Shown here piece after piece: positions 1 through 64,000 of a stretch of 64,000 nt of DNA. Position 1 is the stretch's first letter. Every line of letters begins with the position of its first letter. The stretch is from NCBI GenBank assembly GCA_018902385.1, contig JABSSW010000014.1, forward strand, positions 496,001 to 560,000, in the 5' to 3' direction. The notes below the pieces were generated by a model that saw only the letters and a list, made by a program, of their open reading frames with translations, did not search any database and was not told where the DNA came from. A program made the translations under genes and the position numbers. The DNA is from Physcia stellaris. Its lineage: Eukaryota; Ascomycota; Lecanoromycetes; Caliciales; Physciaceae.

Positions 1-285
1 GTTAGCACAGTACCGTATGATGATTATACAACAGCACCATATGACTTTTACACGACAGCACCATATGATTCATATACAACAGCCCCATACGATTCTTACA
101 TAACGGCACCATCTGATTCCTACACTTCGACAGCTGTCAACACCCCTGTGTCGGCTATTTCGACTGGTGCATCTTACGTTGGGATCAGCGCAAGACTTCT
201 GCCACCTTCCTTCATGCTAGAAGGGATTTCGAAGGTTTGTTTGTTCTTTGCGATGGGGTTATTCATGGTTATGGTCCGCATGTAG
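1..285 (+). CDS. C-terminal end of a tandem-repeat, possibly surface-anchored protein (5' truncated by window edge)
   Basis: Frame 1 is open from the first base to a TAG at 283-285, giving 94 residues with no start in the window. Residues about 5-45 are tandem copies of an 8-residue unit, roughly TTAPYDSY, from a 24-bp DNA repeat. A Ser/Thr-rich stretch follows, and the protein ends in a hydrophobic segment (SKVCLFFAMGLFMVMVRM). A Thr/Tyr-rich repeat followed by a hydrophobic tail suggests a secreted, perhaps GPI-anchored or membrane-tethered, wall protein. That role is inferred from architecture only. The N-terminus and any signal peptide lie outside the window. The repeat and in-frame stop are seen directly. 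Confidence 0.5.
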   Translation, partial: VSTVPYDDYTTAPYDFYTTAPYDSYTTAPYDSYITAPSDSYTSTAVNTPVSAISTGASYVGISARLLPPSFMLEGISKVCLFFAMGLFMVMVRM

Positions 286-768
286 ATGGACAGGTTTGCA
301 GCGACCGAATGGGCAAGCTTCGGGCTCGGGCTTCGCTCGAAGATCTATACTGCCATTGTCGTTGTCTGGGTTGGGATCAATTCACGGGTCTCGGTTTAGC
401 TTAAATCGTCTTCGAAGTATCGGAAGTCTTTCGAGGCAGAAAGCTAGAAGACGGAGATCGAGATAGCCATTGATTGACCCTTATTGCATTCGATCAGGCT
501 GGCGTGCTTTGATGGACCTCCTACTCCGGTAAGATATGTTAGGAATGCTTTACCATATGTAAACCGTTTAACCCGTGAGATTTGGATCATCTTCCGGAAA
601 GCCTACAGGATATCACCCTGATCCTACCTAAGTAGGCGATGACGGTGGGTCATAGACACCTTTGCCTCCATAGACTCGGATATGTTTTTTTCTCTGGAAA
701 ATCTTGTACTCATACCACGTTCACCTGGAAGTGTGCAAAACAACTTGATTGATTTTGGCTGCCAGATA
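286..768. other. Intergenic stretch
   Basis: No convincing gene. Short open frames are present on both strands without recognisable motifs. The stretch runs up to the MITE at 769. Confidence 0.5.
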
Positions 769-1403
769 CGGACCCCCCATCTTGGTAAATGGACGCCCCG
801 CGTTCGGTAAATGGACCCCCCTACCCGGAAGCCTACCGGAACCGCCCCCGCCCCCTCGGAATCACCCCCGAAGGTCTTTCGACCTTCATCTCCTGTCAAA
901 GTTCGATGTTGCCATACAAAAGTGACCTTTTTGTTGGAGATACCTCATAGTAATCCATCTATTATCTTCCTACCTCCCTACCTCTCTACCTCCCTGCTTC
1001 CGTACTTGTCTATCTGTTCAGCTACCTTCCTATCTGTCTATCTTGGTGGGTAGATAATTAGGTAGATGAATGAATAAATAAATGAATAGATAGATAATAG
1101 TAGCTTGATAGAAGACGTGGAAGATAATTTCATGTTTCGCATTCAGTTATGGCTTTGTTTCTGCATTTATCTCGAACAATAACATGAACTGTTGAAATGA
1201 TTGAGTGTCTTCAATGAAAATGTCTTTTTTGTATGACAAAATCGAACTTTGACAGGAGATGGGGATCAAAGGACCTCCGAGCTGAGTTTCGCGAGGGCGA
1301 GGACGATTTCGCGAGAGGGGCGGGGGCGGTTCCGGAGAGGCTTCCGGGGAGGGGGGTCCATTTACCGAACGCGGGGCGTCCATTTACCAAGATGGGGGGT
1401 CCG
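769..1403. mobile_element. Foldback MITE with long terminal inverted repeats and TA target duplication
   Basis: The ends are inverted copies of each other, beginning CGGACCCCCCATCTTGGTAA on each strand and flanked by TA at 767-768 and 1404-1405. The arms match closely for about 75 bp. They then match more loosely to about 190 bp, including a shared inner block around ATCTCCTGTCAAAGTTCGAT. Each arm contains two direct copies of GGTAAATGGACSCCCC, a plausible transposase-binding repeat. The interior has no transposase and is simple-sequence rich. A TA duplication with inverted ends fits a non-autonomous Tc1/mariner-pogo type element; the superfamily is inferred. Open frames inside are reflections of the arms. 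Confidence 0.82.
1048..1103. repeat. GATA/GAAT-type simple repeat inside the MITE
   Basis: A run of degenerate four-base units (TAGA, TGAA, TAAA) between the two MITE arms. It looks like microsatellite expansion of the element's interior. Confidence 0.6.
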
Positions 1404-2367
1404 TATACTGCTAGCCTTGATTTTTATGGGAGGTGCAGGCTATCCATCCTTTGTGCGCTTAGTAATCAGGATGCTTCGGCGCTAATACTATGCCACAGAC
1501 AATGGGGTTCCTAGCAATACGCAGGGGCTGCAGAATAGGACACTAATAAGAAGTGTAACGTGATCAGGATTCGATGGTTCTGGGGATGCATATTATTGAC
1601 TATCTGTAGATGTGCTACGGGCGGATTTCTAGTAGGCCTATTGCCAAGCAATTAAAGTGCGTCACGTGACGCTTCGCTTTTTTTGACCAACTACCAGGTT
1701 TCTTGTTCCTTCCCCCTCATAGACGTATCAATTAATAGATGGAGCCCAGATGAACCTCCTGAGCCAGACGACGTGTCAACTCATTTCGGTAGATGGGTCG
1801 CCTTTGCCCGGAAAGCTCCTCAAGGCGAGACTAAGGAGTAGCCGTTGGCTGGAAAGTTTCTCATTTTCAATGCCCCTTGCTAATTCTATCTGCAAAATTC
1901 TTGGCGCAATTCTGTTCACTTCTCTTCACATCTGATTTTGGTGCATGTCTCAGAAAATTCGTTCAAAAGACGAAATTAAAGTCTTTATTAAAAAGAAAAA
2001 AAAGAAAATAAATTACGATTTGAATGCTGAGTCAGATTTCGGTAGAAATTCGAATAGAATGGAATTTCGGAAATTATCAGAATTTCCGAAAGATGATCCA
2101 AATTTTCGGGAGAGGCACCAAAATTTCGGTGTGTGGAAAAGGGAAGCGCCAAGGATTAGCAAGGGTTTTGAATATCAGGGAAGGACTGCACGCATGACGC
2201 AACCATGCTGCCTGTTCCGATGACTCGCCGATTTCTTGTTCTTCTGCGTGACGAGCTTCTTCCTCCTTTGCTCACATCGATCCGTTGTCAAAATTGTAGT
2301 TTCTTGCACTCTCGTATGAAGGCTTATATATTTTAAAATCACCAAATCATTCAATCCAACCTGAGAA
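1404..2367. other. Intergenic DNA with a dispersed repeat and AT-richer patch
   Basis: No supported gene. The repeat at 1593-1708 is listed separately. From about 1940 to 2110 the DNA is AT-richer, with several AATTTCGG-like words. The last few hundred bases precede the gene starting at 2368 and may hold its promoter. Confidence 0.45.
1593..1708. repeat. Dispersed repeat fragment, copy 1
   Basis: Aligns over about 115 bp with 38133-38247. Shared words include GACTATCT, GGCGG, GCCAAGCA, GTCACGTG and GGTTTCTTGTTC, in the same order and orientation. No coding capacity or terminal repeats are visible, so the family is unknown. It is probably a remnant of an old mobile element or a shared promoter-type repeat. 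Confidence 0.55.
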
Positions 2368-3378
2368 ATGGGTCGACGTCGTCGACCAAGCCCAGACCAG
2401 GACCCAGAGATCCCAGGCCCAGACCCAGCCACTCTAGCTAGATAGTAAGCCCTCGGTGTTCATCGGCTGCGACGAATATCTCTAACAGCACGTTCATCTT
2501 TCAGTGAAGGCATTGTAAAAAAGCACAGCGATGACATTCTTCGCGATGCCATCAATCGCTGGCGGAGCGTTTCGCCACGACCAAGGAATGCCATAGCTAC
2601 TCAAGCACAGCGGTCCCAAGGTCTCCAAGCGGTGCAGTCTGGAACTTCAACCCAAGCTTCTTTAGCGATAAGATCTGGTAGGCCTTCATATTCGTCACGC
2701 CAACCTTCTCCGGCGAGAAGACCCCCTTCTACCACGCAATCCCAAGCCTCCCCAGCGGCAACATATCGGCCTTCAAACGCGCAATCCCAAGCCTCCCGAG
2801 CGGCAAGACCTGACAGACCTTCAAATGCGCAATCCCAAGCCTCCCCAGCGGCAACATATCGGCCTTCAACCGCGCAACCCCAAGCCTCCCGAGCGGCAAG
2901 ACCTGACAGACCTTCAAATGCGCAATCCCAAGCCTCCCCAGCGGCAACATATCGGCCTTCAACCGCGCAACCCCAAGCCTCCCGAGCGGCAAGACCTGAC
3001 AGACCTTCAAATGCGCAATCCCAAGCCTCCCGAGCGGCAAAACCTGACAGACCTTCAAATGCGCAATCCCAAGCCTCCCCAGCGGCAACATACCGGCCTT
3101 CAACCGCGCAATCTCAAGCCTCCCGAGCGGCAAAACCTGACAGACCTTCAAGTGTACAACCCCGAGCCTCTCCAGCGGCAACATATCAGTCTTCAGTTAT
3201 AAAATCTCAAGCTGCCCCAAAGGCCAATAGTAAAAAAGCATGGAATGCACAACCTCAAGGCAACATTGTGCCGAACCCTCAGAAGCGTTCATATCTACAG
3301 CCCCAAGCATACCCGGTATCGAAAGGTCCAGAAAGCTCAGGGAAAAAGAATCCGGGTGGAAGGAGTTCAATATTTTAA
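2368..3378 (+). CDS. Low-complexity repeat protein built on a 93-bp minisatellite (two exons)
   Basis: The ATG at 2368 follows a normal upstream region. Exon 1 is 2368-2444, the intron 2445-2504 (GTAAGC...TTTCAG) and exon 2 2505-3378. The joined frame stays open for 316 residues. The N-terminus is basic and Pro-rich (MGRRRRPSPDQDPE), then a short ordered-looking piece (YEGIVKKHSDDILRDAINRW). Residues about 100-260 are tandem copies of a 31-residue unit made of two similar halves, of the type AQSQASPAATYRPS and AQPQASRAARPDRPSN. There is no signal peptide, membrane segment or known domain, and most of the protein should be disordered. Further coding-like frames lie just downstream, so the true C-terminus may be longer. 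Function unknown. Confidence 0.55.
2740..3185 (+). repeat. Coding minisatellite, 93-bp unit
   Basis: Tandem array of 93-bp units, each made of two related 45-48-bp halves. The unit is a multiple of three, so copy-number change keeps the frame. One unit shows a half-unit arrangement (two A-R type halves in succession), as expected after unequal exchange or slippage. Confidence 0.85.
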
Positions 3379-3836
3379 GCTTTCAGGCTTTCAAAGTTCT
3401 AGCCCTGTAACGCGAAGAATCCTTGAAATCGTGGTACACAAGTCATTTGATCTCTTCAGGGAAAGGAGACAGCAGTTGTAACCGGGGCATGTGTCTGAGG
3501 GAGATATTAGTGGAATTATCGATCTGTGGACTATACACCAAGCAGGAGTTGGAAAGGATATGGGTTGAATTCGAAGCTATGAGTATAAGGCAAGAAATGC
3601 GTTGAGTAAGAACAAATTTGACGTGTTGGAGGACATGAACGATAAAACCCTACTCTCTAGAGTTACAGAAATCATCAAATTGTATAAGTTGCAGAAATTT
3701 GACATCATATATTCGTAGATGATCCTTTTGGTCCCAAATTCTCGTTGGAATATCAAACGCGCGACCCATACGGCTTATCACTACGAGTAGCCAACACAAC
3801 ACAATACAATGGCCTAGCCCCAAGATACTTCTCTGA
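3379..3836 (+). other. Coding-like fragments downstream of the minisatellite gene
   Basis: Three forward frames each carry protein-like stretches. One contains LREILVELSICGLYTKQELE (about 3490-3550), another KNKFDVLEDMNDKTLLSRV and IIKLYKLQKF before a TAG at 3716-3718. They could be further exons of the 2368-3378 gene (a possible intron starts with GTAACG near 3408) or remnants of a decayed 3' end. I could not build one continuous splice model. Confidence 0.3.
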
Positions 3837-6260
3837 TCAACGAAACCGTGCAATAGGCCCCTTTCTGTATTTCCACTCCACTGTTGCGGCTAAAGCATGT
3901 TCCGCGTCCCGAGCCACTTGTGTCGAGTCTTTTCCGTCAACATCGAGACCCATTGCGCACTTTCTGACACGATTCTGATTCTGCTGTGGAAGGGTCAAGT
4001 ACACACAGCTTATGTAGCGGCATTGTATGGTATTATTGAAAAAGCCGTCCACTTCGACCAAGATGCCTTGCGCTACACGTGAATCTTCGGTTTGTCCACT
4101 CACCTTCAGAACCGCGCATTTTTCGGAGGCCTCCGCTGCGTTGACCATCCTATGAACGATAGATGGATGGGAACTATAGGGGCAAATGAAATCGAAGTCT
4201 TTTTGTTGAAGGGGGAATATGGCGAAAGCCCCCACTAGCGATCCGTCCTCACGGATGGACAAAGGTTCGTGACATTCGTCGGCCTCGAAAGTAGCGCGCC
4301 TCATGTCGAAATCAAAGATGGACGGCGGACACCATGACCAAGCTCCATGCGATTTCATTGGTACTTTATTATGGAAAAAAGCTGTCTTGGGTATACTCAG
4401 ATTTGCTGCTAAGATAGCACGTGTCAATTCAGGTGTCGATCTTGATGTATCAACTTCTCTTTGATCCAAAGTCATCAAGCTTGCAACTATCAGCTTGTCT
4501 TTGTCCCAGGCGGTCGACCTTGGTTGCAAGACTTGGAGGAGCACCTCGAGACTGTCAATTTGCGTTCTGACGCTGCGTAATATCCTCGACGCTGTAAGGT
4601 GTGCTAATGAGGTAAATTGGGACCTTCCAGCCAGAATGTCGCGATCGAGGTCCTTTATTAGCGGCTGCATTGGATTGTCGGGATTTTTGAAGAGCACTTT
4701 AACCTTCGGGGTTCGCCTGCGGCGTCGTTCTCGAGTTGCATTGAGTTCTGCAGCAGTCCAGCCCCGAGTAAACCAGGTAGAGAGAACGAGGGCGACAGCT
4801 GCAGTCTTACCGTCAACCCAAAGCATGTTAACCAGTTCCTGATCATGGACAACAACATACTTCGCCCGGGAGTAATTCTCCAGCATTATGTCCAATGCTT
4901 TGCGCTTAGACTGCTTTTCAGTTGGTACGCAGAGAGTGTCCCACCAGAGTCCACTGCACTGCAAAGATTTCGCGATCTCAGCCCAATACTCGACAAGACA
5001 ATTGTTAACAGATCCGGGGCTTTGGAATCCATGGCCAGTGCCATCAGACCACACATGCGATATTGCAATGAAATCCTCGTTCGAGCTACACAGTCGCATA
5101 GTTCGATCTTGCTGCCATGCCAAAATATCCCAGGATGTGGGAATCCATTTGATGGGTCGATCCAAGCCGCAGAATGCTTTGTTGAGCTTCTCGATTGGGA
5201 ATTCAAAGATACCGCAATCGTCTGACTGACACTTGTGCAGCTGACAAGTCGTCGTTGTGTCATTGTATGCAGGAATACATAAATCTTCCGTGCAGTTGTC
5301 ATGCGCATGTCGTGAGATCGCTGAATTAGACTTCTGTTTAGCCAGGTCATCTAGGAAAACAAGCATATCACTATAATCACTACCCCTCCCCATTGCCAGA
5401 GCCCAGAGTCTACTAGGGCAAATTCCTAACTCCTTCGAGGACTCACCCTGGACGACATGTATCAACTGTGAATCGTATTCACGGCGCCGCAAATTTGCCA
5501 GAGAACCCAAGGCCGCAGACGGGTCCATGTCTTCGTTATTGGACTGAGGACAATCATGATGAACCCATAGGTAGAACCAATCGACGACATGAAGAACCTC
5601 TCGGATAAATTCTGAGTCTGCTGGACACCGCTTTGCCCCACCAGCAATGTCGAAGAAGCCGAGTCGGCCTAGGTCGGAAAACGGTATGTCGCTCCAATTA
5701 GTCAAACATCTAGAGCTACTTGTTAAACTGAGATTTGCTGCATGGCAAATGCACAAGACCCACTGTGACTGATCCAGATACCGATCCACCGATGCACCAC
5801 GCCACATTTTCAGTATGACACATAACCGGGCGCATGAATAGCAAGAGGCGAAAACAACCGCGAATTCCCGGAAGGATTTCCAGCTGCAGGACGGAATCAT
5901 TTGTTGGGCGTCATCCTTGAACGTTCTACAGCCCTTAGAGCTGCACTCTTGAAGTCCCAGCCCGCCGAAATATGCGTAAAGAGTTGTGATTACTTGATCT
6001 TTGATGCTTATCGAGTTATTGGGTCGAGGACCCCGACACTTATTCTTAAATGCGTCGAGAAACCGTAAGTATTTCCCCAAAGCAGCATTAGTAACTAGCC
6101 ATTCATTGGGACAGACATCGACTTCGTCGTTCTCTTTAGGTACGAAGAAACTTCGGTTCACGTCTATCGGTTGTGCGAAAGGATGCACCGTTTCGCTGGG
6201 CGGCGTATGCTCACTATCATTCATGCCGACAATGGGAGGGTTTAATACATGACCAGTCAT
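3837..6260 (-). CDS. Heterokaryon incompatibility (HET) domain protein
   Basis: A single open frame, 807 residues from the ATG at 6258-6260. The frame is open 18 codons further upstream but only with a TTG. The HET core lies near the middle: FIAISHVWSDGTGHG at about residue 400, then LWWDTLCVP at about 440, followed by ALDIMLENYSRAKYVVVHD and later LSTWFTRGWTAAEL. These correspond to the three conserved blocks of the HET family (PF06985). HET proteins trigger cell death after fusion of incompatible hyphae. The N-terminal half has the Cys/His-containing form common in long fungal HET proteins and no other named domain. The gene ends the normal-composition DNA; the AT-rich block starts about 170 bp upstream of its start codon. 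Partner specificity cannot be read from sequence. Confidence 0.85.
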   Translation of the reverse strand: MTGHVLNPPIVGMNDSEHTPPSETVHPFAQPIDVNRSFFVPKENDEVDVCPNEWLVTNAALGKYLRFLDAFKNKCRGPRPNNSISIKDQVITTLYAYFGGLGLQECSSKGCRTFKDDAQQMIPSCSWKSFREFAVVFASCYSCARLCVILKMWRGASVDRYLDQSQWVLCICHAANLSLTSSSRCLTNWSDIPFSDLGRLGFFDIAGGAKRCPADSEFIREVLHVVDWFYLWVHHDCPQSNNEDMDPSAALGSLANLRRREYDSQLIHVVQGESSKELGICPSRLWALAMGRGSDYSDMLVFLDDLAKQKSNSAISRHAHDNCTEDLCIPAYNDTTTTCQLHKCQSDDCGIFEFPIEKLNKAFCGLDRPIKWIPTSWDILAWQQDRTMRLCSSNEDFIAISHVWSDGTGHGFQSPGSVNNCLVEYWAEIAKSLQCSGLWWDTLCVPTEKQSKRKALDIMLENYSRAKYVVVHDQELVNMLWVDGKTAAVALVLSTWFTRGWTAAELNATRERRRRRTPKVKVLFKNPDNPMQPLIKDLDRDILAGRSQFTSLAHLTASRILRSVRTQIDSLEVLLQVLQPRSTAWDKDKLIVASLMTLDQREVDTSRSTPELTRAILAANLSIPKTAFFHNKVPMKSHGAWSWCPPSIFDFDMRRATFEADECHEPLSIREDGSLVGAFAIFPLQQKDFDFICPYSSHPSIVHRMVNAAEASEKCAVLKVSGQTEDSRVAQGILVEVDGFFNNTIQCRYISCVYLTLPQQNQNRVRKCAMGLDVDGKDSTQVARDAEHALAATVEWKYRKGPIARFR

Positions 6261-7665
6261 TTCAGAACAAGCCAATTGTTGTGTAGGAAACGTCGGATGA
6301 GATGGAGCAATCAATAGTTGTGCCTCAAGGCTACCTCACGTGAACGGGGGAAAAAGACCCGAAATTGTACGCCCAGCCATTTGAGATGCTTCTTCATTGC
6401 GATGCTATTGCTTACTAAGATGTCGACTTCAGCGTTTTGATTTTGCCATTGATGTTATGACGTTCTAATTGTTCAAAGACTTATCGTTATATACAATTGT
6501 CATTACACAATTTGAATTTGTCTTCAATAATAATAATTTAACGTGCGTTTTGACGAATTTTATCGAACATTAAAAACGATTTGAATTGTAATCAATTTTA
6601 CGAATACATTGTACATAACATTAATTTATTATTTTGCGTTACGATTGATTTATTAAAATTGTTTTAATTTTCAAAAATTTGCGTTGAAAATTTCGTTATA
6701 TCAATTGTTATTTTATTTCGTTTCGTGATCGATGAATTTTCTGAATTCTGAAAAATGAACGAAATAATTTAAAAACGATTGAAAGATTTGCGAAATGTTT
6801 TTTGTATATTTGATATTAAATTAATAATATCGATTTTTTTTTATTTCACGCAAACGTATCGATATCATTGACAAAATTTAATATTTTTGCAATTTTAATA
6901 ATCACAATTATAAATTTTTTGTAATAAAATACTTTGTGTAATTTTTGTTATAACAAAAACTCGAAAAACGTCAAAAAATTTTCTTTAAAAAATGACGTTG
7001 AAAAAATCGCGATTTTGAAAAAATTGAATTTTACATCAATTTTTGAATAAAAAATTTTGTGTCAAAATTGTTTGCAAAAATATTGAAAAATTTGAAATAT
7101 TCAATATTTTCAATGAAAATTTTTCGCAATTAAAAAACAACGAATAACATACATTTAAAAAACTTTGTTACGACATTTATAACATTCAAATAATATTTTT
7201 CGTAATTTTTTATAAACAATACATTTGTCAATGATAAAAAATCGTAACAAAAAAAATGCGAAAAAATTTTCTGTTTAAAATGCTATGAAAATGAATTTTT
7301 TTTTGTTGTTTATTGAAAAATTTTCTTCGACGTTCGTGATAAAATTGTTACAAATATGTCGATCGTATTATTTGATTTTACAATGTTTATTTTAATCATG
7401 CGATAATTATAATATTTTTAACAAATTTCAATATTTTTTCGTAATAATTAAGTTTTTGTTCGTTATTTTCGTGTTTTTTGTGATGAAATTTTGAAATATT
7501 TTATAAATTTTAATATTATGATAATCGACATCATTTTCAATAAATTCACAAAATTGACGTTGTAACAATCATTCATGTACATTTTTAACAAATTGTAAAA
7601 AATCTTGAAATGTTAAAATGTGATTTGTTGTGCAACGACAACGAATATTAAAATTTTTATCGTTA

Positions 7666-7863
7666 TTATTGAAAAAATCATGAATGATTATCATTTTATT
7701 GCTTTGAATTTCGTTATTTTTGTAACATACATGCAGATGAAACACAAAAAATGTGCGAATGTCAAAACATTAATTTCAACAAAAACGCATTAATTTTGTT
7801 TTCGTCAAATTATATCAATTGAATTTTGATTGCAACACATTTGCGAAAACTGTATTTTCAACA
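7666..7863 (+). repeat. 198-bp direct repeat, copy 1
   Basis: Matches 11042-11239 without gaps, with eight mismatches (about 96% identity), all C/T or G/A transitions. The copies lie 3376 bp apart in the same orientation. They might be the ends of an old element or two independent insertions. I see no matching target duplication around the outer edges. Confidence 0.85.
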
Positions 7864-8594
7864 TTTTTTCACAGCAATCGTTTGTGTTTTTTGTTTTGTA
7901 TTTTAACGAGTTCAGTTTGAAATTTTCGTGCAAATTTTTTCAACGATGTGATTTTTTTAGCGATTTAATTTTTTCAACGATGTATTGTTTGAAATTTTCG
8001 AACAAATTTTTTCAACGTGATATATTCTGAATCATGCATCGATGTGAAAATTGCAAAAACGAACGAATCGAAATTCGATGATTTATTGATTTCAAATATG
8101 ACGTAAAATCGATTGATAAAACGTGCGATCGAACAATTGATCGATTATTTGAAAAAATGCGTCGTTCTGAATGTGCATTTTCATGAAATGAAACATCGAT
8201 ACGAAATTCGATATCTAAAATTGAATAAACGTTACATCATGAAACAAATATCAATTGTTTGAATTTTGCGATGACGAACGAAAATACAAATCATATCATG
8301 ATTTGATAACATCATTGTGAATTTCAAAATTTTCAAATATTTCTTGCGACATCAATGATTTGATATTTATAGAATTTGACTGTAAAAATTTCATAAAATA
8401 TGTCAAATAATCGAAAAATCGATAAAAAAAACAATGCATCGAATGCGCGACATGCATTGCGAACATACATCGATGCAAAAAGTACAAAATCGAGCTTTTT
8501 TGATTTGATTAAGTTTTGTCAAAAAATCAAATCGATTAGTATGCGAAAAAATCAGATATTTTCAATTTTTTTGATCGAGTTTTTGCTTTGCAAA

Positions 8595-8840
8595 ATCGAA
8601 TATGTAATGATTGCATAATACGTTTTTTCGAAACAATATTATGTGATTTCAAATCGTATTTGTACAATACGTTTTTTCGAAATTGTATTGTTTGATTTCA
8701 TCGAATATGTGATGACTTCATAATACGTTTTCTCGAAACGATATTATCTGATTCGTTTTTTTTCTTCTAACAACTGTTCGTACAATACGTCAAATACGTT
8801 TTTTCGAAACTGTATTGTCAAAACTGTATTTATTTTTTCT
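8595..8840. repeat. Tandem array of imperfect dyad units
   Basis: The core AATACGTTTTTTCGAAA recurs at about 8618, 8666, 8722 and 8794. Each is followed by a partly complementary arm (AATATT or TGTATTG), making small imperfect palindromes. Copies 1 and 3 share a longer unit, so the higher-order period is about 105 bp. Confidence 0.7.
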
Positions 8841-10237
8841 TTTTCGTATTTATCGAGCGACTGAAATCTCAAAAAATAATAAAAAATAAAAACGATTAAT
8901 CAGTCGTGTTAAATCAAGACGAAATCACAAAAATAAATTTCTGTCATAATGAAATAAAACAAACAAAGCATACAAACTTTTGAATTTTTTCAAATCGAAA
9001 TAAAACGAAAAAAACGAAACATCGAATTCATCAAAACAACAATAACAACAACAATTTTTAGTTTTTTCAAATCGATCAACGATTAATAAAAAAAACGAAC
9101 GAACAAACAAACAAACAACATGTTAATTTTTCAAAGTAATGATTTTTTCGAAAAAATCAATACTTTTTCAAAATAGAACGAAAAAAAGCGAAATTTCAAT
9201 AACGTTGTTTCATGAATATTTCATTGTTTTCAATTTTTGAAACAATTCGCATAATTCAATCAACAAATCAATAAATGACGAAACGTTTTTGACAATGTTT
9301 GCAAACAAAAAAAAAACGCGAAAATGTCGAGAAAAAATGCGCATCGAAAAAAAAAAAATCGAAAAATTCGCGAAAATAATTTGCGAATCGAATGTTTCAT
9401 CGAGACGTGTGTTGTTGAAAATGTTTCGAATTTGATCGATTTGAAAACAAATAAAATCGTCGCATTAAAATATAACGTAATGCGATTTTGTATGAAATCA
9501 AATTTGCAATTGTTTTTGAAATTGCAAATGTCATTTCGATATGCAAAACGTTTGCAATTGTTTGATATTCGTAAATTTTTTTTGTTTCGAATTTGTCATC
9601 AAGATTTCATGTCAAATCTAATTCTGAAATGAAAAATTTTTGACATTTGACGATGTCAAATTTTTAACTCGATTAACACGTGATGATTCGACATTAAATT
9701 TACGATATTATCAATGTATCGATCATATTATCGAACAGACGTGTTTTTATAATAAATTATAATGTTGACGTCGAGTTACATCGATTGAAAATCTTGAATC
9801 TGTTGAAAAAAAAAAATTTACGAATGTCAAATAATTGCAAACGTTTTGCATTCGAAAACAAAATCGCGCGAAAATGACGAACGCATTTGATATCGTTGCA
9901 AATCAAATGAATTCGATTTTTCAACGAATATGCGAAACAAATCGTTCACGATCAAATAAAATCTCGATGATGTAAAAATTCGAAACGAAATAGACGAACA
10001 AACAATGTTTGCATTTTTCAAGAATTTGCACATCGATTTGAATGTCGCAATCGGAAAACGAGAAAATTTCGATGCAATGATTGATCGTGAAACGATTTCT
10101 GTTCAGAATATCGATTTTCTTGATGTTGCAATCGACGAAATAAATGATATATTCTTTGAACGTTCGCGTACAATTTCTGATTCAAACATCGAAAAAGATA
10201 TGAGTTTCGATGAAGTGAACGATGAAAAAATTATCGA

Positions 10238-10513
10238 TTAAAATGACGAAACAGAAAGAATAAAAAATTTCGATTCGAAAACAGATGAAACAACAAATTG
10301 CTGAACAGATTGTTTCGATTTTTTCGCATGTCGAGTACGAATATGCTCGTGAAACTTGATGTTGTTATCGAATTTAATCGAATGTTTGCAACGTTTGCAC
10401 GTATATTTTTTTGCTCGTTTCTTGATCAAACGAATTTCTTTTTGTTGTTTCAACAAATTTTTCGTTTTTTGTTTGATTTTGCTTTTTATTTGCAATTCGT
10501 GCTTTCGCATCAA
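10238..10513 (-). pseudogene. Fossil coding fragment with C2H2 zinc-finger signature
   Basis: The minus-strand frame contains YTCKRCKHSIKF followed by FHEHIRTRHAKKSK: Cys-x2-Cys, then His-x4-His after an aromatic residue, preceded by a Lys-rich helix. This finger type with a basic tail is seen in fungal mobile-element-associated proteins. It lies between the two 198-bp direct repeats and inside a patch that keeps more CpT/ApG than its surroundings. I read it as a relic of an old element. Family assignment is tentative. Confidence 0.4.
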
Positions 10514-11041
10514 ATAATTTTCTTGTGATTTTTTTGCTTGAATGAATCAATTGTATCGCGAAACATTAATAAAATTTGAATTCGTGTGCTCGTGATATAG
10601 AATTCGAAAATTTTGCGTTTTCGAATCATTTGCGTCGAGACAGATGCAAAGAAAAAATGATCAAGAAAAAATAACGAATGCAAATTCGAAAATGAAAAAT
10701 GCGAAACTCGTAAAGAAAATACGAATCGTCATTTTGACTGAATGATAAATAAATTTCGCGTAAAGTTCGTAAAATAATCGTAAAAAATTTCGAGAAATAA
10801 ATGTTATTGCTGAAATAACTGAAAGTGTACTGAATGTATTGCTCGTTTGTATCAAGATATGAATATTGTTCGATTGCAACTGAATCGATTTCGAATCTGA
10901 CAAGATTGAATGTTTCGAAAATTGATTATTGCTGAAATATTGCAAAATTTGTTGTATTGTTCGACAATTAGATATTACGTGCGCTCATGCTGTAATTGAT
11001 TTTGATAATATAACGAAAATTGTTAATTCGATTTTCATAAT

Positions 11042-11239
11042 TTATTGAAAAAATCATGAATGATTATCATTTTATTGTTTTGAATTTCGTTATTCTTGTA
11101 ACATACATGCAGATGAAACACAAAAAATGTACGAATGTCAAAACATTAATTTCAACAAAAACGTATTAATTTTGTTTTCGTCAAATTATATCAATTGAAT
11201 TCTGACTGCAACACATTTGCGAAGATTGTATTTTCAACA
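11042..11239 (+). repeat. 198-bp direct repeat, copy 2
   Basis: Partner of 7666-7863. Of the eight differences between the copies, six are in CpT/ApG context and two in CpA/TpG context. Each copy carries four of the presumed mutated states, so both copies were hit. Confidence 0.85.
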
Positions 11240-11736
11240 ATTATGAAAAAATTAAAAAAATTGAAACGAATTGCGCAAATGAACAATCAAATGTAATGAT
11301 TTAAATAATATTATAAAATGCATCAATAAATGCGTTAATTTGTAAAAACATAACAAAAACAAACAAAGAAATAATATAATAAATAGCAAAATTTCAAATT
11401 AACAATTCGAAATATTATCGATCAATTTCAACGTCACGTTCAAAAATCTAAAACAATAATCAAAAAACAAAATTCATCATCGTTAACGTTACGTTCATTA
11501 TCAAAAAAAACACGAAAAAAACAATTTCACAAACAACAATTCAATTTTTTCAATTTTTTTCAGAATTGAGTCTTTTTTTTTCGTTATTGACAGTTTTCGT
11601 TTATACGTGATTCATGATGCAAATCAAACGATCGTCGTCAATTTCAAATCGACATCGCGTGTGCGCATTCGATTTCGTTTAATAATTCACGTTCGAACGA
11701 ATTTGATTTCGCGAACGATTTTTTTCGTTCGCTGTT

Positions 11737-11830
11737 TGTGAATTGACATTCGAAACGATAATAAAATATTTTGAAAAAAATTTGTGAATTGAAATTCGAA
11801 ACGATAATACGTAAAATATTTTGAAAAAAC
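11737..11830. repeat. Two-copy tandem repeat, about 47 bp
   Basis: GTGAATTGACATTCGAAACG and GTGAATTGAAATTCGAAACG head two adjacent units, each ending in AAAATATTTTGAAAAAA. No coding role is visible. Confidence 0.65.
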
Positions 11831-14800
11831 AAAATGAAAAATCAATCGTTTATCGAGACGTCGCGATCGTTGTTTTGAACAAAAAACGAAAACGAACAAA
11901 TTTCGTTCACACAAATTGAAATTGATTTTCACGTTTTCGTTTCAAAACGTTTTTTCGCGATAATTTTTGAAAATGAATGAAACGATTCGATGATTTTTTC
12001 AATTCATGCGACGTAAATCAAATGATAACATTCAATTTCGAAAATGAATCGATGAATGAATGACGAAATCAATCGCGATGTGTGTTGTTGTGTTGTTGTG
12101 AATTTTTTTTTGCGTTCGAATTTAGAAACGTCGAAAATTTTTAAACGAATTTTTTTTTTTTGTAATTTTTTGTTTTAGATTTCGTATCGTTCAACAAATT
12201 TTCGTATACAACGTATTAAACAACGATCAACGCATTTTTCAATTTCATTTTTTTGAAAATGTCAAAAACGTTTTGAATGTAATTTTCGCGATTGATGAAC
12301 GTTTTCGCGAAAAATTCGAAAAATGATCGAAATTTGATTTTTGACAATCTTTGTATGTTTTGAAAAATTAATGATATGCGCAATCAATTTTCAAATATTT
12401 ATATAATGTGAAATTTCAAACGTGATTTTGAAAAAAAAATTTTGAATGTCAACGTTTTTGCATTGTGATTATGATAACGTCGACGTCGTTCAACAAATTT
12501 TTATATTCATTATAATTTTGTTGATTATGTACGAAATCATATTTGAATCGCTGATGCGATCAAAATTTCGAAATTTCAATAAATTTGAAAAAAAAATTAA
12601 ATGTGTTTGAAATATTCGATGATTACACGATTTTTCAAATTTGATTCATATGATGTTGTTTAATTCAAATTTCAAAAATAAATCATGTGAAACAATATTC
12701 ATCGTCACGTCGATTTGTTGTAAAAAATTCGAAATTTTCAATTAATTTTGTCAACAATGTACGATTAAACACGTAAATCGATTATATCAACAAAATTTTG
12801 AATTTTCATTAGATTTTGTGTTGATGAAATTAATGATTTCGAAACGATTTTTTTTTAATCACAATTTATGAATGTCGAAAAATCAAATTGAAATGCGAAT
12901 TTTACATGCACATGCACACGATTTGAAATCAATTTTTCATTGTTATTTAAATATTACGTTTGATAATGTCACATTTTCGAAATCAAAATATTTCAATTGT
13001 TTTTTTAGTTTTTTGTATTTTTTTTTTTTTTTTTTTTGAACAAAACGACACGTTTTTTTTTTGCGTGAAATAGTCGAAAACGTTAACAAAATTTTCATTA
13101 TATTCGTTTTTAACACGATCGATATTTTTGACATTGATTTTTTTTTGTACGTTGCGATTTTTTTTGTGATGTCGATTTGATTCATAAATTTTGTTTTTCG
13201 TGTTTTGAAATCAAGATTTTGATGATGAATTCAAAAATTTTCGTTGAAATTATATCGATTTCGTAATTGCACGATTTGTTGCATTTGATCAATCAACAAT
13301 GAACAAAACAAACGTTTATATGATTTATTTTTCAAATACGATATTGTTTTTTCATAATTTTTCAAATTTGCGATTGTTGTTTTTTTTCAAACAATTTGTT
13401 TCAATATTTCAAAAAAACGATCACGTTTTTGACGAAAATCACGATTACGACGAAATTATTTCATTCGTCGAACAATCGATTGAGATTTTCCGAATACGTT
13501 TTGACGAAAAATGTCGATATATCGAATTGAACATATTGAATCGCTTTATGAAATATCGTGAACAACAACGATTTTTTCGCGTTCGCATTTTTTTTGTTTT
13601 TTTTTTCGAAAAATGTTTGTATTGTTTTGTTTCAATCGATTTCGTTTGAATGATGTGATTTGTGAATATATTATTTGTTTATACATGTCGTTTCGCGCGT
13701 TTGTAACGAATTTTCGTGCAATTTGTTTCAAAACGTTTACGATCGAAACATTTGCATAAATGTGATAATGATAAATAAAATAAATATCGATGTTCGATTT
13801 CGAAATCGATAAAATTATGATTTTTCGCATCAATGAAATTGTCGAAATCATTTGATTTGTAAACAACGAAAAAATATCGAAAATCGAATTCGCAAATAAC
13901 GAAAAATTCGAACAATACACATCGCGATCATCGATAACAAATTCAAATTCAATATTAACGAAAACGTCGAATTGTTGCAATTTGTATGTAAATAAATATT
14001 GATCGATCAATCAAAAAAAAAAATGTATCGAATCAAATCGCGAGACGTTCGTTCATTTTTTTTTTTATAAAATTGTAAAGTATGTGAATTCAATTTTTCA
14101 TTTTGATGATTTGATTTGAATTGCGCAAATTTCGTTCAAATTTGCAATCAATTTTTTTTTTTCGATAAAATCGCAAATTTTGAAATTCGCGATGTCGTTT
14201 GTTTGCGAACGTTTTTTTTGAACATGATGAATACGATTGACGAATTCGAATATCGATATAAACGTAAAAAAATTTGATGAAATCAAATGAACGATATGTA
14301 AATAACAAAGTGCAAAATCAACGACACGAAACGAAAATTTTCGCGTTACAAACATTCAATGTTTTTTTTTGACACATTATTCAATTTTTTGTGACATTTA
14401 TATTTAGAATTCGTATAATCGTTTGTTTTGTTTTTGACGTCGTTTTTATTATCGTACGAATAATGTTACAAAATAACAAAATGTTTAATTAACGTTTCAT
14501 CGACGAACAAATTGTTGAAATTGATCAAATCAAAAATATTTCGTTTTTTTTTCAAACGTGTTGCGTTGAGTTCATTCGTTCGTGAAACATTGTTTACATA
14601 CATATTTTGACAAATTTTTTCAAAATTCAAACAACAAATCATTATTTTTGATCGCAATTTTTTTGATTTTTCAGAAATTTCGTCATTTTTCAATACAGTA
14701 CAAATTTCATTTGTGCGTTTATTTTTTGTTCGCGTCAAATGCATTTCGTCAAAAATCAACGCGTCGTCGTTCGATTTTGTGTTTTTTGAAAATTACAAAT

Positions 14801-15806
14801 TGATTTACGACAAAAAACGATTGTTCAATTCAATTCATCGTTTTTTAATCAAAAATTCAATATGAAATCGATTATTTTCGTTCAATTGCGAATCATCATG
14901 AAAAAAATTACAAAAAATTCGATCATTGCACAAAAAACAAAATTCGATTTGATCGAATCAATCGAAAAAATGAAAATCGAAATAGTCGAAAAAAACGAAA
15001 ACGAAAAAAAAAAAATGAAAAAAAAAAAATGAAAAACAAAACAACGAATCAAAACATCAATTTTCAACGTTCAAAAAAAAAACACATGTGTTCAGAAAAA
15101 TGTTACAAAAAATTTTTGAAAAAGTTTACGTTTTTTTTACATTGAAAAATTACAAAAAATTTGTAATTGTTGTTCATTAAATTAACGTTACAATTAAAAA
15201 TCATATAGTCAATGAAAGAAATTCGAAACGTTCGTCAAAAACAATTTTTTTTCGAATTATTTGAAATGTTTCAAACAATTCGACGAAAAAACGTTCGAAT
15301 TGATCATGATTTGAATATACGTCGTTTGTGATAATTCGAACATGATTTTTATCGATACAAACAACGTTGAAAAAAAACTTTTCGATTTGATTTTACAAAA
15401 TCGAACATACAATCACGCGTTGAAAATACGTTTCGCGTGCAATTGACATTATAAATATCGACAAAAAAAAATATCGATACGTTTCGTCACGAAAAAAATG
15501 ATTTTTGAAATGACAATTCGTCGTTGTTTTTAAACGTGTTCATTTACATGAAAAATTTACAAAAAAAATAAAAAATATCGTCGTTGAATTGTTAAAATAT
15601 TTTTTTTGATAATGTATGTTATTTACAAATTGCAATATCGAATCGACGAAATCGTTATCAACGCGCGCGTTATAAACGAAAAAAATTTACAAAAATTATG
15701 AAAATACAATCGACAACATCGTTCGATCGATAATTTACAACGATTCGATACAAATCATAATGAAAATCGATTTTGAATCGAAATCAAACAACGAATTATG
15801 TTGTAA

Positions 15807-16010
15807 TTGATTTACGTCATGATTTTTTTGTGTTTATTGCGAATTGACGAAATTTTGCGCATTGAATTTCATCATATTGAAATCGTAAACGAGAATTTCA
15901 ATCATTTTTGCATCAAATTGATGTTGAAATTTCGAAAAACTCATCAAAATAAAAATAAACAAAATATTGATAACGAACTCGTTAACAATACAAAATTAAC
16001 AATGTTTTAA
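15807..16010 (+). pseudogene. Possible tyrosine-recombinase (Crypton-type) fragment
   Basis: A 67-codon frame contains FLCLLRIDEILRIEFHHIEI and then KLMLKFRKTHQ. This resembles the box-I region of tyrosine recombinases (a conserved Arg in an LR..E.L.L...D/HI context, followed by a Lys-Thr pair). The rest of the catalytic domain (His-x-x-Arg, Tyr) is not recognisable downstream. If correct it is a decayed DNA transposon of Crypton type. The match is short and the assignment is weak. Confidence 0.3.
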
Positions 16011-17890
16011 ACATCAAATCTTTTTATTTTTATGACAATAAAAACGAATTTTGATTGAATATGTTTCATTTATTCGCAAAATGAATTGTTTTGTTCGATT
16101 TTGAATTTAGCGACAAAATTTTTCGACGATTTGATGTTATGAATCGCGTTATCACAATCAATGTTCTTTTTATAATATTGAATTTGATATTTCAAATTGA
16201 ATGAATTTCGTTAACGTTTTTATTACAAACATTTCAAATTTTCTTGAATAATTTTCGCAATAATTTTGTTGATATCGATGTGAATTCGAATTTTTTCGAA
16301 ACGCATTCTTTTCGCAAAAACGATGTTCAATATTTTTTGATTCAAAAACGTTGAAATATTCGCAAATTATGTCATTAAAACGATTGAAATATGAAATATG
16401 ACAATGTGACAATTGTTAAATACATTATCAATTGAAATGATAAATTTATCAAAATGCGAAAATTTTTTTTTAATTTTGACGATTAAAAAGATACACGTTA
16501 CAACGCATACGACAAAAAATGCGATTGCGCATAATTGTTGTTCATTTTTGTCGATATTTGAAATCAATTATCGATTTTTACGAAAATTTTTTCGTAATAA
16601 TTTTTTCGAATCATATTGAAAAAAATTTCAAAAACAAAAATTTTGAATTAATAAACAAAATTCAAAATCGTCACGAAAATCGAATGACAATATCGAACAA
16701 AAACAAATTTCGAAATGTCAAACAATGATTTGTCGACGAATGCAAATTTGATCAACGATAATTCGTTTCATTGACATATGTATATATTTTTTAAAACATC
16801 AATTTTTCGTTAATCGTTCGATGTCTTTTCATGATCGTTTTGATTCAAAAATTTTCAAAATAAATCGTACGTTATTGCATATTAAATATCGCAATTCGAT
16901 TGAAACAATAAATATTGTGAAAAATGCTGTTTTGTCGTTGATATTGTCAATCGAAAAATGTTTAATCAATATTGAAATTCAAACGATTCATTGATTGAAA
17001 TCGTTTTCGTATAATATACGTTGTTGAAAATGTATTTCAATTAATTGTCGAAATTTTTATTATTCTTTCAACATATATATTCGTACGATAGTTTTAATTT
17101 ATTTGTAACAAACTGAAATGATCAGTCGAATTTAAAATGAAAATTTTTTAACGTTCAAAAAAATTGAAATTGAAAACGTGTTTACGAAAATTGTCGATTA
17201 AATCATTTTTTATTTTTCACATCATTTGAACATCGTTTTTCATTATGAATTATATTATTGCATAGCAAACAACTCGTTCAATGATTACGATTTGAACAAT
17301 ATAAAATTATTGCTTTAATGCAATACACAGCAACAAAATCTGTTTTGTTCAGAATTTTGAATCAGAATTTTGACATTTGTTTGATATATGCATTTACGTT
17401 TAAAACAAAAACGAAAATCGTTGTTTTATTGATTTTTATTTTAATTTTTACTATTTTTTTTTTACAATGACATGAAGTATGTCAATGCAATGTTTAATGA
17501 ATATTTTTTAATTTGCTAATATGTATTGATGCAAAACGAATTTGTTTTTGAATGTTCAACGTTATGTGTTTTAAAATTATAATCATTTTCGCGAACGCAT
17601 GATCGATTCATCAATGCAAAATTGAACGAAAAAAACAATTATCACGATAATCGAAAAGAAACAAAATCAAAAATTGAACGTGACGAACACAAAACGACTA
17701 TAAATAGTTGATTATTGAATATAAATGATGCGAAAACTGAAATATTTTAAAACAAAACGTGAAAAATGAACTGAAACAAAACGTGAAAAATTGATTGTAA
17801 ATATATTTTGATTGATGAAAATGTGAAAATATTTGATAATCGTCGCATAATGTTTATATATGCAAATAAAAAATCAATATTTTAATGAAA

Positions 17891-17972
17891 CGAATCTGAC
17901 TGAATGATCTAACGATTAAAACTGTAAATAAACATTTTTCATTCAGAAAATCGCGAGTTCGAATCGTATGAT
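17891..17972 (+). other. tRNA-like relic (A- and B-box-like words)
   Basis: TGACTGAATGATCTAACG resembles a class II tRNA D-arm/A-box in which GG has become GA. GAGTTCGAATC about 50 bp further on matches the T-arm/B-box consensus. Acceptor pairing is poor, so it is not a functional tRNA. It may be a mutated tRNA gene or the head of a tRNA-derived SINE. Confidence 0.3.
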
Positions 17973-18378
17973 GAACAAAATGCGTAAAAAATGATGAACA
18001 ATTCGCTGAATTTCATAATTAAAAACGCGCTTTCTGATGCGAATGAAAATTTTCAAAATAATTGCATTAATAATTTGAAATTATTGCTAACATGTGAAAT
18101 ATAACAGACAATAAACATTATTTTTTTGTTGTTGTAACAACGTCGAAAATTGATATTGAACGCAAAAAAAAAAAAATGATTGAAACGTTAACGAAACAAC
18201 GACGATTGCACAAAAAAATGACAAAACAGAATCGTGACGAGATGATGTATCAATGAAAAAAAAAAAAAAAGTTGAAAACGTCGATCGAAAAAATAAAAAC
18301 GATGTAATGATATTGACGAAACGAATGATAAAAAAAACGAAAACGAAAAAAAAAAATGAAAAAAACGAAAAAAAAAAA

Positions 18379-18590
18379 ACGAATCGAACGAATGTTTCGA
18401 CAAATTTCTTGATTTGAATTAAAAAAAAAAAAAAAACGCAACAGATCGTAAAATTGCTAATGATTAAAAAAAAAAAATTGCAAAAAACGAAAAAAAACGA
18501 ATCGAACAAATGTTTCGACAAATTTCTTGATTTGAATTGTAAAAAAAAAAAAACGCAACAAATCGTAAAATTGTTAATGATTAAAAAAAA
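18379..18590. repeat. Tandem duplication, period about 119 bp
   Basis: Two copies beginning ACGAATCGAAC, with shared blocks ATGTTTCGACAAATTTCTTG and CGTAAAATTG. Apart from A-run length and a short AT change, the differences I see are three G/A or C/T transitions. Confidence 0.75.
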
Positions 18591-20171
18591 TCAACTTCAT
18601 GTATTGATATGAAAAATGATTTATTTCGTCGTTATCGAAAACATGATCGCACGATCACAATTGAACGTGTATAAAATTTACGACGTGATGAAAATTCAAA
18701 AACGCGTTGAATCGTGTCAAAAATACGTTTTTGAAATTCAGAATTTCGAATTACAATTCATCGTCATGATGAAAAAAACATTGCAACAATGTAATGTAAT
18801 GATTACAAATTGAAAAAAAAATAAATAAAAACGAAAAAGATTGCGAAAACGAATAATAAATTAAACAAGTTTGCGAAATCAAATTTTGTCGATTTCGCAA
18901 TATCAACATCACGAAATCATGATCATGAATTTATATGAAATGAAAACATCAAAACAATTTCATCACGATTAATGCACAATCGATATGACATATAGCATTT
19001 ATTTTTGAAAAAATTTATATTAATGTTTTCGCACGAATTGAAAAATTGAACATCGAAATTTAAAAAACAAAATTACATTAAATTAACATGAATAGAAATC
19101 AAACATAACAAAATCATTTTAACATCATTGTTTTTATGAATACAACATGCAAAAAACATCGATTTGACAACGATAAATATATTTTTTTTCATAAATTGTT
19201 ATAATGATTACACGTTGTCAATTTTCTGAACTCGAAACGATGTTTTTTCAACAATATTATTTTCATGTGCTATTGTTTTTTTTGTAATTTATAATGTAAA
19301 TTGTGTTTTGACTTTACATTATCGTGATTTTTAAAAATAAATGTTTTCGATCAAGAAAAACAATGAAAATATGAACATTTTTTCGATGTTTAAATTATTT
19401 TTTAATATATTATACTCGTACGTTGACGAGAAATGATAATTAAAATTAAATAATCGTTGATTTTTTTGTTTGATATTATGCAATTACGATGATATTGTTC
19501 ATTTCATTGACAACGATATTTTTGATAAATTGTTGTTGTTTCAACATGTGAATATTTTCGCGTCAACACATATTTATCATTAACGTCGTTTGTAAAATCA
19601 TTTTTGTTTACATGAATTTCAATTTTTTTTTTTTTTTTTTGTTGTTTAAATATCACGATCATCATTATCATGTTTCGTAACGCGAATCAATTGATTATTT
19701 GTAAATGTATTATTGAATCGAAAATATGTATAATTTCTGATATATATTCAAACGTATTCGATGAAATTGTTATCAACGTCAATATTTTCGTCGTAAATGA
19801 AAATGCGAAAAAATGCGTACACGTTGATTGATGTATGCGAAATTTCGTCAACGTTTATCAAAAAACGAATTTTTTCAATTTATTGAAATTTACGACGATT
19901 ATACAATTTTTTTGACAAACGTCAATCGTTTCGTTTCGTTTCAAATCATTCATTCGAAACAATTGAAAATTTTGATTATTCAAATAAATTTCGAATTTTA
20001 ATATTTATAACATTGTTGACGCAATTTCAAATCATCGATCGAAATATTCGTTCGATTTGTATTCATTGCGTCGTTACGAACAATCGTGTTTTTCGCGTTT
20101 GTCGTCAAATCAAAACGCAATTTGAAACATGCGACGAATATTAATGAAAACACAAAACGTCGAAATGTTCG

Positions 20172-20951
20172 TTGAATATGTTTTTTTTTTTTTCGTTTCA
20201 TTCGAAACGAATGAAACGATTGTTAATTTATGATGTAAATTCGATACGCGTAAAATTTACGATCGCAAAAATGATGTTTTCGATTTTTTTCAAAATTAAA
20301 AATTTTTTTGTGCATGACAAAAACACGCGAATTCGTATCAATGTTGTGAAAACAACATTGTCGAATTTCGAAACGTGTTTTTCGCAACGACAATCAAATC
20401 GTCAAAAATTGTTTATCAATCAATTTACGACAAATCGCGAACGATTGCAAAAAATCGATTTCAATGTCGACAAAAATGAATTATTATTTTTGTTTCAAAA
20501 TGAAAACGAATTCATGAATATAAACACAAAAATTCATTTTGAACACGACGACAATTTCGACGATTTCGAATTTGACGATTTCGAAATCGAACGATTCGAT
20601 TTTATCGAATTTCAAATCGTTATTTTCGCATCAATTAAAAAAACAGAAATTTCGAATTTTCGTTTTACAAAAATATTTACAATTTGAATTTCAAAATCGC
20701 GTCGCTTTCGCGTCGCAAAAAAAATTGTAAATATGTTTTTTAAAAAAATTTGAAAAAAATTCATTTTTTTGATTTATAAAAAAAAATATCAAACGATGTT
20801 GAATGAAAACGAAAAAAAAAATATTGAAAATTGTGTTGACGAAAAAAATCAAACAAAAAAAAATATATCAAACGTTGACGAAAACATCGTTTTCGAATAT
20901 TCAAATAAAAAATGTCGAATCAAACGACGAAAACGAAAAATAATGAAATGA
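20172..20951 (+). other. Coding-like open frames inside the AT-rich block
   Basis: A 171-residue frame at 20172-20687 and a Lys/Glu/Asn-rich 60-residue frame at 20769-20951 lie on the same strand. The first carries an acidic stretch with NFDDFEFDDFEIERFDF. No domain is recognised. The length is more than expected by chance in AT-rich DNA, although loss of TAG stops helps. They could be relics of one old coding region. Confidence 0.25.
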
Positions 20952-23900
20952 AATTGTAATTTGAAATAAAATTGAACACAATTAAATTTTTGTTTCGAGA
21001 ATAATTATGTTGTGTGTCGATTTCATTGCATTTTTCGTTATATACGAAATTGCAAAAAAATTTTTTTGCATTGTTGTTTGATTATGAATTTTTTTGAATT
21101 TTTTTGAAACAATCATGTTTTTTTCGCGATTGTAAAACATCATTTTGTAATTTATATCAAATTTTTTCAACAATCAAACGATGCGAATAAAACGCGAAAT
21201 TTGAAAAAAATAAAATCGAACGTGTTACGACGCATAAAAAAAAATTTGACGTCGAATGTTGAATATTTAAACATTATTTCAATAATCATGTAATGAGAAA
21301 TTTTGTTATGAAAAACGATTTTATTGCAAACATCGTTATACACAATATTGTAAAAAAATTGACATTATTCGCATCAAAAAAAATTTGCATTATATTTATT
21401 TTTCATTTATAAATTTCGTTGATTCGTTTTTTTTTTATTTTGTTGTTTTTTTACATCATTCGTACGAAAATGTTTTTTAATAAATGCGATTGATTAATAA
21501 ACAATCTTTTTGTATTTAATAAATTTGATGTTGTCAAACAATTATTTTTTATAAATTGTGATTTGATTTGATTTTGTTGATGTTAAAATGTTTTGATAAT
21601 ATTTAATTTTTGTCTTGAATAAAAAAAAATGAATTTTTTTTTATTATTTTGATATTTGCAATTTGAAATGATACGAAAACAACAATTTATAAATATTTAA
21701 AACGAAATGTTGATAATTATAACAATTGATTAATAAATATGATGAAACAAATGTTTTCATTTTTTATATTGTTTTTTCATTTCATATGTTGATTCATGAT
21801 CATCAATTCGTGAAATTGTTATTGCGAAATCGATAAAATTTAATTTCGCATTCTCGTTTAATTTTTCGTTTTTTTTTGTTTATTTTTTACATGACGTTTG
21901 ATTTTTCATTTTCACGACGATGAATTGTAATACGAAATTTTGAATTTTAAAAATGTGTTTTTGACACGATTCAACGCGTTTTTATAATTTTTATTACGTC
22001 GTAAATTTCACGCACGTCAAAAATTAAAAAAAAATTTTATCGCGATAAAATGAATTCGTTCAACAAAACGAAATCAATGATATCGAATTTCATTATCGAC
22101 GACGTAACTAATAATTAAATCAAATTGTTTTTTCAATGAATTTCTTTTTTGCAATTTTTTTTTTATCATTTTTTTCGTTCGTGCGTTCGTTTCGTTTTTA
22201 TTTTGTCACGATTTTTTTGTTTTTTTTTTTTCAATTTCGTTTAGACGATTACAATTCGAACGATCATTTCGTTTTTATTTTGTCACGATTTTTTTTTTTT
22301 CAATTTCGTTTTTTTTTTTTTTTTTTCTTTTTCAATTTCGCGCAAACGATTACAATTCAAACGATTATTTCATTTTTATTCAATCATGATTTTTTTTTTT
22401 TTTCACGATATTATCACATCGTTTTTATTCTGTCATGATTTTTCTTTTTTGTCATTTTCAATCGTTATTTTATCGCGTTCATCGTTTTTCAATCAAATCA
22501 ATCGACAATTTCTTTTTAATTTCGTATTTTGCGCAAAATATTCACGAATTTTCAACATCGTCATTACAACAACAAAAAAATGATGTTTGTTGTTTGTTAT
22601 ATTTCACATATTAACATTGATTTCAAATTAGTCAATTAAATGTCGAAACGCGAATTCGATAATCAGACATTGTTATAACGTTTTCATTGAATTCAAAATT
22701 GTTATTGTTCGATTTTCTCAATTGTAACATCAGATGTTCATCACACGAATCGAATTCGAACATTTTTTAAATGAAAATTTATCATTTACAATTTAAATCG
22801 CAATTTTAATCACTAAATTAACAAGTCGATTTCATTTCGTTAAATCATTGATTATTTATTTGCATATATAAACACGATACGTCATTCAAAAAATTTTACA
22901 TGTTTTTTTTTTTCAACTTTTTTTTCATTTTTTTTTTCGAAATTTTTGCATTTGTGTTAGTTATCGTTTTACGAAAATCAACATTCAACATTGAACATAT
23001 TCATTAATTTCTATTTAGTCGTTCTATTTTATCGTCACATTTTCGCAAAAATAATGTTTATTTTTTAAATTTTTTTGAATTTGTTTATCGAAATCATTTG
23101 AAATTTGTTCATCATATAATATCAAAAATTCTATTATAATTGTCATGCATGATTTGATTTTTGAAAAATTGTTTTTCGAATTGATCGAATTATAAATGAA
23201 CAAAATGATTGTTTCAAACGAAAAAAAAATGAAATGAAATACATTTGTTTTGTATTGTTAATATTAAAATTCTAAATTAACATATTTGAATTTAACATTG
23301 AGATGTAAACATTATATAATACAACAAACATATTTTCAATAATAATTTTTGCATTCAATATTAAATTTTTTGTATTTTACAAAACAGTATATTCATTTTC
23401 ATACAAAATATTCATATCACAAATAATAATATCAAAATTCAAATTATCAATGACGAAATCATTGTAATCAATATTTTAATTCATATTTCAAATATTTGAA
23501 TTTTCGATTTTATTTTTTTTATTCAAGATTTCGATAATCACATTTATGCAATTTTAATTTTTTCAATCTTTTCATTTTTTTTTGAAAAAAAACAATTTGA
23601 ATCACATGCGAAAATCATGTGCATCGTTTTCAATGACAATTTTTTGAAATGTAAAAATGTTTGATGTCGTATTTTGTTGAATTTTCAAAAAATAATGACG
23701 TATTGTTGATAACGTTATGCGAATATGAAACGTATAATGTTTGATTTTCGAAATAACGAATTTCAACGAAAAAGAAAATTCGTTTTCAAACATCAAATAA
23801 CACGAAAAGCAAATATTATGATGTGAATTTGTTTCACGCATTTTGCATTTTCATGTGAAATCAATGATGATTCATGAAATTCGCATACATGTATGATTTT

Positions 23901-24122
23901 AATCGTACGTTTTAACATTTTCAAAAAATAATAACATCGAACGTCGAAAAAATAATTGTATTGATAATTTTAATTGTTGAAAAAAATATTTTTCGATTGA
24001 AATTTATTTATGAATACATGTTATAATGTTATCAACGTCGACGTGATTGTTTTTGAACATTTTGTTTTTTATTAAATTTTTAGTCAAACAATCATATTTT
24101 TCAATTTTTTGAAAAAATTGAA

Positions 24123-24985
24123 TTATTTTATGTTCAATTTCGAATCATAATTTTCGTCATTCGCGTTTTCATAATCATCATTGTTGAACAAATGATCGAA
24201 ATCGTTTTCGTTTTCGAAAACATTGTCAAAATTATCGAAATTGTCGTTGAACATTTTTATTGATTTTTCAATCATCATTTTATTGCGTGTGACATTTCGA
24301 TTTCGATCATTGCAATTTCGATTATCGCGATTTCGATCATCGCGATTTCGATCACGTTTTAATGTATTTTGAATTTCAATCGATTGCGTCATTTTGACAA
24401 TTTTCTTTCGTGTAATTTTGATTTCGATCAATTTCGTTTTTTTGTTTCGAATTGTCATATTTGAAAATTTCGATTCATGATCAGAAAAATTTCGATCGAT
24501 AAATTTTGATTTTCGTTTTTTGATTCGAATTGTTGTGTCGTTTTTGTTTTGTGATTTTCGATGTTTGTTTTTCAATTCGATAATTGCAAATTTTTTGTTT
24601 GTCATTTCAATAACGTCGACGTCGTCAATATCGAAAATATAATTAATATTTATGACATTGTCAATATCATCAACGTGATCAGAATTAAAAACATTGTTTT
24701 CGTCGTGAACAAAATTGAAAACATTATCATTATCGAAAACACGAACAAAATTCGAAAAAACATCGTCATTCGAATGATTAACAATTGAATTTTCGTCATC
24801 ATTGTTAATATCGAAAATATCGTTATCATTGACAACAAAATCGTCATTTCGATCAACATCGACGATATTATTATTTTCGAAAACACGATTAAAATTGAAA
24901 ACATCGTTTTCATCGTCAATCGATAAAACGAAAAAAACGAAACGTGATTGAAATCGATTGCGAAAAAATCGATTGCGATTATTTC
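24123..24985 (-). other. Long stop-free frame (about 287 codons) inside the AT-rich block
   Basis: The minus strand is open from a TGA near 24985 to the stop at 24123. The first ATG is at 24605, giving 160 residues; the upstream half is open but lacks an ATG. The upstream part is Asp/Asn/Val/Phe-rich (for example DENDVFNFNRVFENNN), the middle is Lys/Arg-rich, then comes an Arg-Asn-Asp repeat (RNRDDRNRDNRN) and an acidic tail. The DNA is partly degenerate simple repeat, which can keep a frame open without selection. No domain is recognised. It is either a real low-complexity gene, a coding fossil, or a by-product of repeat structure. Confidence 0.3.
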
Positions 24986-27016
24986 ATAACACGTATTTTA
25001 CGTCAAAAAAACGTTTTTTTTTGTCAAAAATAATCGAATTCGAATCGACGTGCGTGATCAATGAATTTCAAAACGCAATAATATCAAATTTCGATGTAAT
25101 GAAAAAGAATTTAAACTTTAACAATCTTCAATGAAAATAAAACAATTGAAACGAAAACAACGATGCATTTTCAAATCGATTTTTCTCGAATAATTTCAAG
25201 AAGTTTCGTATATTGTAAACACACGAAATATTTGTTGTGATATTGTGAATGTCAATACACGATTCAAAAAAATGTGTATTCGATTTTTTTTTGATTTTAA
25301 TGAATCGTCTGTATTGTTTTTCGATTTTATGCAAAACGTGAAATGTAATCAAAATAAACAAATCGCGATAAAATTGTCGATTAAATTTCGTGATTGTTGA
25401 TTTCGTTCGAATTTGTTCAACGATTTCGAAATAATTTTTTTATTGTTTAAAAAATAAAGTTTTCAAACGTTTAATTACAAATTTCATATTGTCAATGAAA
25501 TATTTGAACATTTATTTCAAAATACGATGATCGTTTTTAATTCGAAAAAATTTATGAACGTTGAAATGCAATATGTCGTTAATGTTATAATTGCAAAAAC
25601 AACGTCGTCATGAAATATCAAATTAAATTTTGTGCAAATACAAAATCTCGTCGCGATGAAAACGTTTGTATTTATTTTTCAAATTTCTTTAAATTAAATT
25701 GTAATTTTTACGAATGAAAACGTGAACAATTTCGAATCAATGTTTCATGAATTTTTGTCATTTTTGTTCGATTTTGTCATCGTTGAAAAAATGTTTGCAA
25801 TGTTTTCGAATTTTTTTGTTCATATGATAAATAAAAAGAAAAATTTTTGTTGTTAAATATCGAAATTCGAAAATTTCGAACAATATTCAATTCGAAATGA
25901 AAACGATTACAAAAAAAAATTGAAAATTTAATCGTCGATACAGTTGATCGATATCAAACATCATTTATATCAAATTCGTTTTATTTTTCGTATTAACAAA
26001 AATCAAATTTCAATAAAAATTAATGTTTAATGAAATTTGTTTCAAAAAAACAAACATCGACAATTCGTATTGTTTGATTTTGCAAATACTATTTAACACG
26101 AAAATTTCGAAATTTTTGAATAAAAAATCGACGACATATTTGTTGACAAAAAAAATTTATTCACACGATCGTGATGTTTTACATCGCGACGATTTCAAAA
26201 TCAATTGATAAAATCGAAAACGAAAACATCGTGCAAAATTTTCATAAAAATGTCAATGTTCAATTTTTGCGTTTTGAATTTTTTTTTCGCATTGTAAATG
26301 TTTTGAACAATGAAAAAATGATTGAAATAATTCGTGATTAAATTATTCAAAATTTCGATCGAAATCATGTTTATATTTGTTAAATTGAAAATTGAATTTG
26401 TCGATCAAAAAATTGATTTTTTTCGTTTGTAATTGCGATTTTTTTCAAAATTTCGTTTGTCATTTAATGTTTGTGATGTACACGAAAATTTTTCGTTGAA
26501 ACGAACGAGTGATTATGAAATTTCGTTTTAATCGTGAATTTTCATTGCGTTTCACGAACGTTTTTGTAACATGTGATTTTTTATAAACAATTTTCATCGC
26601 ATTCAAACGTAATTTTAAAACGTTTTTTAATTATTGAATCATTTTTCATAATTGAATGATTTTTTGATCGTTTGATTTTGATGTTGTAATCATGATTTTC
26701 GACGTAAATTATGAAAACGTCATGTTTTGTTTCAAAAATGTCGTGTTATACAACAAATTCAATTGATTCGTTCGAGTGAAATGTCTCGACGATTGTAAAA
26801 AATGCGAAAAATTGATTGTTCGTCATTTTGATGTGATCAGATTGTTATGAACAAAAACAACGAATTGTCAACGATTAATTAATCGAAATTTGTAAAAACG
26901 AATTCAATCGTACGTCGTTAATAATTTTACAATAACAAAATCGAATTGTTGAAATTTCGAACAACGATGATAAAAAAAAAATGATAATAATATTTTGCGT
27001 TTGTTGTTTGTTTTTG

Positions 27017-27420
27017 TTTGAAATAATGTTTTCAAAAAAAATCGTATGTCGTTGATTTCAAAATTTAAAAACGATGATTGAATCGATTTGATTTCAAACA
27101 TTTTTCATCGTACGTCAAAGATGATTTTTGAACGAAAACAAAAAAACGTTATATGCGAAATTGATTGTAATGCAATAAAATCGAAAATGTTTGTTACAAA
27201 AAATGTTTTCGTTTGATGTATATTTTTTTTGAAAATAATATTTTCAAATATAATCGTATCGCGTTGATTTCAAAATCGATAAATTGTGATCGAATCGATT
27301 TGATTTCAAACATTTTGCATCGTACGTCAATTATATAATGTTGACGAAATCAACAAAACATTAATTGTTAAATTAATAATATTGCGATAAAAACGAAAAT
27401 GTTCGTTACGAAAAATGAAA
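27017..27420. repeat. Diverged tandem pair near the right edge of the AT-rich block, about 200-bp units
   Basis: Units at about 27017-27215 and 27226-27420 share GTTGATTTCAAAAT, GAATCGATTTGATTTCAAAC and CATCGTACGTCAA in order. Divergence is higher than in the 198-bp pair. Confidence 0.65.
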
Positions 27421-27615
27421 CGACGACATCATCACAACATGATTTGTTTACGCGATTTCATTTTCGCGATTACACGTGTCAAAATTAATCAATAAAAGTC
27501 GAACTTCTATTGACTATACTATAGCGTCACGCTAAAAACGCCACGCGCGATTTGCATTTTCAGACTTCGAAACTGTCAATCTGCAAATAAAATTCTGCGA
27601 GACCGGGTCTCTTAA

Positions 27616-30374
27616 TCAAGGATGAGTGGGATGGTAGGCGTTGAAGGAACTCAACTTTTCAGGATACGGCCTTTCGTTCGAGTCTTTTTGTGAAGTCATG
27701 ATAAGGCACTCCGATTTCGTGGTCGAATCATCTGTATTTCTAGCAGTATTGCTTAGCACTAGTACAATTTGATCCCGCAAGCGTCCAATGTCATACCACC
27801 TCTCTTCTGTAGCTAGCAGTCGCAAAGCTAAAAAGAAATTGTGTTAGGGATTGCACATGATACAGACATGATATTTGCAAGGGTCCAATCCCTACCTGTC
27901 GTCGAGAGGAAGCTTTAAATAAGATATCAATCATGGCTTGTTTCAAAGAGAAAGTGCGATACTGGAATGGATTCACACTGTCATTTCTCCAGACCTTGGT
28001 GCGATGCTTTCATCGCATTTTTCGGCGCCATATCACCCTGCTAACCCGCCTGCTGGCCGTTGATGACCCTCTCGGATAATCCTCTTGCCTTTTCCAGCGT
28101 GTCAGACATCAGATTATTACTGTTCAACCCCTGCTTGACACCACTGACGTGGTTTGGGATCTCCGCAATAGTAATATCTCGTACAATATCACGCTCGCGT
28201 GATATGTAGCTCGTTCTGGTGGGGCTGGTAAGTAGTAAGATGAGTCTTGGTGGATTGAGTTTCGCTAGACTTGCTAACTCGCTGACGATCTCGCCGGTTC
28301 TCTTGTTCTCGTGGCGGGTCTCGTAGTAGGAGAGTCCGTCTAAAATGCAGACAATGGGGAATCTGCTGGCCGAGCGCCGAAGCAACCTTCGGAAGAGCTT
28401 AAGCAGCTTGTCGAGGTCTTGCGTGTCGACCTTGCTCTGGTCTCTGCTGCTGCATCTGCAACATGACAAGTAAAGAAGCTGATAGACGAGACCTCGCAAC
28501 ATTCCCAAAGCGTTGCCATTAGGTCCAGATTTGTGAACGCCGCAGAACCAGTACACTGTGGGAAAGAGAAGCTTTCTCGAGAAGACATGGATAAGTAAAG
28601 CGCAAGCGACAGATGTGGGAGAGATAGGATCATGCCGTCGCCAGTTACCATTGACGAGCAACCCTCCAAATAGTGGGTTTAGCAGCCAGTCCTGAACTTT
28701 TTGATGCTGTATCGTTGCGGCTATTCTATCTTGATCGCCCAGAGTCATGAAAGGGACTTTGCCTAGCGCGTGCTCCATATCTTGCGAGTAATCGTCTACT
28801 TCGGAACTAAAACGAGCAAGGAGCGCTTTCTCGGCCGCGGTATTGCTCGCTTAAGCCCTCTGTCAGCATGTGGCAAGGAAATATTGGAGCTGCAATAATC
28901 ACCTTCGCTTTCTGAGGTCACTTGATCTTTGCTTGCCACCCGAGACTCCATCGCTATCCTGGATTCCTTCCAAGCTGGATCAATTCAGCAATCTGAATTT
29001 ATGTGCGAAAGGAGTAAAATACTGTGCATCGCCTTCTGCCACAATTCCGTATCCTTGAGGACGTCGTACAGATGGTTACGTGCTTCGAGAGCAAGGATTT
29101 TCAACTCTCCCACCTGATCATTGGCTGAAAAGAGCCATTAGACTTGACCTTATGAGGGAAGTATATTATTAACATACTTTGTAAAGTGACATCCTTAATC
29201 ATCTTTAATGTAAGTTGCTCCCTTTGGCTCGCTTGATCCTCCATGGCCTCCGAGGATGTTTCCACATTTTTCATCTTGGTTCTCAACCTTTCGGCGTATG
29301 CAGGACCTTTGCAGAAAGCAGCAACATATCTCACTGGTGACGATTAGTCCAAAAAAACTTTTTCTACTCTGCCAAGGTTATGGAGACTTACTGCCTGCGT
29401 TGCACCTGTACCATTCAAGGATATGTTGGAGGGCTTCAATCATCGCTAGGTAAAGATCTCCCACCTGTCGATGAATTTTCGGGTAGCCGTAGGTCCGCAT
29501 GAAGAACTGAGCTTTCTCTATGCACAAGGGCATACGGTGGAGTGCAGCAAGTGTCTCTTTTCGGAGTTTCCTAAGATTGACTGCCGCCTATTTCCATTCA
29601 GCTCTCATCAACATACAATGCCAAGTCCATGTGCCGGCAGGGTAATTCATAGAGCTTGTATCTGAAGCGTAAGAGATAATAAATAGAGTAACAAAAGTCA
29701 AACCCCAATTCAAGCAAGTTACATTAGTTGGGGAATTTTAAGGAACATTGCAGTAGGAATCTGAAACATAAACGCTTAAGATGAAGTTGATCACGTGTTG
29801 CGGACACAACGAGCAACAATGTACATCGGAGGATAAATCAAATATCGATGCTTACCTCTAGCACAATTGTCAACCCGCCACATATGATTGAGCCATACCA
29901 TGAGGTTGAGGGGAGCAGTTTCAGCCATGCCTCGACAGCAGGCGCAGCAGTTTGGAAGGTCTTCAACTTCTGATCAATCTTCCTCACAATACCCTTTTTG
30001 CTCACGCCGGTATACTTGTCGCGTGCTTCATCTGCGTACTCCATTACCTCCTTCCAGGTATGCATCGCGCGAAGATTGACCTTGGATTCGTACTTCGTCT
30101 TTACCCCTTGCTGGAATTGTTCCAGTGCATCGACAAAAGCCTTTTGACTATCGATCAATGCCGCATCATCATACTCGTCCTCTATCTCGGCAGCAAAGCA
30201 GTCATTATTCGGGTTGTATCTGATCCCGGCATCTGCGAAAGCCGGATGCAAGTCTTCCGTGACATATTTCTCAGCATATTGAGCCGACGTCTTGACGATT
30301 TCGGGACCTGGTGGGTCATTGTGGAGCGCCTGAACAGACGTTTCGATCGTATCTGGTTCAGCTCTGGGCGACAT
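27616..30374 (-). CDS. DUF7708-type fungal protein with NACHT-like region (multi-exon, splice model partial)
   Basis: The ATG is at 30374. Exon 1 is 29856-30374 (173 codons) and ends at a GTAAGC donor. It carries a DUF7708-like domain: HTWKEVMEYADEARDKYTG, then FQTAAPAVEAWLKLLPST and YGSIICGGLTIVLE. Exon 2 is probably 29723-29760. Further coding pieces are IEKAQFFMRTYGYPKIHRQV (about 29450-29560), RYVAAFCKGPAYAERLRTKM (29180-29334) and a large piece at 28041-28850. The last resembles fungal Nephrocystin/NACHT proteins (LFGGLLVNGN, YWFCGVHKSG, VCILDGLSYYE), but where a P-loop is expected it reads NGNWRRHDPISPTS, without GK[ST]. A final exon probably covers 27616-27830 (RLLATEERWYDIGRLRDQIV). 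Joins near 29600 and 28040 could not be resolved and may contain lesions. Role: STAND-like signalling or scaffold protein, inferred. Confidence 0.6.
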
Positions 30375-31715
30375 ATTGTGCCTGCATATAGATAAATGGT
30401 TGCAAGTCCAATTCAGATCGTCTTTTCTTGGAGGAATATGCCATGCTGGCTCTTGCCGACTGTTCTCGGGATGCTCGGGCCCCAATTGATCGCGCTTCGG
30501 CGGTCTCAGACAGCTGTCCCGCAGCCTGGAGTAAATGGCAACTTGATTGGTGCAAGCTCAACCACAGGCTTGAGATTCCACATTCGTGGTGGGACAAGAC
30601 CGCAGCTTTTAGCTGCAGTCTCGGGTCTTGATTCATGCATGTTCACTAATCTCGACATGTGCATCAGCGACTCCTTCCCAGTGGTCTCTTATGTTTGTTT
30701 CTTTTCTTTGTAGGCTACAGCCTTACCGATTCTCGGCTGAGCGGCAATCCATGTCCAACTTTGGCCGACACTAACCACTTTGATACTACGACTCTTCAGC
30801 CTTGCTCATGTGCACACACACCTTTCACACCTTGCCCCACCCGTTGGGTTGTCGAGCAAGCTCGTTCGTCAGACTAACCCGCGGACTGCGTGCGCATGTC
30901 GTCCAAGAACCGATGGCCAGAATGGCTGGAGACAAAACCGTCAACAGGGTACGAAGCAAGTATCTATTAATATCCCTCAACAACCAGAAGGCGTACTAAC
31001 GATGGACTTCTTGACCAATAAAGGCCCACCATACAAATGGCAAAAAGCCAAAGCATGACGATTTTGCAAGAAAGACAGGGGCGTTCCTGAGTCATGAGCC
31101 ATGCGTGGTGGCATGGGGCAGGACGATATCTCCACTCCGCAAGGCTATGCCTCTCATGTGCAGCGCTGGCCCTACAAGATGTTGTGTAGACCAGCTGTTA
31201 CTCTGGTATGCATCCATGTCCGTACCCGGGAACGTGGGGCTACCAATCGTGTTGAAGATCAGGCCAGAAATGTGCTCCGCTGCGTGGAGGAAAGGGTGGG
31301 ATCGGTGATTGATAAAGAGATGATTGAACGCCTTGTTCGGGTAGTAATCAATATCCTCCAGGCCTGAGACTAGCAGCAGGCAACAAAGCTTACCAATCTA
31401 ACAGGAACAGATCTGCCGCTATTCGTCATTGCCCAGAAGAATCGCCGATTTCGAAGAATGCCTCTGTTTGGAGAATCAAGGAATCTGGTTCTTTCAAGCA
31501 TTCCTCCGACGCTGCACTGCGAAGTCGTTAATCTGCTCTCAATTTGGTTTCAGGACGTCACCGTGTAGAAGGCGTGTATTGAAAACCATCATAGTCCTGA
31601 ACTGAATTGTGGTAGACTCCACGATTTGCGGAGTTTGCTCATCTGAAAGGCAGATATTCGGCGAACTTTGGCGTACTGACCCCCAGATTCACGTTCAGAC
31701 TTTAGCACAAGCAAC
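30375..31715. other. Intergenic region between divergent genes
   Basis: Contains the divergent promoters of the DUF7708 and AAA genes. Around 31091-31370 several frames on both strands are open; the minus-strand one reads NHLFINHRSHPFLHAAEHIS and could be a gene fragment, but I recognise no family and cannot join it to other exons. Confidence 0.4.
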
Positions 31716-34700
31716 ATGTCCTCTTCTAAGTACGCTGACGGCAGCGAGTCCAAACAAGAAGCCTCTCGATCATCTGATGGCAGTGGATCCGAAAGTGAAG
31801 CAGCATTTACCCAGCGCAATGAATTGGACTCGGCTCCTCGCACGCCACTTTCTCGTGATGAGACTACTTCTAGCACTGGGGTATCCAAGACGCAACGAAG
31901 CAACTCTATCGTCCGCTTTCAAGGTCTCAAGTTGACCCTAGAGGACGAAGACCGATCAATATATAGAAGATCACAGAAGAGCCCAGTCGTTCCGCCCGTA
32001 AACACTGATGAAGATGATCCAGTGAAGATTCTTGCCGAGCGTATTGACTACCTCCAGAGTCAGATCCAAAATCTAGAGCTCTCGCGACAGCTTAGTAGCT
32101 CGGAAAAAGGCGACGAGTCCTCCGAGCGCACGGGCCTGAGTACGGAAATCCAGTGGTTGAGTTGGCAGGAGTACTTAGAAGACGCATCGAAAGCTACCAA
32201 CGTGCTCGAAGTCCTTACGGAAAAGCCACACACCAACAGCAGACGCAAGTCCTTTATTGCCCAGCCTGCGACGGAGATTTCCCAGCGGCAATCCGTCAAA
32301 TCGTCATCTACCCCGGATTCCGGCAAGAACATTGAACGTATTCGGATCAGGTCGCCACACATAATCAACGCTTTACAAACCATAACAGAGCAAACATTCT
32401 CCAGTTCATCACGCCTCATCATCCATCGTCCTTTCAAGGTACTGTTATTCTATAACGAACAGATACTCGACTACCTTATGGAGCTAGAACAAGGCTTTGC
32501 CAAGAATACCGAATGTGTCCTTGGAGAGAAGTGTAAAGGATTCGTGGAGCTTGATGAAAACAATCTGTTCCCTCAAACGTCCCGACGCACCCGAAGCAGC
32601 AAAAGCAGAAGGACCTCCTTCAGCGAGCCCATACATGCATCCTTGGACGTGCTACCATCAGGGAGATCGAATTGTGACGAGTGCAAACACGAGATATCAG
32701 AAGAACTGTTGGCCCAAGTGGAAGCGATCATACACCTTCGCGTTCTTACTAAATTCATGAAAGAAGACATGAAGGAGATTTTCGCCAAACACGACTTGCT
32801 ACGGTCCTCCGAAGCCAAGCAGATTGCTTTTCAGGACATGTGGCATTTGTTTCAGGCTGGAGACCTAGTCGTCACAGAAAGTGAATCCCAGGAGAAAGGC
32901 TTTGAGCTGTATCAAGTTTCCATACTGCCAGCTGCCGACATTTTCTCCAGCAGACGGCCAGTGCAACAAATCCAGACGAAGACCGAGGGGTCTCACCAAT
33001 TCGTGGAATCGGTTTACCAACAAGAAACAGACAGTGCGATGAGCGTCTTTAATGTCGACGTGTTTTACTTTGACTTCGACGGACAGAATTTCGGGCCAGT
33101 CGAACGACGCTTGTCGCTTGTCTCATACGAAGGGGAAAAGAGTATTGTGGATCTTCCCCTGTACCCTCTTCGTTTTCGTTCAGACGCTGCCCACATCAAA
33201 GATAGCATGCTGAAGAGGGGCAAGAAGTTTCGAGAATTGTCGATTCCGAATCAGTTTCCCCATCGCGAGTATAACGGCCTGAGCGTGGGCGAACCGCAAG
33301 AACAGGTGAGTCAATTCAACGACTGCGGAGATACATTAGTGAAAGTTGCTAAGCTCTTTCTAGATTGACAGCCAGGTCATCATCGACCTTGCCTTAGCTT
33401 TTCGGAAATATCCAAAGCATGCGCCCAAATTCGGACTCAGATCCTGGATCGAGGATGATGCGAGAATAGTTGTATGTCCTTGTTGCCACTCTTTTGTCGT
33501 ACGCAGTGCTCTGCACTTCTCTTGTACCAACCTGCGTCAAGCGATCGCTACACACTCACATTCTACCTCTTTAATAATGACAAGTCGATGATCAATCGAG
33601 ATATTAAAACTTTGCTTTTACTTCACTGTTTGCGAATTGGTATTTGCTACGGTTGCTCTTGAATACGGCAACCCCGCGGCGCATGACAAAACGCTAACGT
33701 AGGCATCTGCTAGACCGAAGCGTGCGGTATCCCGGGTTGTACGGAGTGCTTCAAAGACAGATTCATGTTTGATGATCATCGAGTTGACAGGCAGAGGACC
33801 GTTGAGTTCATAAGAGCCCGTGGGTCACTCCGAGGCTTTGATTCGCCTTAGATTAGCGCTGACTCTGATATATAATACAGATGGGTCGCTTCTCCGAGTC
33901 GTCAGCAGTAATACCATTAGCGAAGAACTGACCGAGAGCATGATGTTGCTTCTGCCAAACAGAATTTATGCTTTTGTCTTACGCAGCCGACGTTGGTATT
34001 TCCTCAACCTCGATAATATTCGCCCGCTCGAGTGCCACAGTGACGGCTTCGAGTCTCTGATCCTCCCTCGAGGTGTCGCAGAACTCGTGGAGTCGCTTGT
34101 TAAAACGCATGATCCGCAGAATACGCTGTCGTCCGCCAGCAAAGAGTGCCAGTTGGAGCATCAGGTCGACCTCGTGAGGGGAAAAGGCAAAGGCCGCATC
34201 ATATTGCTCCATGGAGCCCCTGGAGTAGGGAAGACCAGTACAGCCGAGTGTGTGGCAGACTATACACACAGACCTCTTTTCCCAATCACCTGTGGAGACA
34301 TCGGCGAGACTCCGAAGGATGTCGAGTACAATCTTGAGCAAAACTTCAGCCTTGCCCATAGATGGGGTTGCGTTCTCCTGGTATGTTCAACTTAATTTGT
34401 CATCCCCCAGCACTTCCTGTGACATTTGTGTTCGAACTAAGCTTGGATTCCCCTAGCTTGATGAAGCCGACGTTTTCCTTCAAGCGCGAGACCGTGAGAA
34501 CATGAGACGCAATGGCATAGTTTCCGTGTTCCTGCGAGTACTGGAATACTACTCCGGTATCTTGATCCTCACAACCAATAAAATAGGCCACTTCGACGAA
34601 GCCTTTAAATCAAGAATCCACATCAGTCTCTACTACCCTCCTCTCAACAAGCGCTCTACGCTCAAGATCTGGAAGATGAACCTCGAGCGCCTAGCCAAAA

Positions 34701-35050
34701 GCGAAAGAACTCTGGAAGTCAACTCAGAAGAAATCTACGACTATGCAAGGAAGCACTACAGAGAATTACACAAGAACGGTAAAACGACTTGGAATGGGCG
34801 ACAGATTAAGAATGCGTTCCAGACCGCGATCGCACTTGCTGAATTCGATGCGAACAAGAAGCAGGAGAAACCGGTGTTGGATTTGGCGCAATTCAAAGTC
34901 GTCGCGCAAGTGTCAGAGAAGTTCGAAGATTACATTGACGGAGTCCATGGTGGCAATGAGGCGGCTTTGGCGCAACGTAATGGGCAAAGGTATGATGATC
35001 CTATGGGTGGCAGAAGGGAGAGCTGGTCATACCCCATCGGAGGGTTGTGA
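31716..35050 (+). CDS. Fungal AAA ATPase with N-terminal DUF7025-like region
   Basis: The ATG is at 31716. Exon 1 is 31716-33305 (530 codons); the intron is 33306-33363 (GTGAGT...TTTCTAG) and exon 2 33364-33471, ending at GTATGT. The coding region around 33820-34380 and the last exon 34457-35050 are clear; the exons between 33472 and 33820 are not resolved. The N-terminus is Ser/Glu-rich with a coiled-coil-like stretch (KILAERIDYLQSQIQNLELS). The middle matches the DUF7025 type that precedes AAA domains in many fungal proteins (FKVLLFYNEQILDYLMELE, FNVDVFYFDFDG). The AAA module has Walker A GAPGVGKTS, Walker B LLLDEAD split by an intron (34381-34456), and a sensor-1 region ILILTTNK. The tail is an ATPase lid. 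Substrate unknown; family members are BCS1/AAA-like. Confidence 0.8.
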
Positions 35051-35947
35051 AATCTCGGAGAGGTGGGAGCTCGACGTCGTCGACAAGCAGCGAGGATTTG
35101 GAAGCCAAGGAGAAGAAGCAGAGGAAGAAGTCGTCAAAGTCAAGGCGAAGGGCCAAGGCCCATGCGTTGGAGAGCGAGGAATCATCATCGTCGGAGTCTG
35201 AGTAGATGGACACTGACGTCGTATCAGGCATTTCCATGTTCATGCTTCATGTTGTTGTAAGTACTGTGGGTAGCTCTGCTTGATGCCAAACAACAACGAA
35301 TTGATCGAGTCGAGCGTTTTTTCGAATCGAATAATTGTAAAATTTCAGGGTTAGGCTTGCCACAGGCTTGGCAAAGATTTTGGTGACAAGCGGCCGATGG
35401 GGATCTACTCTAGAGTCTACCGTACTCCTACAAACGCCAAGGAGTCGCAAACAATCCGCTTCGAGCGGTCCCACCTGGTCTCAGTGGATTCCGTCCCTCT
35501 CGCTATCGAATCTTTGGTGTTTGGTTTGTTTTACTGTTCGAAGAGGCCATTTCCGAGTTTTGTACCATGATCTAACAACGGAGTCGAGGGACAATGTAAG
35601 ACAATGTAAAAATATAATTCACACGATCGACCCGGCTCCGGCAAGGGCTTGATTCATGCACTGGGACTTCAAACCTAGCTAGGAACTCAAAATAAGGTCT
35701 GGTCTCGGAGTATTCTAGGAGATGCGGAAACCCGTTTGGTACAAGCGCTCTATGCGCTTGCTTCGCCACCCCGAGACGGCAGACTTCAATCGAGTCATCA
35801 ATGAGTGGACTTGATAGCACAAGGGTATTTAGGAAAGACCATGGCGCGGCCTTATTATCAAGACGGGCAACACTGGAAAGAATTCAGGGTAGAGCATCCA
35901 GGTTTCCCTTGAGAATTTGACAATTGCGACAACTCATCTCGTGGTTC
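35051..35947. other. Intergenic region
   Basis: No gene supported. Short open frames only, without motifs. Confidence 0.5.
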
Positions 35948-36939
35948 ATGATGTTTACGAAGGTGCTTCTGTATGTCTGGACTTTGACCTGGCTGGCTAC
36001 GTGCCATACCCTACCATCTAAAAGTGCGGTCAAGCAAGTCAAAGACCATATCCTCGCCAAGAGAGGTGTGTGATGCCCCTGATGGTCCACCAATTCGTCT
36101 AGCTAATTGACCATGCCTAAGGCGGGACGAGGCTCTATCAACAAGGTCAATACATGCTGGCCTTCGAATCACAGGACACTACGCATCTTGAAAAGGCCGA
36201 GCTGTTGCGTAAGCTCCTCGACAACCTTTACCAGAATCTCCAACCAGTGCTCGTGGATCTTAAATCCCCAGCGGAAAGTTCAGCTTACAGCACCTTCTTC
36301 CACGACATGGCCAACGCGCCCTTCCTCACCGCGCTATTCACGAACATCACCGCTGGTGCGGTTGTATACCCCATCACCGACCCTCCTCAAGATTGGGCTA
36401 TTTTATCCCCAACCGGTGCCCCTGTGTTCTGGAGCGTCACTAGTGATAGCAACCTTGTGTTCACGGCGATTGATGGCCAGGTAGTGGATGCATACACTCG
36501 GTGTAACTCGACCTATGCGATGACCGCATTCACTGCTGAATCGAACAAAAATCCAAATCCAATCATCGTGATTTGTCCATATTTTTACAACGCTCCAGCA
36601 ACCTCGGTATTCGGGGACTTGCCTCCGGCCTCGGTGGATGGTGAGCCTGCGTCCAATTGCCTAGAAACGAATAAGGACACCAATCGCTTTAAAAGAAAAG
36701 TGAATCGCCAGTCATTCGTCGGTTTCGAACTCACTGTGTATCGAATGTGGATCTTATTGGAGGAGCTGGCGCATAAGTACTATTATGCTGCCACGGGCGT
36801 TGATGGCCAGGATGTGTACAATGTCAACAAAGCCTCGAGATTATCTTCGCAGGGTGCGCTCGCTAATGGGCCATCGTATTGTTATTACGCTGCTAGTGGG
36901 TCCTCTATCTCCTCATTAAAAGCGCAGGCTTCTGTGTGA
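35948..36939 (+). CDS. Secreted aspzincin/M35-like protein lacking the HExxH zinc motif
   Basis: Two exons fit exactly: 35948-36065, an intron with GTGTGT...CCTAAG, and 36122-36939, giving 311 residues. Exon 1 encodes a signal peptide (MMFTKVLLYVWTLTWLATCH) and a Lys-Arg before Gly at the splice junction (LAKRG), a possible Kex2-type processing site. The rest resembles fungal lysine-specific or deuterolysin-type (M35) peptidases: PNPIIVICPYFYN, then LLEELAHKYYYAATG where a zinc-binding HELxH is expected, then a GPSYCYYAAS end like the family's N-x-DSYxxYA block. The catalytic Glu-His pair is not conserved, so the protein is probably an inactive, extracellular relative. An effector-like role is possible but is inference. 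Confidence 0.65.
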
Positions 36940-36960
36940 GATGGATAAACGATACTGACA

Positions 36961-37224
36961 ATGCTTGAAGGTGTAGCAGGAAATTGCAAAAGCTTCCCGC
37001 AATTGCATCGCCGAAAGAACGAAGTCGAGTTACTTGAAGTCGATGTTGCTGACTTCCCCGCCAGTGAGCCGGAGGATAATGATCCTGCTGATGCTACGAT
37101 CTCTATGGGTACGGTCAGTGTCTCTGATCTCAAGATCACCCCGGGTATTACAGTAATGGGTGCGCCCGCTGGAGACGAAAAATGCGACCCGGGGACTTGC
37201 TTTTCTTATTGCATTTGCGCATAG
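36961..37224 (+). CDS. Small acidic hypothetical protein with Cys-rich tail
   Basis: An 87-residue frame starts at an ATG 21 bp after the preceding stop. It is acidic (ASEPEDNDPADATIS) and ends in KCDPGTCFSYCICA. It might be an exon related to the upstream gene, but no splice phase I tried joins the two in frame. No signal peptide. Function unknown. Confidence 0.3.
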   Translation: MLEGVAGNCKSFPQLHRRKNEVELLEVDVADFPASEPEDNDPADATISMGTVSVSDLKITPGITVMGAPAGDEKCDPGTCFSYCICA

Positions 37225-37472
37225 ACGCAGCAAGAGCACAGCCAGAGCTGCATGATGGATTAGCTAGGTCAACACCCGTCTCTACCTTTATCGTTCTTCA
37301 GATGGCAAGAGACAGGCTTGATAGGATCACGTGAAGTAGCTCGTACAGTTCATATGGAAACACCATGTCCCGACGCCAGTCGTCAAAAGTTTCCGATCAA
37401 TCAATTCGGCATCGCGGCTAATATCCACCGATCGAGGTCTAGAGATCAATTGAAGTGTTAATTTTAGTCTCT

Positions 37473-37820
37473 TTATATACAATGAAAGCCTTCAAAATTA
37501 ACAAAGCAAGGTCCTTGAGAAACGGGATAAGTCGCCAAGTCAGACCAAAGACGCCTTTGTTCCATCAAGTTTCCACGAAGTAGACGACCGCGATGGACCG
37601 GGTTTTTCGGGTCACGAGCTGTTTCAAAATCCGGAATAAAAAGACTTATAGTAGGTCTTTGCTGCAAAGCCTTGGTACCGCTTGAAAATCCATTGAGCCT
37701 AAAGCATGGGTCGGAGAATGGATTGAGTCGATATGAATGAGACAAGTCCGCGATCCTTGCAGAGTCGCCCCGTTCTATACTATTGAGATTTAACCACTCC
37801 AGAAACGGCCCTATGGTCAT
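37473..37820 (-). CDS. Hypothetical protein, possibly a 3' exon
   Basis: The minus-strand frame from the ATG at 37820 gives 115 residues, beginning MTIGPFLEWLNLNSIERG and ending with SQGPCFVNFEGFHCI. The frame is open further upstream (with CDYRLIGVTS), so this may be the last exon of a longer gene. No domain recognised. Confidence 0.3.
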   Translation of the reverse strand: MTIGPFLEWLNLNSIERGDSARIADLSHSYRLNPFSDPCFRLNGFSSGTKALQQRPTISLFIPDFETARDPKNPVHRGRLLRGNLMEQRRLWSDLATYPVSQGPCFVNFEGFHCI

Positions 37821-38431
37821 AGAGGTAACTCCAATGAGCCTATAGTCACACAAATCACTCTGAACTTGACAAGGACGGTGGGAGTAATAGATAGGTACGA
37901 TGAGCCTGCCGCGTCACAAAAAGTAAAACCCAGATTGTGACGTTGCATTTCAGCTGGAGGCCCTAGTACGGCAAACGCCTCCTCCACTGCATATACTGCG
38001 TCAGCCCGGTCAACTAACCATTTGAGGAGCAGTTAACAGAAAAGAGGATGATGAGCACAGGTGTAGAAGGCACGAAATCGAGGCCCAATAAGGTCATATA
38101 TCGAGTGCAATGCTCCTGGTTGTAAGGTGGGTTAATTATGACTATCTAGGAGGATACTACAGGCGGTTTTGCAGAAGGCCGAATGCCAAGCATTCAAGGC
38201 TAGTCACGTGCAACTCGCTTATGGTCCAATTACCGGTTTCTTGTTCATCCCCGTAACATCAACTCCGAAGCGAAGCTGTGCATGAAGCGGCATTTATTCC
38301 CCCATGTGAAACACCTGCTGTTATCTTTGAAGGTGGTCATATGCTGGCTAAGCCCCCGTTTCTGACATAAAAATTCTCATTATTGTCGAATACACATGCT
38401 TGGACGCTTACACATCATATCGCCATCCATC
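37821..38431. other. Intergenic region carrying a dispersed repeat
   Basis: Holds the repeat at 38133-38247 and the promoter of the reductase gene starting at 38432. Confidence 0.5.
38133..38247. repeat. Dispersed repeat fragment, copy 2
   Basis: Partner of 1593-1708 in the same orientation, sharing GACTATCT, GGCGG, GCCAAGCA, GTCACGTG and GGTTTCTTGTTC. More diverged than the repeats inside the AT-rich block and not AT-biased. Confidence 0.55.
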
Positions 38432-39642
38432 ATGCCATCTTCCCCACTTGTTTTGATCACTGGTGCCAATGGATTTGTTGGGTATGCGGTGCTCGCTGGT
38501 GCCCTTAAAGCAAAAGTAAGTAGCCATCAACACCACTACGATGACCTTTTTCACTGTCAAGTATTGTGGGTGTCTGGCTTGTGAAGTAATGAGTCGGAAT
38601 TGATCATTGATGTACCACTTAGTACCGAGTTCGGGCAGTAGTCCGTCGTCAAGAGGCTATCGATGTCATCTCGAAGGGTCATTCTACTCGTGATTACTTG
38701 TCTAGCGGAGCTTTGACGTTTGCAATCGTCCCCGACAATACGGTACCCGGTGCTTATCACGAAGCCGCCAAAAGTTGCTCATACATTATTCACATAGCAT
38801 CTCCACTAGGTACACATCCTGGAGACCTAGTCTCAGCAGCAGTAGCAGGAAACAGATCTATTTTAGAGACAGCCCGAGCGACTCCTACCATAAAGCGGAT
38901 TGTCTTTACCGCGTCGACTGCGAGCATTCGACCATTCGAGCGTATGTTTTTGACGTACCCGGCCAATCAGGCCATCATGTCTGGTAGAGCTGCTGAGGTG
39001 CCCGCTTTGACGGCTGATACAAGAGTCCCCACACAACCTCCCATCTCCGATGATGCGCCCGGATTTCACCGCTATAATAACAGCAAGATTGCCGCAACTA
39101 ATATAGTCGATGAATACACAGCTGCGCCCGAATTCAGAAACTCTCACTTTAGCATCATCAACATTATGCCGGGGTGGACTCTGGGTCCTGAAGAGCTTGC
39201 GAAAAACAAGCAGGAGGCTTTCAAAGGATCTAACATGATCTTAGCTTGGCTTTTCGGCGACTTCAGCCTGGCTCCATTCCTAGCTCTTCCTGCGGATGAG
39301 TTCCCACCGTTGCTCTCCGAAACGGTTCATTTGGATGATGTAGTCGAAGCTCATGTCAAAGCTCTGGATACCGAGAGAATCCCAAGCAAATATCAGAGCT
39401 TCCTGCTCTGCAGCAACGCACCCACCGGCCCAAAATTGATGGATGCTGTCGATATCGTGCGCAAGGAGTTTTCGCAAGAGGTAGCAGATGGCAAGATACC
39501 CTTTACCGGAAAACTCGACACGATTGAAAGCAATTTCGATGTCACGTCCGCAGAGCATGATCTCTTAGGCCACCCTTTGCAACCGTATGAAAACCAAGTC
39601 AGAGACACTGTTGGTTGGTTTATGCATCTTAGCGATTCATGA
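38432..39642 (+). CDS. NAD(P)-dependent extended SDR reductase (dihydroflavonol reductase / Gre2-like)
   Basis: Exon 1 is 38432-38515 and exon 2 38623-39642, separated by a GTAAGT...ACTTAG intron, giving 367 residues. An in-frame ATG exists 36 bp upstream (38396), but the Met directly before the Rossmann strand is preferred. The cofactor motif is TGANGFVG near residue 10. The catalytic region has VFTASTASI and the YNNSK form of YxxxK. Later blocks (NIMPGWTLGP, VHLDDVVEAHVKAL) match the DFR/3-beta-HSD-like family. It should reduce an aldehyde or ketone with NAD(P)H. The substrate is not predictable. Confidence 0.85.
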
Positions 39643-40058
39643 AGGATGTTGCGTATGCGGAGAAGAAGGTAGTCGCACCAGCAGTTAGATAGCCGAACGC
39701 TTTCCAGACCATTCTTCCAAAGATATAAGTTTTTTCATAGGCGTGTCTGATCCCGTCCCCCTACTGCAAAGCTATGTCGGCAGATTGAGGAATGGTCCGG
39801 CGCAATTCCCGATTATCGATCCAAAGCAACGGGAAGTAAGAGCGTGGTGTTGCACGATGGCATTCATCTGCAATACGAGATGTAGCAGAAGACCGCTTCC
39901 AAGATGGATGAAAGAATGCCAACACTAAAACTCTAGGAGGGAGAAAGCCACGGAGATAAAGTTATTGTGTTCAGTCTGGTCACCTTAGGCTTGTTTGTTG
40001 AAATAGATATATGCTTCATGTCAGTGGAATGGAGCTTGTTGTACTCGATCATTCTGAG
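39643..40058. other. Intergenic region between convergent genes
   Basis: No gene seen. Probably the 3' regions of the two flanking convergent reductase genes. Confidence 0.5.
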
Positions 40059-41150
40059 CTAAACTAGTATGGGATAACTCATACCGATAACATTCTTCTC
40101 GCTACCACGATTCACCTCGGCCACACATAACTGGTTAAGAGTTGTGACTTTAAGGCCTGGGACTAATACATGATAATTTTTCTGATAAGTTTTGAGCCCC
40201 GAAAAATCAGGGCTTGAAGACTTCCAATCCAGTCCCCTTTGTCGACATCCAGTCCTATGTCCAGCGTTAACCTTTGAAATTGCGAGAATGATTGTGGGAA
40301 CACTTACAGAGAGGAATGACGGAAAGCACGATGATGTGAAGTGCACGATGGAAGCGTATCCCTCTCTCCAGATCCGCGAATTGGCACCTCGAAGGACATC
40401 ATCCACGACTTTCTCCGCGTATACCAATGGCTCCATTCGCGGCATCCCGTCTTTACCGTTAGCGCGGCCTGATACTTGTTTCTCTATGCCTTTGTATACT
40501 GATGTTGGAGGAAGCTTGAAATTCAGCCCAGTCGAAAGCCAGTTAGTACTGACGGCTCCCGTTATGACTGTAACCACCTTTACACCGGAAGGTTCCAGCT
40601 CCAGTCGTAGGGTGTCCGATATGGCATTTACCGCTTCTTTAGATCCCGTATAGACACCTAATACCCAGATCAGTAAGTTCAAAAGACTCAAGCGTCCCTG
40701 AATGCTCCACTCACCGGCTCAGGGCATGTTGACGCACGGCGCAATCGAGCTGATATTCACAATGGTACCCTTAGCAGCTATCACACAGGGTGCTAACTGC
40801 TGAGTGACACGAAGCATGCCCCAAACATTGATATCGTACATCTCCTTCGCAGTCTCGATATCAAAGTCCAGGGTTGGCATGATGATCGCCTGACCAGCGT
40901 TGTTAACGAGATAGTCAAGTGTACTGCCTGTCTGGGCCTCCAAGATGTCTAGTGCAGCCCGTACGCTCGGCTCGGAGGTTGGATCAAGACTCAGAAGCGT
41001 GACGTTTGGGAGTATCTCTAGGTGCGACATCTTCGACAGATCGCGTGCGGTCGCAAACACTCGTAGGTTGCGTTTGTGGAACGATTCGGCCAGTGCAGAG
41101 CCAATACCACCGGCACTACAGCCGGTGATTAGGACGGATTTGAGAGCCAT
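40059..41150 (-). pseudogene. AYR1-like short-chain dehydrogenase with an in-frame TGA
   Basis: Exon 1 (40715-41150) starts MALKSVLITGCSAGGIGSAL and holds the cofactor motif (TGxxxGxG), the NNAG motif (LDYLVNNAGQA) and the catalytic Ser block (IVNISSIA). Exon 2 starts at 40657 with GVYTGSKEAVNAISDTLRLE, containing the YxxxK catalytic pair, and continues with LELEPSGVKVVTVITGAVST. The pattern matches fungal 1-acyl-dihydroxyacetone-phosphate reductase (AYR1) and relatives. Just before the GTGAGT donor the frame reads CCC TGA GCC G, where the family has a Trp (TGG). A single G-to-A change thus stops translation at 40719-40721, before the active-site Tyr. The C-terminal exon boundaries near 40300 are unclear. 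Unless the base is an assembly error or read through, the product is truncated and inactive. Confidence 0.65.
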
Positions 41151-41928
41151 TCTCTCGAGATTTTCACTCGGAAAGAGCCCAGACTAGGGACTGCCGGCTT
41201 AGCTCGTACAAATACGCGACCAGCGGACAGAGACAGAGTGCTGTTTTCTTGATTGTCGGTGGCGTATGTTGGTAGCATCGCTTTAAATTCAGGCAACAAT
41301 ACTCGGGCTGAAGTCCAGGAAAATAGTCAAGATTAAGCTCTCAAGGAAATTGATAATCAATGCTCTATAAGGTAGACTTGTAGCAATCATCGAGCGATGA
41401 ATCAACAAAATCTATCGCCGGATCTGCATCCGGGTGCGGCTCCGGTATCCCGGGCTGGTCTAAAAGAAGGCTGTGTGTTTAGAATACTTTTTCTTCCGAG
41501 AAAGGAAACACCCATCATTGAACGTACACACTCGACTGGTCTGACAGAGTCAGGCTGGACATTCGACAAACCATAAGCAACAAAGCAGGGTTCTCTGCTG
41601 TTGCATCTGTGTGGTTGTTTTATTATGGCGCGAGGTCAAAGATCTTCTGGGTTCATGTCGCAAGGCTCTCCGAATAATGACAGGCACAGCAGAGTCTTGC
41701 AGCCTGCAGCGAGTGGCTGAAGATGCAGCAACCCGCATCGATTCGATCGAAACGCCTGCGAGGCTCTCTAGGCGGCGAACAGCATTGACGTCAAATAGTC
41801 TTATCCGAAGGCAACCAGTCTCTCTCCATTGCATCAAGGCGAGTCACAACTTTTCCCATAGTAAATCTAGCAATAATCTATTGGGATCACTTTTGTTACC
41901 AAACTTTATCAATAATCCTGGCCCTGCG
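41151..41928. other. Intergenic region upstream of the NACHT gene
   Basis: The frame of the next gene is open upstream to about 41611, but this stretch (for example REVKDLLGSCRKALRI) has no family resemblance. The promoter of the AYR1-like gene and the 5' region of the NACHT gene lie here. Confidence 0.4.
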
Positions 41929-44698
41929 ATGGCGGATCCTCTATCATTTGTCGCGTCAATCGTTGCTGTCGCAAATCTTGCTGGAACTGTAGCCACGAAA
42001 GGCTACCATTACATTAAAGCCGGCAAAGACTGCCGAGACGATGTTCGAAACATGATACTAGAGGTAAACCTTCTCTGCGGCATTCTAGACAGACTTGCGG
42101 TGCTGCTTCGTACAGAGGCTCAGGAAGACGGCAGCAACGACATTTCAGACAGCGATGGTAGAGTGATGGCGCCCGATCGAAATCTGGAGACCCCGGGATT
42201 TGTTGGGGAATGTCGTAAAATACTGATCAGAATTGAGGATATTCTCAATAAATTTGGTCGCGAGGACTGTATCTCACCGGAGTCTGCCGGCCAGCCATCG
42301 CGCTTCAGCATATCTAGGCTTCGACGTCTCGAAACAAAGGAATTGAAGTGGCCACTGTCCAAGTCGGCAACCTTGCAGCTTATTGGTGTACTCGAGCGGT
42401 ACAAGGGCACGTGTACAATAGCCCTAGCGAAAGATGGGCTGCTGAGTGTTCATGCTATCTTAGACGAAGTCAAAAATTCGAACAGGCACCTAGCAGAGCT
42501 TAAGGCCAGGCAGGAAGAATTAATTGAGCTAAATATCACACAAAACGAAGGTAAGTGAGTGATTCGGCACTCAATACAGCCCTCTCCATCTATGGCTCCT
42601 AAGGTGGACGTGCGGCTCCTTTACTCGCGGGTCGAGAACTAATTTATCGCCCTATTATTCTCACCTCAGTAATATCATATGCAATCCTATTTGTACATCG
42701 GCCTTACTAGCCATTGGTTGAGGGATACGAAATTACCAGAAGATGGCCTGATTCAGGCCCCAGACGTTTCGTTTCCGGGAATCCCTAGGTCCGATGCTAA
42801 GGGCCAACCTCCCCTCCATGCATGACACAGTCGACTGAAATTGTTTGTGACCTGTTGTTTCCTGTTGTAAACAACCTATATTACACGGAGGGCCTTCAGT
42901 CTCAAAAGATCTAGATGGCTAACGGGCATTTAGAAAAGGCTTTGTTATGGTTATCGTCCGTGAACCCTGCTCACAATTTGCACACATTCCGACGAGAGAG
43001 GCAGGAAGGCACGGGTATTTGGCTGTTCGATCTTCCCGAGATGTCTTATTGGCTCGAGAACAAGAATGCTGCTTTGTGGGTGTGGGGAATCCCAGGGTAG
43101 GTTTTGTTGTATCCATCCTACTCTATCACTACCTCACTTAAGCGGTGATTTACCATTCGCCGTGGACAAAGCTTAGCAGCTCTATGACAAGGGTTTAGGG
43201 GTGATATCAGTGCTCAACTCCGTTCTGGGCGAGTGTACGCTCATGGGATAGACTGTAGATTAGTCAACTCCTAATAAGAAAGAAAATTGCTGATTTTGTA
43301 TGTATGAATAGTACGTAGGTCGCGGATCGCATCTTCGAACAGGATAGGCCCTCCGGTATGACAATAGGTCATCAAAGCAGATTAAAGTGGAGAGGTTTTG
43401 GGAGCTCTTTAAACTGCTGAGCTAGTCTCATTATTTTAGAATATTTACGCTGACGTTGAGATACTCAGGCTCTGGTAAAACGATACTAAGTACACTGGTC
43501 GTCGACGAGGTCTTGAGTCGAAGACGTAGCATGTCTGTAGGTACAGCATACTTTTACATCCGACATGACGACAAAGACAGCCACAGTATATCGAATGTCC
43601 TAGGTTCCATCATTTCTCAACTAGCACGTCAGAGTCCGTCGGCTCTTGCTGATGTCATGAAACTATATTCTCGACACACATCTCGACATTCGCTCGCGAC
43701 ATCGCTCGACGATGATGACCTTGTTAAACAGATACAGAATTTGTCACGGAATTTCACTGAGAGCTATATTGTGATTGATGGGCTTGATGAGTGTGGGCGG
43801 ATCTTCGATTCGGAACGAAAGCGTATGATCAACGCCCTCGCTGCACTTCATCATAGTCAAGAGTATTCGTTGCGGCTTTTGATATTCAGTCGAAATGAGC
43901 ATGATATTAAAATGCGATTTGGAAGCGCTAAATTTCAAGAAGTTTCTGTGGCTGCAAAGTCAGCGGACCTATACCTTTATGCGAACGCCTGGATTCGATC
44001 TCTGGATATTGTGGACGAGACACTAAAAATCGAGGTTGTAGAAACATTGGTTGCGAAAGCTGATGGAATGTAAGTCATACACCGTAGAGTGAAATTTACC
44101 TGCAATCGATAACGACAATCTCTTTTCCGCGTCTAATTCCCTTCATACTGATCATAAATTTAGGTTCATGTGGGTTCGCGCCCAAGTTGATTACCTGCAG
44201 CGACTGCCCAACGACGTGGAAAAACGCAAAGCTCTCAAACAGCTTCCGCCCGATCTTCCACAAACATATATTCGAATACTGGAGGCCATCGACAGCAGTT
44301 TTCCGGTACAAACAGCGACATACATTCGTCGAGTGCTCAGATGGCTAACCTTTAGGGATGAGCATGCCCAGAAGTATCACTTGTATTCCGGCCTAGGGCC
44401 ACAGCACATGTATGATCTCACCTCTGATGCTCTTTGTCAAGCGGTTTGCATTGAGAGCGAGCATGAATGGCCACCAGTAGGAGCTGTTCCAACAAAGCAG
44501 CAAATACTCCGGTGGTGCGGCTGCCTAGTACGTGAGACCGGAGACATTATAAGGCTCTCTCACTTTACGGTAAATGAGTTCCTCGGTCTGGATACAGCAA
44601 GTATCTCTAATCACCGTGTCCGGAAGTATTTGAGAGATCCGGGAGGCGAAGAATGCATTATGTCTTGTCTGAGATACATGACCCATGAGAAATTCTGA
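41929..44698 (+). pseudogene. NACHT/STAND NTPase, N-terminal and NTPase part (disrupted)
   Basis: The start at 41929 gives MADPLSFVASIVAVANLAGT, the fungal STAND/Helo-like N-terminal signature. Exon 1 ends at 42550 (GTAAGT). A second coding block (42915-43096) has GTGIWLFDLPEMSYWLEN and ends GIPG. The NTPase follows with GSGKT at 43468-43482 and Walker B VIDGLDE at about 43771. An intron 44070-44163 joins GM to FMWVRAQVDYLQRLP. Then come FRDEHAQKYH and IRLSHFTVNEFLGL. The frame ends at a TGA (44696-44698) directly followed by in-frame sequence continuing the same protein (HSALFLNNDHQVREFLEENP). Splice phases at 42550/42915 and 43096/43469 do not match, and both gaps are unusually long (about 365-372 bp). 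I read this as one NACHT-ankyrin gene in decay together with the next entry. Confidence 0.65.
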
Positions 44699-44701
44699 CA
44701 T

Positions 44702-47024
44702 TCTGCGCTCTTCCTAAACAACGACCACCAGGTCCGGGAGTTTCTAGAAGAAAATCCATTGTACGCTTATCTAACCGAGAAACTCGAAAATCTTTTTGAC
44801 AGAACGACGTACTGTGGTATGAGGGAAGAGTTAGACTATCTCTTGCAAAGATTTTTCACGGTCAAGCCTAGCCCTTTTCTTCAGCTATGGGAACTTTGCA
44901 ACGCATATCCAGCTAAAGGGAATCCCGCTTATTCTCCATTGCAAGTTGCGTGTTACGCTGGTCTGGCTGATCAAGTAACATGTTTACTCAATGAGGGGGC
45001 AAACCCCAACTGTAAGCGTTCATCAAAGGAGCACGCTTTATCACCATTACCTTTATCTATATTCAGTTGTTTCTCTGGCCTCGCATATATTCAACGGGGC
45101 ATCATGCAACTTTGCATTGAAAACAACGACACCCTTCAATATACTGCTCCAGAGCGGCCTCTGCAAAGGAGCCTACAGATGGCCCGAGCGCTTCTAGATC
45201 GGCTGGCTGGACCAGGGTGCTGAAGCAATGAGACGAAATTGCAGTGGCTGGGGCTTGGCATGCCTATATAGGCGACCTTCCCCCGAGCTTCTGGCTTCTG
45301 CATCTTTCGTCTCTTCTTTTCCCACCCACCCACGCCTCAATGGTCGTTCTTCTGCGTATCAACTCCACTCCGGCAGGAGACTCTGTCGCATAGACAGGGG
45401 GAGTTTGTTTCGGCATAGTGGCAGCCCCAGTTTGGCGCGTTCTGGTCCCCGTGGGCATACTGCTTGCTAGAAACACCCGCCCACACACTCATAGTATCGT
45501 TGTTCTAGCAATCAGGCGAATGAGGCTTTAGCGTCAGGCGCAAGCTGTGATCGGCAGCTGTCTGTGGAAATGATCAGTGAATTTCGTGAGAGTATCATAA
45601 TAACTACGCCTCTAGTGCTGGCGGTCTTGTGTCGCAATGTTCAAGTAGCAGGTCTCTTGCTTAGCAAAGGAGCAGACTGGAATGCAAAGGCAGAAACGAC
45701 TGCAGGCAAGAGCATTGACTTGTGCTCGATAAAAGGACTACTTGATTATGCACCACAATTCAATTACACGGTACGAACTCTCGCCGCACTAAGTGGGAAT
45801 CGCAATCTAGAGGAAGCTCTGGCCAAACGGACTGAAGCGAAAGATTCGGATAGCTCAGGGAGCGAGAGTTTTGACCTCCCCAAGGATAATCCTACAAAGT
45901 CCCAAAATATCTTTATTAACGCTTACAGAACTAAGGACTGGGATACTGTTCGCAACTATCTCAATAAAACTACCGTAATTGATATCAATCGCTGCGATGA
46001 ACACGGAACGAACGCAATAATTTGGGCTTCGAGAGGCCCTAATGATGTTCTACTTCAGCTACTCGAACACGGAGCCGATCCGAACTTCACCTTTTTTAAA
46101 CATGATTGCGCATTAATTGAAGCCGTTAAGGGCGAGTGTGTCGAGAACGTCAAACTGCTATTGAGATATGGTGCACAAGTTGACCATAGAAATAAGTATG
46201 GCACAACGCCATTCCTCTATGCCGTGTTAGAAAACAAGTATGAGGCGCTGCAGATTCTCATGGATGCTGGAGCAGATGTCAACGCCACCTTTGATGATGG
46301 ATCTAACGCGCTACTTCTCGACAGTAGCAACGAAGACGAAATGCTATGGTCTTTGCTTCTGGACGCCGGTGTCGATCCAGATAAACCGGACAATTACGGA
46401 ACGTGCGCATTGCATTACACATGTCGTTCAGGACACTACTCTAGGGTGAAACAGCTCATTGAATTGGTCAATGAGGCTGCAGATATAGTCAACCAGAATA
46501 GTGTCTCTTGGGGATATTCTCTTTACGTTGCTGCAGAAAACGGATCCTGTCAGATCGTGGAATTGCTACTTGATAGGGGAGCCATCATCGACCAGGTCGG
46601 ACCTGGGAATGTGCTTGGATCAGCGCTCATGGCCGCTTGTGCTCATGGCCATCGAGACGTAGTGCAGCTCCTGTTGTCAAGAGGTGCCGCTTTAGAGGTG
46701 GAGGGATCACGGTTCCTGTCTGCTGCAGGGACTGCTCGGGTATTCAGGAAAACAGCAATATTAGAAATTCTAGATGAGCACACCAACAGAAATGAAGCGA
46801 CTAAAAACGTGGATCAGTTCGAAGGAGCCCAAGATGAAGTATCCGAGATTGTGAAATTCGATCATAGCATAATCGACGAGCATAGAGAGGAGGAGGAAGC
46901 GTCAAGTACAGCATCCTCCAGCGACGAAAATGATGTCTTTCATGATGCTTTAGAACCAAAGAAGGTTTCGAAGGATACGGTAATTCTCCCAGGACCGCAG
47001 GGGGCTTCCAGGCATGATGCATGA
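44702..47024 (+). CDS. Ankyrin-repeat C-terminal part of the NACHT-ankyrin gene (interrupted)
   Basis: In-frame continuation of the preceding entry. 44702-45212 holds an early ankyrin-like block (GNPAYSPLQVACYAGLADQV, CLLNEGANPN). After the interruption at 45213-45508 the frame resumes with NQANEALASGASCDRQLSVE. From about 45600 to 46760 there are roughly eight or nine ankyrin repeats (LLEHGADPNF, LLRYGAQVDHRNKYGTTPFL, LMDAGADVNATFDDGSNALL, LLDAGVDPDKPDNYGTCALH, LLDRGAIIDQVG, LLSRGAALEV). The tail is acidic, Ser-rich and disordered (EEEEASSTASSSDEND). If expressed separately it could start at the ATG at 45564 or 45570. Ankyrin arrays in fungal STAND proteins act as the sensing domain. Confidence 0.7.
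45230..45512. mobile_element. 283-bp insertion in the ankyrin coding region flanked by AGCAAT direct repeats
   Basis: AGCAAT occurs at 45224-45229 and again at 45507-45512. Deleting the stretch from after the first copy through the second restores the same reading frame on both sides. The insert has stops in the frame, a short palindrome (GCCTATATAGGC) and no coding capacity or clear terminal inverted repeats. A GT at 45213 and the AG in the second AGCAAT would also remove it exactly in frame as a 296-bp intron (GG|C joining). It is therefore either a small non-autonomous element insertion or an introner-like intron. Confidence 0.6.
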
Positions 47025-47639
47025 AGGCTATTGAGCTAAGTAAGCTTCCGCATGCGGTTTAGAGAGGAATCCGCTAGAGTATGTTGACTGAACCGATTCG
47101 TACAGCTGCAAGTTGGGAAGTACAGTCAAACCTAGAGCCTAGTACTACATGGTGCGATTTCTCTGGATCTACGTTGCGATTATCCGACTTGGGAGGGAAT
47201 TAGAAGACGATCTCTTCTTTTTCATGGCCGATATATATGCTCTCTTTGAAACTATCGTTCATAGCAGTCACTATCATTTAGCGACGAATTGCTGATACTA
47301 ACATTCCTATCTCGACATAAGAATCTTGCTGAATTGGACCTAGCCCCTTTTGTGAGGAAGTATATCTATATTGTTTAGTTATAACGTTTAGACCTCGCTG
47401 ACGCCAGAAAATTCCGAACCAAGCTGTGGACCTACTGTACTCAACCATTTCGACTCTTGGACCACAATAGATCGGAACAAGGCGTAGAACCCGCGAAAGC
47501 AGAACGAGATGGCCACGTCCTATATCCAGGTTACACTAGCGATCGCTCGAAGCCAAACCCAGAGAAAGTTTTCTCTCACATCCATCACTCAATAGATATC
47601 TTCGAGAGGGGAAGCTAACCGTGAAGCTTCGTTTTGTAA
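47025..47639. other. Intergenic region
   Basis: No gene supported. Probably the 3' region of the ankyrin gene. Confidence 0.45.
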
Positions 47640-48160
47640 GTGGTCAATAGTCCGCACGATGGCGCTTATAGGATTCCAAGACTTCTTCTAGCATCTTGTT
47701 GTCGTAGATCTTATCCGTACCAGTTTGCAAGAACCCACCTAGACTGCGTCTCACTGAGGCTGCGTCTACCAGATATCCACTCTCTACGGAGTCTCTGCAT
47801 GGTGAATGAGGACCATTTCCCGAAACCCTGGGACCCATACTCGACACTCCCACCTCTATAAGCCCCACTTTCCAGATGTGAAAGCATCTCTCGAGATAGA
47901 CTAATCTTAAATGACAAAGCCCGAAATATTCTGGAAATATAGGTTGGTTAGAATTTTAGATCATATATGATATCTTCGTCAATTGGTTCTCGGGTATGGC
48001 TTCCTGATAAGCGTTCTGGGCTTTGATAGGCAGGGCTTATTGCACGGCGTAGTGGGTAATAAACCAGAGACTGTCGAACACCTTTCATATTGGCTTTTGT
48101 GAGGGTATAAGTCAATGATCGGACCGAAGACAATAAATCACAATGTATGCAGGTCCACAC
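47640..48160 (-). pseudogene. Relic of an unidentified fungal gene
   Basis: Three minus-strand frames chain into one protein-like series: YPLRRAISPAYQSPERLSGS and EPIDEDIIYDLKF (48160-47948), then LSREMLSHLESGAYRGGSVE and RLRREWISGRRSLSETQSRW ending VLANWYG (47917-47711), then DKIYDNKMLEEVLESYKRHR (about 47695-47645). The WYG-to-DKIYD step needs a one-base shift and an earlier stop interrupts the series, so this looks like a decayed host gene. No domain name is assigned. Confidence 0.4.
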
Positions 48161-49045
48161 TTTATTTTGCGATTTTGATTGTTTTCATCAGTATCTATCC
48201 CACATTGTCTGTTAACATATGACGTACCATCCATCTTTGCAATCTTGGTTCGCGTCTATCTCTTTACTGTCCCGTGCGTGACCAATTGAGCACTGCCATT
48301 TGAAAAGAAGTAAAAGTTTTCGATTTGGCCACGAAACCCCGCGGTATCACATATGGTGGTACTTGTCACACGAGATATGCATCTGACCGAGTACGAAGGC
48401 GGTGTTGTGGCTCATGACCAATCTTTGAGCACACGGCAAGCGTGGAATTTTCCCTTATGAATCATGTATTCCTTGGATCAGAAGGCTGCGGCGCATTTCA
48501 ATGCAGACGTTCTGCCAACTTCGGACTCAAGAAGGAAACGAGTCTGAGAAACCACCTCTTATCGAATTATTTGTTTTGTTTCCATACCCATGAATCGTCC
48601 CTCGATTCGCGTCCTGCTCGACCATACGATTAACCAGAGTCTCTCACTTGTGTTTCGAGATTCGGGTTGCTACGTACAAATGGCACACAATGTACACATC
48701 AAGGCCAGACTTCAAGTGATACCGAGCAAGATCTCGATCGACCTGAACACTGCAGTGTAACCACATTCCGCAGGATCCGAGCTGACATGCAGCTGTGTTC
48801 CGCTAATAAGCCGAAGGAGCCAGTCGCACCCAAAAGTCCTACACCATACAAGGAGGGCGCTCATGCCATACGTTCAGGATGGTCATGGGTCCCCGAATGC
48901 AAAGGCGGCTTGATCCTGACTGAATGGAGGTTCCCCGCTTCGTGGCTGGCCTAGAAGCTCATAAAGGGCATCAACATCCTCAAAGCTGAAGCTGGACATT
49001 TTTCAGTATCTTTTTATTTATGGTATTATCACAGTACTTGTGACG
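48161..49045. other. Intergenic region upstream of the SnoaL-like gene
   Basis: Short open frames without motifs. Nothing else recognised apart from the probable promoter close to 49046. Confidence 0.45.
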
Positions 49046-50216
49046 ATGAGCGCAGCAGTAGAAGACTTAACTCCCGCTCTCCCCGACTACGTGCTAGATC
49101 CTAACGCCGTCCTCAAAGACATCGCAGAATGGCGTTATGGCAAAGTCCCCGACTACAGCAACACACGTTCAGTATTCGAACGCAGTAACTTCCCATCTCT
49201 GTTTCTTTCGTCCCACCGCCTCCTTTTCTCTCTCCTTAGCGCGCTAATACCCGCCAGCCAAAACAACCTTCCATACCGCCCCATCCCTCCCATTTCTCGT
49301 GCAGAACCTCGTCAAAAACTGGGAAATCGAAGCCTCCTTCAAAACTTCACTCTCGGACTGGCGCACCATCGACCGCCCCAACTACTCCTTCGCCATCAAC
49401 GGCGGGCCACCCCAGTCCGGCGAGCATATGCTAGCAGTAGGCACATACAATGCGATCATTGCACAGCCAAATGAGTTCTATAGTCCGCGGACGTCGGATT
49501 TTGCGAGTAGCCATAAGACGTTCAAAAGAATGATGCCGACTTTTGCGTGGGAGGTAGGTTCGATTAGGATCAAGAACGTGGGAAGTTCTTGAGGCGTAAG
49601 ACCCCAAACGCTTACTTGGCTCTGGAATCATCTGTAGGTCCTCGAAGTGTACAGTGGCCCACCGACGGTAGCATTCCGGTGGAGGCATTGGGGCGATATG
49701 AAGAACGATTATGTCGGGTTTAATGAGTCTTTCCCTCTTTCCTTGCCCTCACTCTTCTCCGTCATCTTCACTTGCCCTGCTCCCCCTACCCTTCTCTCTC
49801 CTCCCTTCGCCTTTCAGCCACTGCACATCCTCCTCCCTCTCTTAACTCTATCAATATCCCCAAAACTGACCAACCCTCTTCTTTCCCCCAACAGCTCCGG
49901 CGAGAAAATCACCGCCACTGCTCATGGCAACACAATCGACATCCAAGGCGTCACAGTCGCCACCGTGAACGAGAAGCTCCAACTGCAGAGAGTAGAGACC
50001 TGGTTCGATCCGCTCGAGATGTTCAGGCAGATTGCACCCAAGGGCATAGTCAATAAGGAGGTTGTGGATGTCGGGGTGGCCTCAAAGGGGGAGGTGGGGA
50101 ACAGCACCCAGCACGCGGTTACGGATACGGCTGGAGGGTGTCCTTTTTGGCTGATAAAAGAGGGGATGATGGCGGGCGCGTTGGGGGAGAGGCTACTGAG
50201 AACAAGAAGGAGATGA
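49046..50216 (+). CDS. SnoaL-like (NTF2-fold) pathogen-related protein
   Basis: Four exons fit in frame: 49046-49184, 49258-49553, 49638-49726 and 49895-50216, 281 residues. The start MSAAVEDLTPALPDYVLDPN and the first-exon end (WRYGKVPDYSNTRSVFER) are typical of fungal proteins annotated as pathogen- or pathogenesis-related with a SnoaL-like domain. The core is EASFKTSLSDWRTIDRPNYS, MMPTFAWEVLEVYSGPPTVA, FRWRHWGDMKNDYVGFN and VETWFDPLEMFRQIAPKGIV. The C-terminus keeps a GGCPFW motif close to the family's usual Cys-Pro-Phe ending. The third intron uses a weak donor (GTCTTT). The fold resembles small cyclases and isomerases, but the fungal members have no established reaction. Cytosolic location is expected (no signal peptide). 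Confidence 0.82.
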
Positions 50217-50506
50217 TACCGACCAGGGGAGCGGCGATCGCCGCTGCCGAAGGGAGCGAAGAGACGAGGATGGCGCACGAGGATCTGGGAGTGATTAGAG
50301 AGGTGGAGAAGGAGGAGATGAATAAAGAATGAGTGTACTTGTATCCAAACCATTCTAAGAATAACTTGCTTGACATATCATACACTTGATCTTGATCGAA
50401 TATATTCCGTAAAAGCGTTCGAGAATAAAGCAACCCGGTTCATCCTGTATTGGAGTAGATACCCGATGAACTATTCTTGAACAAACTGACTATTACTACA
50501 ACAAAC

Positions 50507-51422
50507 ATGGCCGACAAACGCCCCTTCGCCGTCTACCGCACCGTGGATGTAGACATCGACGCCATCGTAGACCGACTGGGCAAAGGCATGACAGGCAGTA
50601 AGCCTCAACCTCGACTCCTCCATCTCCCCTCTTCTAAGAAGAGGGTCTATGCATAGAATGCGTACCGGAAGAGAATGAGCTGGACGATCTACGCTCCCAC
50701 CCTCTCCCACCAACCCCAGAAGAATCCCACCACGACCTGTACCACGCGCACCCCACGCCCCTCCTCTCCTTGACCCCCTCACAGGTAATAGCGCAACACC
50801 GCACCCTCACGCACCTAACCCAATCCCTCCTCCTCATAGCCGACCGCACTGACCTCCCCACCCATGGCCTCCTCATCATCAACCTCACCTTCGCCAACCG
50901 CCCAGACGCCCAGCGCCAAAAACTCTACTACGCGACTGGCTTCGTGCCCTCGATCAACATCGGCGAGGTCTCGTGGAGCGAAACGCTCGCCAACGCTACC
51001 CTCCCGCTTTATCCCCGCAAGCAATTTGCGCTGTTCGCGGACCCGGGGTTTCAGCCAGGTATTTGATGAAGGATGCGCTGGAAAAGATGAATGGGGGTAT
51101 AGGGGGAAGATGGAAGGGAACGGGGAGTGTGTTTGCTGAGTGGGTGAATGCGCCCGATGGGGGAATGGGGAAGGTGGTGAAGTTTTGGAGAAGCGAGGGG
51201 AGGGAGAGGGAGTAGCATGGGGGGTATTTTGTTATGGTGAGACATGAGGCGTGGGATCTTGGGAAATCGGTGCTGTTTAGTGGTAGAGCTTGGGAGGGGA
51301 AGAGTGAGACGTGCGAGATTGGATTGGAGAGGGTGGGAGAAGCGCTGGTGTGGTTGTTTGTGGGGTTTTGGACTTGGGAGGAGATTATGGAGAGAAATGA
51401 GAAGGGGTGGAGAGAAACCTAA
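50507..51422 (+). pseudogene. Unknown fungal gene with apparent frame breaks
   Basis: Exon 1 (50507-50597, MADKRPFAVYRTVDVDIDAI) joins in frame to exon 2 at 50657 (CVPEENELDDLRSHPLPPTP, later RQKLYYATGFVPSINIGEVS). That frame ends at 51066. Sequence in the -1 frame from about 51040 continues in protein-like fashion (YLMKDALEKMNGGIGGRWKG, WVNAPDGGMGKVVKFW) to a TAG at 51213-51215. The same frame then resumes with HGGYFVMVRHEAWDLGKSVL and ALVWLFVGFWTWEEIMERNE to 51422. One frameshift and one nonsense codon would explain this; an unusual intron is the alternative. No family recognised. Confidence 0.45.
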
Positions 51423-51550
51423 AGCTCGGAGTTTCCGGTATAGGTTGTTTGTTCGGAGGCTACTCGATGAGTGAGATTGGGTGGAGACTACGCTAAAGAA
51501 AAAAAGGCATTTGTTGCCCTTCTCGGCTTGCTCCCACGGGTCGCCGACGC

Positions 51551-52564
51551 CTACAAATCTTTCGCCATTAAGTCAAGAACAACCTTACCTATAGCACGTC
51601 CGCTGTCAGCCCGCTCATACGCCCTCTCGTAGTCTTCAAATCGCCATACACTATCCACCAAGGGAGAGCACTTTCCATTATCAATCAATTTCGCGATCTG
51701 CTCCAATTGATGTCTGTTGGGCTGCATAACGAAGAACCAGTTCGTGACGTTCTTTTCGTTGCACCCGGGAGGCCTCGCAGGTTTTGTAGGTTGAACGATA
51801 CTGACTAGTACTCCACCATCCTTGACAGACCACCAGGCATCCTCCAGTGCTTTCCTGCCACTACAGTCGATCACAACGTCGACCTGATTTTCGGCGTCTC
51901 GGGCCCAATCCTGGAGGCTCAGCGTGCGATAGTCGATTACCTCTTTCGCACCAAGAGACTCAACGAGCTTGATATTGTGAGAACCACAAGTGCCAATGAC
52001 CTCTGCACCGGCAAGTTTTGCAAACTGAACGACCCATAAGCCGACGCCTCCGGACGCACCAGTAACGAGGATGCGTTTCCCCTTCGCCAACCCACTGGCT
52101 ATGTCATCAAGGCCCGCCTGCACGAAAAGGGCCTGCCACGCCGATTGAGCGGATAGCGCAGTAGCAGCGGATTCTGCCCAGCTGAGACTCTTGGGGCGAT
52201 GCACCAGTTCTTCTGTAACTGCTATGGTGTAGTCACTGGCGCATCCAGTGTGGGCGTACGTTGTTCTTGCGTAGACCTCATCACCAACGCGGAAGGGGGA
52301 CGAATCTGGTGCCTCGACTATGATCCCAGCGACGTCGTAGCCAGGGAGTAATGTTTTGGCACTAGAATCCGCTGGAGGGAAGTTTTTCGGCCAAAGCAGC
52401 TCGCCGTTGCAGAGGGCTAGGGCATGTACGCGGATAAGGTGCTCGTTGGAGTTTGGTTTTGGTTTAGGTACGGGAAGACTGGTTAGGACCAGACTCGTGG
52501 ATGCTGGATCTGGCTGAAGAAGAGCTCCTGCAGTGGAAGGGATTCTGTCAACTTTTGAATCCAT
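51551..52564 (-). CDS. Zinc-independent MDR alcohol dehydrogenase / quinone oxidoreductase-like
   Basis: A single open frame of 337 residues from the ATG at 52564; the frame extends three codons upstream only to a TTG. The N-terminal GroES-like domain includes ALCNGELLWPKNFPP and LLPGYDVAGIIVEAP. The NAD(P)-binding domain has RILVTGASGGVGLWVVQFAK and GAEVIGTCGSHNIKLVESLG. The catalytic-zinc Cys/His ligands and the structural four-Cys loop of classical alcohol dehydrogenases are absent, so it belongs with the quinone oxidoreductase/enoyl reductase branch (NADPH-dependent). The C-terminus has GRAIGKVVLDL, usual for this family. Substrate unknown. It runs opposite to its neighbours. Confidence 0.85.
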   Translation of the reverse strand: MDSKVDRIPSTAGALLQPDPASTSLVLTSLPVPKPKPNSNEHLIRVHALALCNGELLWPKNFPPADSSAKTLLPGYDVAGIIVEAPDSSPFRVGDEVYARTTYAHTGCASDYTIAVTEELVHRPKSLSWAESAATALSAQSAWQALFVQAGLDDIASGLAKGKRILVTGASGGVGLWVVQFAKLAGAEVIGTCGSHNIKLVESLGAKEVIDYRTLSLQDWARDAENQVDVVIDCSGRKALEDAWWSVKDGGVLVSIVQPTKPARPPGCNEKNVTNWFFVMQPNRHQLEQIAKLIDNGKCSPLVDSVWRFEDYERAYERADSGRAIGKVVLDLMAKDL

Positions 52565-53361
52565 CGTTGGCAATTTTAGAAGTGGTGTAGCTTAGGGGAT
52601 TTTGAGTCTAGGAAACTGCCTAGCATGAACGAACCGTTTTGACGAGAGTACTTGATAGATATCCACTGCTTGAATCAATCTTTTGTAAAGAAACCCATGA
52701 AACTTTTCATTCGTCCTCCTTTGCAGCCTTGCTCCTCGCCATCAGCCTCAAGAACCTGCCGGTTTCTTCGATTCTCATCCACCGGACTACCAAGATAATA
52801 AGCAACACGAGACGCACATGACCAATTTCATGATCAACATCGACAGCTCAAGAAGTTCATGAGGCATTAGTTGAGGGAAGATTCAGTGCTAGTGCGAATA
52901 GTCGCGCATACAGCTGCAGTGTATACGCATTACTCCACGACGACCACGATGACCTAGTCCCACTTGGGTTTATGGATAAAACTGCCGAAGCCCAATTAAG
53001 TCGGTGCACTTAGTCATGTTACAATTGGCAGCTGAGTGCTCCAACCTCTTTCGGTGTAATGTCCAGTTACCTCAAGCTTACTAATCATGCAATGTCAGAC
53101 TTGACTTACCACAAAGGATTGGGGCTAGAGTATCCTGTAGCCTCCTTACCCAAAGCATGGGGTCTTATCCGAGCTTAACAGTCGCTGAAAGTCGAGTTGC
53201 CTGTAGCCTGACGCAATCCGGCAGACACTCCTGGAGAAAACTTGTAAACAATCTGCTACAAAAGCATCGACTTCCCTCCATGAGGGTCCTTACTCAACTC
53301 TTTCTTCACTAATCTTCCCCGCAAATTGCCATCGCCGTTTTGAGATCTTCCGGATTCCGCC
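52565..53361. other. Intergenic region between divergent genes
   Basis: Shared upstream DNA of the MDR gene (-) and the cupin gene (+). A pyrimidine-rich stretch ends near the cupin ATG. No other feature seen. Confidence 0.5.
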
Positions 53362-53910
53362 ATGTCTTCACCTCCTCAAAAGGTCACTAAGAAAGACGGA
53401 GTATGGGTTGTTGATGAGTACATCTACACTTTCCTACGATTGGTCGTTGTTGTTGTCTCTTACGGCGCTTTAAAGCCGCTATTTCAAATTATTCCAGTGC
53501 TAATTGCCTTGTGAGCGAACAGTCGGCCACGCGAGACCTTCAAATTACTCTCGCATCACCATCCGGCCAATATCCCCGGGAAGTCGCTCATTACACTACT
53601 CGTCACACTGCCTCCTGGTGCTAAAACGCCGTCGCATACTCATAGTGGCGCTGCGGTGATAGCGCTTATGATCCGCGGTGCCAGCTTGAACCAGATGAAC
53701 AACGATGAGCCAAAGGTATACCGGGAGGGCGAGGCCTTTTATGAAGCGCCGGGATGTCACCATGTCCGAAGCGAGAACGCATGCGAGTCCTCTGACGAAG
53801 AGGCTAGCTTTTATGCGGTCTTCATCGCCGATGATGAAGTGATTGAGAAGCATGGGTACGAAGGACTCGTGGTCATTGACGCTGAGGTGGAGGAGAAAGG
53901 TAGAGGTTAG
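53362..53910 (+). CDS. Small cupin-domain protein
   Basis: Exon 1 is 53362-53417; the intron 53418-53522 (GTACAT...branch-like GCTAAT...GAACAG) and exon 2 53523-53910 give 147 residues. Without splicing, the first frame ends after 50 codons. The spliced start MSSPPQKVTKKDGVWVVDDR leads into LLSHHHPANIPGKSLITLLV. Cupin motif 1 is PPGAKTPSHTHSGAAVIALM (His-x-His pair) and motif 2 GEAFYEAPGCHHVRSEN. The usual Glu of motif 1 is replaced, as in many small fungal cupins. Probably a metal-binding single-domain cupin; the reaction is unknown. Confidence 0.8.
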
Positions 53911-54482
53911 TGCTTTGAAGCAGCACAAGGCTCACTCACGAGCCTTAGAATATTGAAAGACTTCAAGAAGTCCAATATCCGTAGTCTCTCGCTATCAATT
54001 ACATGTATGGCAATGTCAGCTTTTCGAAAAGTTTAGCCAATCGTTCACAACACAGCGTTCGCTGTTTGTTCATGCATGCGCTCTACTCCTTGCTTTTCTC
54101 GCTCGAAGATCAGGTGACAAGCATTGATCGTCGAATGGGAAGACCTATCTCTAGTTGTAAGTAGTAAATGCCGCGACAGTTGACGATGCACTGGACGATA
54201 TCGGCGTGAAAATGACAGGGAGGACAGGGTCATGACGTACCGTCAACAGCGGAATTATTCCGCCTTTGTTGTTTATTGTTCGGAAACGAGGGTGCGCCTT
54301 TCATCCTATCTTAGCCAAGGCCTTCTTTTCTTTGATGTCGAAGAACTGAGCTACGATCGTCGGTCGAACAATAGCTAGGCGGCTCAGTATTGGGTCTCGG
54401 CGATAGTGACTCCCGAGGTCTGTTATCCCGCCCATAAGGGCTGCCCGTAAATGATATCAACGCTAAATCTCTCACCAACAAG
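53911..54482. other. Intergenic region
   Basis: No gene supported. Contains the promoter of the gene starting at 54483. Confidence 0.5.
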
Positions 54483-55169
54483 ATGCCTAGCCTCCTAGAC
54501 CTCCCTCTGGAGATCCGTCTCCAAATTTTCTCCTACCACCGAAATAACCAGCCGCCGTATTGGCGTGTAGTCAGTGATCACCCATCCGTCTCGCTTGTCA
54601 GTCGTCAGTTGAGGCAGGAGTCTTTGCTCTCCTTCTACCGCCACTATCGATGGCCACTATGCATTTCAATCTCACAAGAGGGCAACATGGCGTCTATGGA
54701 CAAGGAGATGATCAGATACCTACAGGCTTTGAAGGAGACCATGCAGCTGTGGCGAATACGACACGTCCGTGTTGTCTATACCTTTCCCGGGGTCACGGTC
54801 TTCTCCATAAGAGACGTGGATCCTGCTACACATCCCTTCGACGCGCAATGTCCACAAAGACCGTCTTTCTACAATACACTAGGTGACATACTCCATCAAG
54901 CGGCGAATCTCATTTGTATTGAATTTGCATGCGTCCCACTTCACGGGAACGACCGGCATAAGATCTCCTCTCCGGCTTGTCTTCAACTACTGGCAATGCT
55001 GCCAAGTACGTGCGATTATCGACTTATGCGGGGACTTTCAGACACTTCAGATTCATTTGTGAAATTGTTCATTCAACACATCGTAGAAAAAGCAGGAAAG
55101 TGGCCGGATGCACGGCAGCCGATGGCTTATTTAAAGCGGATGCACCACGTTTCGTCGATCGACGGATGA
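54483..55169 (+). CDS. 2EXR/F-box-like fungal protein
   Basis: A single open frame, 228 residues from an ATG at 54483. The N-terminus MPSLLDLPLEIRLQIFSYHR followed by VSLVSRQLRQESLLSFYRHY is the F-box-like/2EXR signature common in fungal proteins of unknown role, where DLPLEIRxxIF resembles the Skp1-binding face. The rest has no named domain. It converges with the methyltransferase gene; the two stops are only 33 bp apart. Confidence 0.65.
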   Translation: MPSLLDLPLEIRLQIFSYHRNNQPPYWRVVSDHPSVSLVSRQLRQESLLSFYRHYRWPLCISISQEGNMASMDKEMIRYLQALKETMQLWRIRHVRVVYTFPGVTVFSIRDVDPATHPFDAQCPQRPSFYNTLGDILHQAANLICIEFACVPLHGNDRHKISSPACLQLLAMLPSTCDYRLMRGLSDTSDSFVKLFIQHIVEKAGKWPDARQPMAYLKRMHHVSSIDG

Positions 55170-55202
55170 TACCTCCTCGCATCGATCATGATCAAACCTA
55201 TG

Positions 55203-56315
55203 TCAACGTCTGGTTCCGATACAGACCGCTGGACAATAGTAGACGTCGGCCCCTTTTGGGTGTTCGGACGAGACCTTCTCTACCATACCTCGGAACGACT
55301 CAGGTTCCACCCCGGCCTTTGGTGCAATAGCATAGCTCATCTCCACAAATGCTGCCAATTGATTTTCTGTCCAAGCTTTGTGTGCGAAAGGGGTTATGAT
55401 AGGATACCTCCACATCTGTACATTTGAAGCACCCGCTGCGGACATGTATTTATCAAGGTTTGCCGCCCAACTATAAAGCTATCAGCGACTGAGTGTAGTC
55501 TTAGTAAAGTTGCAGGGTTGGCGACTACACGGCAATCATTCACGGCCGACCAAACGTTCAGCAAGAAAGCAGTCACAGAATATCAAAGAGATGAATAGAA
55601 ACATACGCTTGCGGGTATACTTTCATCATCATGTCGTACGCCTTAGCGTAAAGCTCCCAAGCCTCAGCGGATGTCTTCGGTGCGTCTCGCCGTTGTGAGT
55701 ACATAGTGGGATGGTCACATTCCCCGAATTGAATCCACCCGCCTGGTCCTGTGGTCGCTGTATCAGTATTCATTACACCGAACCGTTTTGGGAGGTTATG
55801 GCTAACTCAACATGGACAGTAAATTCTCGAATAGCGGCGTGGGATCTCCAGAAGTGATAGCCAGGGACATCATCCGACAATGGACAACATCATAACGATC
55901 TCTCAATTCGCTGGGGATCTCTCCCAGAGCATCCAACTTTTTGAACGAGATATTGTTTGGCAACTCATCAAGGGATGGCAGCTGGTCAAACGAAATATCG
56001 AAACCATCGACATGGGCATTGGGCAAACCCGACGCTACTTCGAATGTCCAAGCACTAATTATACACATCAGCAGTTAATTACGAGCTCTTATGGCCCTGT
56101 CTGCATTACCCTGTACCAGTCGCCACATCGGCGATCTTCAAATCACGGCTGTCCGTTGGTATGTGGGGATGAAGATTGTAGCCAAGCTGTTGCTTCCAAA
56201 GGAAATGCTGTAGGTTCAATCTTGCTCTTGGGTTAATGTCATATTGTTTATCGCGATCGTCTTCTTACCTGATGGAGGAACTGAAACCTCTGCCAAGCCC
56301 ATAGTTTGTCGACAT
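55203..56315 (-). CDS. SAM-dependent methyltransferase (LaeA/UMTA-like), five exons
   Basis: Five exons join exactly in frame: 56269-56315, 56110-56220, 55807-56054, 55607-55748 and 55203-55470, 271 residues. The start MSTNYGLGRGFSSSIRLNLQ leads to HFLWKQQLGYNLHPHIPTDS and the SAM-binding motif I IADVATGTGAWTFEVA. Motif II follows (AHVDGFDISFDQLPSL), then YDVVHCRMMSLAI and LRPGGWIQFGECDHP. These blocks are characteristic of the large fungal LaeA/UMTA-like family that includes secondary-metabolite methyltransferases and regulators. All four introns are short (48-136 bp) with GT-AG ends. The substrate cannot be inferred; no polyketide or peptide synthase lies nearby. Confidence 0.85.
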
Positions 56316-56644
56316 GTTCGATCCTTTATGAAGTCTGCCTCGTGAGCGATTACCGATAACGAAGCACTGATGAGGTAACGGGACTTGATGCACGCTGAAA
56401 TCATCGTACAACTACGTGGCATGACGTCATGTATGTGACGATGTTCCCCTTCTGATCATCTGGTCTACTCGTGTAAGTATTGAGAAACCTTCGTGTACTA
56501 AGGTATCTATTTCTCTACATTGAATCATCTCGTCTCAAATCCGAGGGGTTTTCCAGACAACACTTAGTATTCACGACCATGACTCTTCAGATAGTTCTAT
56601 TAACGCCTACAAGTCCGCCAAACACACAAAAGGCAAAAACAAAA
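56316..56644. other. Intergenic region next to the 5S rRNA gene
   Basis: No coding feature. The pol III stop of the 5S gene (T-runs on the minus strand, A-rich at 56633-56646 on the plus strand) lies at its right end. Confidence 0.5.
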
Positions 56645-56763
56645 AACATACAACAGCCAGTATTCGCTGGTGGTCACCCACCCAACTACTAATTGGCCGC
56701 TAACCAGGTTCTCATGGCCGATCGGACGAGAGGCCGAGCTTTCTGGCTGCTATGGTCGTATGT
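56645..56763 (-). rRNA. 5S ribosomal RNA
   Basis: The minus strand starts ACATACGACCATAGCAGCC and ends with TAGTAGTTGGGTGGGTGACC, ACCAGCGAATACTGG and TGTTGTATG, followed by T-runs. These are the conserved 5' end, internal control region and 3' helix of filamentous-fungal 5S rRNA. The length (about 117-119 nt) is right and the two ends are complementary (CATACGAC with GTTGTATG). Dispersed single 5S genes are normal in these fungi. It begins about 10 bp from the end of the GMC relic. Confidence 0.9.
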
Positions 56764-56772
56764 ATGGTACAT

Positions 56773-57998
56773 TTAATGAATCTTAGTATATATTTCGCAC
56801 GTAGCATGGAGAAGAACGTGGTCGTCATTGACAGTGGCATCATGCTGGTCTTTAGCAATGGCGGCTTTGAGCCCATCGTGTGGTACTGTCATGGTCGCTT
56901 GCCAGTCGACAGGATTACCTTTCTCAAACGTTGAGTCCGCAAACTTGGGTGAGCCCATGGTTAGCCTTTTCTCAGAGTGACGTAGTCTCCAGTATCGAAA
57001 AACCATCTGATGGTCGTGAAATTTCTAATCCACTTCCGCTAAATCCATCTGCAGCGGGATGCCATACTTCTGGAGTATGCTACTATCACCGATGCCCGAG
57101 AGCATCAGAAGCTGTGGAGATCGATAAGCACCTCCGCATATAAGAAATTCACCGCCTGGCTCAACGTTCAATTGACGTCCGTCGGCTAGCTCGAATCCCG
57201 AGGCAACTTTGCTGAGCTGGTTGCTGCCTTTCAAGGACGACTGAATATGGTGTCGGTCATGACCTGAGCTCCGTTGAGGGCTTATGCAACACTGGTCAGT
57301 TGACGAAGACCATCTCGTCTATTTCCACTTCCGCCACTCCCTGAGGAGCTCCGTTGTTTGCGTCTGGAATCTCTTTCAGACCAATGTGTTTCCAAGCCTT
57401 GAGTACGGTGTCACGGAGCGCGTATCGTCTTCCACTGCTGCTTACGGTGTGCATGGGTCCCTCAAAGCCATGCCGCTCTGGGTCGGCATCAGGGTCAAAG
57501 TGATGCTCACTTCGCCGAAAGTAAGGAAGGAGACCCTCATAACTCCAGCGTTCATCGCTCACCTGCCGGGCCCATTCGGCATAATCTAGCTGGTCGCCAC
57601 GTATCCAGCCACCTTAACACAGTCAGCTGGCTTGGATGAGTATGGACAAGTAGATTAGAAACGGAAGGAGCTCCCATGAAAGTGCCCGTACCGGAGCTAA
57701 TTGCAACAGCACCCGATAAGGCTTGCACGCCACAAGCGTAGCGAGGTTCGTTGTCGAGATGTTTCTGGGGTACGGTGAAATACTTGTAGTCGATATCTGA
57801 GAAATGCAACTTGGCTGACTCGAGGGGCTTGTCAATATGAGGATGAGTAGTGACGTCTGACCCAGCCTCAATAACTAGGACCACAGGTGAAGGATCGTGC
57901 TCTAGCAGTCTTGATGCAAGTACGCATCCTGCTGTACCTCCTTCAACAATGGCAGCGGTCTTACCTCGCGCTCCATAGATATCCCGTAGTAGGCCTGT
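56773..57998 (-). pseudogene. GMC oxidoreductase pseudogene, 3' truncated
   Basis: Minus-strand pieces follow the order of a GMC flavoenzyme: the FAD motif region IVEGGTAGCVLASRLLEHDP (normally VGGGTAGC) at about 57950, VVLVIEAGSD, then WIRGDQLDYAEWARQVSDER, RRSEHHFDPDADPERHGFEG, RDGLRQLTSVA with ALNGAQVMTDTIFS, the second family signature GGAYRSPQLLMLSGIG, and finally FADSTFEKGNPVDWQATMTV. At least five lesions are visible: frame changes around 57660 and 57300, stops near 57285 and 57235, and a stop before the FHDHQM motif near 57025. The C-terminal half with the catalytic His is missing; the relic stops next to the 5S gene. Confidence 0.75.
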
Positions 57999-58227
57999 TA
58001 ATTAAATCAAGAGAGTCACTATAGCCACCCCCCATTTTGCTAATGCCACCCCCTATTTTGCTGCAGCCTAGAATTATACTTGCTGCTCAGCTGTCCGGCC
58101 AAATTAGGACACTTGAGGCCCGTCACCTGGGTTCAGCATGCGCAGAACCGCCATTTTGATACCAAAGGAGACCTTGCGAGTGAAGTAATAATCATGTCGA
58201 GGCATTCATGACTGCCAACCAAAAGCC
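57999..58227. other. Intergenic region
   Basis: Includes a short direct duplication, GCCACCCCC followed by ATTTTGCTAATGCCACCCCC and TATTTTGCTGCAGCC, around 58026-58070. No gene. Confidence 0.5.

Positions 58228-64000: not shown

Follow-up and report, generated by a model that had tools for sequence, protein, structure and literature searches.

CpC-led hypermutation, probably of RIP type, in repeated transposon DNA of the lichen fungus Physcia stellaris

In Neurospora crassa, RIP is stated to follow the order CpA>CpT>CpG>CpC in the available portion of PMC5496416. According to the same text, Trichoderma reesei, a Pezizomycotina species with a RIP preference of its own, mutates CpA about as much as CpG, apparently before CpT (the sign is missing), and then CpC. 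Hypermutation of CpG or TpCpG was described in the basidiomycetes Microbotryum and Rhizoctonia (excerpts of PMC2621366 and PMC4014442); in the SNP table of Rhizoctonia AG8, called CpG-biased by its authors, CpC changes nevertheless have the shortest spacing (214 bp, versus 370 bp for CpG). High CpT-to-TpT change is reported for N. crassa Tad1, some S. nodorum repeats, Magnaporthe and RIP-capable test species (passages of PMC2621366 and PMC7882544). The S. nodorum repeats are depleted of CpC too (PMC2621366), and CpC-to-TpT double changes occur in Monilinia (PMC8959702). In the portions of these papers at hand, CpT change comes together with CpA change; the exception is a set of short S. nodorum rDNA repeats, for which the authors doubted RIP. 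Within the accessible literature searched, most subscription journals lying outside it, CpC-led RIP was not found.

The locus of Physcia stellaris described here is like the N. crassa RID/DIM-2 system in its both-strand C-to-T change, found mostly in repeats, and in its AT-rich blocks beside intact genes; P. stellaris also has genes which we take to be RID-like and DIM-2-like. It differs in the order of targets, CpC>CpT>>CpA>CpG, so that the least-used target of N. crassa, as given in the text cited, comes first. T. reesei also has its own preference, but favours CpA and CpG and leaves CpC last (PMC5496416, in part). With Microbotryum and Rhizoctonia, as excerpted, P. stellaris shares RIP-like change at a target other than CpA; unlike in the Rhizoctonia SNPs, CpG is spared more than any other context and CpC change in repeats is saturated. 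Unlike in the CpT-rich cases, CpC is hit first and most CpA sites stay intact. Cladonia rangiformis, likewise a lecanoromycete, has strongly bimodal GC, with a mutated peak at ~16% GC, and RID/DIM-2 homologues (available text of PMC12542154); this peak lies below most of the P. stellaris block (20-27% by kb). We consider it very probable that this block is repeated transposon DNA hypermutated from C to T by the genome defence of P. stellaris, that is, by RIP with the above order acting via a cytosine-methyltransferase-type enzyme.

The window, i.e., the whole 64,000-bp stretch of DNA analysed, contains an AT-rich block of 21,094 bp (6447-27540) stripped of CpC/GpG and of most CpT/ApG. By whole-block count CC and GG occur there once each, 10053 and 13490 being the only two positions, versus 307 and 345 expected (observed/expected ratio, O/E, 0.003 for both). 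CT is found 146 times (O/E 0.15) and AG 135 times (0.13); CpC loss is more complete than CpT loss. The corresponding values are 1231 (1.30) for CA, 1398 (1.37) for TG and 1165 (3.58) for CG, with a TA O/E of 0.435. In the 41,740 bp of flanks, O/E is 0.96 for CC, 1.02 for CT, 1.10 for CA and 0.91 for CG. Since densities per kb of the + strand in the block are close to those in the flanks for CA (58 vs 71), TG (66 vs 66) and CG (55 vs 54), only CpC and CpT are lost wholesale. Chance is ruled out as the cause of this loss: 200 composition-preserving shuffles of the block gave a mean CC+GG count of 653 and no value under 604, the real count being 2. Total CpY mutation of the flank 28001-49095 in silico yields a GC of 0.244; the actual block has 0.249.

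The original prediction had put forward two hand counts, both of which proved exact: 42 C in 20221-20520 (22 CpG, 20 CpA, no CpC or CpT), and 12 CpG, 9 CpA, 1 CpT and 0 CpC in 12241-12480. It had also held that GpG and ApG are equally rare, so that both strands are affected, and that gene flanks use all contexts, and the ratios above bear this out; neither normal CpT/CpC ratios after composition correction nor the same depletion in the flanks was found. Dinucleotide ratios in sliding windows over the 64-kb window and a 200-kb sample elsewhere in the genome support CpC/GpG depletion in AT-rich blocks. Among the 39 windows of this sample with GC<0.36, 38 hold at most 5 CC/GG per 500 bp; the exception (L022 3501) retains 23.

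Table 1. Features of the analysed window (window coordinates)
Feature	Position	Strand	Basis
Fully mutated stretch, no second copy found	6447..7660		only self match for 6301-7660 (search skips common words)
Mutated LTR-like element	7666..11242		201-bp direct repeats 7666-7866 and 11042-11242, 95.5% identical
Mutated ~16 kb unit with MULE transposase	11562..27594		colinear full or partial copies elsewhere
Mutated MULE transposase frame	24127..26404	-	PF10551 in unmutated copy
Terminal ~90 bp of the ~16 kb repeat, CpT and one CpC kept	27500..27594		dinucleotide counts, copy matches
Start of second block of the same kind	63116..64000		no CC/GG starting after 63114 in the window

Transposon DNA makes up most of the block (Table 1). 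The LTR-like element has related copies elsewhere in the genome, one of them unmutated (L024 5808-8912), and the ~16 kb unit has one unmutated copy, L047, over the ~4 kb read, within matches spanning C20:449882-466209. On the left the last CC/GG lies at 6446, and CT/AG per 50 bp drops from 6 to 0 between 6401 and 6551. On the right the first CC/GG is at 27541 and the next at 27603, so the mutation ends just inside the element, its edge no more than ~90 bp from the repeat end. Repeats are hit and single-copy genes spared, as in RIP, with the exception of the leftmost stretch, which either was reached by mutation spreading out of the repeat or is itself a repeat whose other copies were lost, diverged or missed. 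This stretch, the exceptional L022 window and the sparing of CpA, the usual though not universal preference of RIP, were counted against the RIP reading.

The RIP-like process proposed from composition, in which C followed by a pyrimidine is specifically changed to T, is seen directly when the window copy of the MULE family (L033) is compared with the unmutated L047 as reference. C was changed to T at 383 of 384 CpC and 429 of 465 CpT sites, at 73 of 574 CpA and at 5 of 413 CpG, 890 changes altogether. The expected survival of CpA thus holds for most sites, together with a slow CpA change, and CpG is hardly changed. No T-to-C or A-to-G reversal was found at 2127 sites, and the 1836 C/G sites carry 2 transversions, indicating that the change was fast relative to background mutation. 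This makes slow decay unlikely, in which repeats would be methylated at CpC/CpT, e.g., by a DIM-2-like enzyme, and 5mC would slowly deaminate, with inefficient repair contributing. Such decay would yield repeat-restricted C-to-T change in the context of the enzyme, and the genome does hold a gene presumably DIM-2-like; the near-complete loss of CpC in the window copy speaks against it, as do the scarce other changes.

Seventeen mutated loci, including the window copy, were compared (several overlap or share one element). The order of the four contexts is identical in 17/17, with mutated fractions of 0.96-0.997 for CpC and 0.05-0.24 for CpA. In 12 copies, 9119 of 9663 substitutions are C>T or G>A, i.e., both-strand C-to-T change and little else. 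In the pooled loci the 3' base decides and the 5' base has little effect: fractions changed are 0.97-0.99 for NCC, 0.88-0.91 for NCT, 0.09-0.17 for NCA and 0.02-0.06 for NCG. With APOBEC-, AID- and DddA-like deaminases it is mostly the base 5' of C that guides the choice of site. Attack on repeats by such a cytidine deaminase instead of a methyltransferase, although it has the same chemical outcome on both strands, is therefore very unlikely, and a 5'-context deaminase was rejected on the trinucleotide counts. The same counts bear on damage at dipyrimidines by UV, which has been suggested as the origin of a C-to-T bias among lichen fungi (PMC8809443, available part). Lichens are exposed and CpC and CpT are dipyrimidines, but C in the 3' position of TpC mostly survives (TCA 0.17, TCG 0.03), C between purine and pyrimidine is lost (ACC 0.99, GCC 0.98) and gene flanks have normal ratios, so UV was rejected as scarcely credible.

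C5-cytosine methyltransferases typically select their sites by the base 3' of the cytosine, the 5' base mattering hardly at all. Because the mutator reads in the same way, we infer an enzyme of this type, whose action is presumed to fall in the sexual cycle. The mutation requires a pyrimidine 3' of the cytosine, CpC being taken first and CpT second; CpA mutates ~16-65 times more slowly, relative to CpC, and CpG is hardly touched. Processive RIP might produce strand-clustered mutations; clustering was inconsistent, same-strand in 3 of 10 copies (p<=0.025) and opposite-strand in 1 of 10. The sequenced culture was derived from ascospores (PMC7513301, in part).

In a second family, where an unmutated copy in L024 was compared with L024 4984-5665, 68 of 74 CpC and 58 of 83 CpT sites are changed, along with 2 of 82 CpA and 5 of 92 CpG. 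The 3' neighbour of the C-to-T changes, which the original prediction proposed to tabulate, is thus mostly a pyrimidine in both families; the order of CpA and CpG is inconsistent within the second. Partly mutated sequence suggests that CpC is mutated before CpT: L044 1-1500 has 5 CC/GG but 89 CT/AG per kb, and L029 9501-10000 has 10 CC and 128 CT per kb (normal DNA ~115 and ~133).

The mutation disables proteins in its own way: in the transposase, Gly, Pro and Trp codons are lost and most Gln and His codons stay. The mutated transposase frame, named through Pfam PF10551 in the unmutated copy, has 763 codons and 15 stops; relative to the unmutated protein Gly falls from 48 to 0, Pro from 32 to 0 and Trp from 12 to 0, with His (30 to 26) and Gln (18 to 17) mostly retained. 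No Pfam match was obtained for the mutated block itself, in which four open frames reach 150 aa or more. As predicted, two ENA-labelled transposase relatives, P0240 and P0241, have no Gly or Pro: Gly became Asp at 25 and 29 of 38 positions and Pro became Ser at 24 and 19 of 26, and both retain Gln at 12/12. Mutated transposase relics thus appear to be present in protein databases as glycine-free proteins, and these two proteins may point to a spread beyond the P. stellaris assembly. They also bear on a sequencing artefact, in which nanopore base-calling would turn modified CpC/CpT of repeats into T. The published assembly combined Nanopore and Illumina data (PMC7513301, in part) and repeats polish badly; against this, the loss is near total rather than noisy, 16 of the 18 matches share 87-95% identity with the query, which we took as distinct enough for short reads, and the Gly/Pro-free relatives carry another source label, their platform not being given. 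We regard such an artefact as highly improbable.

Three DNA_methylase genes were found in the genome: one presumably DIM-2-like, one (C5) which we take to be RID-like from its motifs, and one DmtA-type (C6). C5 has ordinary motifs and groups with other lecanoromycete proteins in a comparison made without N. crassa RID. The C6 domain, from a gene model with two introns placed by eye, has SPPCQ, QNRRR and QIGNAVPP, thus PCQ, QxRRR and GN. The C6 clade has a rewritten loop following the catalytic PCQ, FE[DE][KI]Q occurring in 7/7 clade rows and in none of the 36 other rows in which the loop was found. Judged by sequence, both genes look intact as candidate mutators, C6 being slightly preferred, and given the ordinary motifs of C5 the rewritten loop may be unrelated to the mutation. 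One reading, which we hold tentatively and at somewhat less than even chances, is that the lichen-fungus lineage around Physcia evolved a RIP-type mutator reading a 3' pyrimidine, with CpC as prime target, perhaps C6 beside or instead of RID, and that it was overlooked since RIP indices are built on CpA and TpA.

P. stellaris shows that RIP-type mutation can reverse its target order, with CpC instead of CpA in first place, which makes the basis of RIP sequence choice testable via the RID/DmtA loops. High TpA/ApT with low (CpA+TpG)/(ApC+GpT) flags 0 of 40 overlapping windows of the block and 0 of 67 of the genes, and the mean composite index (-0.95 in the block, -0.53 in genes) makes the block look less affected by RIP than the genes beside it. 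As none of this saturated 21-kb block is flagged, other fungi described as lacking RIP may have been misjudged. The block can be told from genes by a simple ratio, (CpC+GpG)/(TpC+GpA), which is 0.001 in the block and 0.78 in genes.

The loss of C before a pyrimidine in the AT-rich block (6447-27540) is confirmed, and the hand counts behind the original prediction proved exact on recount. CC and GG occur once each in the 21,094 bp of the block; about 650 in total would be expected from its composition, and the minimum over 200 shuffles was 604. Observed/expected ratios are 0.15 for CT and 0.13 for AG, compared with 1.30 for CA, 1.37 for TG and 3.6 for CG. Since TG and CG are as frequent per kb in the block as in the gene flanks and CA is just 17% lower, wholesale loss is limited to two contexts, CpC and CpT. 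When all CpC and CpT sites in flank DNA are mutated in silico, on both strands, the GC content comes to 0.244; that of the block is 0.249.

The mutated DNA falls into three parts (see the table). On the right, mutation ends about 90 bp inside the repeat end. On the left, it fades out across some 150 bp, at a distance of roughly 110 bp from an open frame of 832 codons ending at 6335. The leftmost stretch is compatible with spill-over of mutation into flanking DNA; alternatively, it may be a repeat that is orphaned or whose partners were missed. The unmutated copy of the ~16-kb unit, of which about 4 kb of sequence was read, is probably near full length, judging by matches of 67-81% identity along C20:449882-466209. 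The unit also holds an inverted repeat (18665-19127 and 21578-22017), with a similarity of about 69% between its arms in the mutated copy; related sequence is present in many other places. Outside the block, the normal-GC DNA at 2651-3195 contains a tandem array of direct repeats (period about 93 bp).

Table. Mutated parts of the window and DNA methyltransferase genes of the genome
Feature	Location	Remark
Mutated stretch	6447-7660	no second copy found
LTR-like element, mutated	7666-11242	
Unit of ~16 kb with MULE transposase, mutated	11562-27594	colinear copies, complete or partial, on several other contigs
DIM-2-like gene (presumed)	contig C3	
RID-like gene (presumed)	contig C5	
DmtA-type gene	contig C6	

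A 1-kb piece of the block matched 18 places in the genome, the window itself included, and one of them (C20:452488-453483, locus L047, 50% GC) is unmutated. With 4 kb of L047 as the reference, C-to-T changes in the window copy amount to 383/384 at CpC, 429/465 at CpT, 73/574 at CpA and 5/413 at CpG, alongside two transversions at C/G sites and no reversals at 2127 A/T sites. The same context order was found in 17/17 mutated loci, which are not 17 independent copies (L044 and L050 overlap, and two pairs, L045/L048 and L046/L049, are each made up of close neighbours on a single contig), and the 5' neighbour of C has almost no effect in them. C-to-T or G-to-A changes account for 9119 of 9663 substitutions in 12 loci. 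Relative to CpA, hazards in ten copies are 16-65 for CpC, 13-30 for CpT and 0.1-0.6 for CpG, the CpC values being rough lower bounds because of saturation and background divergence. In the most heavily mutated copies, CpA is lost as well (0.24 in locus L042).

Part-way sequences show CpC nearly lost while CpT is still frequent, assuming a normal starting CpT density: CC/GG and CT/AG stand at 5 and 89 per kb in L044 1-1500, and at 10 and 128 per kb in L029 9501-10000. The latter, with CpC almost gone and CpT at normal density, perhaps represents an early stage of the process.

The LTR-like element provides a second family. Its unmutated copy in locus L024, compared with L024 4984-5665, gives 68/74 changes at CpC, 58/83 at CpT, 2/82 at CpA and 5/92 at CpG. 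CpC and CpT likewise far exceed CpA and CpG against five further segments, four in the window and one in L024, and against L029; the order of CpA and CpG is inconsistent in this family. The pattern is absent from two weak L022 matches to the element, and matches between the element's own ends in L024 are unmutated. The unmutated element (L024 5808-8912, about 3.1 kb) is flanked by fully mutated sequence and has direct repeats of about 190 bp that are 94% identical.

Twenty 10-kb stretches (200 kb) were scored in 500-bp windows; four were chosen non-blindly (the three methyltransferase loci and one stretch adjoining the window). Counts per kb on both strands in DNA under 33% GC (18.5 kb) versus over 42% GC (176.5 kb), with the intermediate 5 kb left out of the averages, were 1.0 versus 115 for CC, 33 versus 133 for CT, 130 versus 138 for CA and 115 versus 108 for CG. 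Among the 39 sampled windows under 36% GC, 38 have at most five CC/GG per 500 bp; the single exception (L022 3501) has 23. The assembly analysed here comprises 43.97 Mb in 147 contigs; the published one, made with Nanopore and Illumina from an ascospore culture, is given as 46.57 Mb in 184 scaffolds in the available part of PMC7513301, where neither "repeat-induced" nor "AT-rich" occurs in the main text and the string "rip" occurs three times, not always within the available passages.

In the transposase frame of the window copy, no Gly, Pro or Trp is left (48, 32 and 12 before mutation), and the counts of Gln and His are 17 (from 18) and 26 (from 30). The frame has 15 new stops, against 14.4 predicted by a simulation at the observed rates. 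P0240 and P0241 (564 and 570 aa; source label ENA), two database proteins of that transposase family, contain no Gly and no Pro. Both keep Gln at 12/12 and Trp at 7/7 aligned sites, TGA apparently having been read as Trp, and both are apparently relics of the CpC/CpT type of mutation entered as proteins. Their best full-length matches to the fetched copies reach 73% and 76%; therefore they derive from copies outside the fetched set, probably from other samples. Matches among 8000 scored candidates were solely these two and the host's own protein.

According to the available part of PMC5496416, the order for repeat-induced point mutation (RIP) is CpA>CpT>CpG>CpC in N. crassa, and CpA and CpG come ahead of CpT and CpC in T. 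reesei. In the excerpts available, basidiomycete cases are termed CpG-biased, a Rhizoctonia SNP table puts CpC as the most closely spaced, and CpA-type RIP is accompanied by high CpT change, CpC depletion (S. nodorum) or CpC-to-TpT doubles (Monilinia). No case of CpC-led RIP was found in the literature searched, part of it in excerpt. RIP indices, with thresholds as printed in the available part of PMC7882544, flag 0/40 overlapping block windows and 0/67 gene windows, and the composite index is more negative in the block (-0.95) than in genes (-0.53). A RIP-type process with an inverted target is very likely, with candidates only for the responsible enzyme.

A family search of the genome gave four matches in three DNA_methylase genes. 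The RID-like protein shows a 100% match to P0121 of Physcia stellaris over residues 190-935. The labels RID-like and DIM-2-like are our assumption from characteristic features; the name DmtA comes from the source labels of Histoplasma and Aspergillus relatives. A tree was built from 44 rows chosen by hand (eight further rows without a clear motif I were dropped). It places the C5 protein among those of Lecanoromycetes, paired with one from Heterodermia. The C6 protein groups with unnamed proteins and a different Heterodermia protein; the stem of this clade is long and lies near the DmtA group of Eurotiomycetes. The loop after the catalytic PCQ reads FE[DE][KI]Q in 7/7 rows of the C6 clade and in 0/36 other rows with a loop found, one row being without a match; those 36 show [DN][DE]xxN in 29 and variants, judged by eye, in seven. 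The C5 loop is ordinary, and the loop motif makes C6 a candidate mutator and no more. A DUF7893 domain (Pfam) occupies residues 137-225 of the DIM-2-like methyltransferase (L014 3972-7325, minus strand).
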